Position numbers and translations under genes: made by a program. This document shows positions 1 through 64,000 of a stretch of DNA of 64,000 bases, one piece after another. The number at the start of each line of letters is the position of its first letter. The first letter of the stretch is position 1. Source of the stretch: Natrinema versiforme (GTDB taxonomy: Archaea > Halobacteriota > Halobacteria > Halobacteriales > Natrialbaceae); contig NZ_CP040330.1 in NCBI RefSeq assembly GCF_005576615.1, positions 434,001 through 498,000 of the forward strand, read 5' to 3'. The notes under the pieces are model-generated. The model was not told the DNA's origin, searched no databases, and worked only from the letters and a program-made list of their open reading frames with translations.

Positions 1-248
1 TCGTCGGGTTCCGGCTCCGCGTCCGGCTCTTTCGTGACCGTTCCGACGACCCGTTGTGCCAGAACCTCGGGGATATCGGTGGGCATCGTCAGCCAGTGTT
101 GGATCACCACGAGCCCGATCGCGAGTCCGATGAGCGCCCCGCCGAACAGCGGCCGATCGCCGTTGAGAAGCCCGATCCCGGCCATCGCCGCGGGGAGCGC
201 GAAGACGAGCGTGCCCGCGAGTTTGATCGTATCGATAATGCCGGCCAT
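1..248 (-). CDS. Small membrane protein, N-terminal part only (cut by window edge)
   Basis: Reading right to left from an ATG at 248, the protein begins MAGIIDTIKLAGTLVFALPA. It has two hydrophobic stretches (about residues 8-28 and 33-52) and then a polar, acidic tail. The frame stays open to the edge, so the C-terminus is missing. The composition is that of a small haloarchaeal membrane protein. I do not recognise a family with a known function. Confidence 0.7.
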   Translation of the reverse strand, partial: MAGIIDTIKLAGTLVFALPAAMAGIGLLNGDRPLFGGALIGLAIGLVVIQHWLTMPTDIPEVLAQRVVGTVTKEPDAEPEPD

Positions 249-370
249 TAGTGGATGATCGCGGGGGACGACCAAAAACGCGACGACGACTCACGCTCGG
301 ATCGACGCGGGCCGGAGCGAGCACGGACGGACCCGGAACGGCTTTCCCCCGTCGTCCGCCACCTGTACGT

Positions 371-976
371 ATGTTCACGGGAATCGTCGAGGAGACCGGC
401 GAGATCGTCGCTCGAGAGCGCACCGAGGACGGCCTCCGGCTGCGAATCGGGGCTGACGAGGTCGCGACGGGGCTCGACTACGGCCAGAGCATCAGCGTCA
501 GCGGCGCGTGTCTCACGGTCGAGGAGCACGCCGACGGCGAGTGGTTCGAGGTCTTTCTGGCGACCGAAACCGTCGAGCGGACGTATCTCGGCGACCTCGC
601 CGAGGGCGAGACGGTCAACCTCGAGCGAGCGATGCCGGCCGACGGCCGGTTCGACGGTCACGTCGTGCAGGGCCACGTCGACGCGGTCGCGACCGTCAGG
701 AACGTCGAGTCGATAGATGAAGACTGGTTCTTCGAGTTCGACCTCCCGGAGGGGTACGGCCGCTACGTCGTCGAGAAGGGGTCGATCACGCTCGACGGGA
801 TCAGCCTCACCGTCGCCGATCTCGACACCGAAACCGGGCGGGTGACCGTCGCCATTATCCCGACGACCTACGACCTGACGACGCTCTCGGAGAAAGAACC
901 CGGCGATCCGGTCCACCTCGAGGTCGACGTGCTCTCGAAGTACGTCGAACGGCTGCTCGAGGCGCGGTTCGACTGA
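371..976 (+). CDS. ribE: Riboflavin synthase, alpha-chain type
   Basis: Predicted to convert two 6,7-dimethyl-8-ribityllumazine molecules into riboflavin plus a pyrimidinedione, the last step of riboflavin synthesis. The 201-residue product has the family length and two lumazine-binding repeats, about residues 1-90 and 97-190. The N-terminal MFTGIVEETGEI and the SGACLTVE and GSITLDGISLTV segments are typical. The in-frame ATG at 251 is rejected because MFTGIVE is the conserved N-terminus. No FMN riboswitch-like structure was seen upstream. It stands alone between genes on the other strand. Confidence 0.95.
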   Translation: MFTGIVEETGEIVARERTEDGLRLRIGADEVATGLDYGQSISVSGACLTVEEHADGEWFEVFLATETVERTYLGDLAEGETVNLERAMPADGRFDGHVVQGHVDAVATVRNVESIDEDWFFEFDLPEGYGRYVVEKGSITLDGISLTVADLDTETGRVTVAIIPTTYDLTTLSEKEPGDPVHLEVDVLSKYVERLLEARFD

Positions 977-1037
977 CGGCTTAATTCGCCTTCTCTCACT
1001 CTCGGTCCTGTTCCTCGGCCGTCGCCACCGTCCTCGA

Positions 1038-2060
1038 TCAGCGCTGTGGCGGCTCGAACTCGGTCAACTCCGGTCGCGAGTCGCCGTCGACGCCGTTCGT
1101 GACCGACTGGTAGGTCCGGCGGTAGCGAGCGATCTTCCGGTAGAGGTAGTAGCCGATTGCGAGGTCGTAGACGATCACGTAGCCGACGAACGCGAGCCCG
1201 GTGCCGATCGGGAGGAAACTGGTGATGATCTCGGGGGCGATCCCGACCGTGACGTTGTACGTCCCGTGGACGAAGGCGGCGACGAGCAGCCCCTTGAGGA
1301 CGATCGGGCCGGCGTACTCCCGGTTGAACTTCGCCAGCCCGAGGTAGTAGCCCGCGATCGCGGAGTAGATGACGTGGCCGGGACCCGCCAGCGCCCGAAC
1401 CGTCGCGATCCCGCCCGCAGTGGTGAGGAGGCCCGCTTCGGGGTCTGCCTCGCCGACGACGCGGCCGATGTAGATCGCGTTCTCGATGGCCGCGAAGCCG
1501 AGTCCGGCGACGGCCCCGTAGACCGCGCCGTCGATGACCGCGTCGAAGCTATCGCTCCGATAGGCGAACACCTGCACGGCGAGTAGCTTCACGCTCTCCT
1601 CGATGGGGCCGACGATCAGGTAGAAAAAGAGGAGGCTACCGAGGAACCCGACGCCGAACAACGGCTGCGTGACGGAGTTGACGACCGCGGCAAACGTCGC
1701 GAACAGGATCGCCAGCAGGAAGGTCACGACCACCAATCGAAGCGGTTCGCTCGTCGTGATATCGGCGTACCAGATATAGGCCGCGAGCAGCCCTGCCGGG
1801 ACGACCGACAGCGCGAAGAAACCGGCGAGGTACGGATCCTCGAGGACGAGCGCGGCCGGCGAGACGAGCAGGGAGAGCGTGATCGCGAGCGCGATCAACA
1901 ACACGATCGCCCGGAACCCGTAGCTGACCGCGTTGTAGAGCGTGTACGCGAACAGATCCGGGATCGATCGCGGTTCCCACGTCGAGACGTCGTAGAGATC
2001 TCTCGATCCGTCGCCGCTTCGCTCCTCCGCTCGTTCGACCGGGTCGCGCCTGCGCTCCAT
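1038..2060 (-). CDS. PrsW-family intramembrane metalloprotease
   Basis: A 340-residue multi-spanning membrane protein with about eight hydrophobic segments. It carries the family signatures: EESVKLLAV (the EExxK motif), GFAAIENAIYIG, and histidines in GHVIYSAI and HGTYN, which together form the presumed metal site. Family members cleave membrane-bound anti-sigma factors in bacteria; the archaeal substrates are unknown. The start MERRRDPVER at 2060 is chosen because the residues upstream of it do not look coding. About 80 bases separate it from the symporter gene upstream. Confidence 0.85.
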   Translation of the reverse strand: MERRRDPVERAEERSGDGSRDLYDVSTWEPRSIPDLFAYTLYNAVSYGFRAIVLLIALAITLSLLVSPAALVLEDPYLAGFFALSVVPAGLLAAYIWYADITTSEPLRLVVVTFLLAILFATFAAVVNSVTQPLFGVGFLGSLLFFYLIVGPIEESVKLLAVQVFAYRSDSFDAVIDGAVYGAVAGLGFAAIENAIYIGRVVGEADPEAGLLTTAGGIATVRALAGPGHVIYSAIAGYYLGLAKFNREYAGPIVLKGLLVAAFVHGTYNVTVGIAPEIITSFLPIGTGLAFVGYVIVYDLAIGYYLYRKIARYRRTYQSVTNGVDGDSRPELTEFEPPQR

Positions 2061-2141
2061 GGCCGTGTGTATACGCGCCGGCCCGGTATAGGTTCGGCAA
2101 CCGGCGACGGACAGTACCCGTTCAGTGTCCGACGGCCGCAC

Positions 2142-3449
2142 TCAGTCGTCGTCCGCACTCGATGCCGAGTCCGGGATGTCCGCCGCCGACCAGACGGTAG
2201 CCGTGCGGTCGATCTTGTCGTTCCAGCCGGCAACGAGCGTCGTGACGGCCAAGTCGCCGGTCACGTTGTTCATCGTCCGCAGGCGGTCGAGGATCGGATC
2301 GACGCCCGCCACCATTCCGACGACCTCGAGCGGGAGGCCGAGTTGCGTGAGGACCATCGTGAGCATTATCAGTCCACTCCCGGGAACGCCAGCGGTGCCG
2401 ACGCTCGCGAGGAGGGCCGTCGTGACGACGGTGAGCTGTTCGCCGATGGTCAGGGTCTGTCCGACCATGTTGGCAGCGAAGACCGCCGCGACGCCCTGAT
2501 ACATCGCCGTCCCGTCCATGTTGATCGTCGCGCCCAGCGGCAGCGAGAAGCTGTAGACCTCCTCGTCGACACCGAAGTTCTCGTCGGCGTCGTTCATGGT
2601 GACCGGGAGCGTCCCGCTAGAGGAGCGGATCGAGAGCGCGGTCACCATCGCTTCCTTGCTGCCACGGAGGAAATCGACCGGAGACTCCCGAAGCAGCCCC
2701 CACTGGATGATCAGCAGGTAGGTGATGCCGATGTGGAGTCCGACTGCAATCGCGAGCGCGCCGATGAGTTTGGCGAACGGCGCGATCGCGTCGACCCCCG
2801 CGTTACCGAACGTTGTCGCCATCAGGGCGAAGACGCCGATCACGCCGTACTCCATGACGCCCCAGACGACCTTGAACATCGCTTCCGCGCCGGTTTCCGC
2901 GAGTTCGAATACCGTTTCGGTGCCCTCGTGGACGGCAGAGCTGACGTCGTACTCGTCTTGTAGATAGGCCAGCGCGAGTCCGAACACGATCGTGAAGAAA
3001 ATCGTCGGGAGAACGTCGCCGTTCGCCATCGCCCCAATCGGGTTCGTCGGCACGATGTTCATGAAGACCTCGACGATGTCGGGAGCCTCTTTGGTCTCGA
3101 CGCTCGCGTTGGCCACCTCCAGTCCGGTCCCGGGATTGATGAGATTAGCGACGAACAGCCCGACAGCGATCGCGATCGCTGTCGTGGCCAGATACAGCGT
3201 TATGACCTGCCCGCCGATCTTTCCGAGGTTCGACGGCGAGAGCCGTCTAGCGCCCATGAGAAGCGTGAAAACGATGATCGGAATCACGATCATCTGAAGT
3301 AGCCGGACGAAGAGATCGCCGAGCGGCTCAAGCCGCGTCGCCGGTTCCCCGACCGTCAGGCCGAAGAGTGAGCCAAGAACGAACGCGACACCGATGCGGT
3401 AGATAATGGGAACGGATCGATATTGATCGTAGAGCTGCCGGATTGCCAT
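2142..3449 (-). CDS. Dicarboxylate/amino acid:cation symporter (DAACS/SDF family)
   Basis: Secondary transporter of the GltPh/GltP type, expected to import glutamate, aspartate or C4-dicarboxylates with Na+ or H+. The 435-residue product has the hallmark HP1 serine-rich tip (SSSGTLPVTM), the NMDGTAMYQG segment of TM7 that binds cation, and a GVPGSGLIM loop corresponding to HP2. About eight hydrophobic helices are visible. The acidic tail (SASSADDD) is typical of haloarchaea. Substrate cannot be fixed from sequence alone. Confidence 0.92.
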   Translation of the reverse strand: MAIRQLYDQYRSVPIIYRIGVAFVLGSLFGLTVGEPATRLEPLGDLFVRLLQMIVIPIIVFTLLMGARRLSPSNLGKIGGQVITLYLATTAIAIAVGLFVANLINPGTGLEVANASVETKEAPDIVEVFMNIVPTNPIGAMANGDVLPTIFFTIVFGLALAYLQDEYDVSSAVHEGTETVFELAETGAEAMFKVVWGVMEYGVIGVFALMATTFGNAGVDAIAPFAKLIGALAIAVGLHIGITYLLIIQWGLLRESPVDFLRGSKEAMVTALSIRSSSGTLPVTMNDADENFGVDEEVYSFSLPLGATINMDGTAMYQGVAAVFAANMVGQTLTIGEQLTVVTTALLASVGTAGVPGSGLIMLTMVLTQLGLPLEVVGMVAGVDPILDRLRTMNNVTGDLAVTTLVAGWNDKIDRTATVWSAADIPDSASSADDD

Positions 3450-3792
3450 TGCTATATCCTCTGTCGAAACACACGATCAATAAAAACACCGATACCGAAC
3501 CATTCGATTGGTATATACGGATTTGATGGTGGGAATTGACATTCTAGACTATTTCCGTATGTTTGCTAATATTTGTATAGGAATTAACGTTGGTGGCGGA
3601 GATCCTGTACGAACGGAACGTCCCACTCACTCGATCGCGGGCTGACTGGGATTCTGACAGCACCCCTCCACCGTTTCTAGGACGGCGACAAAATGCGGCC
3701 GGCTCGACTATCATGGGCTCACAAGAACCGATCACTTCGATAGACGGCGCGGACTCGGAATTATCAAAGGCCTCCCGGCCCAATCGGCGGGT
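3450..3792. other. Intergenic region with divergent promoters
   Basis: No convincing coding frame. The part next to the symporter gene is AT-rich, with a TATA-like stretch around 3509-3516 and another AT-rich run at 3545-3590. Toward the right gene, TTATCAAAGG near 3761-3770 is placed about 25 bases before its ATG, so that gene is probably leaderless. The 13-mer TAGACTATTTCCG at 3545-3557 recurs at 33812-33824. Confidence 0.5.
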
Positions 3793-4170
3793 ATGCACTT
3801 CGACCAGCGAACCCAGCAGGCGCTTCGCGATGTCGGCCTCGAGACCGACGATCTCCGGGCCGCCTCGGAGGCGGTCGTCGAGGCCGTCGCCGAGGACGCG
3901 GCGGCCCTCGAGGAGTTCTTCGCCGACCACGACACCGTCTACTCCGACATGGACATGGCCCACTCGAGTTCCGACTATCCGGAACACGAGGTCGACTACG
4001 CCGACTTGACGACCCACGCCGACGAGATGCGCGGTTGGCTCCGCTTCGAGACGTGGGGCGTCTCCGTCGAGGACGGCCGGATTTTAGACGAGGACTACGT
4101 CGAACTCTCGCTCGGGCCGACGATCAACGATCGGGTGCGGTTCGCCGCCGACCGCGACATCCTGCGATGA
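3793..4170 (+). CDS. Conserved haloarchaeal protein, first gene of the FAU-1 pair
   Basis: A 125-residue acidic soluble protein starting MHFDQRTQQALRDVGLETDD, without membrane segments or obvious catalytic motifs. Its stop codon overlaps the ATG of the FAU-1 gene (ATGA), so the two are translationally coupled. That suggests a role linked to RNA metabolism, which is inference from context only. I cannot assign a function. Confidence 0.8.
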   Translation: MHFDQRTQQALRDVGLETDDLRAASEAVVEAVAEDAAALEEFFADHDTVYSDMDMAHSSSDYPEHEVDYADLTTHADEMRGWLRFETWGVSVEDGRILDEDYVELSLGPTINDRVRFAADRDILR

Positions 4171-5606
4171 CGACGGCTCGAGTCCGGGGCATCTACACGA
4201 CGGCCGTCACCCAGCTGTTGAGCGAGGCTGATTGCGAGGTCGTCCAGGCCTCCGAGCCGATTCGGGACCGCTTCGACCAGTCGTTCGACGCTGCGCCGGC
4301 CGACGCGACAATCGAGACGACCCGCGACCGGCAGGGCGTCGAGATTTCGGGCGACCCCGACGCGGTCGAGACGGTCGCCGGCGAACTCGCGGCCCTCGCG
4401 ATCGACGCCTTCCGCTGGGACGACGACATCCCTCGCGGCGCGGTCTTCGACGCGGAGGTGCTCGAGGCCGCCGGCGGCAGCGGTGCAGTGGTCGATCTCG
4501 GCGACGGTCAGCGCGGCTATCTCAACTACGACGACGCGGACGGCTACGTGGACGCCGGCGACCGGTACCGGGTGCAGGTTCACGAACCCGCGCCGCCGTG
4601 GGACGACGACCGCCCGCTCGTGCGACCGGCGCTCGAGGTGCAGGGTGGCCTCTGTACGCTCTCGAAGGACCGGACCGGTATCTCGGCGGCGCTGCGGGGC
4701 GAGCGCGCGGAGGAACTGGTCGGCATGACCGACCTGCTCTCGGTCGACGTGCCCGACGGGTGGGGACTGCGCTGGCAACACGCCGCGACCGACGCAGACC
4801 TCGCGGCGATGGGCACCGCGCTCGAGGACGCGGTGAGTCGGGCGCGGGTGCTCGAGGACGCGCTCGCCGACGCGCCGGACGGCCCCGGCGAGCCGGGACT
4901 GCTCGCCACGCCCCGGCGGACCGAGTGGTGCTGGTTCGGCCGCGAGTCCCGGTTCGCGCTGGACGGCGTCCGACGGCGGGTCGAGACGACGATGCCGGGC
5001 CATCACCGGTCGAAGGCCGCCGACCGGGCCGCGAGCGCGGCGGTCGACTTCGCGGAGGCCGTCTGCGACTCGGTCGGCAGCGGCGACGGGAGCGGGAACG
5101 GCGAGTTCCCCTTCGCCGCGGTCGCCCGCCAGTTCGGCCCGACGAAGGGCGATCGCCTCGAGATCGGCCACGGTAAACCCGACGGCCGGCTCATCTCGCT
5201 GGGTCGCGGCGAGGTCACCGAGTGGGACCCCGAGGGGAAGGTGACCCTCGAGCGCTCCATGCGCGGGGGCGGCAGCTACGACGCGCTCGGCGTCGCAAAG
5301 GAGTCGGGCGACGTGGCCGTGACGAAGTTCCGCGAGGGCCGCTGGTGGTATCCGACGACGTACAAGGCCGCCGACGGTACCTCGAAGGGAACCTACGTCA
5401 ACGTCTGTACCCCCGTTGAACTATTTCCTGACTGTGTGCGATACGTCGACCTCTACGTCGACGTGATCCGTCAGGGGGACGGCACGGTCGAAATCGTCGA
5501 CGCGGACGAACTCGAGGCCGCCGTCGACGACGGACTGGTTACCGAGGAGTTAGGCGAGAAAGCGATGGACGTGGCCGAAGCGGTCGAGCGCGCGCTCTCG
5601 AACTGA
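4167..5606 (+). CDS. FAU-1-like RNA-binding protein / putative ribonuclease (DUF402)
   Basis: The 479-residue product matches the archaeal FAU-1 architecture. An N-terminal region is followed by an S1-like RNA-binding part (about residues 85-170, with VVDLGDGQRGYLNY), a middle RNase E/G-like portion, and a C-terminal DUF402 domain (about 330-470, with KGDRLEIGHGKPDGRLI, KFREGRWWYP and YVDLYVDVI). Pyrococcus FAU-1 binds AU-rich RNA, and relatives have been linked to 5S rRNA processing. The start at 4167 overlaps the preceding stop by four bases. Confidence 0.8.
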   Translation: MTTARVRGIYTTAVTQLLSEADCEVVQASEPIRDRFDQSFDAAPADATIETTRDRQGVEISGDPDAVETVAGELAALAIDAFRWDDDIPRGAVFDAEVLEAAGGSGAVVDLGDGQRGYLNYDDADGYVDAGDRYRVQVHEPAPPWDDDRPLVRPALEVQGGLCTLSKDRTGISAALRGERAEELVGMTDLLSVDVPDGWGLRWQHAATDADLAAMGTALEDAVSRARVLEDALADAPDGPGEPGLLATPRRTEWCWFGRESRFALDGVRRRVETTMPGHHRSKAADRAASAAVDFAEAVCDSVGSGDGSGNGEFPFAAVARQFGPTKGDRLEIGHGKPDGRLISLGRGEVTEWDPEGKVTLERSMRGGGSYDALGVAKESGDVAVTKFREGRWWYPTTYKAADGTSKGTYVNVCTPVELFPDCVRYVDLYVDVIRQGDGTVEIVDADELEAAVDDGLVTEELGEKAMDVAEAVERALSN

Positions 5607-5637
5607 CCGACTCGAGGCGGGTACCGAGTTTCGTCGC

Positions 5638-5901
5638 CTATGCGTTTTCTGACCGGTCGTCCGCCGGCGTGTGAATCCGGTCGTCGAGGACGATCTCGAG
5701 GCGGCCGTCCGCGAACAGCCGGTCGATCTGGCCGTGCGTGAACCGGCCGTCGCAGTCCTCACCGACGAAGGTGACGAGGCGGTCGGTTCGCTCGACGACG
5801 GTGGCCAGCGAGTCGCCGGTCCGGTAGTAGTAGCGAACGGTCGTTCCGGGGTGGAGCGCCTCAGCAGTGACGCTGAGATATTTCCGGCGGTGGAGGGTCA
5901 T
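5638..5901 (-). CDS. Conserved haloarchaeal hypothetical protein
   Basis: An 87-residue soluble protein (MTLHRRKYLSVTAEALHPGT...). It is predicted to be mostly beta-strand with alternating charged and hydrophobic residues, and it contains one cysteine. It is convergent with the FAU-1 gene, 31 bases away. Codon use matches its neighbours. No function recognised. Confidence 0.65.
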   Translation of the reverse strand: MTLHRRKYLSVTAEALHPGTTVRYYYRTGDSLATVVERTDRLVTFVGEDCDGRFTHGQIDRLFADGRLEIVLDDRIHTPADDRSENA

Positions 5902-6013
5902 ACCCCGGGAACACGGCGAAATCGATATAGCTCTTCTGGCTGTCGACCGAACTCGCGGTGCCGGTCGGTGCTGTCGCAGTGGGCGATCGAACGGCGGTCA
6001 AATCGAATCGCGG

Positions 6014-6466
6014 TCAGTCCGACACGCTCGCGACCGTCTCGGTCCCGGTGGCGGTCGGGAGCAAGCCGACGTACTCGTCGAGATCGAGCGCGAACTCCCC
6101 CGCGGCCCGTGGGCGGATCCAGCGGAACTCGAACTCGGAGCCGTGTTCCCCGCCGCCGTCAGTGACGGTGTGGGTCCAGCGGTCGCGCGGTTCGTGGACC
6201 GTCGAGTGGAAGAAGTGACGCACATAGCGTCTCCCCTCGCGTCGCGTCCAGATATCGGTCGTCAGATGTCTCGTCCCGTTCAACGACCCGAGTCCGCTCT
6301 CCTCGAGGACTTCCCTGAACAGCGCCTCGCGCGGCGATTCGCCCGACTCGAGCGTTCCTTTGGGGATCTGTAAGCCGTCGTGGCCCGGTCCCTCGAAGAC
6401 CAGTAACTCGCCCGTGTCGCGAGTGATGTAGGCACAGGCCTTCTGGACGTAGGTTACGTCGCTCAT
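6014..6466 (-). CDS. NUDIX hydrolase
   Basis: A 150-residue single-domain Nudix protein. The Nudix box lies at about residues 37-59 (GTLESGESPREALFREVLEE, the GX5EX7REUXEEXGU pattern with REVLEESGL), which binds the metal and cleaves a nucleoside-diphosphate-linked substrate. The ATG at 6466 (MSDVTYVQKACAYI) is preferred over the upstream in-frame ATG at 6481 because strand beta-1 follows it directly. Substrate is unknown; the short form resembles dinucleoside-polyphosphate or mRNA-cap-like hydrolases. Confidence 0.9.
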   Translation of the reverse strand: MSDVTYVQKACAYITRDTGELLVFEGPGHDGLQIPKGTLESGESPREALFREVLEESGLGSLNGTRHLTTDIWTRREGRRYVRHFFHSTVHEPRDRWTHTVTDGGGEHGSEFEFRWIRPRAAGEFALDLDEYVGLLPTATGTETVASVSD

Positions 6467-6576
6467 GGTACAACCTACCACACCGTTCTCGCGTAAAAAC
6501 CTATCATAGGGGTCATTAAATGACCTTAAGGAAGTCGGAAGATCGGTTCGGCGGTCGATCGACGAGCGTTGCGCGG

Positions 6577-7563
6577 TCAGTCAGAGGCGACGGGCGCGTC
6601 GTCCGCGACGGGCGCGTCACCGTCGAGATAGGTAAAGAGCGTCGCCAGCGCCGGCCCGGAGACGTTGTGCCAGACGCTGAAGAGCGCCGGAATCAACGCG
6701 GCCTCGGGACTGAAGTATACCGTCGCGAGCGTGACCGCCAGTCCGCTGTTCTGCAGGCCCACTTCGAACGCGCACGCTCGCGCCCGGTCTTCGGCCATGT
6801 TCGCCGCGTGCCCGATGGCGTAGCCGGACCCCAGTCCGAGGCCGTTGTGCAGGACGACCGCGAGGAAGACGAGCGCGCTCGCGGCGAGGATCGTTTCGAC
6901 GTTGAGGCCGACGACGGCTGCAACGATGGCGACGATGGCGACCACGCTGATCGCCGGGAAGATCGACAGCCCGGCCTGTGCGACCGCCGGCGCGTACTCG
7001 TCGAGCACGTAGCGCAACACGAGCCCGCCGATGACCGGGAGCAAGACGACCTTCACGATCGAGGTGGCCATCTCGCCGAACGTGACCGAGATCGACTCGC
7101 CCGCGAGCAGGACGATCCACGCCGGCATCACCAGCGGCGCAGCGATCGTCGTCACCGTAGTGATCGACACCGACAGCGCGACATCGCCGCGACCGAGGTA
7201 GGTCATCACGTTCGAGGCGGTCCCGCCCGGTGCCGCGCCGACGATGATCAGTCCGAGCCCGATCTCTTCGGGCAGTCCAAGCGCGAAGACGAGAATGTAG
7301 GCGATCGTCGGCATCAGGAGCCACTGGCTCATCGCCCCGATGGCGACGTCCTGCGGCCGCTCGAGAATGCGGCGGAAATCAGCCGGAGTCAGCGTCAGCC
7401 CCATACCGAGCATGATGATGCCCAGCAGCGGGGTGATATAGGGCGCGATCGGGGTGAACGTCTCCGGCGAGTAGAGCGCCAGCGGGGAGACGATCAGCAC
7501 CCAGAGGACGAAGTACTTGCTCGTGACCGTTCCGATCCGTTCCAGCGTCCGTTGCCAACTCAT
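6577..7563 (-). CDS. Bile acid:sodium symporter (BASS) family transporter
   Basis: A 328-residue protein with nine to ten hydrophobic helices. Family landmarks include GMGLTLTPADF near residue 55, APGGTASNVMTYLGRGDVAL (the crossing-helix sodium site) and EVGLQNSGLAVTLA near residue 270. In bacteria and plants BASS proteins import pantoate, pyruvate or other organic anions with Na+. The haloarchaeal substrate is not known. Confidence 0.88.
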   Translation of the reverse strand: MSWQRTLERIGTVTSKYFVLWVLIVSPLALYSPETFTPIAPYITPLLGIIMLGMGLTLTPADFRRILERPQDVAIGAMSQWLLMPTIAYILVFALGLPEEIGLGLIIVGAAPGGTASNVMTYLGRGDVALSVSITTVTTIAAPLVMPAWIVLLAGESISVTFGEMATSIVKVVLLPVIGGLVLRYVLDEYAPAVAQAGLSIFPAISVVAIVAIVAAVVGLNVETILAASALVFLAVVLHNGLGLGSGYAIGHAANMAEDRARACAFEVGLQNSGLAVTLATVYFSPEAALIPALFSVWHNVSGPALATLFTYLDGDAPVADDAPVASD

Positions 7564-7719
7564 TCGATTCTCACCACAGTGGGAGACATGCTCACCCGTC
7601 GGTAAGTGCGGTATATCAATACTACGGCTTCCGGGCGCTCGAGGCCGTTTTCGGCCGGTCGTTTCGCCGAAGCGTAGCTAGTCGCGATGGGAATCGAACG
7701 GCGACCGGTCACGACGGGA

Positions 7720-7854
7720 TCAGGTCGCGAAGTGGCTTTCCGCGACCGACCGCCCGCAGACGGGACAGCCGTTAGCTAACGTCGCCTCGAGCATCGGGTC
7801 GGTTACTGGGATCTCACGGCCGCAATCCGGGCAGATGAATTCGTACGGTTTCAT
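7720..7854 (-). CDS. Small two-CxxC zinc-ribbon protein
   Basis: Too short for most gene finders, but convincing: 44 residues starting MKPYEFICPDCGREI and ending SVAESHFAT. Two CPxCGR knuckles, at residues 8-11 and 30-33, are spaced as in a treble-clef or zinc-ribbon fold and almost exactly repeat each other. Tiny zinc-ribbon proteins of this kind are widespread in haloarchaea, and most have no known function. It stands alone between the BASS gene and the next rightward gene. Confidence 0.75.
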   Translation of the reverse strand: MKPYEFICPDCGREIPVTDPMLEATLANGCPVCGRSVAESHFAT

Positions 7855-8065
7855 GGGTCTAGATGGTGTGCTCGACACCTGTTCCTACGGACTGGGTTCC
7901 GATAGGGGAGATACCCAGATATGGAGGGACGTATATAGGAGCGGAAAGCGACGGCGGGCCGGTGACTCCGCGGTCAACTCGGCTCCGTGCGCCATCATCC
8001 CCCAAATTCAGACGCCGGACAGTTCAGGCTGAACGATTAAGCCATGTTACCATCTATCACCGGAA

Positions 8066-8341
8066 ATGGGCACGCTAAACGAAGAGATGGCCGACGTCCG
8101 CGCGGATGTCGGCGACGTGCGATCACAGCTCAGAGCGGAGATTCCGGAGTGTTTCGAGTTCGATGTCGCGGTCGGAAACATCACGTACAACGCCAACAGC
8201 AACAGCGTCTCCGTCACCGTCGAACCGAGTTCTCGAGCCCGAGAGCAGCTCGCGGACCGCCTCGGCGGGGTGAACGTGAGGACGGACGGGCAACTGGAGT
8301 TCGAGTTCAGGCTCACCGAGTCCGACTCGAACGCCGAGTGA
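8066..8341 (+). CDS. Conserved haloarchaeal hypothetical protein with helical N-terminus
   Basis: A 91-residue acidic protein. The first 27 residues (MGTLNEEMADVRADVGDVRS) form a likely amphipathic coiled-coil helix. The remainder looks beta-rich (VAVGNITYNANSNSVSVTVE). Codon use is typical and it ends 30 bases from the convergent aldo/keto reductase gene. No function recognised. Confidence 0.65.
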   Translation: MGTLNEEMADVRADVGDVRSQLRAEIPECFEFDVAVGNITYNANSNSVSVTVEPSSRAREQLADRLGGVNVRTDGQLEFEFRLTESDSNAE

Positions 8342-8371
8342 GTCGGCCGCCCAGGCCTCGAGTCGTTCCGA

Positions 8372-9427
8372 TCAGTCGGCCGCGAGCTTGTCGAGCCCGG
8401 CCGACTCGATGTCGTCGCCGTCGACCGACGAGCGCAGCGAGTCCATGCCGTCGTCGCGATCGATGCCGAAGTCGTTCTCGTAGAGTTCCGCGACGCGGCT
8501 CATCTCCTCCTCGGAGAGCTTCGGCACGTCGCTTGCGGCCGCCCACTCGTCGATGTCCGCCTTCGTGCGGAAGGTGGGCGTCACGGTGGCGACGGGGTCG
8601 TGGCTCAGAAGCCACGCGATCGACGCCTGCCCCATCGTCCGCTCGCCGCCTCGCTCGAGGAACCGAAGTTTCTCGAGTTTCTCCCACCCGGTCTCGTACC
8701 ATTCCTCGGGACGGAAGCCGCGGTGGTCGCCCTCGCCGAGTTCGGTTTCGGGGGTGACCTGCTCGTTGAGGATGCCCGACGAATGCGGGACGCGGGGGAT
8801 CAGGCTCGTCGACGAGCCCGTTCGCTCGATCGTCTCGAGGAAGTGGTCGCCGACCTCCTGTTCGAGCATGTTCCAGACGAGTTGAACGGAGTCGAACTCC
8901 TCCTCGATCGCCAGATCGCCCTCGGCGAGCCAGCCGATCGACGGGCCGAGCGCGAGGCCGGTGGCCTCGATCGTCCCTTCCTCCTCGAGTTCGTCCAGCA
9001 ACTCGAGGATGTCGGGCGTGATCTCCTCGACGTCGGCGTTGTGGAGCTGGAGCACGTCGACCGACTCGAGCCCGAGTCGATCGAGGCTCTTGTGGACGGC
9101 CTCGCGGAGATAGTCGGCGTCCATCTCCTTCGGGAGTTCCCCGTGGCCGGCCTGCGGGTTGTCGTAGAAGTCGTAGCCGACCTTGGTCGCGATCGTGACC
9201 TCGTCGCGGATCTCGCTCAGCGCTTTCCCGACCAGTTCCTCGCTGCGGCCGTGACCGTAGACGTCGCCGGTATCGAAGTAGGTAATTCCCTGATCGACGG
9301 CGTACTGGAGCATCTCGATCGCGTCGTCTTCCGAGCGGTCGCCCCACCAGTCGGTGCCGACGGTCCACGCGCCGAAACCGATCTCACTGACCTCGACTCC
9401 GGAGTCGCCGAGTTCGCTGTGTTGCAT
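8372..9427 (-). CDS. Aldo/keto reductase
   Basis: A 351-residue NAD(P)H-dependent oxidoreductase of the AKR superfamily with a TIM-barrel fold. The catalytic tetrad is visible: Asp and Tyr in FDTGDVYGHGRSEELVG, Lys in TIATKVGYDFY, and a His in DVLQLHNAD. The start MQHSELGDSGVEVSEIGFGA at 9427 is chosen because it gives the family N-terminus; the frame extends upstream without coding character. The substrate is unknown. A monocistronic unit. Confidence 0.93.
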   Translation of the reverse strand: MQHSELGDSGVEVSEIGFGAWTVGTDWWGDRSEDDAIEMLQYAVDQGITYFDTGDVYGHGRSEELVGKALSEIRDEVTIATKVGYDFYDNPQAGHGELPKEMDADYLREAVHKSLDRLGLESVDVLQLHNADVEEITPDILELLDELEEEGTIEATGLALGPSIGWLAEGDLAIEEEFDSVQLVWNMLEQEVGDHFLETIERTGSSTSLIPRVPHSSGILNEQVTPETELGEGDHRGFRPEEWYETGWEKLEKLRFLERGGERTMGQASIAWLLSHDPVATVTPTFRTKADIDEWAAASDVPKLSEEEMSRVAELYENDFGIDRDDGMDSLRSSVDGDDIESAGLDKLAAD

Positions 9428-9554
9428 GGACGACCCTTCGAAGCGGGGAAACTTATGGCGTGCGGAACGCTCGAGCAGCGGCCCGAACGGGTTCGGGATT
9501 TCGGCCGCCGGCTCGAGTCGAACCGCTCTTGGGTCTCGACTGACACGTTCGTGT

Positions 9555-9764
9555 ATGGCCGACTCTCGCGTCCGGAACCCCACCCTGATCCTGCTGGCGG
9601 TCCTCCTCGTTATCGTTCCGCTCGGGCTCCTCGCCGCGAGGGCGCTCGCGTTCCCCGTCGACCAGGTCACGGTCGGCGCGGTCGTCGGCGGGGGCCTGCT
9701 GGTGATCGGCGCGCTCGCACTGCCCGCGTTGCTCCTCTCCGGCTGGCAGTCCGAGCGGGAGTGA
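9555..9764 (+). CDS. Small membrane protein with two helices
   Basis: A 69-residue protein (MADSRVRNPTLILLAVLLVI...) consisting of two transmembrane helices, about residues 9-31 and 38-61, joined by a short loop and ending in an acidic tail. It is divergent from the aldo/keto reductase. No family with a known role is recognised. Confidence 0.65.
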   Translation: MADSRVRNPTLILLAVLLVIVPLGLLAARALAFPVDQVTVGAVVGGGLLVIGALALPALLLSGWQSERE

Positions 9765-9894
9765 GACCGACGACGCGGCGCGGATCCACTCGCGACCCGA
9801 CCGTGACGGTACCCTGCGCCCGCACGCCAGCGGGTCCGGCAACCGCATCCGGACAACCGAACCCCTATCAACTCGGCGGGCAATATCTCGAGGT

Positions 9895-10791
9895 ATGACA
9901 AAGCGGTACGTGTCGCTCCCCGAGGAGGCGGAAGCGGGGATGCGTGAGTTCATCGACGAGGTCGATCGACGGCTCTCGGGCGACGAGGACACCTGCTCGG
10001 TCGTCGAGGACGTCCTGATCGACCTCTCGGGCGACCGCGAGGCCTACGAACGCTGGCAGCGTGGCGAGTCGGTCTCGGCGGCCGAGCGCGTCCGCCTACA
10101 GAGCTACGATCCCTGTAACACGACCCTCGAGAGTGAGTACTACGCCGAGAAAGACGAGGAACAGTTCCGCCGCTCGAAACACCTCCAGTGGCTCTGGCGG
10201 CAGTTCGACAGTCTGCCGATCGCGGACAACGTCGAGTTCGCGCTGCGATTCCGACGGATGCTCGCCGACCACCTGTTCGAGGACTGCGGCGACGGCTGTC
10301 GCTTTTTCAAGGGTATCTCGTTTACCTACGGCCACAACATCACGATCGGGGACAACACGGTCATCCACGACGACGTCCATCTGGACGACCGTGGCAAACT
10401 CACGATCGGCGACCGCGTCTCGATCTCCGACGGCGTCCACATCTACAGCCACGACCACGACGTCGTCGACCAGACCGAGGTTCGCAACTACCACACCATC
10501 GTCGAGGACGACGTCCGGCTCACTTACGACGCGATGGTCCGCGCCGGCTGTAAGGTCGGCGAAAACGCCATCGTCGGCGCGCGCGGCATCGTCCAACACG
10601 ACATCCCCGCCCACCATATCGCGATCGGAATGCCCGCCAAGAGCGTCAAGATCAAACCCGGCTGGGAGGACACCGCCACGCCGATCGACGACGCCGGCAC
10701 CAACCGGCAGGAACAGCGCCACCGCGAGTACGACCTTCCCGACGACTTCGAGGTCTTCGACGAGTTCCAGCGCGATCTCCAACAGCCGTAG
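9895..10791 (+). CDS. Left-handed beta-helix (hexapeptide-repeat) acyltransferase
   Basis: A 298-residue protein. A helical N-terminal region (1-140) precedes hexapeptide repeats from about residue 140 to 255 (ITIGDNTVIHDDVHLDDRGK, LTIGDRVSISDGVHIYSHDH). The HDHD segment, followed by AIVGARGIVQHDIPAHHIAI and GMPAKSVKIK, is typical of maltose/galactoside O-acetyltransferase-like enzymes that use acetyl-CoA. The N-terminal extension is longer than in bacterial relatives. The acceptor could be a sugar or surface glycan, which is inference. Confidence 0.85.
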   Translation: MTKRYVSLPEEAEAGMREFIDEVDRRLSGDEDTCSVVEDVLIDLSGDREAYERWQRGESVSAAERVRLQSYDPCNTTLESEYYAEKDEEQFRRSKHLQWLWRQFDSLPIADNVEFALRFRRMLADHLFEDCGDGCRFFKGISFTYGHNITIGDNTVIHDDVHLDDRGKLTIGDRVSISDGVHIYSHDHDVVDQTEVRNYHTIVEDDVRLTYDAMVRAGCKVGENAIVGARGIVQHDIPAHHIAIGMPAKSVKIKPGWEDTATPIDDAGTNRQEQRHREYDLPDDFEVFDEFQRDLQQP

Positions 10792-10946
10792 CATCGCTTC
10801 GTCTCGAACTGCCCGCACTCCGGTGAGCGGCGAGCGCCGATCGAATCCTTCTGTGACAGTCCTCGAGCGTACCCCACCAGAGCCGTTGCAAGTGCAGGCG
10901 AGTCGTTCAGTAGTCGACCGCCAGTGCGTTGCCGTAGTGACTCTCT

Positions 10947-11054
10947 ATGCCACATTGTAGGACCTGCGGCAATCCCGTTTCGTACGATTTCGCTCGCGCA
11001 CACGGTGAGGACGGAGCCGTCGACTGGTGTCCGCGGTGTCAGAACGGGCGGTAG
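10947..11054 (+). CDS. Very small zinc-ribbon protein
   Basis: A 35-residue reading frame, MPHCRTCGNPVSYDFARAHG followed by EDGAVDWCPRCQNGR. Two CxxC pairs (residues 4-7 and 28-31) can hold one zinc ion. Similar mini-proteins with N-terminal MPxCxxCG are common in haloarchaea. The neighbouring secD gene converges on it. Confidence 0.65.
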   Translation: MPHCRTCGNPVSYDFARAHGEDGAVDWCPRCQNGR

Positions 11055-11094
11055 GACCGGTCGGTAAAAACGGTACGGCGCGAATCGGACCGCG

Positions 11095-12729
11095 CTATCG
11101 GTCGGTCAGCAGCCGCCGGAGGATGTCCCCGTAGGCGGGCCGGGTGATGAGGACCCCGATGAGCACGCCGAGGATGGTGATGATGGCGAACCCTTGGAGG
11201 TCGCCGAGGCTCATGACCGCGAGCGGCGAGAGCGCGATGATCGTCGTCGCCGCGGCGGCCCCGATGACCCAGAAGGCCTTGCGGAACCGCGACTGGAACA
11301 CCCGTTCGGAACTGACGTCGCCTTCGTCCATCACCTCGTCGGCGATGATCACGAGGTCGTCGACCCCCGTCCCGACGACGGCGATGAACCCGGCGACGTG
11401 GGAGAGGTCTATCGGCATGCGTATCAGCGCGGTGAAGCCGAGCAGGATCACGACCTCCGCCACCGCCGTGAGGATCATCGGTAGGGCGACGCGCGTGTCC
11501 GTGTACCGGGAGTAGACGACGCCGCTGACGGTGAGCACCGAGAGCAGCCCGATCAGCAGCGAGTACTGTTTGAACTGGTCAGCATGGGACGGCTGAATCG
11601 AGTAGACTTGATTGTTGTCCATGTCGAGCGGCGCGCGCAGGCTCCCGGCTCGGAGGTTGACTGAGAGCGACTGGGCGTCCTGCTGGTTCTGTGCGCCCAT
11701 CTGGAAGGTCGGGGTGTTCACCCAGCTGCCGCTTTGCATCGGGTTCGCCAGCGATTGAGCCATGCTGTGGGCGTCGACGACCTCGCCGTCGACGACGGTC
11801 AGCAGACAGTACTGTTCGTTCTCGTGGTCGAAGCTGATGCTTTCACCATCACCGCGAAGGTTGCAGCCTACCTGCACCCCCTCGCTGGTGAAGCCGAGGT
11901 CGTTCATCTGCTGTTGGAACCCGGGCGCGGCCTCCTCGTTGACTTGAACCGGGACCACGTACCCCGAATCCGACCCTGGCTGGCGCTGCTTCGGCGGGTC
12001 GACGTTAGCGATATCCTCGCCGGTCAGTACCGTCTGGTTCGTCTGGTTGGTTTGGTTCCCGCTGTCATCGGGATAGTAGGCTTTGACCTCGACCTGTCCG
12101 CGGTCGGAGAGGATATCGCGGAGTTCGCTGGCACCCATGTTGGGTACTTCCACGACGATGTAGTGGTCGCCCTCGAGCGTCGACGACTCGTAGGCCGTTC
12201 CGCCCGAGAGGCCGGCCGCGTTGATCTTCGACTGGAGCGTCTTGATCATACTATCGCGGGTCTCTTGGGTGACGCCCGGGCGAATGTCGTCCTCGGTCGC
12301 GTCGACGTCAGCCGCCTGCAACGCCGCGGCGAACTCCGCTTCGGTCACGTTCCCGTCGAACACTTCCGCGGTGACGGTCCCGTCTTCCTGGACGTTGATG
12401 TTGGAGTCGGCCGGATCGAGATCGAGTTCCTCGCGGACCGTCGCGTCGACCTCATTGAGCCGATCCTGATCGATCTGCCCGTTGTCGCTGACAGCGCCGG
12501 TCTCGATGTCCTCGGCGGTCAGCCCGTCGACCGGGGCCCGCATTCGGGTCCCGCCCTCGAGGCTGAGACCGAACTCGAGGTTGGTGGGACTGTCGTCGAT
12601 GCTGTCGTCGGCGAGGCTGTCGTCGGCGACGATCCCGCCGGGGATGAAGAGCGCGACGGCGGAGAAGCCGACGAACACCACGAGCAGGAGGACCCGCCAG
12701 TTGTGCTTGATCGCGTCGATCGGATTCAT
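11095..12729 (-). CDS. secD: Protein-export membrane protein SecD
   Basis: Forms the SecDF complex that supports export through SecYEG using the proton gradient. The 544-residue product has one N-terminal transmembrane helix (about 13-31) and a large extracellular P1-type domain. Five C-terminal helices follow (about 390-535), including the DLSHVAGFIAVVGTGVDDLV segment with acidic residues of the RND-type proton path. Archaeal feature: secF lies upstream of secD. Its ATG overlaps the secF stop by four bases (ATGA), so translation is coupled. Confidence 0.95.
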   Translation of the reverse strand: MNPIDAIKHNWRVLLLVVFVGFSAVALFIPGGIVADDSLADDSIDDSPTNLEFGLSLEGGTRMRAPVDGLTAEDIETGAVSDNGQIDQDRLNEVDATVREELDLDPADSNINVQEDGTVTAEVFDGNVTEAEFAAALQAADVDATEDDIRPGVTQETRDSMIKTLQSKINAAGLSGGTAYESSTLEGDHYIVVEVPNMGASELRDILSDRGQVEVKAYYPDDSGNQTNQTNQTVLTGEDIANVDPPKQRQPGSDSGYVVPVQVNEEAAPGFQQQMNDLGFTSEGVQVGCNLRGDGESISFDHENEQYCLLTVVDGEVVDAHSMAQSLANPMQSGSWVNTPTFQMGAQNQQDAQSLSVNLRAGSLRAPLDMDNNQVYSIQPSHADQFKQYSLLIGLLSVLTVSGVVYSRYTDTRVALPMILTAVAEVVILLGFTALIRMPIDLSHVAGFIAVVGTGVDDLVIIADEVMDEGDVSSERVFQSRFRKAFWVIGAAAATTIIALSPLAVMSLGDLQGFAIITILGVLIGVLITRPAYGDILRRLLTDR

Positions 12730-13610
12730 GAGCGCACCCCCTCGAATTTGTACCAGCGAAGCAGGCTCAGGTTCAACATGTAGGTGTTCAGCAGGTCGGT
12801 CGCGAGGCCGACGAACAGGATGATCCCGATCGAGGCCAAGAGGTCGATACCGAACAGGTACGCCGCGACGCCCATGACGAGCATCGCGGCCATCGACGTC
12901 ACTGTCATCGTGACGCCGGTCCGCATCGCGCGGTACGTGCTCTCGTAGAAGTCACCGCTGCGGCGCAGGACGTGATTGTTTAACAGGATGTCCGAGTCGA
13001 CCGAGTATCCGATCAACATCAGTAGGCCGGCGACGGTGCCGAGCGAGAGCGGGATGCCGGCGAGTCGCATGAACGCGAGCGGGATCACGAGGTCAGAAAA
13101 CGCCGAGATGACGATCGCGATCGACGGGACGAACGTCCGGAAGAGCAGAAAGGCGATCGCGCTCATTCCGACGAACGCGACGGCGAGTCCGATCATGGCC
13201 GTGCGCTGGCTCTGCTGGCCGAAACTCGCCGACGTGGACGAGACCGACTGGACGATCTCGGCGTCGCCGTCCTGTTCCAGTCCGTTCTCATCGTCCGTGG
13301 CCTGATCCTCCAAGGCCTGCGCGTCGGTCGAGGAGAACCGGACGATGTACTGATTGTCGCCGCCCGTTCCCGTGACGGATTCGGGTTGTTCGTCGAACGC
13401 CGCCGGAATGTCGCCTTCCGGCGTCGTCGTCTGGACGGTCAGCTCCGAACCGCCGGCGAAGTCCATCCCGAGCGGCACTGGCGTGCCGTACACGAGAAAC
13501 GAGCCGCTGAGGACGAGCAGTGCAACCGCGAGAACCGCGAGCGGAACCGCCGCGAGCTGGCGGTTACTGTACCGGGTGTAATCGATCTCCGGTACGTCGA
13601 AATACGCCAT
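12726..13610 (-). CDS. secF: Protein-export membrane protein SecF
   Basis: A 294-residue partner of SecD with six transmembrane helices and a periplasm-like domain between the first two. The segments VPLGMDFAGGSELTVQT and GYSVDSDILLNNHVLR (conserved D/N in helix 4) are diagnostic. The start at 13610 (MAYFDVPEIDYTRYSNRQ) is the usual haloarchaeal N-terminus; an in-frame ATG at 13676 would add 22 residues with no similarity to SecF. First gene of the two-gene operon. Confidence 0.94.
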   Translation of the reverse strand: MAYFDVPEIDYTRYSNRQLAAVPLAVLAVALLVLSGSFLVYGTPVPLGMDFAGGSELTVQTTTPEGDIPAAFDEQPESVTGTGGDNQYIVRFSSTDAQALEDQATDDENGLEQDGDAEIVQSVSSTSASFGQQSQRTAMIGLAVAFVGMSAIAFLLFRTFVPSIAIVISAFSDLVIPLAFMRLAGIPLSLGTVAGLLMLIGYSVDSDILLNNHVLRRSGDFYESTYRAMRTGVTMTVTSMAAMLVMGVAAYLFGIDLLASIGIILFVGLATDLLNTYMLNLSLLRWYKFEGVRS

Positions 13611-13767
13611 ATACCGGACTACTCGAAGCGCCCCGAGGTAAGCCTTCTCAATTTCGGAAACGTGGTCGTTCGTCACATTCTGTCATTCTGATTTCCGGGA
13701 TTGCTGCCCGCTCGAGTCCTCCGAGTCACGCTTCGCGATGAATGATCGCCAGTCCTTGCGATCGCGA

Positions 13768-14241
13768 TCAGTCCGGCAGATACCGAACGCTCAACACGCC
13801 GTCCTCGGCCGAGCGCCGCACTTCCACGCGGACCGCCTCGAGCCGGGCCGCTCGAGCGATGGTCTCCTCGTCGTCGAGGACATCCCGTGCGGCCTGTTCG
13901 ACCTCGCCGTCGGGGGTCCGGAAGACGTGGAGTTCCCCCGTTCCCGCGCGCTCCTCTTGGACGAGGTCGCCGAGTTCGGCCTCGGCCGCCAGTTCCGTCT
14001 CGTGTGTGGTCGGCTCGAGGTCGCTGTCGACCAGTTCGATCGATCGCCTGTCGTCGACGTCGACGACTTCCCACGCGACTTCCAGTGGCGGCTCCGGCGC
14101 GACGGTCGCCTCGAGAACGTCGTGGACCTCGAGGCCGGGGTTCGACGCGAGGGTGTGGACTTGTGCGGTCTCGGCGTCGCGGACGACGGCCGACTCGGCC
14201 TCGGCGTGGGTGACGACGAAGGTGCCGGTCTTTTCGGTCAT
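13768..14241 (-). CDS. Conserved haloarchaeal protein (DUF5812-like)
   Basis: A 157-residue, very acidic soluble protein (MTEKTGTFVVTHAEAESAVV...) with an N-terminal beta-rich part resembling a small OB/TRAM-like sheet (about 1-65) and a helical C-terminal part. It resembles the haloarchaeal DUF5812 group from memory; this was not searched. It lies between secF and pgi. Function unknown. Confidence 0.65.
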   Translation of the reverse strand: MTEKTGTFVVTHAEAESAVVRDAETAQVHTLASNPGLEVHDVLEATVAPEPPLEVAWEVVDVDDRRSIELVDSDLEPTTHETELAAEAELGDLVQEERAGTGELHVFRTPDGEVEQAARDVLDDEETIARAARLEAVRVEVRRSAEDGVLSVRYLPD

Positions 14242-14437
14242 GGGCGCTCGTAGACGGGGGATCGGTTTCGGGGTTTCGGCTTCTGCCCGTCCTCGTCCTG
14301 CTGTCGGTGACGGCGTTACGGAGCCGATGACTGCCTAGTTGAGACGGGTGACACACTGCGACCGGACAGCCGTCGGAAAGACGATCGACCGACTCCGTCA
14401 CGGAACGCATTTATCGCAGGCGGTTGCGCCCTTCCGT

Positions 14438-15772
14438 ATGAACGTCGACATCGGGAACGCACTCGAGTCGGTCGCGTCGCCGGGCGTCTCGCGGGAGTCC
14501 CTCGAGCGACTGGACGAGCAGGTCGCGGCCGCCCACGAGCGCATCGAGACGGGAATGGCGAACGGGGAACACGGCTACGAGGCGCTGAACCTCCCCGAGC
14601 GAACCGATCCCGACGAAATCCGGGCGGCGGTCGAGCCGGTCGCGGACGCCGACGCGCTGCTCACCGTCGGGATCGGCGGCAGTTCGCTCGGCGCGGCGAC
14701 GATTACGAACGCGCTGGAGCGCGTCGAGCCACGCTCGACGGAGAGTCGGACGAAGTCCGACGGGACCGAGACGGTCTTTCTGGACAACGTCGATCCCGAA
14801 TGGGTCTCGAGCCACCTCGAGCGACTGCCCCTCGAGCGCACGGCGATCAACGTGGTCTCGCGGTCGGGGACGACGGCGGAGACGCTGGCGAACTTCCTCG
14901 TCGTCCGCGATGCCTTCGAATCTGCCGGCGTCGACTGGACCGAGCGAACGATCGTCACGACCGGCGAGTCCGGCCCGCTTCGCGACCTCGCGAACCGCCA
15001 CGATCTGCCGTCGTTGAAAGTTCCCGACGGCGTCCCCGGTCGCTTCTCGGCGCTGTCGGCGGTCGGCATGGTCGCCGCGGCCGTCTGCGGCCACGACCTC
15101 GAGGCCCTGCTCGCGGGTGCCGCTGCCGAAGCCGAAACGCTCTCGGGTTCGCTGTTCGACTGCCCCGCCTACGCCTACGGCGCGACGACCTACGCCCTGG
15201 ACCAGCGCGGTGCCGGCGTGAACGCCGTGATGCCCTACGCGGAATCGCTGGAGACGTACGCGGAGTGGTTCGCCCAGCTGTGGGCCGAGAGTCTGGGGAA
15301 AGACGACCTCGGCCAGACCCCCGTGCGAGCGCTCGGCGTCACCGATCAGCACTCGCAACTGCAACTCTATCGCGCGGGCCCGCGGGACAAACTCGTCACC
15401 TTCGTGACGACCGAGGAGGGTGCGGACCGGCCGATCCCTGACACCGACGTCGAGGACCTCGCGTATCTGGGCGACGCGACGCTCGGGGAACTGCTCGAGG
15501 CCGAGTTCGAAGCCACGGAGGCGAGCCTCGCGGCCGCCGGCCGACCGAACGTCCGCGTGGAACTCGAGCGCGTCGACGAGTACGAACTCGGCGGGCTGCT
15601 CTACGGCATGGAAGCCGCCTGCGTGCTCGCGGGCGAACTCGCCGGCGTGAACACCTTCGAACAGCCGGCCGTCGAGTGGGCCAAGAAGGCCACCCGGGGC
15701 CTGCTCGGCGGCGGCGAGTTCGAGGAAGCGGACGCGGTCGCCGAGAAGACGGAACTCCGAGTCGAGCGGTAG
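14438..15772 (+). CDS. pgi: Glucose-6-phosphate isomerase
   Basis: Interconverts glucose-6-phosphate and fructose-6-phosphate, for gluconeogenesis and sugar metabolism in haloarchaea. The 444-residue product belongs to the classical PGI superfamily, not the cupin type. Phosphosugar-binding SIS-domain motifs are visible: VGIGGSSLGAATITNAL near residue 75 and SRSGTTAETLANF near 145. The QHSQLQLYRAGP motif near 305 and a C-terminal VEWAKKATR lysine complete the active site. The ATG at 14438 follows a TATA-like ATTTATCG about 27 bases upstream, so the transcript is probably leaderless. Confidence 0.93.
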   Translation: MNVDIGNALESVASPGVSRESLERLDEQVAAAHERIETGMANGEHGYEALNLPERTDPDEIRAAVEPVADADALLTVGIGGSSLGAATITNALERVEPRSTESRTKSDGTETVFLDNVDPEWVSSHLERLPLERTAINVVSRSGTTAETLANFLVVRDAFESAGVDWTERTIVTTGESGPLRDLANRHDLPSLKVPDGVPGRFSALSAVGMVAAAVCGHDLEALLAGAAAEAETLSGSLFDCPAYAYGATTYALDQRGAGVNAVMPYAESLETYAEWFAQLWAESLGKDDLGQTPVRALGVTDQHSQLQLYRAGPRDKLVTFVTTEEGADRPIPDTDVEDLAYLGDATLGELLEAEFEATEASLAAAGRPNVRVELERVDEYELGGLLYGMEAACVLAGELAGVNTFEQPAVEWAKKATRGLLGGGEFEEADAVAEKTELRVER

Positions 15773-15877
15773 GCCGAGCCGCTCGCGGTCGGCGGCGGCG
15801 CTCGAGCGACGGCCGTCGGACCGCCCTCGTCGTTCCCGCCTCGAAATTTGTATGAGCCCTCGCACGAATATCGACGT

Positions 15878-16999
15878 ATGACCGAGACTGCACGGACCGA
15901 CGACGCCGGCCCGGTCGCGTCCGGCGTGGTTCCCGGAATCGGGACCATCCTCGCGGGAATCACGATGGTCGCCATGTTCGTCCCCGTTCGCCGCGGCGTC
16001 GACGACCCGGTCGTCTGGGCCGGCGCAGCGTTCGCCGTCGCCGCCGTCCTCGCGTTTCTGGCCCAACGCCACGGCTTTCTCGAGGGACGAATCGCCGGCC
16101 TCGTGGCCGCCGGCTCGAGCGTCGCCGTCGTGTTACTCGCCGGCTACGCGTTGAATCAGGGGGTGACAGCACCGACCGGCGTGCCGACGATTCCGCTGTC
16201 GATCCCGATCGTCTTCGTCGCGTTCCTCACGGCGGGACTCACCGCCGCCGCCGGGGTCGCGGATTACTACGGAATCGGTAGTATCGGGCTCAAGGAACGG
16301 AGTCTACAGGTCGTGATGCTGTCGGCCGTCGGTCTCGCGGGCCTCCTCATCACGCCGGTCGTTGTCAACATCCTCGCGGTTCCGGTCCGCCCGCTTCTCG
16401 AGCCGATCTCCCAGATCGAAAGCACCGTCTTTACGCAGGTGTGCATGGCGATCGGAACGATGCTCGTCGCGGGTGCCTATCTCTCGGTGACCGACCGCGG
16501 CCTGTCCTTTATCGACGTGCATCGACCGACGCTGCGGGACATCGGCTGGATGATCGGCGGACTGGTAGTCCTCTTCGGGGCGCTCTTTCTGATCTCTTTT
16601 GTCATGGAGTCGACCGGCATGGAAAGCGCCGACCACTCGACGACCCAGCGGGCCCAAGAGAGCCCCGATCTAATGCTGGTACTGGTCCCGCTGGCCATCC
16701 TGATCATCGGCCCGTTCGAGGAACTGCTCTACCGGAACGTGATCCAGAAGTCGCTGTACGACACGTTCTCGCGGCCGGGGGCCGTTGCCGTGGCAAGCGT
16801 CATCTTCGCGGCGGTCCACGTGCTCGCGTACGCCACCGCCGGACTGGGCGCGGTGATCGCCAGTCTAGGGACCATCTTCGGGCTCGCGATCGTCCTCGGG
16901 ACCATCTACGAGCGGACGGACAACCTCCTCGTCCCGGCGCTGATCCACGGTGCCTACAACGCGATCCTCTTCGCGAACCTCTACTTCGTCTATGGCTGA
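15878..16999 (+). CDS. CPBP-family intramembrane metalloprotease
   Basis: A 373-residue polytopic membrane protein. The C-terminal Abi/CAAX-protease domain has the three family motifs: EELLYRN (EExxxR), FAAVHVLAY (FxxxH) and a last histidine in HGAYNAI. About nine hydrophobic helices are present, with an N-terminal extension of four to five helices. Family members are type II CAAX prenyl proteases or have unknown substrates. The start MTETARTDDAG at 15878 is chosen over an in-frame ATG 30 bases upstream. Confidence 0.88.
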   Translation: MTETARTDDAGPVASGVVPGIGTILAGITMVAMFVPVRRGVDDPVVWAGAAFAVAAVLAFLAQRHGFLEGRIAGLVAAGSSVAVVLLAGYALNQGVTAPTGVPTIPLSIPIVFVAFLTAGLTAAAGVADYYGIGSIGLKERSLQVVMLSAVGLAGLLITPVVVNILAVPVRPLLEPISQIESTVFTQVCMAIGTMLVAGAYLSVTDRGLSFIDVHRPTLRDIGWMIGGLVVLFGALFLISFVMESTGMESADHSTTQRAQESPDLMLVLVPLAILIIGPFEELLYRNVIQKSLYDTFSRPGAVAVASVIFAAVHVLAYATAGLGAVIASLGTIFGLAIVLGTIYERTDNLLVPALIHGAYNAILFANLYFVYG

Positions 17000-17070
17000 G
17001 GACTCTCGACCGGCGGCTGACTGATTCGTAACCGACTGCGACAGAAACGATCGCGGACCGCGACCGCGGA

Positions 17071-17529
17071 CTACGACGGGTTCTTCCGTGCCAGTTCCGA
17101 CCCGCAGATCGGGCACCGATCCTTCTCCTCGTCGAACTCGCGACCGCAGCCCTGACACTGATACTTCCAGTGGCGCTGTTCGTCGATCCCCTCTCGGGCG
17201 ATCACTTCGACCCCGACGTTGAGTTTCTCCGCGACGTTTTGCATCGCGTAGTCGTCGGTCACGAGGGTGGCGTCGAGTTCGAAACTCGCCGCAACGAGGC
17301 GAATGTCCGTTTCCGAGAGGACGTCGAGGTCGCCGGATTCCCGGGCCGCGCGCTCGACTTTCTCGGTGGTGTCCTCGTTGGGAATGTGGATGTGCATCCC
17401 GGAGCCTTCCATCGCGTCGTAGCGATAGGCGCTCTCGTCTTCCAGTTCCTCGCGGACGAGCGGGATAGTTGCAGTCTGTTCTGTCGTATGGAAGTCGTGG
17501 ATAAAAGCGGAGGAGTCGAGAACGTACAT
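17071..17529 (-). CDS. nob1: Endonuclease Nob1 (rRNA maturation, PIN domain plus zinc ribbon)
   Basis: Cleaves the 3' end of pre-16S rRNA during small-subunit maturation. The 152-residue product has an N-terminal PIN nuclease domain with acidic residues D5, D75 and D92/D93 (MYVLDSSAFI, LVTDDYAM), then a zinc ribbon with C125, C128, C139 and C142. Length and order match archaeal Nob1. It lies four bases after the PRC-barrel gene and divergent from infB, so translation-related genes cluster here. Confidence 0.92.
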   Translation of the reverse strand: MYVLDSSAFIHDFHTTEQTATIPLVREELEDESAYRYDAMEGSGMHIHIPNEDTTEKVERAARESGDLDVLSETDIRLVAASFELDATLVTDDYAMQNVAEKLNVGVEVIAREGIDEQRHWKYQCQGCGREFDEEKDRCPICGSELARKNPS

Positions 17530-17533
17530 ACCG

Positions 17534-17779
17534 TTAGCGCTGGACGACGATGTAGTCTTTCACCGCTTGGACGCGGTTGACGGGAACGAGAAACCGACCG
17601 GCGTCGTCGCTGTCGAAGTCGACTGCGCGGCGGGAGAGTTCCTCGTCGGGCTCGATAACGAGATCGTGGAGTTTGCCGGATTTCAGATCCATCGTGATGT
17701 TGTAGAGCAATCCGAGCTCGGTGCCGTCGGACCCCATGACGGACTTCCCCGAGAGGTTTTCAGCGAGTATATCGCTCAT
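17534..17779 (-). CDS. PRC-barrel domain protein
   Basis: An 81-residue protein that is almost entirely one PRC-barrel domain (KSVMGSDGTELGLLYNITMD, then FLVPVNRVQAVKDYIVV). Stand-alone PRC-barrels are frequent in haloarchaea next to nob1. In bacteria a PRC-barrel domain occurs in RimM, a 16S rRNA maturation factor, so a role with Nob1 is plausible. It is the first gene of the two-gene operon. Confidence 0.9.
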   Translation of the reverse strand: MSDILAENLSGKSVMGSDGTELGLLYNITMDLKSGKLHDLVIEPDEELSRRAVDFDSDDAGRFLVPVNRVQAVKDYIVVQR

Positions 17780-17976
17780 GCATCCCCGTACTTACTAATC
17801 GGTATTAAAGACCACGGGGAACGCGCACGGACGACGGAATCCCGGCCCCGCCGAAACGGACCGACCTGTGGCAGTCGTGACCGCGGCTCCCGCCGCAGCG
17901 TTCGGAACGCGGATGACGATGGGTTTAACTACGGCGCTACGGACGATTTAGGTAAGACCTTCTCGGGTGGTTCATC

Positions 17977-19776
17977 ATGTCGGACACGGATACACGCGAC
18001 CCCACATCTCTCAGAACGCCGATCGTCGCCGTCCTCGGACACGTCGATCACGGCAAGACCAGTCTCCTCGATAAGATCCGCGGCTCCGCGGTCATCGAGG
18101 GCGAAGCAGGCGCGATCACCCAGCACATCGGCGCGACCGCCGTCCCGCTGGACATCATCTCGACGATCGCGGGCGATCTCGTCGACCCGGACGATTTCGA
18201 CCTCCCCGGCCTCCTCTTCATCGACACGCCGGGTCACCACTCCTTTACCACGCTGCGATCCCGCGGGGGCGCGCTGGCCGACATCGCCATCCTCGTCGTC
18301 GACGTCAACGACGGCTTCCAGCCCCAGACGCTCGAGGCCTTAGACATCCTCCGGCGGTCCGAAACCCCGTTCATCGTCGCGGCGAACAAGATCGACACCG
18401 TCCCGGGCTGGAACGCCAACGAGGACTCGCCGATCAACGACACCTACGAGTCCCAGTCCGATCGCGTCCGCGAACGGCTCGACGAGAGCCTCTACGAGAT
18501 CATCGGGAACCTCTCGGACGAGGGCTTCTCCGCCGATCTGTACTGGCGGGTCCAGAACTTCCAACGTAACGTCGGTGTCGTCCCCGTCTCGGCGATGACC
18601 GGCGAGGGCGTTCCCGACCTCCTGACCGTCATGATGGGGCTCTCCCAGCGCTACATGAAAGAGGAGATGGAGATCGACGTCGCCGGCCCCGGCGTCGGGA
18701 CCGTCCTCGAGGTCAAAGAGGAGAAAGGGTTCGGGACGACGATCGACACCGTGCTCTACGACGGGACGATCCGCTCGGACGATCAGATCGTCGTCGGGGG
18801 CCAGAACGAGCCGATCGTCACCGACGTGCGCGCGCTGCTCCAGCCGCGGCCCCTCGCGGAAATCCGCACCGAGAGCCGCTTCGAAAAGGTCGACGAGGTC
18901 TCGGCCGCCTCGGGGATCAAGGTCGCCGCGCCGGAACTCGCCGACGCCATGGCCGGCGCGCCGGTCCGGGTCGTCCGTGACCGCGACCTCGACGAGGTCA
19001 TCGCGGAAGTGCAGGCCGAACTCGCGGACATCGCCGTCGACACCGCCGAGGAGGGCGTCGTCGTCAAGGCCGACACCCTCGGCAGCCTCGAGGCGATGGC
19101 CGACGCCCTCGACGACGCGGAGGTGCCGATCGTTCGGGCCGAAGTCGGCGACGTCGCGCCGCGGGACGTCTCCGTCGCCTCGACGGCCGACGACGGCAAA
19201 CAGAAGGCCATCCTCGGGTTCAACGTCGACGTCCTCGACGACGCCGAGCAGCGCGCGGGGATCGAGGACGTGACGATCTTCACCGACGAGGTCATCTACC
19301 AACTCATCGAGGAGTACGAGGAGTACGTCGAGGGGATCGAGCAGGCCCAGCAGGACACCATCCTCGATAACATCACGCGACCCGCTCGGTTCCGCATCCT
19401 GCCGGATCACACCTTCCGCCAGAACGACCCCGCGGTCGTCGGCGTCGAGGTGAACTCCGGGACGGTCCAGAACAACGCGAACGTCGTCAAGTTCGAGGGT
19501 AACGAGCCCGACCGCGTCGGGCAGGTCAAGGGGATTCAAGAGCAGGGGGAGGACGTCGACGAGGCCCGCGCGGGCAACCGCGTCTCGGTCGCCATCGACG
19601 GCCCCACCGTCGGTCGCCAGATCGAGGAGGACGACGAACTCTGGATCGAGATCCCCGAGAAACACGCGAAGATCTTAGAGCAGGAACTCGCGAGCGAAAT
19701 TCCCGCCGACGAACTCGAGGCGCTGAACATGTACCTCGACAAGCAGCGCAGCCGGGACCCCTTCTGGGGCAAGTAA
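17977..19776 (+). CDS. infB: Translation initiation factor IF-2 (aIF5B type)
   Basis: GTPase that promotes subunit joining and initiator tRNA placement. The 599-residue archaeal form lacks the long bacterial N-terminus. G1 is GHVDHGKT (21-28), G3 is DTPGH (83-87) and G4 is NKID (137-140). Domains II to IV follow, with VGVEVNSGTVQNNANVVKF in the last barrel. A poly-T run (19786-19795) and two perfect hairpins follow the stop. Confidence 0.96.
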   Translation: MSDTDTRDPTSLRTPIVAVLGHVDHGKTSLLDKIRGSAVIEGEAGAITQHIGATAVPLDIISTIAGDLVDPDDFDLPGLLFIDTPGHHSFTTLRSRGGALADIAILVVDVNDGFQPQTLEALDILRRSETPFIVAANKIDTVPGWNANEDSPINDTYESQSDRVRERLDESLYEIIGNLSDEGFSADLYWRVQNFQRNVGVVPVSAMTGEGVPDLLTVMMGLSQRYMKEEMEIDVAGPGVGTVLEVKEEKGFGTTIDTVLYDGTIRSDDQIVVGGQNEPIVTDVRALLQPRPLAEIRTESRFEKVDEVSAASGIKVAAPELADAMAGAPVRVVRDRDLDEVIAEVQAELADIAVDTAEEGVVVKADTLGSLEAMADALDDAEVPIVRAEVGDVAPRDVSVASTADDGKQKAILGFNVDVLDDAEQRAGIEDVTIFTDEVIYQLIEEYEEYVEGIEQAQQDTILDNITRPARFRILPDHTFRQNDPAVVGVEVNSGTVQNNANVVKFEGNEPDRVGQVKGIQEQGEDVDEARAGNRVSVAIDGPTVGRQIEEDDELWIEIPEKHAKILEQELASEIPADELEALNMYLDKQRSRDPFWGK

Positions 19777-19812
19777 ACGTACCTTTTTCTCGTCGGGTTC
19801 GCTCGCAGCGTC

Positions 19813-19861
19813 TTCGCGCGGCAGCGCCGCGCGAATGGTCCGTGGGACCTCCGGTCCCACG
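19813..19861. repeat. Two adjacent perfect hairpins with 3-nt loops after infB
   Basis: Hairpin 1 (19813-19835) has the 10-bp stem TTCGCGCGGC/GCCGCGCGAA and loop AGC. Hairpin 2 (19841-19861) has the 9-bp stem CGTGGGACC/GGTCCCACG and loop TCC. They lie just downstream of a poly-T run. They could aid termination or RNA stability, or represent a dispersed palindromic repeat. The rest of the 273-base gap shows no gene. Confidence 0.7.
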
Positions 19862-20049
19862 CTACTCGCTCACCACTCCTCCAAAAATCTACGCTAAAAA
19901 GGCCGCTCGCTCCCGGTGGTCGCTCGCGGGTGCACTCCTTACAACTCGACCGCAGCGGTAACTCTGTGGGCTGTACTTATCGCCAGAACGCTGCCCGCAT
20001 CACCTCCTGAGCAGTAACAAAGCCATTCGTTTCCAGATCATCCGCGTAC

Positions 20050-20427
20050 TCACTCTTCAGCCCGCTCGAGCCGAACTCGCGCTCCACCCTCGAGATCCTC
20101 GAGCGGTTCGATGTCCGCAACGCGGCCTACGACGTTCACGGGCGCGGCGGCACGCGGTTCGCTCTCGTGACTCGCCGGCGTTTCGCCCCAGAACAGACAG
20201 AGCTTGTTCCCGGTCGGCCAGTACGCGATCGCACCCTCGGGAACGACCTCGGTGGCACTTTCCGCCGGCGCGTCGATCGAGATGTCGAAATAGAGCTCGT
20301 CGCCCCATCGCGTCGCCCGGCCCGAGACCGGCAGCGCGTCCTCGAGCGCCACTCTCGTCTCGGGCGCGTCGTCGCTCCAGATCGCCTCGAGGTCGCGATC
20401 GCCAACGGTGACGCGAAGGTCGCTCAT
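20050..20427 (-). CDS. Cyclophilin-like fold protein (TM1367 type)
   Basis: A 125-residue protein (MSDLRVTVGDRDLEAIWSDD...) resembling the small cyclophilin-like family typified by Thermotoga TM1367. Seen features are the early beta-strand EAIWSDDAPETRVALEDALP, FDISIDAP in the middle, and GAIAYWPTGNKLCLFWGETP. The true prolyl-isomerase active-site residues are not evident, so enzymatic activity is doubtful. The start at 20427 is preferred over an in-frame ATG 12 bases upstream. Confidence 0.75.
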   Translation of the reverse strand: MSDLRVTVGDRDLEAIWSDDAPETRVALEDALPVSGRATRWGDELYFDISIDAPAESATEVVPEGAIAYWPTGNKLCLFWGETPASHESEPRAAAPVNVVGRVADIEPLEDLEGGARVRLERAEE

Positions 20428-20595
20428 ACGCGGGGTCACGACCGGCCGATACTTCCCGGTGACGACCGCGGTATGGAATCAGACCGCCGGTCTCGACGGT
20501 CCTCGAGTCACGGCTCCGTACTCGTTCACGGGCGCTCGAGCCGGGCCGGCGAGTTCCGGTGTGAGAGTTACCACACAGCAGGCCGTAGGTGGTGT

Positions 20596-21021
20596 ATGCT
20601 CGTCCAGCTCCGCCAGTACAAGCACGAGGAGGTCCAGTTCGACGACAACAGGACGACCGGCGAGTCCCAGACCGAAGACACGGTCAACCCAGAGGCGACG
20701 GACTACTTCGGGGAAGAGATGGACGATCTCGACGTCGAGACGTGGGATACCGTCGAGCACGAGGACGATCCGATCCAGCGCCGCTCGCTCACGATCGACG
20801 GTGTCACCGCCGTCTCCGTCCCGCGGGAGCCGACCGACGAGGACGATCCGGACCTCCCCGGGCAGACGATCCAGTTGCGCATGGGCGGCGGGATCGAAAA
20901 CATCGCACAGGCCGAAATCGTCGAGGTACAGGACCTCGAGGTCGAAGAAGCGCCGGCCGAGGGCAAAGCGTCTCAGGACGGCGAATCCTACGGCAAGGAA
21001 TCGATGGACGACGAGCCGTAG
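20596..21021 (+). CDS. Conserved haloarchaeal hypothetical protein
   Basis: A 141-residue, strongly acidic protein (MLVQLRQYKHEEVQFDDNRT...) with a disordered C-terminal tail rich in E, D, G and S. The middle (RSLTIDGVTAVSVP and TIQLRMGGGIENIAQ) suggests a small beta-domain. No motif of known function. It precedes pyrG by 150 bases on the same strand and may be co-transcribed. Confidence 0.65.
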   Translation: MLVQLRQYKHEEVQFDDNRTTGESQTEDTVNPEATDYFGEEMDDLDVETWDTVEHEDDPIQRRSLTIDGVTAVSVPREPTDEDDPDLPGQTIQLRMGGGIENIAQAEIVEVQDLEVEEAPAEGKASQDGESYGKESMDDEP

Positions 21022-21171
21022 GGTGTCCGCTCGAGGCGGCGTCTCTTTTTGGACGAACGTCGACTCGAGGAGGCGGTCGTCGAGGGAACCCGAACCGGCG
21101 GGGGATGACAACCTCTGTCGGAGGCGATGCAGTCCCGAAATCGTTTTCAAGCGGTCGCGCGCACACTCGGT

Positions 21172-22857
21172 ATGCCGACGGAATCGGACACTCATTATGA
21201 CCCCTCGCTGGGGAACAAGTTCATCTTCGTCACCGGCGGCGTCATGTCGGGACTCGGCAAGGGGATTACGGCCGCGAGCACCGGCCGACTCCTCAAAAAC
21301 GCCGGGTTCGACGTCACCGCGGTGAAGATCGATCCGTACCTGAACGTCGACGCGGGGACGATGAATCCCTACCAGCACGGGGAGGTGTACGTCCTCGAGG
21401 ACGGCGGCGAGGTCGACCTCGATCTGGGGAACTACGAGCGGTTCCTCGATATCGACATGACCTCGGACCACAACATCACCACGGGGAAGACCTACCAGCA
21501 CGTCATCGAGAAGGAGCGTGCGGGCGACTATCTGGGCAAGACGGTCCAGATAATCCCCCACATTACCGACGACATCAAACGGCGCATTCGCGAGGCTGCC
21601 GAAGGCACCGATGTCTGTATCATCGAAGTCGGCGGCACCGTCGGGGACATCGAGGGGATGCCCTACCTCGAGGCCCTGCGCCAGTTCGCCCACGAGGAAC
21701 CGGAGGAGAACGTCCTCTTTACCCACGTTACCCTCGTTCCGTATTCGAAAAACGGCGAGCAAAAGACCAAGCCGACCCAGCACTCGGTCAAGGAGGTCCG
21801 CTCGATCGGCCTCCAGCCCGACGTGATCGTCGGCCGCTGCGAGGACCGACTCGACCCCGAAACCAAAGAGAAGATCGCGCTGTTCTGTGACATTCCCACG
21901 GAAGCGGTGTTTTCGAACCCCGACGTCGAGGACGTCTATCACGTCCCGCTGATGGTCGAAGACGAGGGGCTCGACCAGTACGTCCTCGAGCGCTTCGGCC
22001 TCGCCGACGAGGCGCTGCCGCCCGAGGAACGAACCAACGACTGGCGCGAGATCGTCACCACCGAGAAAGACGGCGAGATCGACATCGCGCTGGTCGGTAA
22101 GTACGACTTGGAGGACGCGTACATGTCGATCCACGAGTCGCTGAAACACGCCGGCTTCGAGGTCGGTAGCGACGTGAACGTCCACTGGGTGGCCGCCGAC
22201 GAACTGAGCGACGACTACGACGGCCAACTCGAGGGGATGGACGGGGTCATCGTCCCCGGCGGCTTCGGCATGCGGGGCTCCGAAGGGAAGATCCGCGCGG
22301 TCCAGTACGCCCGCGAGAACGACGTTCCCTTCCTCGGGCTCTGTCTGGGCTTCCAGATGGCCGTCGTCGAGTACGCCCGGAACGTACTCGGCCTCGAGGG
22401 CGCACACTCCGCGGAGATGGAAGAAGACACGCCACACCCCGTCATCGACATCCTGCCCGAACAGTACGAGGTCGAGGACATGGGCGGCACGATGCGCCTC
22501 GGCGAGCACACGACCGTGATCGAACCCGAGACGCTGGCCTACGAACTATACGGCGACACGTCCTGTTCCGAGCGCCACCGCCACCGCTACGAGGTCAATC
22601 CGGAGTACTTCGACCAGTTCGAAGACGAGCCGCTCGTCTTCTCCGGGACCGCGGGCAACCGGATGGAGATCCTCGAACTCGAGGATCATCCCTTCTTCGT
22701 CGGGACGCAGTTCCACCCCGAGTACACGTCCCGACCCGGACAGCCGAGTCCGCCGTTCCTCGGGCTGGTCGAGGCCGTCCTCGAGCGGACCGAGACGGGA
22801 ACCGAGAGCGAGGCCGCGGATACCGACGCCGACGCAGAAACCGAGGTAACCCACTGA
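21172..22857 (+). CDS. pyrG: CTP synthase (glutamine hydrolysing)
   Basis: Makes CTP from UTP, ATP and glutamine. The 561-residue product has an N-terminal synthetase domain beginning at [13 protein letters not shown] (residues 20-32) with an ATP site. A C-terminal class I glutamine amidotransferase domain follows, with nucleophile C391 in GLCLGFQ and a His/Glu pair in [10 protein letters not shown]. The start [17 protein letters not shown] at 21172 is chosen over an in-frame ATG 45 bases upstream. A TATA-like region lies upstream. Its stop overlaps the guaAb start by one base. Confidence 0.96.
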
Positions 22858-23774
22858 TGGTAGACACCGAGACGTTCGTCCCAGACGCAGTCGCAGAGAT
22901 CGACGAGGAAATCGACGACGCAAACGCCGTCATCGCCCTTTCGGGCGGCGTCGACTCCTCGGTCGCCGCCGCGCTGGCCTACGAGGCCATCGGCGACCGA
23001 CTCACGCCAGTCTACGTCGACACCGGCCTGATGCGGAAAGGCGAGACCGACCAGATCCGCGAGACCTTCGACTACATGGACTCGCTGCGGATCGTCGACG
23101 CGAAAGACCGGTTCCTCGAGGCCCTCGAAGGCGTCACCGACCCCGAGAAGAAGCGGTCGGTCATCGGTGAGCAGTTCATCCGAGAGTTCGAGCGCGAGGC
23201 GAAAGACGCGGACGCCGACTTCCTTGTGCAGGGGACGATCTACCCCGATCGCATCGAGAGCGAGGGCGGGATCAAGTCCCACCACAACGTCGGCGGGCTC
23301 CCCGAGGTCGTCGACTTCGAGGGGATCGTCGAACCCGTCCGCGACCTCTACAAGGACGAGGTCCGCGAGGTCGCCCGGCACCTCGGCCTCGATGAACTCG
23401 TCGCTGAGCGGATGCCGTTCCCCGGCCCCGGCCTCGCCGTGCGGATCATCGGCGAGATCACCGAGGAGAAACTGGAAGTGGCCCGCGAGGCAAACCATGT
23501 CGTCGAGGAAGAACTCGAGGAGTACGAGCCGTGGCAGGCGCTCGCGGCCGTCATCGGCAAGGCGACGGGTGTCAAGGGCGACAACCGGGTCCACGGCTGG
23601 GTCGTCTCCGTGCGCTCGGTCGAGTCCCGCGACGGGATGACTGCCCGCGCACAGGAGATCGACTGGGAGACCCTCCAGCGCATCCAGTCCCGAATCACGG
23701 GTGCCCACGAGAACGTCGCCCGCGTCGTCTACGACGTGACCCACAAACCGCCCGCGACCATCGAGTACGAATGA
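22857..23774 (+). CDS. guaAb: GMP synthase, ATP-pyrophosphatase subunit B
   Basis: Converts XMP to GMP using ammonia supplied by a separate glutaminase subunit. The 305-residue product has the PP-loop SGGVDSS (29-35) and a C-terminal dimerisation domain ending [12 protein letters not shown]. It lacks the amidotransferase half, the split arrangement common in archaea; no guaAa is in this window. The start forms TGATG with the pyrG stop, giving tight coupling. Confidence 0.95.
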
Positions 23775-24103
23775 GCACCACTACGACCGCAGTCGTCGCC
23801 GGTTCCGACGAGGACGGCATCGCGGCGGCCCTCGAGGCCGAGGGCGTCGACGTGACCCGACTCGAGGGCGTCATCTCGCGCCCGCAACTCGAGGAGGCGG
23901 GCGTCGTCGCCGCCGACCTGTACGTGCTGACCGATATCGGACAGGCGACGACGATCCCGATCGTCTGCGACCTGAACGAGGACGTCCGGACCGTCGTCTA
24001 CGCCCGGCGGACCGTCCCCGAGTTCGTCAAGGGACAACTCGATATCGCGATCGATCCGCAGTTGATGGACGCGAGCGTCGTCGCCGACGAACTCGTCGCG
24101 TGA
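23771..24103 (+). CDS. Conserved haloarchaeal protein coupled to guaAb
   Basis: A 110-residue protein ([20 protein letters not shown]...) whose ATG overlaps the guaAb stop (ATGA). It looks like a small alpha/beta Rossmann-like domain: [20 protein letters not shown], then [20 protein letters not shown], then [14 protein letters not shown]. It has no catalytic motif I can name. Close linkage to pyrG-guaAb suggests a nucleotide-related or regulatory role, which is inference. It resembles haloarchaeal DUF7126 from memory, not searched. Confidence 0.75.
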
Positions 24104-24623
24104 TGCTAACGGCTCGCTGACTGCGACAGTTGTCGGTTTCCGGTGTCGAGTTCCGACCTGGATTCGGCTATTTATTGCGCACATTGATAGCTGATGGCAA
24201 TGGGGGCGGTATGAACTTTCTCGAGCGGTATTTCGGCGGAATAAATTCGGATTGAATCCGGCGGAATTCGGCGTAAGAGCGGTATACCATCACCCTCGTT
24301 CAAGTGGCAGCCGCCGCTACGTGGCAATGGAGGTCGACGGGCAGACCCCACCGATGGCACCCACCCCACCACCTGCACCCGCGACTTCCAGCAACCCCAC
24401 CACAGCACCCTTCCCACCACTGCCAACCGATTCTCGCTGACGCGGGCCCACCCCCACCGGCTCGCGTCGCACCCTGCGATTCTGGCATCGGGGCGCGGCG
24501 GTTTCCGCCGCGTCCCGGGGATGACCCATCCCCCTTTTGACGCGTCGCGACGGCTGGTTTCCGCCAGCGCGGCGCTTCGCGACCGACGGCTTCGTTCTCG
24601 ATAGGATCTCGGCGCGGAGTCGG
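24104..24623. other. 520-base gap between convergent genes; C-rich strand-skewed core and hairpins
   Basis: No convincing gene in any frame. The left part is fairly AT-rich, with a TATA-like CTATTTATTG at 24168-24177 and the dyad CGGATT-G-AATCCG near 24248-24260. From about 24340 to 24465 the plus strand is very rich in C with few G, full of CCACC/CACCC words. At 24494-24512 there is a perfect hairpin CGCGGCGG-TTT-CCGCCGCG, followed by weaker palindromes up to 24590. An untranslated RNA is possible but unproven. Confidence 0.5.
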
Positions 24624-25391
24624 CTACGGCGCGAACCGGTCCAGAACCGGGATCTCCTCGAGTCGCTCCTCGTCGAGCAGGTCCCAGTCGATGCCGGCCG
24701 GCTGCTCGTTCCCCGCGGGTCGCACTGTCCGCTCGGGCGTGACGACGAGGTCCATCGCGACGTCGTGGGCCCCGATCGCGACGGGGTCGCCGATTACCTG
24801 CCGCTCGTGGACCGTCGTCGCGACCGGCGTCGACTCGTCGACGAGCCCGAGTTCCCTGAGCACGGCGTACTCGAGGTCGCTGTAGCCCTCGCCCTTGCCG
24901 ATCCGCCCGCCGTCTTCGGTGACCGCAACGCTGCCGGAAACGATCAGATCGACGCGATCGATCTCGTCCGGCCCCACCTGCTCGCCGTGTTTCGAGGAGC
25001 CGGACACGGTCGTCGCGTCGTCGTAGTCCTCGAGTTCGTCGGGGTCGAGTTTCAGGAAACACTGCTCGTCCCGGAGCCGCGGGACGGCCATGTAAACCGT
25101 CTTGCCCTCGCGCAGTGCCCGCCGCCTGACCGGCAACTGCGGGGCGTCGGGATTGGCCTTGATCGTCGTCGCGTCCGTCCACTCCGGCTGCTCGGCCAGC
25201 CGATCGGCGGCCTCGCTCGCCCCCGCGAAATTGGGGATCCGGCCGTGGGGCGGGAACGGAAACCGGGCCTCGCCGCTCTCTTCTAAGTCGTCCCAGACGC
25301 GTTCGCGGATCGTTTCCTTCTTGACGCGATCGGCGACGTCGCCGTCCCCCTCACTGTCGCCGCTTCCATCGGCGGAGCCCACGTCAGGCAC
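24624..25391 (-). CDS. 5-formyltetrahydrofolate cyclo-ligase family protein
   Basis: Predicted to convert 5-formyl-THF to 5,10-methenyl-THF with ATP, or to be a relative with a modified role. The 255-residue product has the family core: KKETIRERVWDDLEESGEAR at the N-terminus and GGRIGKGEGYSDLEYAVLRE, the ATP/folate loop, near residue 170. It is longer than the roughly 190-residue bacterial enzymes and resembles the MTHFSD-like branch. It begins with GTG at 25391 and overlaps the MoaB-like gene by eight bases. Confidence 0.8.
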   Translation of the reverse strand: MPDVGSADGSGDSEGDGDVADRVKKETIRERVWDDLEESGEARFPFPPHGRIPNFAGASEAADRLAEQPEWTDATTIKANPDAPQLPVRRRALREGKTVYMAVPRLRDEQCFLKLDPDELEDYDDATTVSGSSKHGEQVGPDEIDRVDLIVSGSVAVTEDGGRIGKGEGYSDLEYAVLRELGLVDESTPVATTVHERQVIGDPVAIGAHDVAMDLVVTPERTVRPAGNEQPAGIDWDLLDEERLEEIPVLDRFAP

Positions 25392-25986
25392 CTCCGTCGG
25401 CCGCGTCGGCTTCGGTCCGGTCGCCGTTTTCCGGCTCGCCCGCTTCGTCGTCCGGTTCAGTCTCGGCCGCGAGGTCGATGATCTGCGGCGCTTCGGGGAG
25501 GATGATCTCCCCGAGCGCGAGCCGGACCGCGTCGGCGTGGCCGGGCAGACAGAAGACCGGCGTGCCGTCGGCGACGCCGGCGAGCGTGCGCGCGGCGACG
25601 ACTTTCGTCCCCACTTCCTCGTAGGCCAGCGCGGTGAACAGTTCGCCGAAGGCGGTCAGTTCCTTCTCTAACAGCGGTTCGACGGCCTCGACGGTGATAT
25701 CGGTCGGCTCGACGCTGGTCGCGCCGGCAGTGATCACGATATCGACGTCGTCCCGGTCGATCAGTCGCGAGACGATCGACTGGACCTTGTCGTGATCCGC
25801 GCCGACGTGTTCTCGCACCGTGATCTCGTCCCCCCTTTCCTCGAGTACCTCGGTAATCGTCTCACCGGCCGTGTCGGTCTCGAGCGAGCGGCTCGAGGCG
25901 ATCGTGACGACGCCGGTACAGAGCGTTCCGTCGGCGCTGTCGGCACCGCCGGAACCGTCGGCGTCGGGGGCGTCCGTCTCGTTCAT
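25384..25986 (-). CDS. moaB: MoaB/Mog-family molybdopterin-binding protein
   Basis: Likely adenylylates molybdopterin in molybdenum cofactor synthesis. The 200-residue product has an acidic N-terminal lead, then the MoaB fold: TGVVTIASSRSLETDTAGET, IVSRLIDRDDVDIVITAGAT, and FCLPGHADAVRLALGEIILP. The usual TGGTG loop reads TAGATSVEPTDIT, which is divergent but keeps the DxT. First gene of a two-gene operon with the cyclo-ligase. Confidence 0.82.
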   Translation of the reverse strand: MNETDAPDADGSGGADSADGTLCTGVVTIASSRSLETDTAGETITEVLEERGDEITVREHVGADHDKVQSIVSRLIDRDDVDIVITAGATSVEPTDITVEAVEPLLEKELTAFGELFTALAYEEVGTKVVAARTLAGVADGTPVFCLPGHADAVRLALGEIILPEAPQIIDLAAETEPDDEAGEPENGDRTEADAADGGA

Positions 25987-26027
25987 ACGTCGTCTTCGAA
26001 AGCCGGCGGGTAAAAGCTACGCACGCG

Positions 26028-26408
26028 TCACGCCCCGGGACCCGGGCTCGGCCCCGGTCCCGGATCCCGGTCGCGGCCCGGGCTCGAGTCGGCGTCGTGG
26101 ATCGGGTCCGAATCCGGCGACTCGGTCTCGAGGCCGTCGATGAGCGACTCGAGGGTCTCGATGTGGTCCTCGAACAGTCGCTCGCCGCGCTCGGTGAGCC
26201 GGTAGGTCGTCCGGGCCGTTCCGTCGACGAGTTCCGTATCGACGGCGACGCAGTCCGCGTCTTTCATGCGATCGATGTGGCTGGCGAGGTTCCCTTCGGT
26301 GACCTCGAGCGCCGCGGTGAGGTCGGTAAATCCCGTCTCGCCGTTGGCGTAGAGGTGCGCGAAGATACGAAGTCGCGTGGGCTGGTGAACGAGTTTGTCG
26401 AATTCCAT
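26028..26408 (-). CDS. Winged-helix transcriptional regulator of the ABC operon
   Basis: A 126-residue protein with a MarR/ArsR-like winged helix in residues 1-80 (MEFDKLVHQPTRLRIFAHLY, then GFTDLTAALEVTEGNLASHI). It resembles the small wHTH family often placed beside ABC exporters. The C-terminus is a low-complexity acidic and Pro-Gly tail (DPGPGPSPGPGA). It is the last gene of a four-gene operon, and the tandem 15-bp dyads upstream of that operon (28846-28878) are its likely operators; this is inference. Confidence 0.85.
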   Translation of the reverse strand: MEFDKLVHQPTRLRIFAHLYANGETGFTDLTAALEVTEGNLASHIDRMKDADCVAVDTELVDGTARTTYRLTERGERLFEDHIETLESLIDGLETESPDSDPIHDADSSPGRDRDPGPGPSPGPGA

Positions 26409-26409
26409 C

Positions 26410-27033
26410 TTAATAGCGTGAGAGGACGGCGTAGGTTCCACTGTGGTGCAGTGCGATCCCGGCTCCGAGGGCGGCGTACTCCCAGCCCTCGAGGAGGGGG
26501 ACGTACGGAATCGCCGCGGAGAGGGCCATGATCCACGCGCCACCGCCGATGAAGGCGTACCGATCGACGGCCCTGATATCGTACGCGGCGAGCAACTGGC
26601 CCATAAGGACGTAGCCGACGCCGACGACGGCCCCAGCCGAGACGAGCGCCAGACGGACCGCGTTCGTCGCGTCGAGGCTCTCGAAGACGGGCCGGAGCCC
26701 GACGAGCAAGACGCCGGTTCCAGCGAAGACGGCGAGTCCCCAACGGCGCTGATCCGGCACCCCTGTCGGCGGCCGGTAGTTCGATCTGACCCGTCGCTTC
26801 GCGAGTTCGCAGCCGGCGATCACGCCGGCGAACGCGACGGCGATCCACGGCCGGAACCCCTCGCGGAGCCAGAACTGGACGACGGCGAAGACGATCCCGG
26901 TACAGATCCCCTCGACGATCCAGAACCGCCACCAGTAGGGATGCTCCGACGCGAGCCCCATCGCTCCCTTGATCTCCTCGAGGTCGGTCCGGAGCGCGTC
27001 CGCGTCGACATCCTCGGATAGCTCTCGGCTCAT
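26410..27033 (-). CDS. Membrane protein in the ABC-transporter operon
   Basis: A 207-residue protein with a cytoplasmic acidic N-terminus (1-32) and about six hydrophobic helices. It ends two bases before the regulator gene and its ATG overlaps the stop of the ATPase gene (ATGA). Companion membrane proteins of this kind occur with wHTH regulators and ABC transporters in haloarchaea. Function unknown; it may be a sensor or an accessory subunit. Confidence 0.8.
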   Translation of the reverse strand: MSRELSEDVDADALRTDLEEIKGAMGLASEHPYWWRFWIVEGICTGIVFAVVQFWLREGFRPWIAVAFAGVIAGCELAKRRVRSNYRPPTGVPDQRRWGLAVFAGTGVLLVGLRPVFESLDATNAVRLALVSAGAVVGVGYVLMGQLLAAYDIRAVDRYAFIGGGAWIMALSAAIPYVPLLEGWEYAALGAGIALHHSGTYAVLSRY

Positions 27034-27953
27034 CGTGGATCGGCGGCGGTCGTGGTCGACTCACCGTTCGTGTAGTACGTAAAGAGGTCGGTGTAGGTCG
27101 GTTCGACGATCTCGAGGCCTGCCTGATCGATCCTCGCAGCGTCCGCGATCGCGTCGCGCATCGATCCGCTGTCCGCAGTGGCTTCTTCGTACCGCTGTGG
27201 GACGAAGCCGCGAACGTTCCCGGCCACCGCGAACGGGGCTCCGTCGACGGCGTCCGCGAGGGCGCTCGCGTTCGACGCGCTCGTCTCGAGGACGGGCGGG
27301 ACCGACGCCAACAGTTCGTCGGGCGGTCCCGTCGCGACGATCCGGCCGTCGGCGAGGAAGGCGATCCGATCGGCGATGTCCGCGTTCATCGGCCGGTGGC
27401 TGGCGACGACGATCGTCTTCCCCGCGTCGCGTTTCTCGCGAAACAGCTCGTGGATCGTCGGGATCGTCGCGAGATCCAGCGCCGCGGTCGGCTCGTCGAA
27501 CAGGTACAGCGGCGCGTCGATACTGGCGGCGATCGCGAACTCGAGTTTCCGGACCATCCCGCCCGAGTAGTCCGCGACGGGTTTCTCGAGGTCGTCGGCG
27601 ATCCCCAGCCGCTCGACGTGGTCGCGCCACTCGTCGGTGAACTGCGGGTGCAGCCGGCGGTAGAAATCGACGTTCTCGCGGCCGGTGAGATCCTCGAGTG
27701 CGAGCGCGTCCTGCAGGAGGAAACTCGTCGTGTCCGAGCGGGCCGTTGCCGGTTCGCCGAACACCTCGACGCTGCCCGCGGACGGCGTTTGGCTGCCGGC
27801 GAGACAGGAGAGCAACACCGACTTGCCGACGCCGTTTGGCCCCATCAGGACGAGGAGTTCTCCGTCCTCGACCGTGAGATCGACGTCATCGAGGACGCCC
27901 GCTTCGCCGAAGGACTTGCTGACACCGTTGGCGGTCGCGACCGGATCGCTCAC
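27030..27953 (-). CDS. ABC transporter ATP-binding protein
   Basis: A 307-residue ATPase. Walker A is MGPNGVGKSVLL (about residues 36-47), the signature is YSGGMVRKLEFA (a variant of LSGGQ), and Walker B is LYLFDEPTAALD, followed by the H-loop ASHRP. A C-terminal extension of about 80 residues (from about 225) has no clear match. The start is GTG at 27953, overlapping the permease stop by four bases. CcmA- or drug-exporter-like; substrate unknown. Confidence 0.9.
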   Translation of the reverse strand: MSDPVATANGVSKSFGEAGVLDDVDLTVEDGELLVLMGPNGVGKSVLLSCLAGSQTPSAGSVEVFGEPATARSDTTSFLLQDALALEDLTGRENVDFYRRLHPQFTDEWRDHVERLGIADDLEKPVADYSGGMVRKLEFAIAASIDAPLYLFDEPTAALDLATIPTIHELFREKRDAGKTIVVASHRPMNADIADRIAFLADGRIVATGPPDELLASVPPVLETSASNASALADAVDGAPFAVAGNVRGFVPQRYEEATADSGSMRDAIADAARIDQAGLEIVEPTYTDLFTYYTNGESTTTAADPR

Positions 27954-28807
27954 GGCAGCCACCCCTGATCGTAGAGCGTTCGGTTCACGAGCATCGTTCC
28001 GGCGACGATCGCGAGAACGGCGTACGCGGCGAGCAGTGCGAGAAACGCCGGCCCGGTCGGCATCGCGGGCGGCGCGACGCCGAGTTCGGTCCAGTTCTCG
28101 GCCGGGACGAGGTGGGAGACGAGCAGCCGTGTCGGGAGCGTGTTCGGGAGGACGTTCAGTACCGGCCCGTCGATCGGCGACTGTGCCGGTACGGTCCCGT
28201 TGAGCCCGGTGAGGACGAACCCTCCGACGGCGACAAGCGTGGTCGTCATCGATGCGACTCGCTCGTTGCCGGCGACGACGACGAACGGGATCGCGACGAC
28301 CATCCAGAACAGACAGGTCAACGCGCCGGCAGCGAGGGCGATCGGCACCGATTCGGGGCCGCGGAGCCCGTAGGACGCGCCGGTCGCCAGTCCGGCGGCG
28401 ATCGTCGCGGCGAACGCGCCCCCCGCGAGGACGAGCCCGGCGGCCATTCGGCCGGCCAGTTCGGCCGACGGGGCGATCGGCATCGAGCGATAGGCCACGT
28501 AGCGCCGGTCCTCGAGGTCGGTCGCGAGCTGATTCCCGAAGACGAAGAGACAGACGAACATCGACCCCAGAATCCCGATTCCGATGGAGACGGTTGCGTC
28601 GGACACGGCTGACCCATTGGTCCCCTGTGTCGTCTGGAGCAGGTACATGATCGCTGGGAACGCGATCACCCACGTCAGCATGAGCCAACTATTCCGGACC
28701 TCCCGGAGGCTCCGGCGAGCGAACGCACCGGCCTGCTCGAGCCAGACGCGCCGACCCCCGGTCGATCTCCGTTCGGTGCCGCGCATCTCTCGCGTATCGA
28801 TTGCCAT
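27950..28807 (-). CDS. ABC-2-type transporter permease
   Basis: A 285-residue protein with six hydrophobic helices after a basic N-terminal stretch (LEQAGAFARRSLREVRNSWL). The layout is that of ABC-2 exporters, with the conserved YRSMPIAPSAELAGRM loop. The start MAIDTREMRG at 28807 is chosen because the upstream in-frame extension runs through the operator and promoter. First gene of the operon permease-ATPase-membrane protein-regulator. Confidence 0.85.
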   Translation of the reverse strand: MAIDTREMRGTERRSTGGRRVWLEQAGAFARRSLREVRNSWLMLTWVIAFPAIMYLLQTTQGTNGSAVSDATVSIGIGILGSMFVCLFVFGNQLATDLEDRRYVAYRSMPIAPSAELAGRMAAGLVLAGGAFAATIAAGLATGASYGLRGPESVPIALAAGALTCLFWMVVAIPFVVVAGNERVASMTTTLVAVGGFVLTGLNGTVPAQSPIDGPVLNVLPNTLPTRLLVSHLVPAENWTELGVAPPAMPTGPAFLALLAAYAVLAIVAGTMLVNRTLYDQGWLP

Positions 28808-28845
28808 CGTTTCGCGTCGTCCCGACGGCGGCCTGACAGATAATC

Positions 28846-28878
28846 CTTTGCATCGCAAAGTCACTTTCCAGTACAAAG
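28846..28878. promoter_or_regulatory. Two tandem 15-bp operator-like dyads before the ABC operon
   Basis: CTTTGCATCGCAAAG (28846-28860) and CTTTCCAGTACAAAG (28864-28878) share the pattern CTTT-N7-CAAAG (more closely CTTTnCnnnnCAAAG). Their centres are 18 bp apart, nearly two helical turns. They lie 39-71 bases upstream of the permease ATG, just beyond a TATA-like GATTATC (minus strand, 28839-28845), and about 70 bases from the divergent dehydrogenase gene. Likely binding sites for the operon's own wHTH regulator. Confidence 0.6.
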
Positions 28879-28949
28879 TATGGTTCTCGCCGGCCGTCAC
28901 ATGCTGGTAGCCCAACTGTTATGGACGCCGTTTCCGTTGGCTCGCGTAT

Positions 28950-29975
28950 ATGCAGGCAGTCCAATTCGCGGAGCACGGCGACACGGACGTCATCGAGTAC
29001 GGCGAGTACCCCGACCCCGAGGTCGGCCGGGACGAGGTCTTGGTCGACATCAAGGCGGCCGCGCTCAACCACCTCGATATCTGGACGCGCCGCGGGATGC
29101 CGGGGATCGACCTCGAGATGCCCCACGTACCGGGCAGCGACGCGGCCGGCGTCGTCGAGGAGGTCGGCGAGGACGTGACCCGTTTCGAACCGGGTGATCG
29201 CGTCGCGCTCTCGGCCGGCGTCGGCGACCTGCGGATGGACGACCCGACCCTCGATCCGAAGTTCCACATCATCGGCGAGCACGTCCAGGGCGTCCACTCC
29301 GAGTACGCCGCCGTCCCCGAGGACAACCTGCTTCCCGTCCCCGAGGGCGTCGACTGGTCGGTCGCCGGCTCCAGTTGCCTCGTGTTCCAAACCGCCTGGC
29401 GGATGCTCATCGAACGCGCCGACCTCGAGGCCGGCGAGTCGGTGCTCGTCCTGGGGGCAAGCGGCGGGGTCGGCCACGCCGCCTTACAGATCGCCGACTA
29501 CGCGGGCGCAGAGGTGTACGCGACGGGGAGCACGGAGGAGAAACTCGAGTACGCCGAGGAACACGGCGCGGACCACGTCTGTAACTACGAGGAGGAGGAC
29601 TTCGCGGACTGGGTCTTGGAGGAGACCGACGGCCGCGGGGTCGACGTCGTCGTCGAGCACGTCGGCGCGCCGACGTGGCGGAACTCGCTGAAGAGCCTGA
29701 CCAAGGGCGGGCGACTCGTGACCTGTGGCGGCACCGGCGGCGGCAACCCCGAGACGGACATTCCCCGCATCTTCTGGGAACAGCTCACGATCATCGGGTC
29801 GACGATGGCCACGCCCGATCAGGTCGACGACGTGATGGAACTCGTCTGGGACGGCACCTTCGAACCCGCGATCCGCGAGGAGCTGCCGATGAGCGAGACG
29901 GCACGCGCCCACGAGATCATCGAGAACCGCGACGGGTTCGGCAAGGTCGTCGTCCGCCCGGACAGCGAACTCTAG
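28950..29975 (+). CDS. Zinc-binding-type MDR dehydrogenase / quinone oxidoreductase
   Basis: A 341-residue medium-chain dehydrogenase/reductase. It has a GroES-like N-terminal domain (MQAVQFAEHGDTDVIEYGEY..., LNHLDIWTRRGMPG) and a Rossmann domain with VLGASGGVGHAALQIADYAG near residue 175. The catalytic zinc ligand pattern of alcohol dehydrogenases is incomplete (LNHLD in place of the usual C-H motif), which favours a quinone-oxidoreductase-like enzyme using NADPH. It is divergent from the ABC operon. Confidence 0.88.
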   Translation: MQAVQFAEHGDTDVIEYGEYPDPEVGRDEVLVDIKAAALNHLDIWTRRGMPGIDLEMPHVPGSDAAGVVEEVGEDVTRFEPGDRVALSAGVGDLRMDDPTLDPKFHIIGEHVQGVHSEYAAVPEDNLLPVPEGVDWSVAGSSCLVFQTAWRMLIERADLEAGESVLVLGASGGVGHAALQIADYAGAEVYATGSTEEKLEYAEEHGADHVCNYEEEDFADWVLEETDGRGVDVVVEHVGAPTWRNSLKSLTKGGRLVTCGGTGGGNPETDIPRIFWEQLTIIGSTMATPDQVDDVMELVWDGTFEPAIREELPMSETARAHEIIENRDGFGKVVVRPDSEL

Positions 29976-30074
29976 GCGGGCGACCGAGGCGGTCGAACCC
30001 GCCACGCCTTCGGCTCGAAACTGTCAGGGCAGGCAACCGTGAGGGCTTTCACGACGCGCTCGAAACCCCCAGTA

Positions 30075-30392
30075 GTGACCTCGAGCGACGACGGCGGTTA
30101 CGTCCACGATCCAGCGACGTTCGACGCCGACGCGGACGGCGAAGGGGGAGCCGACGGGCCGGCGGCCGGCCCCGACGAGGAACCGGCCCACCCGTCGACG
30201 GCCGACCGCGAGTTCGACTGGCGCGGCTGGACCCTCGTCGGCGTGCTGATCGTCGCGTTTCTCGTCGCTCCGACCGCGATCTATCTCGTCCCGCCGGGTG
30301 CGGAAGGATATCGCTTCGCGCTGCTAATTTTGCCGCTCGCACCCGCCGTTTTGCTCGCGATTACGGCCGTCTGGGCGACGACGCGGCCCTGA
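30075..30392 (+). CDS. Small membrane protein with acidic N-terminal tail
   Basis: About 105 residues from a GTG at 30075; an in-frame ATG at 30039 would add 12 residues. The first 55 residues are disordered and rich in D, G, A and E. Two hydrophobic helices follow, about 57-77 and 84-102 from the GTG, with WRGWTLVGVLIVAFLVAPTA. No recognised family function. Start uncertain. Confidence 0.6.
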   Translation: MTSSDDGGYVHDPATFDADADGEGGADGPAAGPDEEPAHPSTADREFDWRGWTLVGVLIVAFLVAPTAIYLVPPGAEGYRFALLILPLAPAVLLAITAVWATTRP

Positions 30393-30452
30393 AGACGAGT
30401 CTCTGCGGCGCTTCCTACTCTCTGTCGATCGGCGCGAAAAGAAATCGCTTCG

Positions 30453-30776
30453 TTACGCTTGCGCGTCCGCTTCGCAGACGTCCTCGAGCAGGTCGAGGAC
30501 GGCCGATCCGTCGTCGACATCCCGGGCGGGCGTCTCCTCCCGGTCGACGTACGCGGCGAGCTCGGTATAGATCCGATCGGCCTGCGAGCCGGTGAGTCGT
30601 TCCGTTCCGTCGCCCGCCTCGAGCGTCTCGATTCCCTCGAGTACCCACTCGGGCGGCGTTCCGTCCGCGTCGAGGGCCTCGTCGAGGCGGTTCGATAGGA
30701 CGTGGTGGACGACCCATTGTTCGTCTCTGGAGAGCGTGACTTCGTACGTCTCGGTTTCCGGTTGTGAGGAGCTCAT
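30453..30776 (-). CDS. Conserved haloarchaeal hypothetical protein
   Basis: A 107-residue all-helical acidic protein (MSSSQPETETYEVTLSRDEQ, WVVHHVLSNRLDEALDADGT). It has a heptad-like pattern and no catalytic motif. It is divergent from the sulfatase-fold gene. Function unknown. Confidence 0.65.
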   Translation of the reverse strand: MSSSQPETETYEVTLSRDEQWVVHHVLSNRLDEALDADGTPPEWVLEGIETLEAGDGTERLTGSQADRIYTELAAYVDREETPARDVDDGSAVLDLLEDVCEADAQA

Positions 30777-31007
30777 TTCGTCAGACGGGACCGGGTTCGT
30801 CGGTCCTCGACCAACGCTACGAACAGCGGCATAATAAGCCTTGTTACCGCATGCCATAGTTGCTGGGTTCGATCGCCGGTGTCGATCGCACGAATCCTGT
30901 CGGGACTCGAAGCCGATCGATCGTCCGTGTCGGGACTGCGGACAGTCAGTCTCTCGATCAAAAGCTACTAACAGAATCGCGACCAGTGAACACACAGAGC
31001 GACGCTG

Positions 31008-32087
31008 ATGGACTTCGCGACGCTATCCGGGGAAATCGCGACCGGCCGCATCGGGCACGCACTCTCGCGGCTCGTTCCCGCGACGCCGATCTGGGAGCGC
31101 GAGTGGGACGTCTGCTGTGTCCTCGACGGCTGCCGGCTCGATCTCATGCGCGAGGCCGCCGCGGCCGGCCACGAGACGCTTCCCGACCCCGACTCGGTGG
31201 GCTCGCTGTGGTCGGTCGGCTCTCAGTCCGCCGAGTGGATGGATCGGACCTTCGCTCCCGAGCACCGCGAGGCGATGGCCCGGACCGCATACGTGACCGG
31301 CAACCCCTTCTCCTCGCAGGACTGTGAGCACATCCTCGTCACCTCCGACGAGGTGCTCCCGCTCACGGCCGACGATTTCGGCGTCTTCCACGAGGCGTGG
31401 CGCGAGGAGTGGGTCGACGACGACATCTCGACGATCCCACCCGAGCCGCTGACCGACGCGGCGATCGCGATCTGGCGCAACCGCGAGGAGTTGGGCGTCG
31501 ACCGCGTGCTGGTCCACTACATGCAGCCCCACGCGCCCTTCCGGTCGCGGCCGGGCTGGTTCTTCGGCTCGGCCGATATCGAGCACTGGGGGCAGTTCAC
31601 CGACGGGGAGGACGACGACGAGGAGGTCGATCTCGAGGATCTCGAGCCGGCCGAACGCGAGGCCCTCGAGGCGCTGGCCGAAGCCGAGGCTGAGAGCGAC
31701 GACGACGAGACGGACTCGATGAACGATCCGTGGATGCGCCTGCGCGACGGCGACCTCTCCTTCGAAGCGGTCTGGGACGCCTACCGGGACAACCTCGAGT
31801 GGGTGTTAGACGACCTTGCGCGCCTGCTCGGGAACTGCGACGGGCGGGTCGCGATGACCAGCGACCACGGGAACGGGCTCGGCGAATTCGGCGTCTGGTC
31901 GCACCCGCCCGGAACGCCGGTCCCCGCGCTCCGGCGGGTTCCGTGGGCGGTCCGCGACGGACGGGATACGGGAACCTGCGATCCCGCGCTCCCCGAGGAG
32001 ATCCGCGAGGAAAGCGGGGCGGGAGCGGGCGGTTCCGACGGCGGTGACGAGATCGAGTCGCGCCTCGAGGCGCTGGGCTACCGGTGA
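31008..32087 (+). CDS. Alkaline-phosphatase/sulfatase-fold hydrolase-like protein
   Basis: A 359-residue protein. The N-terminal VCCVLDGCRLDLMREAA matches the metal/nucleophile region of sulfatase-fold proteins in haloarchaeal surface-glycan clusters. Later, LVHYMQPHAPF and AMTSDHGNGLGEFGVWSHPP give the conserved His/Asp metal ligands. An acidic insert (GEDDDEEVDLEDLEPAERE) lies at about 200-245. The usual nucleophile Ser/Thr/Cys is probably the Cys in LDGCR. Substrate unknown. The stop overlaps the methyltransferase start by four bases. Confidence 0.78.
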   Translation: MDFATLSGEIATGRIGHALSRLVPATPIWEREWDVCCVLDGCRLDLMREAAAAGHETLPDPDSVGSLWSVGSQSAEWMDRTFAPEHREAMARTAYVTGNPFSSQDCEHILVTSDEVLPLTADDFGVFHEAWREEWVDDDISTIPPEPLTDAAIAIWRNREELGVDRVLVHYMQPHAPFRSRPGWFFGSADIEHWGQFTDGEDDDEEVDLEDLEPAEREALEALAEAEAESDDDETDSMNDPWMRLRDGDLSFEAVWDAYRDNLEWVLDDLARLLGNCDGRVAMTSDHGNGLGEFGVWSHPPGTPVPALRRVPWAVRDGRDTGTCDPALPEEIREESGAGAGGSDGGDEIESRLEALGYR

Positions 32088-32812
32088 CGAGCGCTCTTCG
32101 AGACGCGATCTACGCCCTTCGCAAGGCGCGGCTTGGTCTCGAGCGTCGGCGACTCGATTACGGCGCGGAGACCCGCGAGCGGGCCGAGCGGCTGGCCGCG
32201 GTGCTTCCGGCGTCGACCGCCGAACTTCGCGAGTACGAGCGGGAGTACGACGACCTCGAGTGGTTTCACGACAGCTACGCCGACCGCGTCGAAGAGATTC
32301 ACGACGCCGGCGTCGCCACTGACACGACCCACTGGCGCGACGGGGTGACGCTGTACGTGGTCTGTCGCGCGCTCGAGGTCGAGACCGCGGTCGAAACCGG
32401 GGTGCTGTTCGGCTCCTTCGACGCGCACATTCTGGCTGCGATGGCGGAAAACGGTGGTGGGACGCTGCACGCGGTAGACCTGCCCGGCGGGCCGCCCGGT
32501 CCCTTCGAGTACGGCCATCTAATTCCGGATCGCTGTCGCGACCGCTGGCGGCTTCATCGCGGGGACGCGCGTGAGGTGCTTCCGACCCTGCTCGAGCGCG
32601 TCGGGCCGCTCGATCTGTTCTTGCACGATTCGGACCACCGGCTGCCCCACATGCGCTACGAGTACGAGACGGCGCTGTCGCGGCTCGAGCCCGGCGGGGT
32701 CCTCGCGAGTCACGACGTGCGGCTCTCGCGGCTGTTCGATCGATTCACCGACGCGAACGGACTCCGGTCGTGCGTGGTCTGTGATACGGGGATCGCGCGG
32801 CGGCCGCGCTAG
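32084..32812 (+). CDS. Class I SAM-dependent methyltransferase-like protein
   Basis: A 242-residue protein with a GTG start at 32084 (GTGA overlap). The Rossmann core has ETGVLFGSFDAHILAAMAEN (a modified glycine-rich loop), GTLHAVDLPGGPPG and LDLFLHDSDHRLPHMRYEYE. This resembles the methyltransferase-24 type found with glycan and lipid genes. A helical N-terminal extension of about 75 residues precedes it. It is coupled to the sulfatase-fold gene, so the two may act on the same surface molecule. Confidence 0.78.
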   Translation: MTSALRDAIYALRKARLGLERRRLDYGAETRERAERLAAVLPASTAELREYEREYDDLEWFHDSYADRVEEIHDAGVATDTTHWRDGVTLYVVCRALEVETAVETGVLFGSFDAHILAAMAENGGGTLHAVDLPGGPPGPFEYGHLIPDRCRDRWRLHRGDAREVLPTLLERVGPLDLFLHDSDHRLPHMRYEYETALSRLEPGGVLASHDVRLSRLFDRFTDANGLRSCVVCDTGIARRPR

Positions 32813-33267
32813 CGTTCGTTTCGACTCTCCGTCTGGTCCGCTCGCTCCGCTCGAGCGGTCCCCTCGTCCGCCGCGTCGCCGTGCTCCCCACGCAGGTCAC
32901 AGAGGACCGCGAGGCGTTCGGCGCGCTGGATCAGCAGCGCGCGCCCGGCACCCGTGAGGCGGTAGTCGATGGTTCGGCCGAGCAGTCCGTCGCGCGTCGC
33001 GACGAGGTCGCGGGCGACGAGCGCGCGGAGATTCGGCTCGAGCCGGGCGCGACTGACCGTCGGATACCGGCGCTCGAGCATCGCGATGAGCCCCGCGGGA
33101 GACCGCGAGCGGTCGTCGCGCTCGCAGCGGGCGATCGCCTCGAGACAGTCGCGTTGGAACCCGGTGAGGTCGACCCACGCGAGCCGGCCGTCTGTTATCG
33201 GATCGTCTGGGGGCGATGCGTCTGCTCGAGCGGGAGGTTCAAGGTCCCGCGAGTCGTCGTCGGGCAT
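32809..33267 (-). CDS. PadR-like winged-helix regulator
   Basis: A 152-residue protein. An acidic, proline-rich N-terminus (1-28) precedes a winged helix at about 30-125: WVDLTGFQRDCLEAIARCER, SRARLEPNLRALVARDLVAT, and LLGRTIDYRLTGAGRALLIQ as the wing. A charged disordered tail follows. It converges on the methyltransferase gene and overlaps its end by four bases. Targets unknown. Confidence 0.8.
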   Translation of the reverse strand: MPDDDSRDLEPPARADASPPDDPITDGRLAWVDLTGFQRDCLEAIARCERDDRSRSPAGLIAMLERRYPTVSRARLEPNLRALVARDLVATRDGLLGRTIDYRLTGAGRALLIQRAERLAVLCDLRGEHGDAADEGTARAERADQTESRNER

Positions 33268-33496
33268 GGCTTTCAGTGGAGTACGGAAGCCACGCGGGCC
33301 GGTGGTAGTGACACCGGGTCCGCATTCTCTCGAGGACCAAATCGGGCAGTCGTGGGTCCGGTTGGCTTCCGTTGCTCTGAGCAATGGTGTTATGAGGCTT
33401 ATATTTGACGCTATATGAACTCATAAAGAGGATATATGTTGCCATTCACTTGCGTGCCACCTGAAGTTATGACTGGAAAGCGTGAGCACCAACTGA

Positions 33497-33766
33497 ATGC
33501 GTCCGCTGGTTTCGTGGATGACGAAGTCTGATCCTGCAATTCTCGAAATCTTCGAGGAAGCAGGAATCGCTATCCCGCCAGCAGTTGCAGAATTCAATTT
33601 GGAAGGCGTTTCGAAATCTACGATCACTAGACGCCTTCCAGTTTTGGTGGACCACGGCCTATTGGAGCAAGTAGACGAGGAACGGGGCTACTACCGAATT
33701 ACGGATCAAGGTCGCGCCTATCTCAAGGGTGAATTAGAGAGTGACGACCTTGAACCATCAGAATGA
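33497..33766 (+). CDS. PhiH1-repressor-like winged-helix protein at the island's left edge
   Basis: An 89-residue MarR-type winged helix (MRPLVSWMTKSDPAILEIFE, VSKSTITRRLPVLVDHGLLE, YYRITDQGRAYLKGELESDD). The order and the YYRITDQGRAYL wing resemble the haloarchaeal phage phiH1 repressor group, which is common on plasmids and prophages. Base composition falls from here rightwards. It is a plausible regulator of the island, which is inference. Confidence 0.75.
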   Translation: MRPLVSWMTKSDPAILEIFEEAGIAIPPAVAEFNLEGVSKSTITRRLPVLVDHGLLEQVDEERGYYRITDQGRAYLKGELESDDLEPSE

Positions 33767-34054
33767 TATCGTACGCACGACCCCTGAAATCCTATTTTTC
33801 GACTTGCTGAATAGACTATTTCCGACCACAACTAGCGGATCGTATTGATAATTCCGAGATGATTGGCAGTTCAATCGAAAGATTAATTCGTAATCTGTAC
33901 ACGACAAACCCCGGTTCGTATGCATATTCAGGAATCGGGTTTTATTGACACATGACCTCAGGGAGGTGCCTTACAATACAAGTCAAATTTATTCGTCTCG
34001 AAACAGTCTATTTCCGATAATTTATCAATATTCAGTCTCTTCCTACTAAAGAAC

Positions 34055-34732
34055 ATGCATCGAAAACATATCAATCTCAAATCGATACACTTTGATGAGG
34101 AACATTTCCGGGAGCTAGTGGATGTTATAGTAAAAGGTTCTGAGAATCCGAGTATACGGATCGAAGTTCATGATGAAACTGGCGTTAGAGAGTTTGAAAA
34201 CCTTGATAATTTGTTCTCAAATCCATTTCTTCCAGATAACATCTTGAAATTCGCTCTTAGCGTTCGTACGGATCACGGCCATGCTAAACTAAGAGGTAAT
34301 GGAAAATGGGACACAAATAAATTATATCTGAAGGGAAATGATGAATGGGTTAGCGGAAGAAAGGATGAGATAGAGATTTTCATCCGAAGAAACGAACTTT
34401 CCAAAATAAGGTCCCATATTAACTTCTGGCCTAGGTTAGGGATAATGTTTCTTGGATTGGGATTTCTCGTGAGTACGCAGATACGTCATATATTGTATTT
34501 GTTTGGAGTTCCAATTTATTACACATACACCGTGTATGATGCTATGAATCTCGTGATCGGCCTCTCAATAGTATCTGCTGGGTGGTCCATTCATAAACTG
34601 TGGCCATATGTAGCAATTAAGACAGAGGATTCCCAAGCCGGGTACGCTAAGAACCTCTGGAGAGCTATAGTAGGGATTTCAATTATACTCGGTATCGTGG
34701 GGCCTCTTATTCAGATAGTGGAATTGATCTAG
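34055..34732 (+). CDS. Unrecognised membrane protein in AT-rich island
   Basis: A 225-residue protein. A soluble N-terminal half (1-128) is rich in charged residues. Then come about three hydrophobic helices (about 131-148, 155-186, 205-223) separated by short loops. Codon use is AT-rich and unlike the neighbours, pointing to transfer. The layout of a cytosolic domain plus C-terminal helices recalls membrane effectors of defence systems, but no domain is recognised and this is speculation. Confidence 0.7.
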   Translation: MHRKHINLKSIHFDEEHFRELVDVIVKGSENPSIRIEVHDETGVREFENLDNLFSNPFLPDNILKFALSVRTDHGHAKLRGNGKWDTNKLYLKGNDEWVSGRKDEIEIFIRRNELSKIRSHINFWPRLGIMFLGLGFLVSTQIRHILYLFGVPIYYTYTVYDAMNLVIGLSIVSAGWSIHKLWPYVAIKTEDSQAGYAKNLWRAIVGISIILGIVGPLIQIVELI

Positions 34733-34749
34733 TACAAATTAGAATGAGG

Positions 34750-35847
34750 TCACTGGTCTTTACTTGGTAGATGTTTGGCCATAGTAGCCCCTATGCTTTG
34801 ACCCCATGGATCCTCCTGCATCAAATTTGATATCTTAGTTAGATTTTTCAGATAGTGTCCCCGGATATAGACTTCGTAATCTGGAGCAAGATATGGCGGC
34901 AAATTGAACTCAGCTTCTAACCGATCCACAAAATCATTCATCAAGCTTATAGTAGATAGTATTGCTTTTGAAATCGGTGGCCAAATTGGTGCAACATCGG
35001 CGACCGACACATCTGATCTAATCGTGCTATACACTATTGCATGAGACTCAATCTGATCATCTTCCCAAGCATCCAGATCACAAAAGGGAGGCTGATCTAT
35101 TGAGACTCCAAATCCCTTCTCAGTGGAAAGAATCAATTCAATACCAACTCCATCATGAATAACTTCATTTCTAAAAGATCTGATATCGTTGAAAATAGCA
35201 GCGTATGACTCATACACATTGGCCAATTCTGGGCTTAGTCCATAGATATCTTCCAGTTTCTCAGAAGGAACCGGTTCATTTGACTCAAGAGCCATTTTCG
35301 TAAAGTTTTCTGGGAGTTGATTACCACTACTTTCATGAAGTTCTATCCTCTCCCAGACACATCTAAAAACTTCTTGGAAGAGGTCATAGACACTTCTACA
35401 AACGGTGAATATATACTCAACTTCAGTTATTGTAAGCCTCCGCACATCCAAATCGGTATCATTCCGAACTTCTTGATAGAAGCCAATCTTTGAGAAGGCT
35501 GCCGCTATATTCATAAAATCCTGAACGATTGATCGAACCTTTTCCTGGATTTCAGGATGGAGAGAAGTTTGTACCAAAAAATCCACAGCCTTGATTGTCA
35601 CATCCAAGTTACCTGCTGGTTCCTTCGCGAAATACAACCCCTCACCGAGAACGCCTCGATCTCGATAGATGCGATCATTGGAGTTGGCTTTCCAGTTATA
35701 CCACTCTGGGTTTTCAAGATCATCATCATACTTGCCATTGTGTTCAGGACTATATACTGGGTAAATTGGAAGGAGGCGACCATGTGCAGGGTTATCTATA
35801 AAGAATAGTTTATCAAAATCTGATTCTCTGATATCTGATCTTTTCAT
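34750..35847 (-). CDS. Island protein with HEPN-type RNxxxH motif
   Basis: A 365-residue mostly helical protein with AT-rich codons. Residues 220-234 read NDIRSFRNEVIHDGV. R226-N227...H231 fits the R-X4-H signature with a polar residue after Arg that marks HEPN-superfamily ribonucleases. An N-terminal segment (FFIDNPAHGRLLPIYPVYSP) and the helices on both sides are not recognised. HEPN proteins are common in toxin-antitoxin, abortive-infection and CRISPR-type systems. It converges on the membrane-protein gene with 17 bases between stops. Confidence 0.72.
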   Translation of the reverse strand: MKRSDIRESDFDKLFFIDNPAHGRLLPIYPVYSPEHNGKYDDDLENPEWYNWKANSNDRIYRDRGVLGEGLYFAKEPAGNLDVTIKAVDFLVQTSLHPEIQEKVRSIVQDFMNIAAAFSKIGFYQEVRNDTDLDVRRLTITEVEYIFTVCRSVYDLFQEVFRCVWERIELHESSGNQLPENFTKMALESNEPVPSEKLEDIYGLSPELANVYESYAAIFNDIRSFRNEVIHDGVGIELILSTEKGFGVSIDQPPFCDLDAWEDDQIESHAIVYSTIRSDVSVADVAPIWPPISKAILSTISLMNDFVDRLEAEFNLPPYLAPDYEVYIRGHYLKNLTKISNLMQEDPWGQSIGATMAKHLPSKDQ

Positions 35848-36365
35848 AACAATATATCTTAAGATGATGGGTATATTTCTTTCGTGTATCTCTCAGGTAG
35901 GGATAGAGTCGAAGGTTTTCGGACGGAGATGGGTGGTTCCCTGTAATTTTTGTGCTGTCGCCTTGCGAGTGTTCTCTACTCAAACTACCGAATTGCGTCA
36001 CTTACTGCTAGACCGTGTTGATCTGCAACCTCGGCTGCGAGACCCATGCCTGTTCTTCTTTCTCCGTTCCTTATGCTCCCAAGCGAGCAGTGACAGTGCG
36101 TAGATAATCAGTAGGTCATCTTGTGGATGTCGTATCCGCTAACGGATAGCCGCGGCTTTACTGATAAACCCTTGTAGGCATATTCGGCAATCACGGTTAT
36201 CGAGGGCCCGCGATATCCTACCAGTAGAGTAGACAGGCTATTACGTCCGATATCGGTCTGCTCAGATTTCCCATCACGGCGCGCAGAGCGCGCATCACGC
36301 AATTACCCCCATAGGGGCAACCCTAAGGAACTATTATACAGGGCTACTTTCAGATTCTATATTGG
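35848..36365. other. 518-base intergenic stretch in the island
   Basis: No intact gene supported. It contains the dyads TATCCG-CTAA-CGGATA near 36129-36144 and GCGCGC-AGA-GCGCGC near 36279-36293. A 64-codon frame on the minus strand (36108-36302) has mixed codon use and no recognisable match, so it is not called. Composition is intermediate between the island and the core genome, consistent with an old junction or decayed sequence. Confidence 0.4.
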
Positions 36366-36866
36366 ATGGTCGGTGAAATTGTCACTTCACTGGGATCGGC
36401 CGCAGTAGGCGGAATAATCGGTGCTGCAGCAACTTTACTCTCTTCGTTTGGATTACATAAGCGAAGAATGAATAATAAAGAGGAACGAATTCGATTAGCT
36501 ATAATAACAGAACTGAAAAGTACAGAAATTGATGGAGATGGTGATAAGAATAAAAGCGTATTCCAAAATACTATGGAGTATGTGAAAAACCAAGAAAGGG
36601 TGCCAGAGAACGGCTTAGCAGATAAAACAGTATATGAAAATGTGTCGAATGAATTAGGATTGTTGGAGAAAGAAGAAGTCAAGAAGATAGTGGAGTATTA
36701 TTCTAGCTTAAATACATTAAATAGTATGACTGACAATATTAGTGGTATCATCGATCGGGGAGAGATCAATGAGAATGACGCAAAAGTATTTGTAAGACAA
36801 TTATCTATAACTGATGAGCATCGAAGAGAAGCAATAGAAACCTTGGAAAGGAACCAAGATAGCTAG
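36366..36866 (+). CDS. Small membrane-anchored helical protein in island
   Basis: A 166-residue protein. One glycine/alanine-rich N-terminal helix (MVGEIVTSLGSAAVGGIIGA, ending near residue 28) could be a membrane anchor. A basic stretch (LHKRRMNNKEERIR) and a long, highly charged helical region follow. Codon use is strongly AT-rich. No domain recognised. Confidence 0.65.
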   Translation: MVGEIVTSLGSAAVGGIIGAAATLLSSFGLHKRRMNNKEERIRLAIITELKSTEIDGDGDKNKSVFQNTMEYVKNQERVPENGLADKTVYENVSNELGLLEKEEVKKIVEYYSSLNTLNSMTDNISGIIDRGEINENDAKVFVRQLSITDEHRREAIETLERNQDS

Positions 36867-36954
36867 TTCTATAGTCGAGATAAGATATGAGAATTCAAGT
36901 CCGGTTTCAATAGTTTCTCACTTCGACCTCAATTTCATCTGGATCAACATCAGT

Positions 36955-38010
36955 TCATTCGGATAGCGGATCAGTAAACAGATCCGCACCACCCGACAGC
37001 CCCGACAACGCGTCAGCAGCAAGCACCGCGGCCCCGCCGGTCCATGTCGGCCGCTCGCCGGGCCAGAACGCCTCGTCCGCGAACTGGTAGCCCGTCCAGA
37101 AGACCCCCTCGTCGTCGGTCCACTGGAACAGCCACTCGTAGATCTCACGCGCACGCTCCACCCTCCCCACCGCGGCAAGTGAAACCACGAGTTCGCAGGA
37201 CTCGGCGACGGTCACCCACGGCTCGTCCGCGACGCAGCGACAGCCCAGCCCCTCCTCGAGAAAGCGATCCATCCCGTCCTCGAGCCGGTTCCGCGCCGGG
37301 TCGCCGGTCACCACGCCACAGAGGACGGGATAGAACCAGTCCATCGCGTAGCGGGACTTGCTCTCCCACGTGCGGTCGAACCGGTCGGGTCGCTCGCGGA
37401 TCGCTTCCCCGAGTCGGGTGCGGGCCTCGAGCCACCGGTCTCGAGGGGCGTCGCGCTCGAGTTCGGCCGCGATGGCCGCGCCGCAGGCCAGACTCTTGTA
37501 GAGCGAGGCACAGCCGGCGATCAGGGCGTCCTCGTAGACCGCGCCGTCCGCGCCGACGGTCCAGTAGATCTCGCCGGTCGGGGCCTGCTGGCGACACGCG
37601 AATTCGAGGGCGTCCCGGACCGTGGGCCACAGCGACTCGAGAAAGTCCCGGTCGCCGGTACACAGGTAGTGGTGCCAGACGCCGACGGCGACGTAGGCGC
37701 TGCGGTGGGTCTCCTTGCGCGGCTCGTCGCCGTCGTGGGCTCCCTCCTCGCCGTCGGCGTCGCCGTAGGTCGCCCACAGCGCGCCGTCGTCGTGCTGTGC
37801 GTCGGCAATCCAGCGGTACGCGCGCGCGGCGGCCTCGCGGCGGCCGGCGACCGACAGCGCCATCGCGCTCTCGACGTGATCCCACGGGTCCGCCGGCCCG
37901 TCGGGGTACCAGAGCACGAGCCCGTCCGATCGCTGGACGCGCTCGATGTAGTCGACCGCCGGCTTGAGCCCCCAGTCCGAAAGCGACGCCCGCGACGGGC
38001 CGTCGCTCAC
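36955..38010 (-). CDS. Six-hairpin glycosidase-like protein
   Basis: A 351-residue (alpha/alpha)6-barrel-type protein. Repeated helix pairs are visible (SDWGLKPAVDYIERVQRSDG, ESAMALSVAGRREAAARAYR, AYVAVGVWHHYLCTGDRDFL). Aromatic/acidic patches such as LWYPDGPADPWDHVES and DEPWVTVAESCE could line a sugar site. It resembles glucoamylase/GH15-like or terpene-cyclase-like proteins of haloarchaeal glycan clusters. The start is GTG at 38010, overlapping the methyltransferase stop by four bases. Third gene of the operon. Confidence 0.75.
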   Translation of the reverse strand: MSDGPSRASLSDWGLKPAVDYIERVQRSDGLVLWYPDGPADPWDHVESAMALSVAGRREAAARAYRWIADAQHDDGALWATYGDADGEEGAHDGDEPRKETHRSAYVAVGVWHHYLCTGDRDFLESLWPTVRDALEFACRQQAPTGEIYWTVGADGAVYEDALIAGCASLYKSLACGAAIAAELERDAPRDRWLEARTRLGEAIRERPDRFDRTWESKSRYAMDWFYPVLCGVVTGDPARNRLEDGMDRFLEEGLGCRCVADEPWVTVAESCELVVSLAAVGRVERAREIYEWLFQWTDDEGVFWTGYQFADEAFWPGERPTWTGGAAVLAADALSGLSGGADLFTDPLSE

Positions 38011-38729
38011 GCCTGCCCCTCCAACTCGAAGTAGTAGACGACGCTCTTGCCCAGCGCGGGATCGAGCGCCCGCTCGAGCAATCGCACCGGCCGGGGCGAC
38101 TCGAGCACGTCCCACTCGAGGAAGCGGTCGTAGGCCCGCAGGGGCAGCGGCGGGTCCCCGCGCTCGTCGCGGTCCCACCAGAGACACTTCAGCCACCAGT
38201 ACGGCGAGTGCAACGCGTGGGCGAAGTGACTATCAACTCGCCGGAACCCGCGCCGTTCGACGGCGGCCCGCAGCTCCTCGCGGTCGAAGATGCGGACGTG
38301 ACCGCCCTCGACCTCGTGGTACTCGTCGGACAGCGCCCAGCAGACGCGTTCGGGACCCTCCCGCGGGACGCTGACCGCGAGCGTCCCGCCCGGCGCACAG
38401 ACCCGACGCAGTTCGTCGATCGCGGACTCGTAGTCGGGGAGGTGCTCTAACACCTCGGTACAGCAGACGACATCGAACGCGCCGTCCTCGAAGGGGAGTC
38501 GAAGCGCGTCGCCGGACAGAAAGGTGACTGGCACGTCCGACTCCGGGGCGATGTACTCCTCGTAGTCTGCTCGGGCCGCTTCCAGATTCGACCGCTCGAG
38601 GTCGAGGCCGACGACCTCCGCGACGTTCTCGAGGGCGGCGGCGTGGACGTGTCGGCCCTCGCCACAGCCGACATCGAGGACGCGCATTCCCGGCGTCAGC
38701 GTCAGCCGATCGAAATCGATCGTCTCCAT
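38007..38729 (-). CDS. SAM-dependent methyltransferase of glycan operon
   Basis: A 240-residue class I methyltransferase. Motif I VLDVGCGEGRHVHAAAL is at about residues 18-34, the acidic loop is VVGLDLERSN, motif II is FDVVCCTEVLEHLPDYES, and APGGTLAVSVPREGPERVCW follows. Start METIDFDRLTLTPGMRV at 38729, one base after the preceding stop. Likely modifies a sugar or lipid made with the adjacent glycosyltransferase. Confidence 0.88.
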   Translation of the reverse strand: METIDFDRLTLTPGMRVLDVGCGEGRHVHAAALENVAEVVGLDLERSNLEAARADYEEYIAPESDVPVTFLSGDALRLPFEDGAFDVVCCTEVLEHLPDYESAIDELRRVCAPGGTLAVSVPREGPERVCWALSDEYHEVEGGHVRIFDREELRAAVERRGFRRVDSHFAHALHSPYWWLKCLWWDRDERGDPPLPLRAYDRFLEWDVLESPRPVRLLERALDPALGKSVVYYFELEGQA

Positions 38730-38730
38730 C

Positions 38731-40098
38731 TCAGGCCCCGTTCCCCTGCGTTTCGATCGCGTCGCGGTACGTTCGAACCGTCTCTCGGGCTGCTCGTTCC
38801 CAGTCGAACTCCTCGACGATCCGCTCCCGGCCCCGCTCGCCGAGTCGCCGGCGGCGCTCGTCGTCCGCGAGCAGGTCGCGGATCGCCTCGGCCAGCGCGT
38901 CGGCGTCGCCCGGTTCGACGAGGACGCCGGCGTCGCCGACCACCTCCGGCAGTCCGCCGCCGGTGGTCGCCACCACCGGCACGCCACAGGAAAGCGCCTC
39001 ACCCGCAGGGAGGCCAAAGCCCTCGTAAATCGAGGGGACGACCGCCACGTCGGCGGTCCCGTAGAGGTCGACCATCCGCTCGTAACTGATCTCGCTGTGG
39101 GTCTCGATCGCGTCCGCGATGCCCAGTTCCGAGACGAGTCGGTCGCAGTCGCCGCCCTCGTCGAACTCGCCGACGACGACGAGTTCGGCGTCGATCGAGT
39201 CCCGAACGGCCGCGAACGCCTCGAGCAGGTGGCGAGCCCCCTTCAGCGGCACGTCGGCGCTGACCGTCGTCATCACGCGCAGTTGCTCGGCGTCGCGGTC
39301 GACGGGTTCGAACAGGTCCGTGTCGATGCCGTTGTGGACGACGCGGATCGAGTCGGGATCGGCACCGAAGTCGGCGACGGTGCGGCGTTTGGCCGACTCG
39401 GAGACGGTCAGCACGTGGGGCAGCTCCCGGACGACCTCGCGTTGCATCCGAAGGAATCGGTACCACCGGCGGATCAGCAGCCGCTCGCTCCAGTCGTCGG
39501 CCGCGGCGAGGGCGGCGTCGCGGTCGACGGTGATCGGATGGTGCACCGTCGCCACGACGGGGTGGCCCCGCTCGCGGAGCGTGTGGAGGCCGTGACAGAG
39601 CGACTGGTTGTCGTGGATCACGTCGTACTCGGGGTCGCGCGCTTCGAAGTAGTCGACGACCTGCCGGCCGAAGACGTAGGGGTCGGGAAAGCCGCCGGTG
39701 AGCGCGCTCAGCCACTCGTACAGCGCGAGCGGGTCGCGGAGATAGGACGTTTCGAACTGCCCCAGCCGATCGAGTTCGTCGACGATGTTCTCGCCGGGCA
39801 GTTTCACCAACCCGACGTCGTCGTCGAGTTCGGGGTAGGGTTTCCCTGAGATCACGTCGACGGAGTGGCCGAGATCGGTCAGCGCCCGACTCAGGTATTT
39901 CACGTAGACGCCCTGTCCACCCGAATAGGGGTTGGAGCGATAACTCAGGAGACAGATATCGAGCGGACCGTCGGGACGACGCTCCGCCTCGAGTGACGGC
40001 TCCGACTCCGTCGTTCCCGCGGCGGTCGTTCCCGTCGCCGACGCGGACGAGGAAATCACACTCCCCGGGAGAAGCCGTCTCAGCGTACCAGTGACCAT
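38731..40098 (-). CDS. Glycosyltransferase family 4
   Basis: A 455-residue GT-B enzyme. N-terminal CLLSYRSNPYSGGQGVYVKY carries the glycine-rich donor loop. The C-terminal domain has VPSIYEGFGLPAGEALSCGV, the E-X7-E retaining motif, and VVATTGGGLPEVVGDAGVLV. A Ser/Thr/Ala-rich N-terminal extension (about 1-45) is not part of the fold. First gene of the operon with the methyltransferase and glycosidase-like genes. Confidence 0.92.
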   Translation of the reverse strand: MVTGTLRRLLPGSVISSSASATGTTAAGTTESEPSLEAERRPDGPLDICLLSYRSNPYSGGQGVYVKYLSRALTDLGHSVDVISGKPYPELDDDVGLVKLPGENIVDELDRLGQFETSYLRDPLALYEWLSALTGGFPDPYVFGRQVVDYFEARDPEYDVIHDNQSLCHGLHTLRERGHPVVATVHHPITVDRDAALAAADDWSERLLIRRWYRFLRMQREVVRELPHVLTVSESAKRRTVADFGADPDSIRVVHNGIDTDLFEPVDRDAEQLRVMTTVSADVPLKGARHLLEAFAAVRDSIDAELVVVGEFDEGGDCDRLVSELGIADAIETHSEISYERMVDLYGTADVAVVPSIYEGFGLPAGEALSCGVPVVATTGGGLPEVVGDAGVLVEPGDADALAEAIRDLLADDERRRRLGERGRERIVEEFDWERAARETVRTYRDAIETQGNGA

Positions 40099-40351
40099 CG
40101 CAGTCTATCCGTCACGTGTAGGCACTCCCCTATAAACCTCCCGCTCGTGTACTGTTTCTTGATAGTGTTCGATCTCGAGACGTGGTCGGCTTGGACGGCG
40201 GATGCCGGACCCGAAGACGCCGTTTCCGTCCTCGAGTGCGCCTCTCGCTCGAATCTATCAAAAGCGATGGAAGCCGTTTCCGGGCTGGATAGTTCGACGT
40301 CGCGTCAGATCCCGGACTGGTTCGGTGTCGAGGCGGCTCTCGCGGCGCTCG

Positions 40352-40912
40352 TTATCGAGCGTCTCGACGCATCGCGATCTCGAACCACGGACAGAGTCGG
40401 AGCTGTCGGTACCACTCCGGGTTCGAGTGGAGTCGCTCGTAGGGGACCCACATCAGACCGGCGACCTCCTCCTCGTTGGGATCGAGGCTGCGGTCGGAGA
40501 GGGTCAGTTGCAAGACGGCACAGACCTCGTGTTCGACGCCCGCGTTCTCGAAGTAGCGCTTGTACTCGAAGCGGTCGGTCAGTTCCAGATCGTCGTACTG
40601 GTCGGGGGTGATCCCCAGTTCCTCCTCGAGACGTTCTCGGGTCGCCTCCTCCTGACTCTGGCCCTCGACGGGGTGGGAGGCGACGGTGCCGTCCCAGTAG
40701 GTGCCCCACAGGCGCTTGTCCGGCGCTCGCTGGGCGAGCAGGACGTTCCCCTCGCCGTCGAAGACGAGCGAGGTGAACGCGCGGTGGCGGATCCCGTCGC
40801 CCGTGTGGGCGTCGAGTCGGTTGACTAGCTCGAGTTCGGTGTCGTCGGCGTCGACGGCGATTACGTCCTGTCCCGCGTTCTCGTGTTGCAGGTCCTCCTC
40901 CGGCGTGCTCAT
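40352..40912 (-). CDS. idi: Isopentenyl-diphosphate isomerase-like (type I) Nudix protein, active-site Cys absent
   Basis: Predicted to convert IPP to DMAPP for isoprenoid lipids. The 186-residue product keeps the metal ligands of E. coli IDI: H36 and H43 (DAHTGDGIRHRAF), H80 (ASHP), and E127/E129 (VEHEVCAVL). The catalytic Cys position of WTNSVCGHP is Ala here: WDGTVASHP with A78. It could use another residue or have another substrate. Start at 40912. Confidence 0.8.
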   Translation of the reverse strand: MSTPEEDLQHENAGQDVIAVDADDTELELVNRLDAHTGDGIRHRAFTSLVFDGEGNVLLAQRAPDKRLWGTYWDGTVASHPVEGQSQEEATRERLEEELGITPDQYDDLELTDRFEYKRYFENAGVEHEVCAVLQLTLSDRSLDPNEEEVAGLMWVPYERLHSNPEWYRQLRLCPWFEIAMRRDAR

Positions 40913-40988
40913 ACCTCCACAATTACGACGGCTCTTGAAACCAGTATCGTCTCGTCGCGGGTGTTTCGAATCGATAGCGTCGGTGACG

Positions 40989-41948
40989 CTACCGATTCGT
41001 CGGCCCCTCGAGCGGCCACAGGTCCCCGTCGTCCGGATCGGGCTGGTAGCCCTCACCCACGGGAATCGTCAGCGTCTCCGCGTCCGTCTCGAGGTGCAAC
41101 GTTTCGGTCTCGAGCATCTCGCCGTCGAGACTGTACTCGACGGAGTCCTCTCTACTCTCAATCGCGAGCGACGGCGTTCGCCGCCGGACGATATGCGTGC
41201 TGTCCTGTCCGATCAGTCCCTCCAACGCCGCCCCGCCGACCAGATTCGTCGCCGCGGCGTCCTCGACGATCGTGACCTCGAGCAGGCCGTCTTCGACGTG
41301 GGCCTGTGCGGTCCGTGCGCCGGTAAAGCGCCGACAGTTGCCGATGAGGACGAACAGCGCCTCGCCCTCCCACGCCCGCGCCGTCTCGCCGTCCGGCCCC
41401 GGGGCCGTCTCCACCCGGAGCGGGAGCGAGTCGAACTCGCCGACCGTCTCGAGCGTGTTCTTCACGTACGCGAGCACGCCCAACTCCGCCTTGCTCTCCG
41501 CGGACGTCTCGCCGCTCGCCTCGGCGGTGATCCCGCCGACACAGGAGTTGACGAAGGCCCGGCCGTTCGCCGTCGCGATATCGATCGCTCGTCGCTGGCC
41601 CTCCTCGATCACCGTAAAGCCGTGTTCGATCCCCCGAATTCCGATGTTCGTCGCGAAGTTGTTACCCGTTCCCGCCGGGACGACCGCGACGGTCGTCGTC
41701 TCGAGTTCGTCCGCCGCGTCTACGCCGTTGACGACGGCGTTGAGGGTGCCGTCGCCGCCGGCCGCCGCGACGAGGTCGGCGTCGGGTGCGGCCTCGCGGG
41801 CGAATCGCGTCGCGTCACCGGCTTCCTCCGTCCGACGAATCTCGAAATCGTGCTCGGCGGCGAGTTCGACGACGGTGTCGACGTGGTCCCCGCTGCCGCT
41901 GACGGGATTGAGAACGAGAAGGCGGTCGCTCGACTCCGCGGATGCCAT
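40989..41948 (-). CDS. Diacylglycerol-kinase-like lipid kinase
   Basis: A 319-residue protein of the DagK/YegS/sphingosine-kinase family. The N-terminal LVLNPVSGSGDHVDTVVELA is followed by AAAGGDGTLNAVVNGVDAAD (the GGDGT nucleotide motif), VAVVPAGTGNNFATNIGIRG and a C-terminal beta-domain. The start MASAESSDRLL at 41948 is preferred; an alternative ATG lies 12 bases upstream. It is divergent from the PHP gene. Confidence 0.88.
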   Translation of the reverse strand: MASAESSDRLLVLNPVSGSGDHVDTVVELAAEHDFEIRRTEEAGDATRFAREAAPDADLVAAAGGDGTLNAVVNGVDAADELETTTVAVVPAGTGNNFATNIGIRGIEHGFTVIEEGQRRAIDIATANGRAFVNSCVGGITAEASGETSAESKAELGVLAYVKNTLETVGEFDSLPLRVETAPGPDGETARAWEGEALFVLIGNCRRFTGARTAQAHVEDGLLEVTIVEDAAATNLVGGAALEGLIGQDSTHIVRRRTPSLAIESREDSVEYSLDGEMLETETLHLETDAETLTIPVGEGYQPDPDDGDLWPLEGPTNR

Positions 41949-42002
41949 ACTGCAGTGCATGCCGGCCGCACGCAAAAGGGTCTGCCCGGCGTTTGCACGA
42001 CC

Positions 42003-42716
42003 ATGTACGCGGTCGATCTCCACGCACACACGCGATTCTTCCACGGTCGGCGATCGCTCGGCGACCGGTTCGACCCGCTCGGTGTCAGACTGCTCGCCGA
42101 AGCGGCCGACCGGCGCAGCCTCGACGGCGTCGCGACGACCAACCACGATTACTACACGGCGTTCGATCCGTCCCCCGACGTCGAGACGCTGCCGGGAATC
42201 GAGATCACGACCGATCAGGGCCACGTCCTCGTCGTCGGCCCCGACCCGCCCGCGGCGACGAAACCCGGGGCGCTCTCCCCCGCGGAGGCGGTCGCGCTGG
42301 CCCACGACCGCGACTGCGCCGCGATCGTCGCCCATCCGTTCCGGAACAGTACGGTACGCGAACTCGAGGACGTGCCCTTCGACGCGATCGAGGTCAACGG
42401 CAAACACCCCCGCTCGCGGCCGCTGGTCGAGCAGTTGGCCGAGGAGCGGGACCTCCCGCTGGTCGGCGGCAGCGACGCCCACTACCCCTTCGAGGTGGGC
42501 CGGGCGTACACGATCGTCGAGGCTGACCGGCTCACGCCCGAGTCGATCGTCGATGCGATCCGCCGCGGCGATGTCAACGCGCGCGTTTCCAAATCGGGAT
42601 TCGACCGCCTGCTCCGCCGCGGCTACCGGGCGATCCACGAGCGCAAGCACGTGATCGACGCGATCGAACGGCCGACGCCGGGTGTCGGGAAGCCGCCGGG
42701 CGAAGACCGTCCTTGA
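42003..42716 (+). CDS. PHP-domain phosphoesterase-like protein
   Basis: A 237-residue protein. The PHP metal motifs are MYAVDLHAHTRFFHGRRS (HxH), a TTNHD segment, the PGIEIT loop, IVAHPF, and GGSDAHYPFEVGRAYT. PHP proteins hydrolyse phosphoesters such as histidinol phosphate or 5'-phosphorylated DNA; the target here is unknown. Start MYAVDLHAH at 42003; the open frame extends far upstream but is not coding there. Divergent from the diacylglycerol-kinase-like gene. Confidence 0.88.
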   Translation: MYAVDLHAHTRFFHGRRSLGDRFDPLGVRLLAEAADRRSLDGVATTNHDYYTAFDPSPDVETLPGIEITTDQGHVLVVGPDPPAATKPGALSPAEAVALAHDRDCAAIVAHPFRNSTVRELEDVPFDAIEVNGKHPRSRPLVEQLAEERDLPLVGGSDAHYPFEVGRAYTIVEADRLTPESIVDAIRRGDVNARVSKSGFDRLLRRGYRAIHERKHVIDAIERPTPGVGKPPGEDRP

Positions 42717-42760
42717 ATAATCGACGGGAATAATATGATTTGTTGACTATCGGCGGCGTA

Positions 42761-43465
42761 ATGGGAACGCTCTACATCTGTATCGATGAAAGCGGTGTTC
42801 CCAGTTCTGGTAATTGTTTTACCGTCGCTGGATGCTGGTTCGGATCAGACCGTGACCGTCCGCAGGATATTCTCGTCTCGACCAGTCAAAAACTTCTCTC
42901 GAAGGCAGCGACACTCGAGTCGCTTTCCTCGCCGCCATCGGAACTGAAAGGGAAGGACTACGATTCATCAACGCTCGGAAGATTGATCAGTCACCTCAAA
43001 CAGCTCATGTACGAGGACGATTCGATCCGTTGCCCGTCTCGAGCATGGTCGATGAGTTATCTGCTCGGGTTTACAGTGACGATGGTCCAGCCCGATATCA
43101 GCGCTGTCACCGTCGACGGGTTAACAAATAACGAACTCGCGATTCCCGAGATCATGAAACGGCTCGCACTTAATACAGTTCTCACCCCGTTGTTCTCCGC
43201 TGGCCTCGTAGATACCTCATCGTACGATCGTGTCCGAGTCTTACTGGACGCTACGGTGTGGAAGCGGGCAGCGAACGAATTTCAACGGGCTACCGAATCG
43301 AGACTCTCAACGGATACCGAAATCGACTATGCCACTCGAAATAGCAAGGCAACACCGGGGATTCAGTTCGCTGATATCGCCGCTGTGAGTTGGCGACGAA
43401 ACCTCTTAACTGGCGACTGTAGTACTGCGTCAGGACTTCTTCACGATCTTCGATTCGCTAGATGA
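42761..43465 (+). CDS. DUF3800-type protein
   Basis: A 234-residue protein. The N-terminal MGTLYICIDESGVPSSGNCF carries the IDESG hallmark. The C-terminal NSKATPGIQFADIAAVSWRR carries the PGIQxAD hallmark, and RVLLDATVWK lies between. These acidic residues suggest an RNase H-like metal site. DUF3800 proteins are often on mobile DNA and near restriction systems; function unproven. Codon use is a little less GC-biased than in neighbours. An in-frame ATG lies 21 bases upstream. Confidence 0.75.
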   Translation: MGTLYICIDESGVPSSGNCFTVAGCWFGSDRDRPQDILVSTSQKLLSKAATLESLSSPPSELKGKDYDSSTLGRLISHLKQLMYEDDSIRCPSRAWSMSYLLGFTVTMVQPDISAVTVDGLTNNELAIPEIMKRLALNTVLTPLFSAGLVDTSSYDRVRVLLDATVWKRAANEFQRATESRLSTDTEIDYATRNSKATPGIQFADIAAVSWRRNLLTGDCSTASGLLHDLRFAR

Positions 43466-43594
43466 AAACCGGGAGCAGCAACAGAGGGCTCATACCCCGT
43501 CACAGCGGGATCATCGACCCCTGTACCACTCACTCGAGTACAGATTATCGCGTCTCAGATTTATAGCTTTCGGCATTCGCACCGCGTAGATTGG

Positions 43595-44008
43595 TCACCC
43601 TAGTTCCTCGTCCAGAATCAACCGCGTCTTCGTGCTCACGACCTCCTCCTGATCGCGGGCTTTCGTGATGAGATCGTTGACCCCGCGCGTGTCCGCGGCG
43701 TCGACCACGAGGACCACGTCCTGCTCGCCCGAGACCATCCAGACGAAGTCGACCTCGTCCCACTCGGCCATCCGCTCGGAGACCCCTTTGGTGTCGACGT
43801 CGACCGCGACGCTGATCTCGAGCATCGCTTGGACGTTGCCGGTCCGGGTCGAGATGGTAAAGCGTTCGAGGATGTCGTCGTCCATCATACGCTCGACGCG
43901 GTTGCGGACGGTCCCCTCGCTGGTTCCAACCTCGTCGGCGATCTCGGTGTACGGCGTCCGGGAGTCTCGCCGGAGGATATCGAGGATCTGTCGGTCCAGG
44001 TCGTCCAT
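43595..44008 (-). CDS. Lrp/AsnC-family regulator beside carA
   Basis: A 137-residue regulator: N-terminal helix-turn-helix (MDDLDRQILDILRRDSRTPY, TEIADEVGTSEGTVRNRVER) and C-terminal RAM ligand-binding domain (AMLEISVAVDVDTKGVSERM, VDFVWMVSGEQDVVLVVDAA). It is divergent from carA across 102 bases with the palindrome TTACGAAAATCGTAA between them. Probably senses an amino acid and controls carA and itself; this is inference. Confidence 0.92.
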   Translation of the reverse strand: MDDLDRQILDILRRDSRTPYTEIADEVGTSEGTVRNRVERMMDDDILERFTISTRTGNVQAMLEISVAVDVDTKGVSERMAEWDEVDFVWMVSGEQDVVLVVDAADTRGVNDLITKARDQEEVVSTKTRLILDEELG

Positions 44009-44044
44009 GGAGATGCGTACCTACGTGTGACCCGCACTTACCGA

Positions 44045-44059
44045 TTACGAAAATCGTAA
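44045..44059. promoter_or_regulatory. Lrp-type palindrome between lrp and carA
   Basis: TTACGA-AAA-TCGTAA is a perfect 6+6 dyad with a 3-bp centre. It lies about 20 bases upstream of the carA TATA-like CTTATGATG (44079-44087) and overlaps the likely promoter of the divergent lrp gene. A second half-site ATCGTAA runs into the carA ATG (44106-44112). Length and position fit an Lrp-dimer site. Confidence 0.65.
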
Positions 44060-44110
44060 CTGAGCTTCGAAGACAACACTTATGATGGTCCATCCGATAC
44101 GTAGATCGTA

Positions 44111-45190
44111 ATGACGGAAGCCTACGTCGCACTGGAAGGCGGTCACGTACTCGAGGGACGTGGCCGTGCAGAAGGGACGGCTCGCGGTGAACTCGTTTTC
44201 ACAACAGCGTATACCGGTTACGAGGAGAGTCTGACCGACCCCTCCTACGAGGAGCAGATCCTGACCTTCTCGTACCCGCTGATCGGCAACTACGGCGTCC
44301 GCGAGGAGCGGTTCGAGGACGACCGCGTCCACCCGCGTGCCGTGCTCGCGAAGGAACTCACCGAAGACGTCGTCGACTGGCTCGCAAGCGAGGGCGTCCC
44401 GGCCGTCGACCACCTCGACACGCGGGAGGTCGTCACCGACATCCGCGACGGCGGTGCGATGAAGTGCGGCATCGCCGTCGGCGAGGACGTCACCGAGGAC
44501 GACGCACTCGAGCAACTCGAGCAGTGCAAGGCCATGAGCGACCACACCGATATCGGCGCACAGGTCAGCGTCGACGAGCCCGAGGTCCACGGCGAGGACA
44601 ACGACGGCGAGACCGTCGCCTTGATCGACTGCGGCGCGAAGGGCTCGATCGTCGACTCGCTGCTCGCCCGCGACGCGACGGTCCACGTGTTCCCCTACGA
44701 CGCGAGCGTCGACGACGTCGAGGCCGTCAACCCTGACATCCTCTTTATCTCGAACGGCCCCGGCGACCCGGTCAACTTCGAGGGGGCGATCGGCCTCGTC
44801 GAGGCGTTCGTCGAGGACACGCCCGTCGCCGGCATCTGTCTCGGCCAGCAGATCGTCGCCGAGGCGCTCGGCGGCACCACCGAGAAGATGACCTTCGGCC
44901 ACCGCGGTGTCAACCAGCCCGTCCTCGACCTCGAGTCCGGGCAGGTCGTCATGACCACCCAGAACCACGGCTACACGGTCGCCGAGCCGGGTGAGCACCT
45001 CGAGGTCACCCAGATTAACGTCAACGACGACACGCCGGAAGGGATCGACGGCATCGAGTACGACGTGATCACCCGCCAGTACCACCCCGAAGCGAACCCC
45101 GGCCCCGAAGACACCCTCGACTTCTTCGACGACGTGCTCGCCATGGCTTCCGAGCGAGCGGACACGCAGGCGGTTCCCGCCGACGACTGA
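44111..45190 (+). CDS. carA: Carbamoyl-phosphate synthase small (glutaminase) subunit
   Basis: Releases ammonia from glutamine for carbamoyl phosphate, needed for arginine and pyrimidine synthesis. The 359-residue product has the N-terminal CarA domain (ELVFTTAYTGYEESLTDPSY) and the class I amidotransferase domain with C243 in PVAGICLGQQIVAEALGG and QYHPEANPGP. No carB follows here. Leader is only a few bases after the TATA-like box. Regulated by the adjacent Lrp protein, by inference. Confidence 0.95.
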   Translation: MTEAYVALEGGHVLEGRGRAEGTARGELVFTTAYTGYEESLTDPSYEEQILTFSYPLIGNYGVREERFEDDRVHPRAVLAKELTEDVVDWLASEGVPAVDHLDTREVVTDIRDGGAMKCGIAVGEDVTEDDALEQLEQCKAMSDHTDIGAQVSVDEPEVHGEDNDGETVALIDCGAKGSIVDSLLARDATVHVFPYDASVDDVEAVNPDILFISNGPGDPVNFEGAIGLVEAFVEDTPVAGICLGQQIVAEALGGTTEKMTFGHRGVNQPVLDLESGQVVMTTQNHGYTVAEPGEHLEVTQINVNDDTPEGIDGIEYDVITRQYHPEANPGPEDTLDFFDDVLAMASERADTQAVPADD

Positions 45191-45383
45191 ACGTCGCCAC
45201 TGACCGCCGACTGCAGCCGTTTTCCTATCCGTTTTGCTGCAACTGATCGACACCGGTAGCGCCGGTTCCGGTTCCATCTCGAGACGGAACCGTCCCCTGC
45301 CCGAGTCGATCCCTGGTCCGACGAGATGGCCGCCCGCGAGGCGGGCTGATCGCCGCTCGAGGTTGCGTTCCGCGCTTGCCGTC

Positions 45384-46499
45384 TCAGAAGTCGCCAGTAA
45401 TGATGTTCGCGACGCGCTCGCGGTCGAACAGCGTCGCGTCCGCGAACGCGTCGGGGTAGATGTCTTTCGCGGCACGTTCGGTCTGGTAAAAGTTGATGAT
45501 CGGTCCCTGGTCGAGGTAGCCGCCGTTGTAGACGGCTCCGTCCTGGACCGCCGTCACTTCGCTCGCGGCGGGATCCTCCCGCAGCGGTTCGATGATCGAC
45601 TCCCGGAACGCCGACTCGGAGACGCCCTCCTGTCCGCGGACCAGTAGCACGTCGGGATCGACCTCGATGATCGTCTCGAGGTCGACCGTGCCGCCGTCGC
45701 CGGTGTAGTGGCCCACGTCGCTGGCCACGAGCGCGTCGGTCAGGCCGAGATCGCGCCACTGCTTGGTGCTGACCCCGCCGTCGTCGAACCGGTAGGGATG
45801 AAACTCCGTCGGCGGCAGGTCGGCCGGATAGACGAGCATCGCGTTCGGTCGCTCCTCGGCCGGCAGTCGCTCGTCGATCGTCGCGAGCATCTCGTCGTGG
45901 AGGTCGACGAACGCCTCGTAGCGCTCTCGTGCCTGAAAGACTTCGGCCATCAGTTCGAAGGCCTCGTAGAGGTCGTAGTACCGGTAGTCGTGCCACTCGT
46001 CGCTGCGTCGCCGGATGAAGTTGCCGAAGAAGGGACCAAGGGCCGTTTCGATCTCCTCGACGTCGGACTCGCTCCAGCCGTACCAGTTGAGCAACTGGTT
46101 CGGCTCCATGAAGTGGGCCTCGGCTTCCAGCTCGTAGAACAGTTCCTTATCGACGCCGTTGTCGTTTAGCTGCCGAACCGCGGACTCGTCGAACTCCACG
46201 CCCGGAAGCTCGTCGTAGGCCTCCGTCGCGTATCGATCGTGCCCCTGAATCCCGAGCGTCTGACCGCCGCCGAGTGCGAACCCCATGTCCGCGTAACTCG
46301 GCAGCAACGCGGTCCACTCCTCGGGCGGTTCGTCGAATTCGACGGCTCCCATCGGTTCCATCGAGACCGTGTACGGGCCGTCGCTCGAGTCGTTCGAGTC
46401 ACTGGGTCCGTCGTCACTGACACACCCCGCCAAGAGCGCGCCGCCGATAGCCGCTCCCGTCCCCACCAATTGCCGCCGCGTTGTCTCAGTCCGTCGCAT
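45384..46499 (-). CDS. TAT lipoprotein, iron/siderophore-type ABC substrate-binding protein (copy 1)
   Basis: A 371-residue protein. N-terminal MRRTETTRRQLVGTGAAIGG has a twin-arginine motif and ALLAGC (Cys26) as lipobox. A helical-backbone (TroA/BtuF/FecB-like) binding fold follows, with VEFDEPPEEWTALLPSYADM and VDPDVLLVRGQEG. No permease or ATPase is adjacent. The ATG at 46499 matches the paralog start; an in-frame ATG at 46508 would sit right at the predicted transcription start. Controlled by the palindrome at 46510-46527. Confidence 0.9.
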   Translation of the reverse strand: MRRTETTRRQLVGTGAAIGGALLAGCVSDDGPSDSNDSSDGPYTVSMEPMGAVEFDEPPEEWTALLPSYADMGFALGGGQTLGIQGHDRYATEAYDELPGVEFDESAVRQLNDNGVDKELFYELEAEAHFMEPNQLLNWYGWSESDVEEIETALGPFFGNFIRRRSDEWHDYRYYDLYEAFELMAEVFQARERYEAFVDLHDEMLATIDERLPAEERPNAMLVYPADLPPTEFHPYRFDDGGVSTKQWRDLGLTDALVASDVGHYTGDGGTVDLETIIEVDPDVLLVRGQEGVSESAFRESIIEPLREDPAASEVTAVQDGAVYNGGYLDQGPIINFYQTERAAKDIYPDAFADATLFDRERVANIITGDF

Positions 46500-46509
46500 A
46501 CCGACCATG

Positions 46510-46527
46510 TTTTAGGCTGGCCTAAAA
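46510..46527. promoter_or_regulatory. DtxR/Idr-type iron box of copy 1
   Basis: TTTTAGGC-TG-GCCTAAAA, a perfect 8+8 inverted repeat with core TTAGG-N4-CCTAA. It sits between a TATA-like GGTATAG (46529-46535, minus strand) and the start codon, so a bound repressor would block transcription. Resembles iron-regulator boxes of DtxR-family proteins. Confidence 0.75.
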
Positions 46528-46681
46528 ACTATACCGGTTCGGTTGGGCGTCGTTCAGCGGAATTGACGTGAAGAGTCGTCTCAGTTCCCGTACCGGTCCG
46601 ACTGCGATAGCGAACCGAGCATGAGGGTGACACCGGCGTCGGGTCGGCGATCGCGTTCGCAGTCCGCAATCCGCCCCGGTC

Positions 46682-47794
46682 TCAGAAGTCCCCGGTAACG
46701 ATGTTCGCGACGCGCTCGCGGTCGAACAGCGTCGCGTCCGCGAACGCGTCGGGATAGATGTCGTTCGCAGCGCGTTCGGTATGGTAGAAGTTGATGATCG
46801 GCCCCTGATCGAGGTAGCCGGCATTATAGACGGCCTCGTCTTGGACGGCTTGGACCTCGCTCGCGACTGGGTCGTCCTGTAACGGCTCGAGGACCGCTTC
46901 CTGAAACTCCGAGTCGGACTCACCGCCGTGATTGCGCACCAGCAACACCTCGGGATCGATGTCGAGGAGCGTCTCCAGATCGAGTGTCCCCCTATCGGTG
47001 TAGCTGTAGTGGCCCACGTCGGTCGCGGCGAGTGCATCCGTCAGTCCGAGATCGCGCCACTGTTTGGTACTGATCCCGCCGTCGTCGAATCGGAAGGGGA
47101 AGAACTCGAGGCCCGAGCCGCTGGCCGGGTAGAGGAGCATCGCGGTCGGTCGCTCCTCGGCCGGCGGCAGTCGCTCGTCGATCGTCGCGAGCATTTCGTC
47201 GTGGAGGGCGACGTACGCCTCGTAGCGCGCTCGTGCCTGGAAGACCTCGGCCATCAGCTCGAGGGCCTCGTAGAGGTCGTAGTAGCGGTAATCGTGCCAC
47301 TCGTCACTGTGGCGGCGAATGAAGTTGCCAAAGAAGGGCCCGATCTCGTCTCTTACTTTGTCGACATCGGACTGATCCCAATCGTACCAGTGTGTCAATA
47401 TGTGTGGGTCGATAAAATGGGCGTCGGCGTTCATCTCGTAGAACAGTTCCGTGTCGACGCCGCCTTCGGTCAGTTCCACGATGTCGTCCTCGTCGAACTC
47501 GATGCCGGGAAGTTCCTCGTACGCGTCGGTCCCGAACCGAGCGTGGTCCTGAATCCCGAGTGTCTGCCCGCCGCCGAGTGCAAACCCCATGTCCGCGTAC
47601 GTCGGCAGCAACGCGGTCCACTCCTCGGGCGGGCCGTCGAATTCGACCTCGCCCATCGGCGCGATCGAGACCGTGTACGTCTCGCCGCTCGAGGTGTCCG
47701 TACCGCCGCCGCTGATACACCCTGCGAGGAGCATCCCGCCGGTAACGGCCCCCGAACCGATGAATTGCCGCCGCGTCGTTTCGCTCGATCTCAT
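46682..47794 (-). CDS. TAT lipoprotein, iron/siderophore-type ABC substrate-binding protein (copy 2)
   Basis: A 370-residue paralog of copy 1 with the same order: MRSSETTRRQFIGSGAVTGG, MLLAGC lipobox (Cys26), and the binding domain. The 3' end shares a run of over 50 identical bases with copy 1 (around 45402 and 46700), suggesting recent duplication or gene conversion. Copies 1 and 2 differ most in ligand-facing central loops, so ligands may differ. Preceded by a perfect 20-bp iron box. Confidence 0.9.
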   Translation of the reverse strand: MRSSETTRRQFIGSGAVTGGMLLAGCISGGGTDTSSGETYTVSIAPMGEVEFDGPPEEWTALLPTYADMGFALGGGQTLGIQDHARFGTDAYEELPGIEFDEDDIVELTEGGVDTELFYEMNADAHFIDPHILTHWYDWDQSDVDKVRDEIGPFFGNFIRRHSDEWHDYRYYDLYEALELMAEVFQARARYEAYVALHDEMLATIDERLPPAEERPTAMLLYPASGSGLEFFPFRFDDGGISTKQWRDLGLTDALAATDVGHYSYTDRGTLDLETLLDIDPEVLLVRNHGGESDSEFQEAVLEPLQDDPVASEVQAVQDEAVYNAGYLDQGPIINFYHTERAANDIYPDAFADATLFDRERVANIVTGDF

Positions 47795-47804
47795 CGCCTT
47801 CAGA

Positions 47805-47824
47805 TTTTTAGGCCGGCCTAAAAA
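47805..47824. promoter_or_regulatory. Perfect 20-bp DtxR/Idr-type iron box of copy 2
   Basis: TTTTTAGGCCGGCCTAAAAA, fully self-complementary, 10 bases upstream of the ATG. A TATA-like GATATTG (minus strand, 47825-47831) abuts it. Confidence 0.78.
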
Positions 47825-47900
47825 CAATATCGGTTGCTCGGTCGTTGCGCCGATCGGCGTCCAACCCTGTGTCGCCGCCGTCGGAACCGTCGTCAGTCAG

Positions 47901-49078
47901 CTACGCTCCGTCGGTGACGATCTCGGTCACGCGCTCGCGGTCGAACAATCGTTCGTCCTCGGGTATCTCGGGGTAGGACTCGCCGTCCTCGTAGCCGGGC
48001 CACTCGCCGAACTGCTCGGGGTAGAGCTGCTTGGCCGTCATCTCGAGTTGGAACAGGTTCATGATCGGACCCTGATACCGCATGCCGCTGGCAACGACCC
48101 GGTCGTTCTCGACCGCGGTCAGGTCGCTGCCCGCGGGGTGGGACGCCAGTCGCTCGCGAATGTCGTCGATGGCGTACTGCGACGTGATCCCCCAGATGTG
48201 GAGGATCACGTCGGGATCGGCCTCGAGCATCGTTTCGTAGCCGATGTTGCCCCAGTCGTCGTCCGGCCAGTCGATGTCTTCGAGCGCGTCGTGTGCGCCA
48301 AGCGGTCGCGTTTCGGCCTGCCAGAAGCCGGGCGTGTTGAGGTGGTAGGTGTAGAAGACGCCGTCCCCGAGCGTGACCCGCGCGACCGTGGGCCGTTCGC
48401 TCTCGGGGGGCAGGTTCGACTCGATGTGTGATCGGGTCTCCTCGTAGACCTCGTTGAGTGCCTCGTACCGCTCCGCTTCCTGAAAGACGGCCGCGACCTT
48501 CTCGAAGAGTTCCCAGAGCGTGTAGTACTCGTAGCTGTCCGCGTAGGCCTCGGCCGGCTCGCTGTGCACGCCGCTGTGGTAGCTGCCGATCCACGGGCCG
48601 ACCGTCTCGGTGATCTCGTCGATGTCTCCCTCGCTCCAGTCGGGCTGGGTCGTCAGAACGTAGGAGGGATCGAGGAAGTGAACGTCGCTCTCCGCGTTGT
48701 AGACTGTTCTTTCGTCACGCCGCCGTCGAGCGGGTTCTCGAGGCCTTCCCACTCGAACTCGCTGACGCCCTCGAGCCGGTCGTAGAACTTGTTCATCGTG
48801 GTCCCCGACATCTCCGGGGCGAAGAGCGTCTGGACCGCGTCGCCGTGGCCGAGCGCGACCGCCATGTCGGCGTACTGCGTGAACGTGACGAAGGCGTTCT
48901 CCGGGACGCTGTCGAACTCGACATCGCCCATCGGTGCCATCGACACCGTATACGAGTCTCCCACCCCCGAGTCGTCGCCGGTTCCGTCGAGACAGCCGGC
49001 CAGCGCCGCGCTCCCGACTGCGACTCCCGTTCCGAGGAATCCCCGTCGCGTTCGATCGAACTGCTGCGGTCTGTCCAT
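47901..49078 (-). pseudogene. Third TAT-lipoprotein substrate-binding paralog, frameshifted
   Basis: The first part (49078 to about 48715) encodes MDRPQQFDRTRRGFLGTGVA, a lipobox AALAGC (Cys29) and the N-terminal lobe up to LDGGVTKE. The rest continues in another frame from VYNAESDVHFLDPSYVLTTQ to VTEIVTDGA. Joining the two at about 48700-48720 needs one extra base, so a single-base deletion has occurred, or a sequence error. The C-terminal frame is intact and conserved, which argues that the lesion is recent or artefactual. Confidence 0.82.
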
Positions 49079-49083
49079 ACGCT

Positions 49084-49131
49084 TTAGGCTCCCCTAACAA
49101 TTCAAAAAGCGTTCGGTTTAGGCCGGCCAAA
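49084..49131. promoter_or_regulatory. Iron-box-like site and a degenerate second site before copy 3
   Basis: TTAGG-CTCC-CCTAA (49084-49097) sits five bases before the ATG and matches the boxes of copies 1 and 2 in the 5+4+5 layout. TTAGGCCGGCCAAA (49118-49131) keeps only one good half and is 34 bp away. Together with the other two promoters they define a common regulon. Confidence 0.65.
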
Positions 49132-49188
49132 ACCATCCCGAACTGATACGGTGCGACCGCGAAGCGTCCGCTTTTCCGATCGGCGCGG

Positions 49189-49935
49189 TCACTCGGCGAA
49201 CGCGTACGTCACCGTCGCGCTGGCACTCACGCTGACCGGGTCCGCCTCGATCTCCGTGGGTGGTGCCGCGCCGTCGGCCGCGTCGCCGCTGGTGACGCTC
49301 TCCTGTACCGGCCGGACCTGTACGTCGCCAGTCGTTACCGCCGTCGTCCCCTCGAGTGAGATCTCGCGGTTATCGGCGATGTGGGACGCCTCTTCGTCGG
49401 CGTTTGCGAGCGCGGCGTCGATCGCGTCTTTCCGCAGCGCCGATCGCGTCTCCTCCTGGAGCGTAAAGCTCACCCGGCCGATATCGTCGGCACCGGCCTC
49501 GATCGACGCGTCGATGACCTCGCCGACGCGGTCGACGTCGGTGACCGTCACCTCGAAGGAGTGGGATCCCTCGAATCCCTCCGCGTCTCGCCCGCGTCTC
49601 GGGTGAACCCGGTAGCGTCCTTCCTCGATGTTCTCCTCGGGGATGCCGAGTTCGTCGAACGTCCCGCGAAGCCGCTCGGCACCCGTCGCCAGTTCGTCGG
49701 TTACGGCGTCGGCGCTCTCGCCCGTGGCCTGCACACCGACGCTGACGATCGCCCGGTCCGGGTCCGCGTCGACCTCGCCGCTCGCGCTGACTGTGATTTC
49801 GCCGGCGGCCGCGTTCGTGGCGGCGTCCGAGTCCGGTTCCGCGGAGTCGTTACTACTGAGAGGGTTGCCCGCACAACCCGCGATCGCCGCTGTCAGGCCG
49901 ATACTCGAGGCCGCGAGGAACTGTCGTCGATCCAT
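49189..49935 (-). CDS. SIMPL (DUF541) domain lipoprotein
   Basis: A 248-residue secreted protein. TAT/lipoprotein leader MDRRQFLAASSIGLTAAIAG with Cys21, an acidic linker, then the SIMPL domain: EITVSASGEVDADPDRAIVS (the usual start), GIPEENIEEGRYRVHPRRGR and a C-terminal SVSASATVTYAFAE strand. SIMPL proteins form ring-like assemblies in bacteria; role unclear in haloarchaea. Confidence 0.88.
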   Translation of the reverse strand: MDRRQFLAASSIGLTAAIAGCAGNPLSSNDSAEPDSDAATNAAAGEITVSASGEVDADPDRAIVSVGVQATGESADAVTDELATGAERLRGTFDELGIPEENIEEGRYRVHPRRGRDAEGFEGSHSFEVTVTDVDRVGEVIDASIEAGADDIGRVSFTLQEETRSALRKDAIDAALANADEEASHIADNREISLEGTTAVTTGDVQVRPVQESVTSGDAADGAAPPTEIEADPVSVSASATVTYAFAE

Positions 49936-50076
49936 GGAGAATCGACTAGCGGGAACGGAAAAAAGCCCACCCCAAGCTCAAAGGGATCTTTCACTCTCGA
50001 GTCGCCGATTCGCCGGCAGCCTGCCCGAAGATGTTCGGGGAAACTGGGAGTGCGGTCCCGGCAGTCGAAGACGATA

Positions 50077-51078
50077 ATGGACGGAACCGTCGAACCCGCG
50101 GCCGAGATCGATGCCGTCGAGAGCGTCGACGAACTGATCGGCGAGACGCCCCTGATTCGATTGGACGGCTTCGCCGACAACTGCTTCGGAAAGATCGAGT
50201 CGCACAACCCCTACTCGGTCAAGGACCGCATCGCGCGGGCGATCCTCGACGCCGCCGAGGAAGACGGCGCGCTCGAGCCCGGCGGCACCGTCGTCGAATC
50301 GACCAGCGGCAACACGGGGATCGGGCTGGCGGCCGTCGCCGCCGCGCGCGGCTACGACTGCGTGCTGACGATGCCGTCCTCGATGTCGACGGAGCGCCGG
50401 CAACTCCTGCAGGCGTTAGGGGTCGACCTCGAGTTGACACCCGCCGAGGACGGGATGGGCGGCGCGAACGAGCGTGCCGCGGAACTCGCCGCCGACCGGG
50501 AGGATGCGATCTTGGCCCGGCAGTTCGAGAACGAGGCCAACCCCGCGGCCCACCGGGAGACGACGGGACCGGAGATCTGGGCGGCGACCGACGGCCGAGT
50601 CGACGCGGTCGTCGCGGGCGTCGGCACCGGCGGGACGATCACCGGCATTTCGGAGTACGTCAAAGAGGAGCGGGGAAAGAGCGAGTTCACGTCGGTCGCG
50701 GTCGAACCGGCCGAGTCGCCGACCCTCTCGACTCTCAGCACCGCGGGCCACGATATCCAGGGGATCGGCCCCGGCTTCGTTCCGGACATCCTCCGGACCG
50801 ATCTCGTCGACGAGACCCCCGCCGTCGAGGCTGCCGAAGCGAAACGCGCGGCCCGAAAACTGGCCCGCGACGACGGGCTGCTGGTCGGCATTTCCTCGGG
50901 TGCCGCACTGGCTGCCGCCGCCGACTACGCGACTGACCACCCGGACGAACTGACCGTCGTCGTCTCCCCGACACCGGTGAACGCTACCTCTCGACTGACC
51001 TCTACGACCTCGAGTAGCCCGGCGAGTAGTCAGTCTGTTCGGAGCCACCGCCGCCGCCAAACCTCTCGACGGCAGTGA
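50077..51078 (+). CDS. cysK: Cysteine synthase (PLP-dependent), C-terminus frameshifted
   Basis: Makes L-cysteine from O-acetylserine and sulfide. SVKDRIARAIL carries the PLP lysine, ESTSGNTGIGLAAVAAARGY is the substrate loop, AGVGTGGTITGIS binds phosphate and GISSGAALAA ends the core. After DELTVVV the frame turns into a Ser/Thr/Arg-rich tail. The expected ending PDTGERYLSTDLYDLE then stop (51015) is intact in another frame, so one C is missing near 50966-50975. Start MDGTVEPAAEIDAV at 50077. Confidence 0.88.
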   Translation: MDGTVEPAAEIDAVESVDELIGETPLIRLDGFADNCFGKIESHNPYSVKDRIARAILDAAEEDGALEPGGTVVESTSGNTGIGLAAVAAARGYDCVLTMPSSMSTERRQLLQALGVDLELTPAEDGMGGANERAAELAADREDAILARQFENEANPAAHRETTGPEIWAATDGRVDAVVAGVGTGGTITGISEYVKEERGKSEFTSVAVEPAESPTLSTLSTAGHDIQGIGPGFVPDILRTDLVDETPAVEAAEAKRAARKLARDDGLLVGISSGAALAAAADYATDHPDELTVVVSPTPVNATSRLTSTTSSSPASSQSVRSHRRRQTSRRQ

Positions 51079-51149
51079 TAGTCATCGCTGACCTGACTCT
51101 CTCGGTTCCGGAAATCGGGGAATATCCAAGTGGCTCGAGAACGTACCAC

Positions 51150-51485
51150 ATGGTGATGGAGCTCTGGGGCTGGCTCATCGGCTACGTCGCGTTGTTCGCC
51201 CTGTTACACCTGTTACTGTACTACCTGTACGTCCGGCGTGACGACGAGGACAGCGACCGCGCGCCGTCGTTCGCTGATCCGGATCGTGCAAGCATGCGAT
51301 CCTCGCCCGGTCCCGACCGCTATCCGCGCGCACCCGACGATATCGGCGACACGGATCAGGTGGACGAGGACCGCGAACCGGACCTCGAGGGGGAGACGAT
51401 CCGGTGTCCCCACTGCGGCGCGCGAAACGAGGCCGATCAGACGTTTACGTACTGCTGGAACTGTATCTCGGGACTGCGGCAGTGA
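51150..51485 (+). CDS. Membrane-anchored zinc-ribbon protein
   Basis: A 111-residue protein. One N-terminal helix (LWGWLIGYVALFALLHLLLY) anchors an acidic, disordered linker and a C-terminal zinc ribbon (RCPHCGARNEADQTFTYCWN followed by C). The four cysteines (CPHC and CWNC) bind zinc. Common in haloarchaea (DUF7577-like, from memory); function unknown. Start at 51150 or at the ATG six bases later. Confidence 0.78.
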   Translation: MVMELWGWLIGYVALFALLHLLLYYLYVRRDDEDSDRAPSFADPDRASMRSSPGPDRYPRAPDDIGDTDQVDEDREPDLEGETIRCPHCGARNEADQTFTYCWNCISGLRQ

Positions 51486-51727
51486 CGGCGGCTCGAGCCC
51501 CGGCGACGAGAACCGAGCACTGCCGGCCGTGGCTCTCGACCGCTGATCGAAGCGACGCTGCGTCGCTCCGTCCCGCCTGCTCGACACTTCCTTTGCACAC
51601 GGTCCGTTCCATTTGTAGAGAAATACAGCCCGATTGATCGCTATCTGCGTTCGATCTGACTAGTTCGACCAGTAATGAACGATTACGCTTTTGGTCACCA
51701 AACAGAGAGTGGTAGGAGACGACCGCA

Positions 51728-52042
51728 ATGTATGGACACGCTCCCCGCGCCTCGCAGTCTCGCTCTCCATCCCTGTATCGCGCCTCGCACGACCCGCACG
51801 GGCCGGCGACGCTCAGTACGACCGTCGTTCACGCGCTCGCGGACTGTCTGGGCGTCGACGTGACTGACAGCCGTATCTCGCTGTACGACACCGTCGATCC
51901 GGATGCACTAGACGCTCTCTTCCGGCCACGCCACGACGGCTCGCCGCGAACCGGTGGGACGCTCTCGTTCGTCGTCGAGGGCCACCACGTAACCGTCCAC
52001 GGGGACGGCGAAATCCTGATCGAACCGCCCGCACAGCGCTAA
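51728..52042 (+). CDS. HalOD1 output-domain protein
   Basis: A 104-residue protein with a disordered start and a HalOD1 domain (about 28-100): LSTTVVHALADCLGVDVTDS, SLYDTVDPDALDALFRP and GTLSFVVEGHHVTVHGDGEI. HalOD1 domains occur in haloarchaea, alone or fused to sensor proteins, as an output module of unknown action. Confidence 0.85.
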   Translation: MYGHAPRASQSRSPSLYRASHDPHGPATLSTTVVHALADCLGVDVTDSRISLYDTVDPDALDALFRPRHDGSPRTGGTLSFVVEGHHVTVHGDGEILIEPPAQR

Positions 52043-52099
52043 CACCGCGGGTCCTGTTCTTACTCGAGTCGTGTGCTCGCCGCGAAAAATCGCCAGTCG

Positions 52100-52852
52100 C
52101 TACGCCGAGAGGTCCGTCACGAGTCGCTCGAGGTGGTCGACGCCGACGACGGCGACGACGTCGCCCGGCTCCGATCGGATCGCCTCGAGTCGCTCGACCA
52201 TGCAGTGTTCGCGCGTGTCGTCCCGGTACGTGAGCGCGCTGCCGTCCGTCTCGACGCTGCCGAGCAGCGCCTGCACGCCGGCGACGTGCGAGCGCTCGTG
52301 GGCGGCCTGTTGCTCCGGCGAGTCGTCCGGCTCGCAGTCGTACTCGACTTGCTCTCCGGGAACGACGGTCATCGAGGTCGCGTGGGTTAGCGTCGCGGCG
52401 ACCCGGCAGGCGAGTGCCTCGCGGGTCGCACCGCTGACGCTCGAGAGGACGCGCCGAGCCGTCGCGGGCGAGACGCGGTCGGCGACCAGCCGCGCCACGA
52501 GCCGCCGGAGGAACGACCAGTTCGGTGCGTCGATCCCGACGTGGTCCGCGTTGGGGGCGGCGCGGATTGCCGCGCTCATCTCGCCGCCGAACCGCGGCGG
52601 CGTGGGGTCGGCGGCGTCGCCGTCGCGGGCGTAGACGCGGTACAGCGGCATCGCAACGGGCGGCAGTTCGAGGGCGAGGGTCTCCGGGCCGACGCGCTCG
52701 AGGACGCGCTCGACGCGGGCGATGCTGGCGGGGTGGTCGTGGACGACGCCGAGGAGAACGAGGTCGCCGGCGCCGCCGGAGAGCCGGCGACAGAACTGGG
52801 GCGTGATCCGCGGGTCGTCGAACGATTCGGGAAAGGACGGGGACTCGTCCAT
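52100..52852 (-). CDS. TraB/GumN-like protein
   Basis: A 250-residue protein. The N-terminal VLLGVVHDHPASIARVERVL has the GxxH motif of the TraB/TIKI superfamily. LALELPPVAMPLYRVYARDG is the second motif (ExxP), and the C-terminal HCMVERLEAIRSEPGDVVAV, then VVGVDHLERL, is the last. These resemble the metal-dependent TIKI-type active site, but activity is unproven in archaea. Divergent from the thermosome gene. Confidence 0.75.
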   Translation of the reverse strand: MDESPSFPESFDDPRITPQFCRRLSGGAGDLVLLGVVHDHPASIARVERVLERVGPETLALELPPVAMPLYRVYARDGDAADPTPPRFGGEMSAAIRAAPNADHVGIDAPNWSFLRRLVARLVADRVSPATARRVLSSVSGATREALACRVAATLTHATSMTVVPGEQVEYDCEPDDSPEQQAAHERSHVAGVQALLGSVETDGSALTYRDDTREHCMVERLEAIRSEPGDVVAVVGVDHLERLVTDLSA

Positions 52853-53240
52853 TGCTCGAGTGGTAATACGTGACTACCGGCATAACCCTTCTGTTGTGTT
52901 GACTCGGTTCCGAGTCAGAGTTCGGGCGACGGATCGCCGGCGGGTGAGAACCGTTGCGGCCGCGCAAATCGTTCGTTATCTCGCCGACGAACCGGCGGGT
53001 TCGGCGACGAAAACAGACCCCGCTCGCGCTGGCGGAACCGAACACGGTAGCATCCAATATAAAAGCACCGTCCGGACGTTCGATTGGGAACGAGTGACGA
53101 TCGAATACCGACGGCGATAATCGTCGCCACCATCGCGCACTGCGGCGGTTTTCGTCGTCAAATCGAGGTCCCGCTCGTCGCTACGACCGAAGCGATTGGG
53201 AAAGTTTTATGTAGAATCACAATCAATCATCCGCTCGACT
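52853..53240. promoter_or_regulatory. Intergenic region with thermosome promoter
   Basis: No gene is supported between the TraB-like gene and the thermosome gene. The TATA-like AGTTTTATG at 53203-53211, preceded by a purine-rich BRE-like AAGCGATTGGGAA, sits about 30 bases before the ATG at 53241, giving a very short leader. Heat-shock thermosome genes in haloarchaea use this layout. Confidence 0.55.
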
Positions 53241-54911
53241 ATGAGTCAGCGAATGCAGCAGGGGCAGCCGATGATCGTAATGAGCGAGGACTCCCAGCGC
53301 GTCAAGGACAAGGACGCGCAGGATTACAACATCAGCGCCGCCCGTGCGGTCGCTGAAGCCGTCCAGTCCACGCTCGGACCGAAGGGCATGGACAAGATGC
53401 TCGTCGACTCCATGGGATCGGTGACGATCACCAACGACGGCGTCACCATCCTCAAGGAGATGGACATCGACAACCCGACGGCCGAGATGATCATCGAGGT
53501 CGCCGAAACGCAGGAAGACGAGGCCGGCGACGGCACCACGACCGCCGTCGCGATCGCCGGTGAACTCCTCAAGAACGCCGAGGACCTCCTCGAGCAGGAC
53601 ATCCACCCGACGGCGATCATCAAGGGCTTCCACCTCGCGAGCGAGCAGGCCCGCGAGGAGATCGACGACATCGCGACCGATATCGACACCAGCGACGAGG
53701 ACCTCCTCAAGAAGACAGCCGAAACCTCGATGACCGGCAAGGGCACCGAGGTCAACAAGGAGCACCTCGCCCAGCTGATCGTCGAGGCCATCCGGCAGGT
53801 CACCGTCGAGGACGAGAACGGCGACAACGTCGTCGACCTCGAGTTCCTCAACATCGAGACCCAGACCGGCCGCAGCGCCGGCGAATCCGACCTCCTCGAG
53901 GGCGGCATCGTCGACAAGGACCCCGTCCACGACAACATGCCCCGCTCGGCGACTGACGCCGACATCCTCCTCCTGAACGAGGCCATCGAGGTCGAGGAGA
54001 CCGACGTCGACACCGAAGTGTCGGTCACCGACCCCGACCAGCTCCAGAAGTTCCTCGACCGCGAGGAGAAACAGCTCCGCGAGAAGGTCGACACAATCGC
54101 CGACCTCGGCGCTGACGTCGTCTTCTGCCAGAAGGGCATCGACGACCTCGCACAGCACTACCTCGCCAAGGAAGGCATCCTCGCGGTGCGCCGCGCCAAG
54201 AAGTCCGACCTCGAGTTCCTCTCGGAAGTCGTCGGGGCGTCGATCGTCTCCGACCTCGAGGGCGCGACCGAGGCCGACCTCGGCTTCGGCGACGTCACCC
54301 GCGACGAGGAAGACGAGCTGTTCTACGTCGAGGGTGAGGACGCCCACGGCGTCACCCTCCTGCTCCGCGGCTCGACCGACCACGTCGTCGACGAACTCGA
54401 GCGCGGCGTCAACGACGCGCTCGACGTCGTCGCACAGACCGTCTCCGACGGCCGCGTCCTCGCGGGCGGCGGCGCAATCGAAGTCGAACTCGCCTCGCGC
54501 CTGCGAGACTTCGCCGACTCCGTCTCCGGCCGCGAGCAGCTGGCTGTCGAGGCCTTCGCCGACTCGCTCGAGCTCGTCCCGCGCGTCCTCGCCGGCAACG
54601 CGGGTCTCGACTCGATCGACACGCTGGTCGACCTGCGTGCGGCCCACGACGACGGCGACATCACGGCCGGCCTGAACGTCTTCTCGGGCGACGTCGAGGA
54701 CACCTTCGAGGCCGGCGTCGTCGAACCGGCCCACGCCAAGGAACAGGCCGTCACCTCCGCTGCTGAGGCCGCAAACCTCGTGCTCAAAATCGACGACATC
54801 ATCTCCGCCGGCGACCTGTCGACCGACAAGGGCGACGACGAGGCCGGCGGCCCCGGCGGTGCGCCCGGCGGCATGGGCGGCATGGGCGGTGGCATGGGCG
54901 GCATGATGTGA
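53241..54911 (+). CDS. Thermosome subunit (group II chaperonin)
   Basis: ATP-dependent folding chaperonin; subunits form eight- or nine-fold double rings. The 556-residue product has the equatorial domain with [20 protein letters not shown] and [20 protein letters not shown] (ATP site), the apical domain, and a C-terminal equatorial part ([20 protein letters not shown]). The tail is a Gly-Met repeat ([14 protein letters not shown]) that projects into the cavity. Start [20 protein letters not shown] at 53241. A long hairpin follows the stop. Confidence 0.96.
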
Positions 54912-54913
54912 GA

Positions 54914-54964
54914 CTAAATTTTGCTCTGCGGGCGCGGCGAAGCCGCGCCCTCGGCAAAATTTAG
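54914..54964 (+). terminator. Long interrupted hairpin just after the thermosome gene
   Basis: Outer stem CTAAATTTTGC (54914-54924) pairs with GCAAAATTTAG (54954-54964). Inner stem GGGCGCGGC (54930-54938) pairs with GCCGCGCCC (54942-54950), with loop GAA. The structure starts two bases after the TGA and has about 20 paired bases. A role in termination or mRNA protection is likely but not shown. Confidence 0.6.
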
Positions 54965-55003
54965 TATAAAAGCACTCCTCGCTCCCGACGGTCGCTCGTC
55001 GGC

Positions 55004-55102
55004 CCGAGCGCTACGCGCTCGGTGAACGGCGTCGCTCGGGTTCTCCGAACCGCTCACGGGTGCGAAGCACCCGTTCGCATTCTCGCGGCGCGTCGCGCCG
55101 CG
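55004..55102. repeat. Array of perfect hairpins with 3-nt loops after the thermosome gene
   Basis: CCGAGCGC-TAC-GCGCTCGG (55004-55022), GGTTC-TCC-GAACC (55039-55051), ACGGGTGC-GAA-GCACCCGT (55056-55074), CGCGGCGC-GTC-GCGCCGCG (55084-55102). The loop is always three bases and the stems are mostly 8 bp. They resemble those after infB and in the 24.5-kb gap. Confidence 0.7.
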
Positions 55103-55199
55103 CACCGCTCGCTCGCCGATGCTCGTCGAGGGGGTTCGAGTTGTTCTCGCCGCCCGAAATCGTATTTGGTTTACGGATTGAACCGGTACCGGCTCGGCA

Positions 55200-57128
55200 G
55201 TGAGTTCCCACGAGGACGAAACGCCGTTCGACGCCTACCGGGAGGACGTCGATCGGCCGCTCTCGAGGCTGTTTCGCGAGTACGCGCCCGGTCGACTCGG
55301 CTGGTTTTCGGCGGGGATGGTCGCCAACTTCGTCGCTCGGATGGCGAGTCTGGTCCCGCCGCTGCTGCTGGGGACCGCCATCGACGCGATCTTTACCGGC
55401 AACGGCGCGTTCGAGTTGCCGATCGTGCCGAACGCGTGGCTGCCGACCGCACAGATGGCCCAGTTCTGGTTCTCCATCACCGCCATTGCCGTCTCGTTTC
55501 TTGTCGTCGCCCTCTTCACGTGGATCTACGGCGTCACCGCCAACCTGTTCGCCCACGGCGTGATGCACGCGGTCCGGGTCGATTCCTTCGAGAAAATGCA
55601 ACGGCTGGACATGACCTTCTTCGACGACAAGGAGACCGGCGAGGTCATGGCGGTGCTGAACAACGATACCCAGAACCTCGAGATGTTTCTGGACAACGCC
55701 CTGATGAACTCCGCGCGGCTGCTGGTGATGGTCGGCGGGATCGCCGGCGTCCTCTTCTATCTCAACTGGCAGTTGGCGCTCATCACCCTCGTCGCGATCC
55801 CCGCGATGGTCGGCTTTACGATCTGGTTCATGCGCGCCGTCGAGCCTCGGTACGCTCGCCAACGCTCCGCGGTCGGGTGGCTCAACACCCGCCTCGAGAA
55901 CAGCCTCTCCGGCGTCGGCCTGACGAAGACGACCAACAGCGAGAGCTACGAGATCGACCGCGTCCGGCAGGCCTCGCGCCGACTCTACGAGGATACGATG
56001 GCCGTGCTCCGGCTCTCGTACTTCTACCGGCCCGGCATGGAACTGCTCGCCGGACTGGCCTTCGCCGGAACCTTCCTCGTCGGGGGGCTCTGGCTCGCGA
56101 CGGGGACCGCACCCGGCCCGCTCACCGGCTCCCTCTCGGTCGGCGACTTCGTCGTCTTCCTCTTCATGACCCAGCGGATCGTCGCCCCGCTCGCCGAGGT
56201 GTCGAACATCGTCGACCAGTACGAGAACGCCAAGGCCTCGAGCGAGCGCGTCTTCGGCCTGATGGACATCCCGGTCCACGTCGCGGACCCGGCCGACCCG
56301 ACGGCCATCGAACCCGTCGAGGGCCGCGTCGAGTACGAGGACATCACTTTCGGGTACGACACGAGTGCCGCACGGAGCGCTGACGGCGACGATGTGACGG
56401 CGTTCGAAGAGCCCGTTCTCGAGGACATCTCCTTCGAGGCCGAACCGGGCGAAACGGTCGCGTTCGTCGGCCCGACGGGGGCCGGGAAATCGACGCTACT
56501 CAAACTCCTGCTCCGGCTCTACGACGTCCGAGCGGGATCGATCCGGATCGACGGCCACGACGTTCGGGACGTGGCCCTCGCCGACCTCCGCTCGGCAGTC
56601 GGCTACGTGAGTCAGGACACGTTCCTCTTCGACGGCACCGTCGCCGATAACGTCCGCTACGGTCACTTCGACGCGTCCGACGAGGCCGTTCGAGAGGCCG
56701 CGAAAGCCGCTCGAGCCCACGAGTTCATCACCGACCTCTCGGCGGGCTACGAGACCCGCGTCGGCGAGGAGGGGGTCAAGCTCTCGGGCGGCCAACGCCA
56801 GCGGATCGCGCTCGCCCGCGCCGTCCTCACCGACCCCGCGGTGTTGATCCTCGACGAGGCGACCAGCGCCGTCGACACCAAGACCGAACTGCAGATTCAG
56901 CGCTCGATCGACCGGCTCACAGAAGATCGAACGACGCTCGTCATCGCCCACCGCCTCTCGACGATCCGGGACGCCGATACCATCCTCGTGCTCGAGGACG
57001 GCGAAATCGTCGAGCGGGGAACCCACGAGGCGTTACTCGAGGCCGGCGGCGAGTACGCGACGCTGTGGACGGCCCAAGCCGGCGACCGCGAGGCGGCGGC
57101 CGACGCGCTGGTCGACGGGACCGACTGA
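55200..57128 (+). CDS. ABC exporter, fused permease and ATPase
   Basis: A 642-residue half-transporter of the MsbA/LmrA type. Six transmembrane helices lie in about 30-350 (GTAIDAIFTGNGAFELPIVP is extracellular). The ATPase follows: Walker A FVGPTGAGKSTLLKLLLR near 425, signature LSGGQRQRIALARAVL near 540, Walker B VLILDEATSAVD. Likely a homodimeric lipid or drug exporter. It starts with GTG at 55200. Confidence 0.93.
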   Translation: MSSHEDETPFDAYREDVDRPLSRLFREYAPGRLGWFSAGMVANFVARMASLVPPLLLGTAIDAIFTGNGAFELPIVPNAWLPTAQMAQFWFSITAIAVSFLVVALFTWIYGVTANLFAHGVMHAVRVDSFEKMQRLDMTFFDDKETGEVMAVLNNDTQNLEMFLDNALMNSARLLVMVGGIAGVLFYLNWQLALITLVAIPAMVGFTIWFMRAVEPRYARQRSAVGWLNTRLENSLSGVGLTKTTNSESYEIDRVRQASRRLYEDTMAVLRLSYFYRPGMELLAGLAFAGTFLVGGLWLATGTAPGPLTGSLSVGDFVVFLFMTQRIVAPLAEVSNIVDQYENAKASSERVFGLMDIPVHVADPADPTAIEPVEGRVEYEDITFGYDTSAARSADGDDVTAFEEPVLEDISFEAEPGETVAFVGPTGAGKSTLLKLLLRLYDVRAGSIRIDGHDVRDVALADLRSAVGYVSQDTFLFDGTVADNVRYGHFDASDEAVREAAKAARAHEFITDLSAGYETRVGEEGVKLSGGQRQRIALARAVLTDPAVLILDEATSAVDTKTELQIQRSIDRLTEDRTTLVIAHRLSTIRDADTILVLEDGEIVERGTHEALLEAGGEYATLWTAQAGDREAAADALVDGTD

Positions 57129-57230
57129 CGGGCCGATCTCGGTCGCCCGACGGAGCGTCGGCTCGTCGGTTACTCGATTGTCGCCACTCGCGTATTATCC
57201 TAGAAAACGGTCGTTCGAACGGATCGCGTC

Positions 57231-57692
57231 TCAGTCGTCCGTGACCTCGAGTTCGAACTGTTCGTTCTCGGAAACGGCGTTGAGAACGACGCTCGTGTTC
57301 GAGGCCTTGATATCGGGATCGGTCAGCAGCTGTTTGATCTGGTCGTTCATTCCGTCGGTGTCCTCGAACTTCCCGATGGCGATCACGTCGTAGTCGCCGG
57401 TGACCTCGTAGACGCTAGTCATCTGGCGGTGCTCGCGCAGCGTTTCGGTGACGTCGGGGAGCGCGTTCCCTTCGACCTGCAACTGGATGACGGCGGTCAC
57501 GTCGTACCCGACCGCGTCGTAATCGATCTTCGGCGTGTAGCCCTCGATCACGCCATCCTCCTCGAGATCGGAGAGGTGATTCGAGACGGTCGTCACGGAG
57601 ACGTCGAGGTCTTCGGCGAGGCTGCGCAGACTCGCTCGGCCGTCGCCGAGAAGTGCATTCACTAGTTTTGCATCGAGATTTTCGTACGTCAT
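57231..57692 (-). CDS. lrp: Lrp/AsnC-family regulator beside glnA
   Basis: A 153-residue regulator with N-terminal helix-turn-helix ([40 protein letters not shown]) and RAM domain ([40 protein letters not shown]). It is divergent from glnA across 126 bases. An lrp gene next to glnA is known in other haloarchaea. TTACGA half-sites occur at 57726-57731 and 57794-57799. The ATG at 57692 follows a TATA-like TTCTAAAG on the minus strand near 57718-57725. Confidence 0.92.
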
Positions 57693-57725
57693 CACATCTA
57701 TCCTCTCACTGAGCCCTTTAGAACT

Positions 57726-57799
57726 TTACGAATATGCAGTTTACCGGTGGTGAGAGAAGATTTGCTTAGAACAGCAGTGTTTTAGTAGACGGGTTACGA
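57726..57799. promoter_or_regulatory. lrp-glnA divergent promoter with TTACGA half-sites
   Basis: TTACGA occurs at 57726-57731, next to the lrp TATA-like box, and at 57794-57799, downstream of the glnA TATA-like GTTTTAGTAG (57779-57788). The same hexamer forms the carA palindrome at 44045-44059. Half-sites alone are weak evidence. Confidence 0.45.
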
Positions 57800-57818
57800 G
57801 GATACGACGACGAGAAAG

Positions 57819-59174
57819 ATGACAAGCGGCAACATCACTGACACTGAACAGGCGGTATTGGACGAGATCGAGGAACAAGACGTCGACTTCCTCCGACTGC
57901 AGTTTACCGACATTCTGGGAACGGTCAAGAACGTCTCCGTACCGGCCCGGCAGGCCGAGAAGGCGTTCACCGAAGGCATCTACTTCGACGGTTCTTCTAT
58001 CGAAGGCTTCGTTCGCATTCAGGAGTCGGACATGCGGCTCAAGCCCGACCCGGACACCTTCGCAGTGCTCCCGTGGCGCCAGAAAGAGGAGAGCGCCGCC
58101 GCCCGAATGATCTGTGACGTCTACGATACGTCCACGGGCGAGCCCTTCGAGGGCGACCCGCGCCGCGTGCTCAAGAACGCGCTCGATCGCGCCGACGAGA
58201 TGGGCTATACTGTCAACGCCGCGCCCGAGCCGGAGTTCTTCCTCTTCGAGGAGGACGAGGACGGCCGCGCGACGACCAAGACCAACGACGCCGGCGGCTA
58301 CTTCGACCTCGCGCCGAAAGACCTCGCCAGCGACGTTCGCCGCGACATCATCTACGGTCTCGAGGAGATGGGCTTCGAGATCGAGGCTAGCCACCACGAG
58401 GTCGCCGAGGGCCAACACGAGATCAACTTCACCTACGACGACGCGCTCGCGACGGCCGACAACGTCGGCACGTTCCGCACCGTCGTCCGCGCCATCGCCG
58501 CCCAGCACGACCTGCACGCGACGTTCATGCCCAAGCCGATCCCGCGAATCAACGGCTCGGGGATGCACACGCACCTCTCGCTGTTCACCGAGGACGGCGA
58601 GAACGCGTTCCACGACGAGGACGACGAGTTCAATCTGAGCGACGAGGCCCACGCCTTTACGGCCGGGATCCTCGAGCACGCGCCGGCGATCACGGCGATC
58701 GCGAACCCCACGGTCAACAGCTACAAGCGACTGGTGCCCGGCTACGAGGCACCCGTCTACGTCGCGTGGTCCGACCGCAACCGCTCGGCACTGATCCGCA
58801 AACCGGCGGCTCGCACGCCGGCCGCCTCCCGCGTCGAACTCCGTTCGCCCGACCCGTCCTGTAACGCCTACCTCGCGCTCGCCGCCATGATCCACGCGGG
58901 TCTCGACGGCATCGAGAACGATCTCGAGTGTCCCGACCCGGTCCGGGAGAACATCTACGAATTCGACGAGGAGAAACGCGAAGAGTACGGCATCGACACG
59001 CTGCCGTCGAACCTCGGCGAGGCCGTCGAGGCTCTCGAGGAGGACGAAGTCATCTACGACGCGCTCGGCGACCACGTCGCGCCGAAGTTCGTCGAAGCCA
59101 AAGAACAGGAGTTCGAGGACTACCTCGTCGACGTTTCCGACTGGGAACTCGACCGCTACCTCGAGACGTTCTAA
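57819..59174 (+). CDS. glnA: Glutamine synthetase, type I
   Basis: Assimilates ammonium: glutamate + NH3 + ATP to glutamine. The 451-residue product is the GSI-alpha size. Family segments are [19 protein letters not shown] near 49, [13 protein letters not shown] near 135, [11 protein letters not shown] near 245, [20 protein letters not shown] near 300 and the C-terminal [20 protein letters not shown]. The [20 protein letters not shown] start is haloarchaeal. Controlled by the divergent Lrp protein, by inference. Confidence 0.96.
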
Positions 59175-59216
59175 GCCGATAGCCGCCACCGGGCGGTTCC
59201 GATATTTTTCTCTCTG

Positions 59217-59861
59217 TCAGTTGTCACTCGACAGGTCGTGTTCGTGGCCCTCGAGCGCCAGCGTTTCGGGATCGAGCGTGTAGTATCGCTCCCACGCTGG
59301 GGCGAGACTGACGACGCGAGTGCCGGCGATCTCGGCCTCGCGGTGGCGATGGTGATGGCCGACCAGACAGAGGTCGGGCGAGATCGCCTCGAGCAGGTCG
59401 TCGATATACTCACAGCCGGGATCGTAGCCGTAGGACAGCAGGCCGTTCGGTGCTTCGTGCGTGAGAAAGATGTCGATGTCCTCGAGGGCGGCGGCCCGTT
59501 CCACGTCCTCGTGAGTGAAGTGACGGCGGCGCTCGCCCGTGAGTTCGTCCCGGGACAGGTCATACTTCGTCGGGGCGAAGTTCCCCGAGAGACCGCCCAC
59601 GCGCAGGCCGTCGACCGTCGCCGCCGTGCTCGCGAGGAGGTGGACGTTAGACGTTGTTTCGAGATCGTCGCCCGCCCGCAGCGCCTCGATCACGTCGAAC
59701 TCCTCGTTGTTCCCCGCGATGAACCACGTCGGTGCCGGCAGGTCGTATCGCTCGAGGTCGCCGAGCTGGAGCACCCGATCGGGCTCGAGGGTTCGGTAGA
59801 GCTCGAGTAGGGTGTCACACCGGTCAGAGTCGGACGCGTGGGCGTCGCCGAGGACGAGCAT
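59217..59861 (-). CDS. Metallophosphoesterase (YfcE/MJ0936-like)
   Basis: A 214-residue calcineurin-like phosphoesterase. Motifs are MLVLGDAHASDSD (GDxH), VLQLGDLERYD (GDxx), FIAGNNEEFD (GNxE), and LTHEAPNG with GHHHRHREAEIAG (the two His). Substrate unknown; relatives hydrolyse phosphodiesters. Start MLVLGDAHASDSDR at 59861. Confidence 0.9.
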   Translation of the reverse strand: MLVLGDAHASDSDRCDTLLELYRTLEPDRVLQLGDLERYDLPAPTWFIAGNNEEFDVIEALRAGDDLETTSNVHLLASTAATVDGLRVGGLSGNFAPTKYDLSRDELTGERRRHFTHEDVERAAALEDIDIFLTHEAPNGLLSYGYDPGCEYIDDLLEAISPDLCLVGHHHRHREAEIAGTRVVSLAPAWERYYTLDPETLALEGHEHDLSSDN

Positions 59862-60017
59862 GGGTGCACGTAGGAACCCGATCCGGATAGTGTCCGCGCC
59901 GGACCCCGCCGGATCGGTCGGTTTCGATCGCGAGGGGTGGTCGCTGCCGTGTCGACCGAGCCGCGACCGACACATTCAGGGTCGTGATTTAGATGTGCCG
60001 CCCTCGGAGTCCCCGCT

Positions 60018-60287
60018 ATGGCCGACACGCCAGATATCAATACAGTCGAAACGGAAGACGACTACACGCACGTCCGGTTTCGCGATCCCGATCGGTACGA
60101 CGAGATACGAACCCCGGATTGGGCGGAGCAGCCGGCGGAGTCGGTCTCCGAGGGCAGCGAGGTCCGCACCGGGAAGGTCGAAGGAGAAGACGACTGGGAA
60201 GTCACCAGCGTCCTGATCGAGAAACACGTCGGCGAGGACAAAGCGAAAGAGCAGGCCCGCGAAATCGTTGACAAGATCGAGTCCTGA
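60018..60287 (+). CDS. Conserved haloarchaeal hypothetical protein
   Basis: An 89-residue acidic protein (MADTPDINTVETEDDYTHVR, then VRTGKVEGEDDWEVTSVLIE, then KAKEQAREIVDKIES). Short beta-strands are followed by a C-terminal helix. It is abundant in haloarchaea and lacks a known function. Convergent with the coiled-coil gene. Confidence 0.7.
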   Translation: MADTPDINTVETEDDYTHVRFRDPDRYDEIRTPDWAEQPAESVSEGSEVRTGKVEGEDDWEVTSVLIEKHVGEDKAKEQAREIVDKIES

Positions 60288-60349
60288 TCGGCGTCCGATT
60301 GACCTCCGATCGTCTCGGCCCCTCGAACCGAAACTCGCCGTGATCCGGC

Positions 60350-61195
60350 TTACGCTTCGGCCTGCTCGATCCAGTCCTCGGCCTGCTCCTCCGAGATATC
60401 GGCGGCCTCGGCGACGGCCTCGGGACCGGCGCGCGTGAGGTCGTCGATCGTCGCGATACCGGCCTCCGAGAGCTGGTCGCGGATGTCGGCGTCGATTCCC
60501 TCGACCGACTCGAGGGTGTGCTCCGGATCGGTTTCGATCTTCGTGTGCGGTTCGTCAGTCCCCTGTACCGGGATCTCCTGGGTGACCGCCTCCGCCTGCT
60601 CCTCGAGTTGCTGCTGGAACCGTTCGACCTGTTCGGCCTGCCGTTCGAGGAGCTCCTCGACGTCACCGGTCTGGCGCTCGAGTTGGTCCTCGAGTTGATC
60701 CTGCAGCTCCTGGGTCTGGTCGAGTTGCTCGCGGAGCTGCCCCGAGAGTTCGTCGACGTTCTGGACCGTCTGGTCCTCGACGGCCTCCGTGATCTCGAGG
60801 AGCTGGGCTGTCTGTTCGTCGAGGGTATCGACGAACTCCCCCGAGAGCTCGTCGGCGGAGTCGACGCCCCGCTCGAGTTCTCGCTCGAGCGCCTCGTAAA
60901 CCTCCGCGTGAGTCGTTTTCAGCTGCTCGAAGGTCTCGTCGATGGTTCGGTGGGCCTCGGGAGCGTCGTCGCTCGGCAGCATCGCCGCCGTCGCGCTGAG
61001 GTAGCCGTGCGTCGCCGCCTGCGCGAGCTCGAGTTGCTGGCGCTGAAGGGACTCCTGGCCTTTGAGCCCGGTCAGGGCCATCGTGTCGACGTTTCGTTGG
61101 GTGGCCATTCCCTGCTTGAACAGCTGCTGGCTCTGTTTGACTGCGGTTCGCTGGACGTCGAACATCGCACGGATCGGGGATTCTGACTGGCTCAT
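60350..61195 (-). CDS. Coiled-coil protein with C-terminal helix-hairpin-helix
   Basis: A 281-residue protein. The first 60 residues (FDVQRTAVKQSQQLFKQGMA) look phasin-like. A long coiled coil rich in E, Q and L runs to about 205. The last 60 residues carry a helix-hairpin-helix domain (SVEGIDADIRDQLSEAGIAT, IDDLTRAGPEAVAEAADISE) of the type in DNA-binding or Rad51-like proteins. It could coat polyhydroxyalkanoate granules or organise DNA; neither is shown. Confidence 0.78.
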   Translation of the reverse strand: MSQSESPIRAMFDVQRTAVKQSQQLFKQGMATQRNVDTMALTGLKGQESLQRQQLELAQAATHGYLSATAAMLPSDDAPEAHRTIDETFEQLKTTHAEVYEALERELERGVDSADELSGEFVDTLDEQTAQLLEITEAVEDQTVQNVDELSGQLREQLDQTQELQDQLEDQLERQTGDVEELLERQAEQVERFQQQLEEQAEAVTQEIPVQGTDEPHTKIETDPEHTLESVEGIDADIRDQLSEAGIATIDDLTRAGPEAVAEAADISEEQAEDWIEQAEA

Positions 61196-61553
61196 TTCAC
61201 TGAGGAGTTCGACTCGATCAGGGATAAGTCTCGAGCTTGCAAACCATTAGATGGCTTTGAATGGTATCAGGTGGTGATGGGGTCGGGAAGTCGGATACTT
61301 TCGGCTCGGGCAATCGTCGCTCGCTGGTGACGGTCGTCCGGGACGAGTATGCGATCGCTCCAGTCGTTCCTCCGTGGCGTTCTCGGGGCGTTACGCCGCT
61401 CGAGGCAACCGACATCGGAGCGGAGGCGATCCACGAGGCGTTCGCACCGGGAGTGTCCACGGATCTGGCACAGTGCCACGAAGAACTGGTCGAGGGAGGA
61501 GTCATGGGCTCACTGGCCCGGAAAAGCGGAAGACGTGGCGGCTCGAGCGCGAC
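61196..61553. other. 358-base gap; a weak reading frame only
   Basis: No gene strongly supported. A plus-strand frame from an ATG at 61261 reaches 61599 (112 codons) and would overlap the convergent gene by 46 bases. Its protein (VTPLEATDIGAEAIHEAFAP) has modest coding character but I do not recognise it, so it is not called as a gene. Confidence 0.35.
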
Positions 61554-62057
61554 CTACGCTTGCTGGGTCGCCGATCCGATCTCGAAGATCTCCCGGTAGA
61601 GGCTCTCGGCGAGGCGGTCGATGTTCGCCTCGGCCTCGCTGGCGTCGATCGTATCGCCGATGCCCCGCCACTCGACGGACAGCCGAGCGATCGGGACCAG
61701 TGCGATGCCGCCGATGACGATCTCGCCGTCGGGGGTGTGGACTCGCCACTCGGTCTGCATACCGTTCGAGGACCGCGTGACGTCCTCGATCTGCCCGCCG
61801 GCCGCAGCCCACCGCTCGACGAGATCGTCGGTGAGTCGGCGAAGCTTCCGTTCGCCGAGTAGGTGGAGCGCGACACCGCAACCGGTCAACAGCGCGAACG
61901 CGGCGCCCGCCATCGGGAGCCCACCGTAGGGGACGTTTATCGACGCCGCGAGACCGGCCGTCACGGCGACCAGTCCGAGCACTCGCGCGTCGACCGCGCT
62001 CGGTACCGTGCCGCTCCAGGTCGTCCCCGTAGCGCGGGACGACTGCTCGAGTTGCAT
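61554..62057 (-). CDS. Membrane protein with C-terminal soluble domain
   Basis: A 167-residue protein. Two hydrophobic helices (about 26-42 and 47-66) sit near the N-terminus, with a short polar loop. A cytoplasmic-like alpha/beta part follows (RRLTDDLVERWAAAGGQIED, TEWRVHTPDGEIVIGGIALV). No known function. Confidence 0.68.
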   Translation of the reverse strand: MQLEQSSRATGTTWSGTVPSAVDARVLGLVAVTAGLAASINVPYGGLPMAGAAFALLTGCGVALHLLGERKLRRLTDDLVERWAAAGGQIEDVTRSSNGMQTEWRVHTPDGEIVIGGIALVPIARLSVEWRGIGDTIDASEAEANIDRLAESLYREIFEIGSATQQA

Positions 62058-62134
62058 ATCGACTGGACCTCGCGGCGAGACCCGGGTAGTCGTTTGCCTG
62101 TCCCAGTGTTGCGTTTATATGCTCGCCTCGAGAC

Positions 62135-62251
62135 TCACTCGTCCTCGAGTAACACCTCGTCGCCGTGGGTCTCCCGCAGGGCAGCGAGATCGCCTCGTGT
62201 GCCTCGAGTCACGGTGAGCCGACCGGGCCGGCAGGAACCTACTGGTGACAT
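62135..62251 (-). CDS. Possible mini-protein of 38 residues (uncertain)
   Basis: A frame from an ATG at 62251 reads MSPVGSCRPGRLTVTRGTRG then DLAALRETHGDEVLLEDE. The second half has a coding-like, acidic look; the first is less convincing. It may be the decayed end of a larger gene, next to a transposon-like hairpin. Not recognised. Confidence 0.3.
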   Translation of the reverse strand: MSPVGSCRPGRLTVTRGTRGDLAALRETHGDEVLLEDE

Positions 62252-62285
62252 CCTCCTCGCCGTAAACGGCGGGATTCTCTCGCTG
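62246..62285. mobile_element. Possible end fragment of an IS200/IS605-type (IS1341-like) element
   Basis: A hairpin-like stretch with CGCCGTAAACGGCG as stem-loop (CGCCGT-AA-ACGGCG), flanked by GTGACATCCTCCT and GGGATTCTCTCG. This resembles the right ends of haloarchaeal IS1341-type elements. No transposase is nearby, so it would be a relic or a look-alike. Confidence 0.35.
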
Positions 62286-62286
62286 T

Positions 62287-63414
62287 TTAAAGATAGTCCG
62301 GCAGGCGGTCGGACCGATCCGATCCCGCGACGAACGGCAGTTCGGTGCGGGTCGCGGCCACCTCTTCGCCGCCGACCCGGACCGTCAACTCGTCGCTCTC
62401 GAGGTCGTAGTCGACAATCGCGAGCGCGATGATGTCGCCGAGCATCGGGCTCTCTCCCGCACGGGTTATCTCACCGACCGACGCGTCGCCGTCGAAGACG
62501 GCCGCGCCGGACTCGGGAATCGGCCGCCCTCCGCTCTCGTCGTCTCCGTCGCCCTCACTCTCCGCCTCGAGGGTGAGCCCGACGAGTCGCCGACTGGGCT
62601 GGCCGCGGTTCTCGACCCGGGAAACCACCTCCTGTCCGACGTAACAGCCCTTCTCGAAGTCGAGGGCGTTGCGCAGGCCGAGCACGTTCGGCAGCGTCCC
62701 CTCGAGTTCGGTGTGAAAGAGCGGCGAGCCGGCCTCGAGCGCGAGGCTCTCGAACGCCTGATAGCCGAAGGGGGCGGCGTTGAGCCCCTGATTGAGCAGC
62801 GTGTCATGGACGGCCGCGGCGTCGTCCGCGGCACAGATCACTTCGTAGCTCTCCTCGCCGGTGAGCGCGTCGGTGCGGATGACTGAGACGCCCTCGTCGC
62901 CCATCGTCCCGCGGACGAACGAGTAGCGCTCGTCGGGCGAGCCGGCACCGTTGAGCACGCTCGCGATCTTTTCGGTGGCCTGCGGGCCGTGAATCCCGAA
63001 GACCGCGTAGTCGTCGGTCGCGACACGGATGTCGACATCCTGAATGAACACTTTCTCGGACCACTCCTCGGCGAGGGGCTCGGCGGTCTCGGGCTGGGTG
63101 AAAAGCAGGAGTCGCTCGCCCGCGTTGTAGACGTAGAGTTCGACGTCGATCCCGCCTTGGGGGTCGAGCACGAGCGCGTAACAGCCCTGCCCGTCCTCGG
63201 TCGGGACGCGGTTCGAGACGACGTTATCGACGTACTCGACGCGGTCGTCGCCCTCCACGACGATCACGCCGTAGGCCGACTCGAGCAGCCCGACGCCGTT
63301 GCGGACCGCCCGGTGGGTTCGCTCCGGTCGGCCGTAGTGTTCGACGACTCGCCGGTCGGCGCGCTCGCCGAACGTGGCCCCGTGGTCCTCGTGGATGGAC
63401 TCGATGACACTCAT
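62287..63414 (-). CDS. ygfZ: YgfZ/GcvT-domain protein
   Basis: A 375-residue folate-binding protein of the YgfZ type, related to aminomethyltransferase GcvT. It has the YgfZ hallmark KGCYVGQE (residues 255-262), an N-terminal GcvT fold (NGVGLLESAYGVIVVEGDDR, RVEYVDNVVSNRVPTEDGQG) and a C-terminal beta-barrel with an acidic insert (EAESEGDGDDESGG). YgfZ helps repair or assemble Fe-S clusters in bacteria. No other gcv genes are in the window. Confidence 0.88.
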   Translation of the reverse strand: MSVIESIHEDHGATFGERADRRVVEHYGRPERTHRAVRNGVGLLESAYGVIVVEGDDRVEYVDNVVSNRVPTEDGQGCYALVLDPQGGIDVELYVYNAGERLLLFTQPETAEPLAEEWSEKVFIQDVDIRVATDDYAVFGIHGPQATEKIASVLNGAGSPDERYSFVRGTMGDEGVSVIRTDALTGEESYEVICAADDAAAVHDTLLNQGLNAAPFGYQAFESLALEAGSPLFHTELEGTLPNVLGLRNALDFEKGCYVGQEVVSRVENRGQPSRRLVGLTLEAESEGDGDDESGGRPIPESGAAVFDGDASVGEITRAGESPMLGDIIALAIVDYDLESDELTVRVGGEEVAATRTELPFVAGSDRSDRLPDYL

Positions 63415-63453
63415 GCCTACTCCCTGGGGCCTGAGCGTATCAGGCGTTTCGAT

Positions 63454-63750
63454 TCAAAAAGGGATCCGCTCGCGGAGCCACTCTCCGATCGACCGCTCCC
63501 CGTCCTCGTCTTCCGGCTCGTCGGGAACGACCCGCTCGGCGGGCTTGATCACCGTCTCCGACCCCGAGTCGACGACGATCAGATCGTCCTCCTTGAGCGT
63601 CGACAGGGCCTCCTCGAGTTCGTCGATGTCGACCTCGACGGCCGCGCGGAGCTCGAAGACGGTCATCCCGTCGTCGGCGCGATCGACCAGCGCATCGAGT
63701 ACCGCCACCTCCGTCCGCTCCCGGTTCCGGTACTCCCGCTTTGCTCTCAT
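63454..63750 (-). CDS. DUF6432-type winged-helix protein
   Basis: A 98-residue protein (MRAKREYRNRERTEVAVLDA) with a winged-helix core (LVDRADDGMTVFELRAAVEV, DIDELEEALSTLKEDDLIVV) and an acidic tail ending WLRERIPF. It resembles haloarchaeal DUF6432 from memory. Start at 63750; an upstream in-frame ATG would add four residues. Confidence 0.8.
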   Translation of the reverse strand: MRAKREYRNRERTEVAVLDALVDRADDGMTVFELRAAVEVDIDELEEALSTLKEDDLIVVDSGSETVIKPAERVVPDEPEDEDGERSIGEWLRERIPF

Positions 63751-63939
63751 CTGTATTTCCATTCGACCACATGGGATTTGACGTTTGCCGTTCCCCCCAC
63801 GCTGTGCGGTCGCGGGTCCACGAGACCCATCGGATCGTCTCGAGCAGGTGCTCCTCGAATTGCAGACTCGACTCGAGTCAGCCGCCCGACTGGACCGCTC
63901 GCGGGACTGTCATAAAACTGTGACTAACAGGCAGTACGT

Positions 63940-63947
63940 TTTTTATG
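63940..63947 (+). promoter_or_regulatory. TATA box of the gene at the window's right edge
   Basis: TTTTATGG, preceded by an AT-rich run, at the standard haloarchaeal distance from the ATG at 63971 for a leaderless transcript. Confidence 0.6.
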
Positions 63948-63970
63948 GGATGGCTCGGTACGGTGGGACA

Positions 63971-64000
63971 ATGGTCCTGCGATGTTCGCTGCTCGGACAC
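63971..64000 (+). CDS. N-terminus of a zinc-ribbon protein (cut by window edge)
   Basis: Ten codons remain: MVLRCSLLGH. This start matches small haloarchaeal proteins of the DUF7093 zinc-ribbon type (from memory). The TATA-like TTTTATGG at 63940-63947 is 27 bases upstream, so the gene is probably leaderless. Confidence 0.6.
   Translation, partial: MVLRCSLLGH

Follow-up and report, generated by a model that had tools for sequence, protein, structure and literature searches.

The Natrinema versiforme locus at positions 45384-49131 of the window analysed here (64,000 nucleotides of contig NZ_CP040330.1) carries three Tat-lipoprotein genes in tandem, all members of family PF01497 (Peripla_BP_2) and each preceded by a TTAGG-N4-CCTAA box; the promoter layout is conserved, and the boxes define a genome-wide regulon. 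The products are most likely lipid-anchored, Tat-exported, FhuD-like siderophore binders, each expressed from its own iron-responsive promoter under a DtxR-family repressor and feeding shared FecCD/FhuC importers, a mechanism in which we infer the identity of the regulator and the ligands. Three unlinked-looking binding proteins are thereby placed in the Natrinema iron-uptake regulon, and the locus bears on the question of why haloarchaea have more siderophore binders than importers.

The tandem binding-protein genes

All three genes are read from the minus strand. Copy 1 (45384..46508) encodes an FhuD-like class III substrate-binding protein of 374 aa when translated from the first ATG, with an alternative start at 46499, and copy 2 (46682..47791), also read from an ATG, a class III substrate-binding protein of 369 aa. 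Copy 3 (47901..49078) belongs to the same family and is frameshifted, its N-terminal part lying at 48653-49078 and its C-terminal part, in another frame, at 47901-48728. PF01497 is matched at 53.0, 42.0 and 42.7 bits by copies 1, 2 and 3, respectively (curated cut-off 27.5), and each translation contains a twin-arginine motif followed by the cysteine of a LAGC lipobox (TTRRQLVGTGAAIGGALLAGC, TTRRQFIGSGAVTGGMLLAGC, and RTRRGFLGTGVAVGSAALAGC), which bears out the first-pass annotation of three tandem TAT-lipoprotein binding-protein genes. Both the Tat and lipobox motifs are preserved in almost every homologue. Recent duplication as the origin of copies 1 and 2 was ruled out, since identity is 84% between copy 1 and its counterpart in genome G002 and 95% between copy 2 and that in genome G027, but only 72% between the two copies.

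Comparison with the intact orthologue in G027/N. versiforme indicates that copy 3 is split by a one-base deletion at ∼48704, a frameshift missed in the first-pass annotation. The orthologues in the other compared genomes are unbroken, L094 excepted. A one-base deletion of similar type is found in a cysteine synthase gene located 2 kb from copy 3, which hints at sequencing errors in the assembly, and for this reason no biological cause is claimed for the copy 3 frameshift. The same observation bears on the alternative that the tandem genes are decaying leftovers, with copy 3 already a pseudogene and the other copies redundant. Such decay would account for the broken copy 3, and is also suggested by the in-frame TGA in the binder gene at C2:3530 kb, the frameshifted FecCD gene at C2:846 kb, and the degraded copy 2 remnant carried by genome L098; however, copies 1 and 2 are unbroken and their boxes and motifs are conserved, so that decay appears unlikely.

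Boxes, promoters and the candidate regulator

Exact TTAGG-N4-CCTAA cores occur three times in the window against 0.01 expected by chance, and none of 100 shuffles reached three; a search of the window allowing two mismatches is at noise level (five boxes found, 5.15 expected). Box 1 (TTAGGCTGGCCTAA; 46512..46525) lies 3 bp upstream of the copy 1 start at its first ATG, box 2 (TTAGGCCGGCCTAA; 47808..47821) 13 bp upstream of the copy 2 start codon, and box 3 (TTAGGCTCCCCTAA; 49084..49097) 5 bp upstream of the copy 3 ATG, in agreement with the initial description of a 5+4+5 box just ahead of each of the three starts. In all 19 Natrinema genomes compared, the ten half-site bases of box 3 are the same, whereas its spacer varies. 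Putative promoter elements can be read on the minus strand directly upstream of box 1 (TATA-like TATAG and BRE-like CCGAACCGG; 46529..46542) and box 2 (TATA-like GATATTG and BRE-like GCAACC; 47825..47837). Copy 3 has a second, degenerate box with one mismatch (TTAGGCCGGCCAAA; 49118..49131), located 34 bp from box 3, and the interval between the two contains TATA-like GCTTTTTGAA and BRE-like CGAACG sequences (49101..49115, minus strand) that probably form its promoter; CGAAC and TTTT in this interval are invariant in the 19 Natrinema genomes.

A genome scan for the 14-bp core, as had been proposed in the first-pass annotation, revealed a non-random distribution, with 17 exact boxes genome-wide versus three for the reversed control, most of them at the starts of iron genes that encode FecCD permeases, siderophore-binding proteins or the dat/iuc siderophore cluster. 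With one mismatch allowed the genome-wide signal is swamped (30 boxes versus 68 in the control). Boxed FecCD genes are located at C2:3526 kb, C2:846 kb (the frameshifted gene) and C4:331 kb, and boxed binders outside the locus at C2:3528 kb and C4:329 kb. The dat/bdb/iuc-type siderophore biosynthesis cluster has a box doublet ahead of it. A few boxes, at C2:1628 kb, C2:3675 kb, and C2:3742 kb, precede genes that have no evident connection with iron. The idea that boxes mark dps was dropped, as the doublet at C2:2249 kb and the box at C4:321760 point to two ORFs of ∼55 aa that adjoin dps, with only a one-mismatch site upstream of the C2 dps itself; doublets of 26-28 bp as a mark of the dps-linked small gene failed in four genomes. 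Among 81 Natrialbaceae genomes, 925 exact boxes were counted versus 120 in the control, with 77 of the 81 deviating in the same direction, such that the box is predictive of iron genes throughout the family, and orthologous binders of several haloarchaeal genera have mostly retained it 20-50 bp upstream. This enrichment before iron-uptake and siderophore-synthesis genes, both genome- and family-wide, together with a like regulon in Haloferax volcanii (PMC11349517), favours the original proposal that a DtxR-family iron regulator acts at the boxes, and their prediction as DtxR-type iron boxes is well supported.

Paired boxes were detected 193 times in 125 genomes versus none in the control, mostly spaced by 36 bp around the TATA region, and pairs 34-36 bp apart, such as that of copy 3, represent the common arrangement in the family. 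This pitch equates to ∼3.4 helical turns and would therefore position the paired boxes roughly on opposite faces of the DNA. It is conceivable, though we suggest it only tentatively, that two boxes at a fixed 34-36 bp pitch with BRE/TATA between them accommodate a two-dimer clamp enclosing the TBP/TFB site at many iron promoters of the family, including that of copy 3 and unlike the single-box promoters of copies 1 and 2, and that neighbouring binders of different specificity could thereby be given graded iron thresholds. With single- and double-box promoters next to each other, and with three binders that would have the same partner transporters, the locus offers a compact set for studying the use of core-promoter geometry by archaeal DtxR-family repressors.

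The search for a DtxR/Idr gene that had likewise been proposed identified four DtxR-family genes in the genome, each as a Fe_dep_repress match (C2:1590442, C2:2599348, C3:285724, and C4:322052). Repressor sites in archaea are usually located at the stretch between TATA and the start. The boxes abut or overlap this stretch, which argues against their being activator sites instead of repressor sites, or having a dual role; either is quite improbable, notwithstanding the description of Halobacterium Idr1/Idr2 as a joint iron network (in work cited by PMC11349517) and of Corynebacterium glutamicum DtxR as a dual regulator (PMC1382209). It is very improbable that the boxes are read by a regulator of another metal (manganese-/zinc-type MntR/TroR) and that the binders carry such a metal or a chelate like haem or cobalamin instead of ferric siderophores, for although the best NCBIfam matches of the DtxR-family genes are MntR-type models (all below cut-off), one of these genes adjoins an ABC-3-like permease, and PF01497 also includes cobalamin and haem binders, the metal is not fixed by DtxR-family names, the siderophore-biosynthesis cluster and three FecCD permeases lie behind the box, the closest solved structures are mainly siderophore binders, and the BtuF-like protein at C2:2132497 has its own FecCD alongside and lacks an exact box.

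Partner transporters and proposed mechanism

The AlphaFold model of copy 1 (pLDDT 87) and the intact copy 3 orthologue both have a two-lobed class III fold, with matches to PiaA, FeuA, HtsA, FhuD2, and the schizokinen-binding YfiY; alignment of the copy 1 model with siderophore binders including HtsA, YclQ, and FhuD2 gives Z-scores of ∼19-21 over 260-290 residues at 3.0-3.8 Å. Residues E122 and E278 (copy 1 numbering), one in each lobe, are invariant in 47 sequences and align with xLEkll..PD motifs in binders of known structure; from what is known of BtuF and FeuA, we take them to be the permease-docking glutamates. Since both are invariant, the orphan binders look competent to dock on a permease, and, as judged from sequence and model, the three proteins very probably catch iron carriers at the surface.

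No FecCD permease, FhuC-type ATPase or complete FhuBCD importer locus was found in the window (C2:434001-498000). The earlier statement that it lacks any permease or ATPase holds for the FecCD/FhuC type but not in general, as two other ABC ATPases are encoded by ORFs at 27030-28688 (minus strand) and 55200-57128 (plus strand). Against 10 siderophore-type binding proteins, the genome has three FecCD permeases with boxes and just one close FhuC-type ATPase (C2:3527478), and all of these transporter parts lie outside the window. Sharing of transporters by the binders is plausible, but not of one single transporter as first suggested. The binders may, as was also proposed, differ in ligand and compete.

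In the repressor mechanism favoured here, an Fe(II)-loaded DtxR-family homodimer would occupy each TTAGG-N4-CCTAA box when iron is plentiful and, being situated beside TATA/BRE and over the transcription start, would block access of RNA polymerase or the general factors. Under iron limitation it would dissociate, and the binders, FecCD permeases, FhuC ATPase and siderophore-synthesis operon would be expressed together. On the outer side of the membrane the binders would then capture ferric siderophores, and they would use one conserved glutamate per lobe to dock on shared FecCD/FhuC importers encoded at other loci.

Comparison with known systems

Three DtxR-family proteins are involved in Hfx. 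volcanii. An iron-uptake regulon of this kind is already described in that species (PMC11349517), in which, according to that paper, which cites Leyn and Rodionov (2015), 11 FhuD-type binders contrast with two permeases, and a predicted DtxR-family signal precedes every one of them. The predicted regulon signal is present at all fhu genes, and 5 of the 11 fhuD paralogues are upregulated 4.5-8 fold under iron starvation (PMC11349517). Both organisms possess many FhuD-type binders, few permeases, a DtxR-family signal and a siderophore cluster in the genome, whereas the Natrinema binders differ in being tandem, individually boxed and far from any permease, with one frameshifted. The Natrinema box and the signal of Leyn and Rodionov (2015) presumably represent the same sites.

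The Corynebacterium DtxR box, TTAGGTTAG(G/C)CTAACCTAA (19 bp; PMC1382209), has the same TTAGG/CCTAA half-sites as the archaeal box, and the first 14 bases of its C variant, TTAGGTTAGCCTAA, are identical to the archaeal box at C2:3614842. However, the outer half-sites of the 19-bp box are 9 bp apart, whereas the archaeal box spans 14 bp; with its 4-bp spacer it departs from the TTAGG-N9-CCTAA geometry of the 19-bp bacterial DtxR/IdeR box, and archaeal box pairs are 34-36 bp apart and do not overlap. The binders themselves resemble the FeuA, PiaA, HtsA, FhuD2, and YfiY lipoproteins in their class III fold (model residues 41-374) and aligned lobe glutamates, but share only 11-20% identity with them and are acidic, halophilic proteins with a Tat signal.

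Three binder genes and their boxes

In the 4.67 Mb haloarchaeal genome that contains the window (C2:434001-498000), carA (44111-45190, plus strand) and a SIMPL-like gene (49189-49935, minus strand) flank three tandem minus-strand genes, copies 1, 2 and 3 (45384-46508, 46682-47791, and 47901-49078), each encoding a twin-arginine motif, an LAGC lipobox and a PF01497 substrate-binding domain. The closest named relatives of copy 2 are from Natrinema versiforme (95%) and N. altunense (90%). Exact copies of a palindromic box, TTAGG-N4-CCTAA, end 3 bp (46512-46525), 13 bp (47808-47821), and 5 bp (49084-49097) ahead of the starts of copies 1, 2, and 3, respectively, and a fourth box with one mismatch is located at 49118-49131. 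The three exact boxes compare with 0.01 expected in the window by chance, and membership of the locus in an iron regulon is well supported.

Upstream of the copy 3 orthologue, TTAGG and CCTAAA are unchanged in 19 Natrinema genomes and the four spacer columns are variable (42–74% majority), a pattern indicating that the boxes are under constraint. The sequences CGAAC and TTTT between the two copy 3 boxes are likewise invariant, as would be expected of a BRE and a TATA box. In Haloferax, Halorubrum, Haloarcula, Natrialba, Haladaptatus, Halopiger, and further genera, a box likewise stands ahead of most relatives. Exact paired boxes (doublets) number 193 in 125 family genomes, compared with none for a reversed-pattern control; in the 60 tabulated from those listed, the pitch is 36 bp in 37 and 34–36 bp in 52. 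The spacer preferred within the box is C(T/C)(A/G)G. The fixed 34–36 bp pitch of paired boxes flanking the TATA region is the least expected detail. A second class, with a pitch of 26–28 bp, about one helical turn below the 36-bp class, occurs in five genomes (G036, G063, G073, G081, and G104); a check of four genomes showed these doublets to mark neither dps nor the ∼55-aa ORF beside it.

Boxed genes across genomes

The exact box occurs 17 times in the source genome (control, 3) and 925 times in 81 Natrialbaceae genomes (control, 120), exceeding the control in 77 of them. Most of the 17 are positioned 0–13 bp ahead of the start codons of iron genes or form doublets before such genes. In addition to copies 1–3, they precede the FecCD permease gene at C2:3526349 (its ATPase gene comes next), the binder gene at C2:3528553, and the FecCD gene at C2:846107, with doublets ahead of a FecCD region and a five-binder run on contig C4 and, at C2:3614842/3614878, a siderophore-type cluster. 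Next to the boxes at C2:1628862, C2:3675298, and C2:3742755 there is no gene with an evident iron role; the last two of these exact boxes lie 123 and 208 bp ahead of DUF7551/DUF7552 and DUF7090 (KaiC-like) genes. The stretch C4:322052-329171 (L045:5873-13382), behind one double box, encodes five binders in a row together with an FAD oxidoreductase and a short protein of the DtxR family. Two ∼55-aa ORFs weakly similar to DUF7331 (L045:5584-5751, minus strand; L050:3093-3263, plus strand) immediately follow boxes and adjoin dps genes, and are possibly small proteins under iron control.

The cluster behind C2:3614842/3614878 encodes a diaminobutyrate transaminase (NCBIfam, 730 bits; cut-off 671), and its inner genes, assigned by reading translations, encode decarboxylase-like, acetyltransferase-like, and hydroxylase-like proteins and two IucA/IucC-like synthetases, the layout described for the Haloferax volcanii siderophore cluster (PMC7407949).

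Binder proteins, locus turnover, and the copy 3 frameshift

Identity is 72% between copies 1 and 2 and about 37–40% between copy 3 and either of them. AlphaFold models of copy 1 (pLDDT 87) and an intact copy 3 orthologue (85.5) match the siderophore binders PiaA, FeuA, CeuE, HtsA, FhuD2, and YfiY with ferric schizokinen, and a PDB profile search returned the same group. E122 and E278, unchanged in 47 homologues, align with the motif bearing the docking glutamates of FeuA-type binders; such glutamates function in docking in BtuF and FeuA.

Synteny of copy 3 with the SIMPL gene and carA is conserved across most of Natrinema, where copy 3 without copies 1 and 2 is the usual state. Copies 3 and 2 are found in G001 and G027, copies 3 and 1 in G002 and G028, and all three in the source genome alone (1 of 29). 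At L098 copy 2 is left as a fragment. Where the source genome has copy 1, G027 has a transposase-like ORF flanked by carA and copy 2 (L107/L108 junction, G027:C22, about 59000-60650). Binder gain and loss at this site is still ongoing.

Copy 3 itself is split across two frames, one base being absent at ∼48704 relative to the G027 orthologue; among the remaining Natrinema loci examined, the gene is broken solely at L094, by a separate frameshift. Frame-breaking indels in the ∼30 kb aligned are mostly clustered in short stretches that, from this clustering, look intergenic. The cysteine synthase gene (about 50118-51010, plus strand) also lacks one base relative to G027 at ∼50964, near its 3′ end, placing the final residues out of frame, which points to assembly errors or to a second young mutation close to copy 3. 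The boxed FecCD gene at C2:846243-847077 (L048) is likewise broken into two frames; other Natrinema genomes encode a full-length protein of ∼370 aa. Given these two cases, sequencing error has to be considered a real possibility for the copy 3 frameshift. The siderophore-type binder gene at C2:3530271-3530855 (L046:6756-7982) contains one in-frame TGA.

Proposed regulation and known systems

Of the 12 PF01497 proteins in the source genome, two, at C2:2132497, adjoining a FecCD, and C2:521832, are unboxed; the siderophore-type proteins number 10, spread over three clusters. Boxed FecCD permeases number three, one frameshifted, and there is a single close FhuC ATPase (C2:3527478), the second-best match being 41% identical and adjoining the BtuF-like gene (C2:2132497). 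Across 29 Natrinema genomes, 192 PF01497 proteins were counted by hand against 79 FecCD permeases (split genes as one each), and binders outnumbering importers is therefore the rule in the genus; Hfx. volcanii has 11 binders to two importers (PMC11349517).

We propose that an iron-loaded DtxR-family dimer on the box would block TBP/TFB or polymerase, that iron shortage would lift the block, and that the copies would bind ferric siderophores and use common importers in trans. Four DtxR-family proteins are candidate regulators: one of 226 aa, which carries an additional C-terminal domain, one of 144 aa, one of 239 aa adjoining an ABC-3-like permease, and one of 118 aa, whose gene lies downstream of the binder run on C4. 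In Hfx. volcanii, the primary regulator is given as TroR (2024 paper, as cited in PMC11834397).

The first 14 bases of the C variant of the corynebacterial consensus, TTAGGTTAG(G/C)CTAACCTAA (PMC1382209), are identical to the box at C2:3614842, but its outer half-sites are 9 bp apart, whereas those of the archaeal box are 4 bp apart; the archaeal box is not the corynebacterial 19-bp site. The Natrinema locus belongs to an already known kind of iron regulon, one predicted by Leyn and Rodionov (2015; as cited in PMC11349517) and tied to every fhu gene of Hfx. volcanii (PMC11349517).
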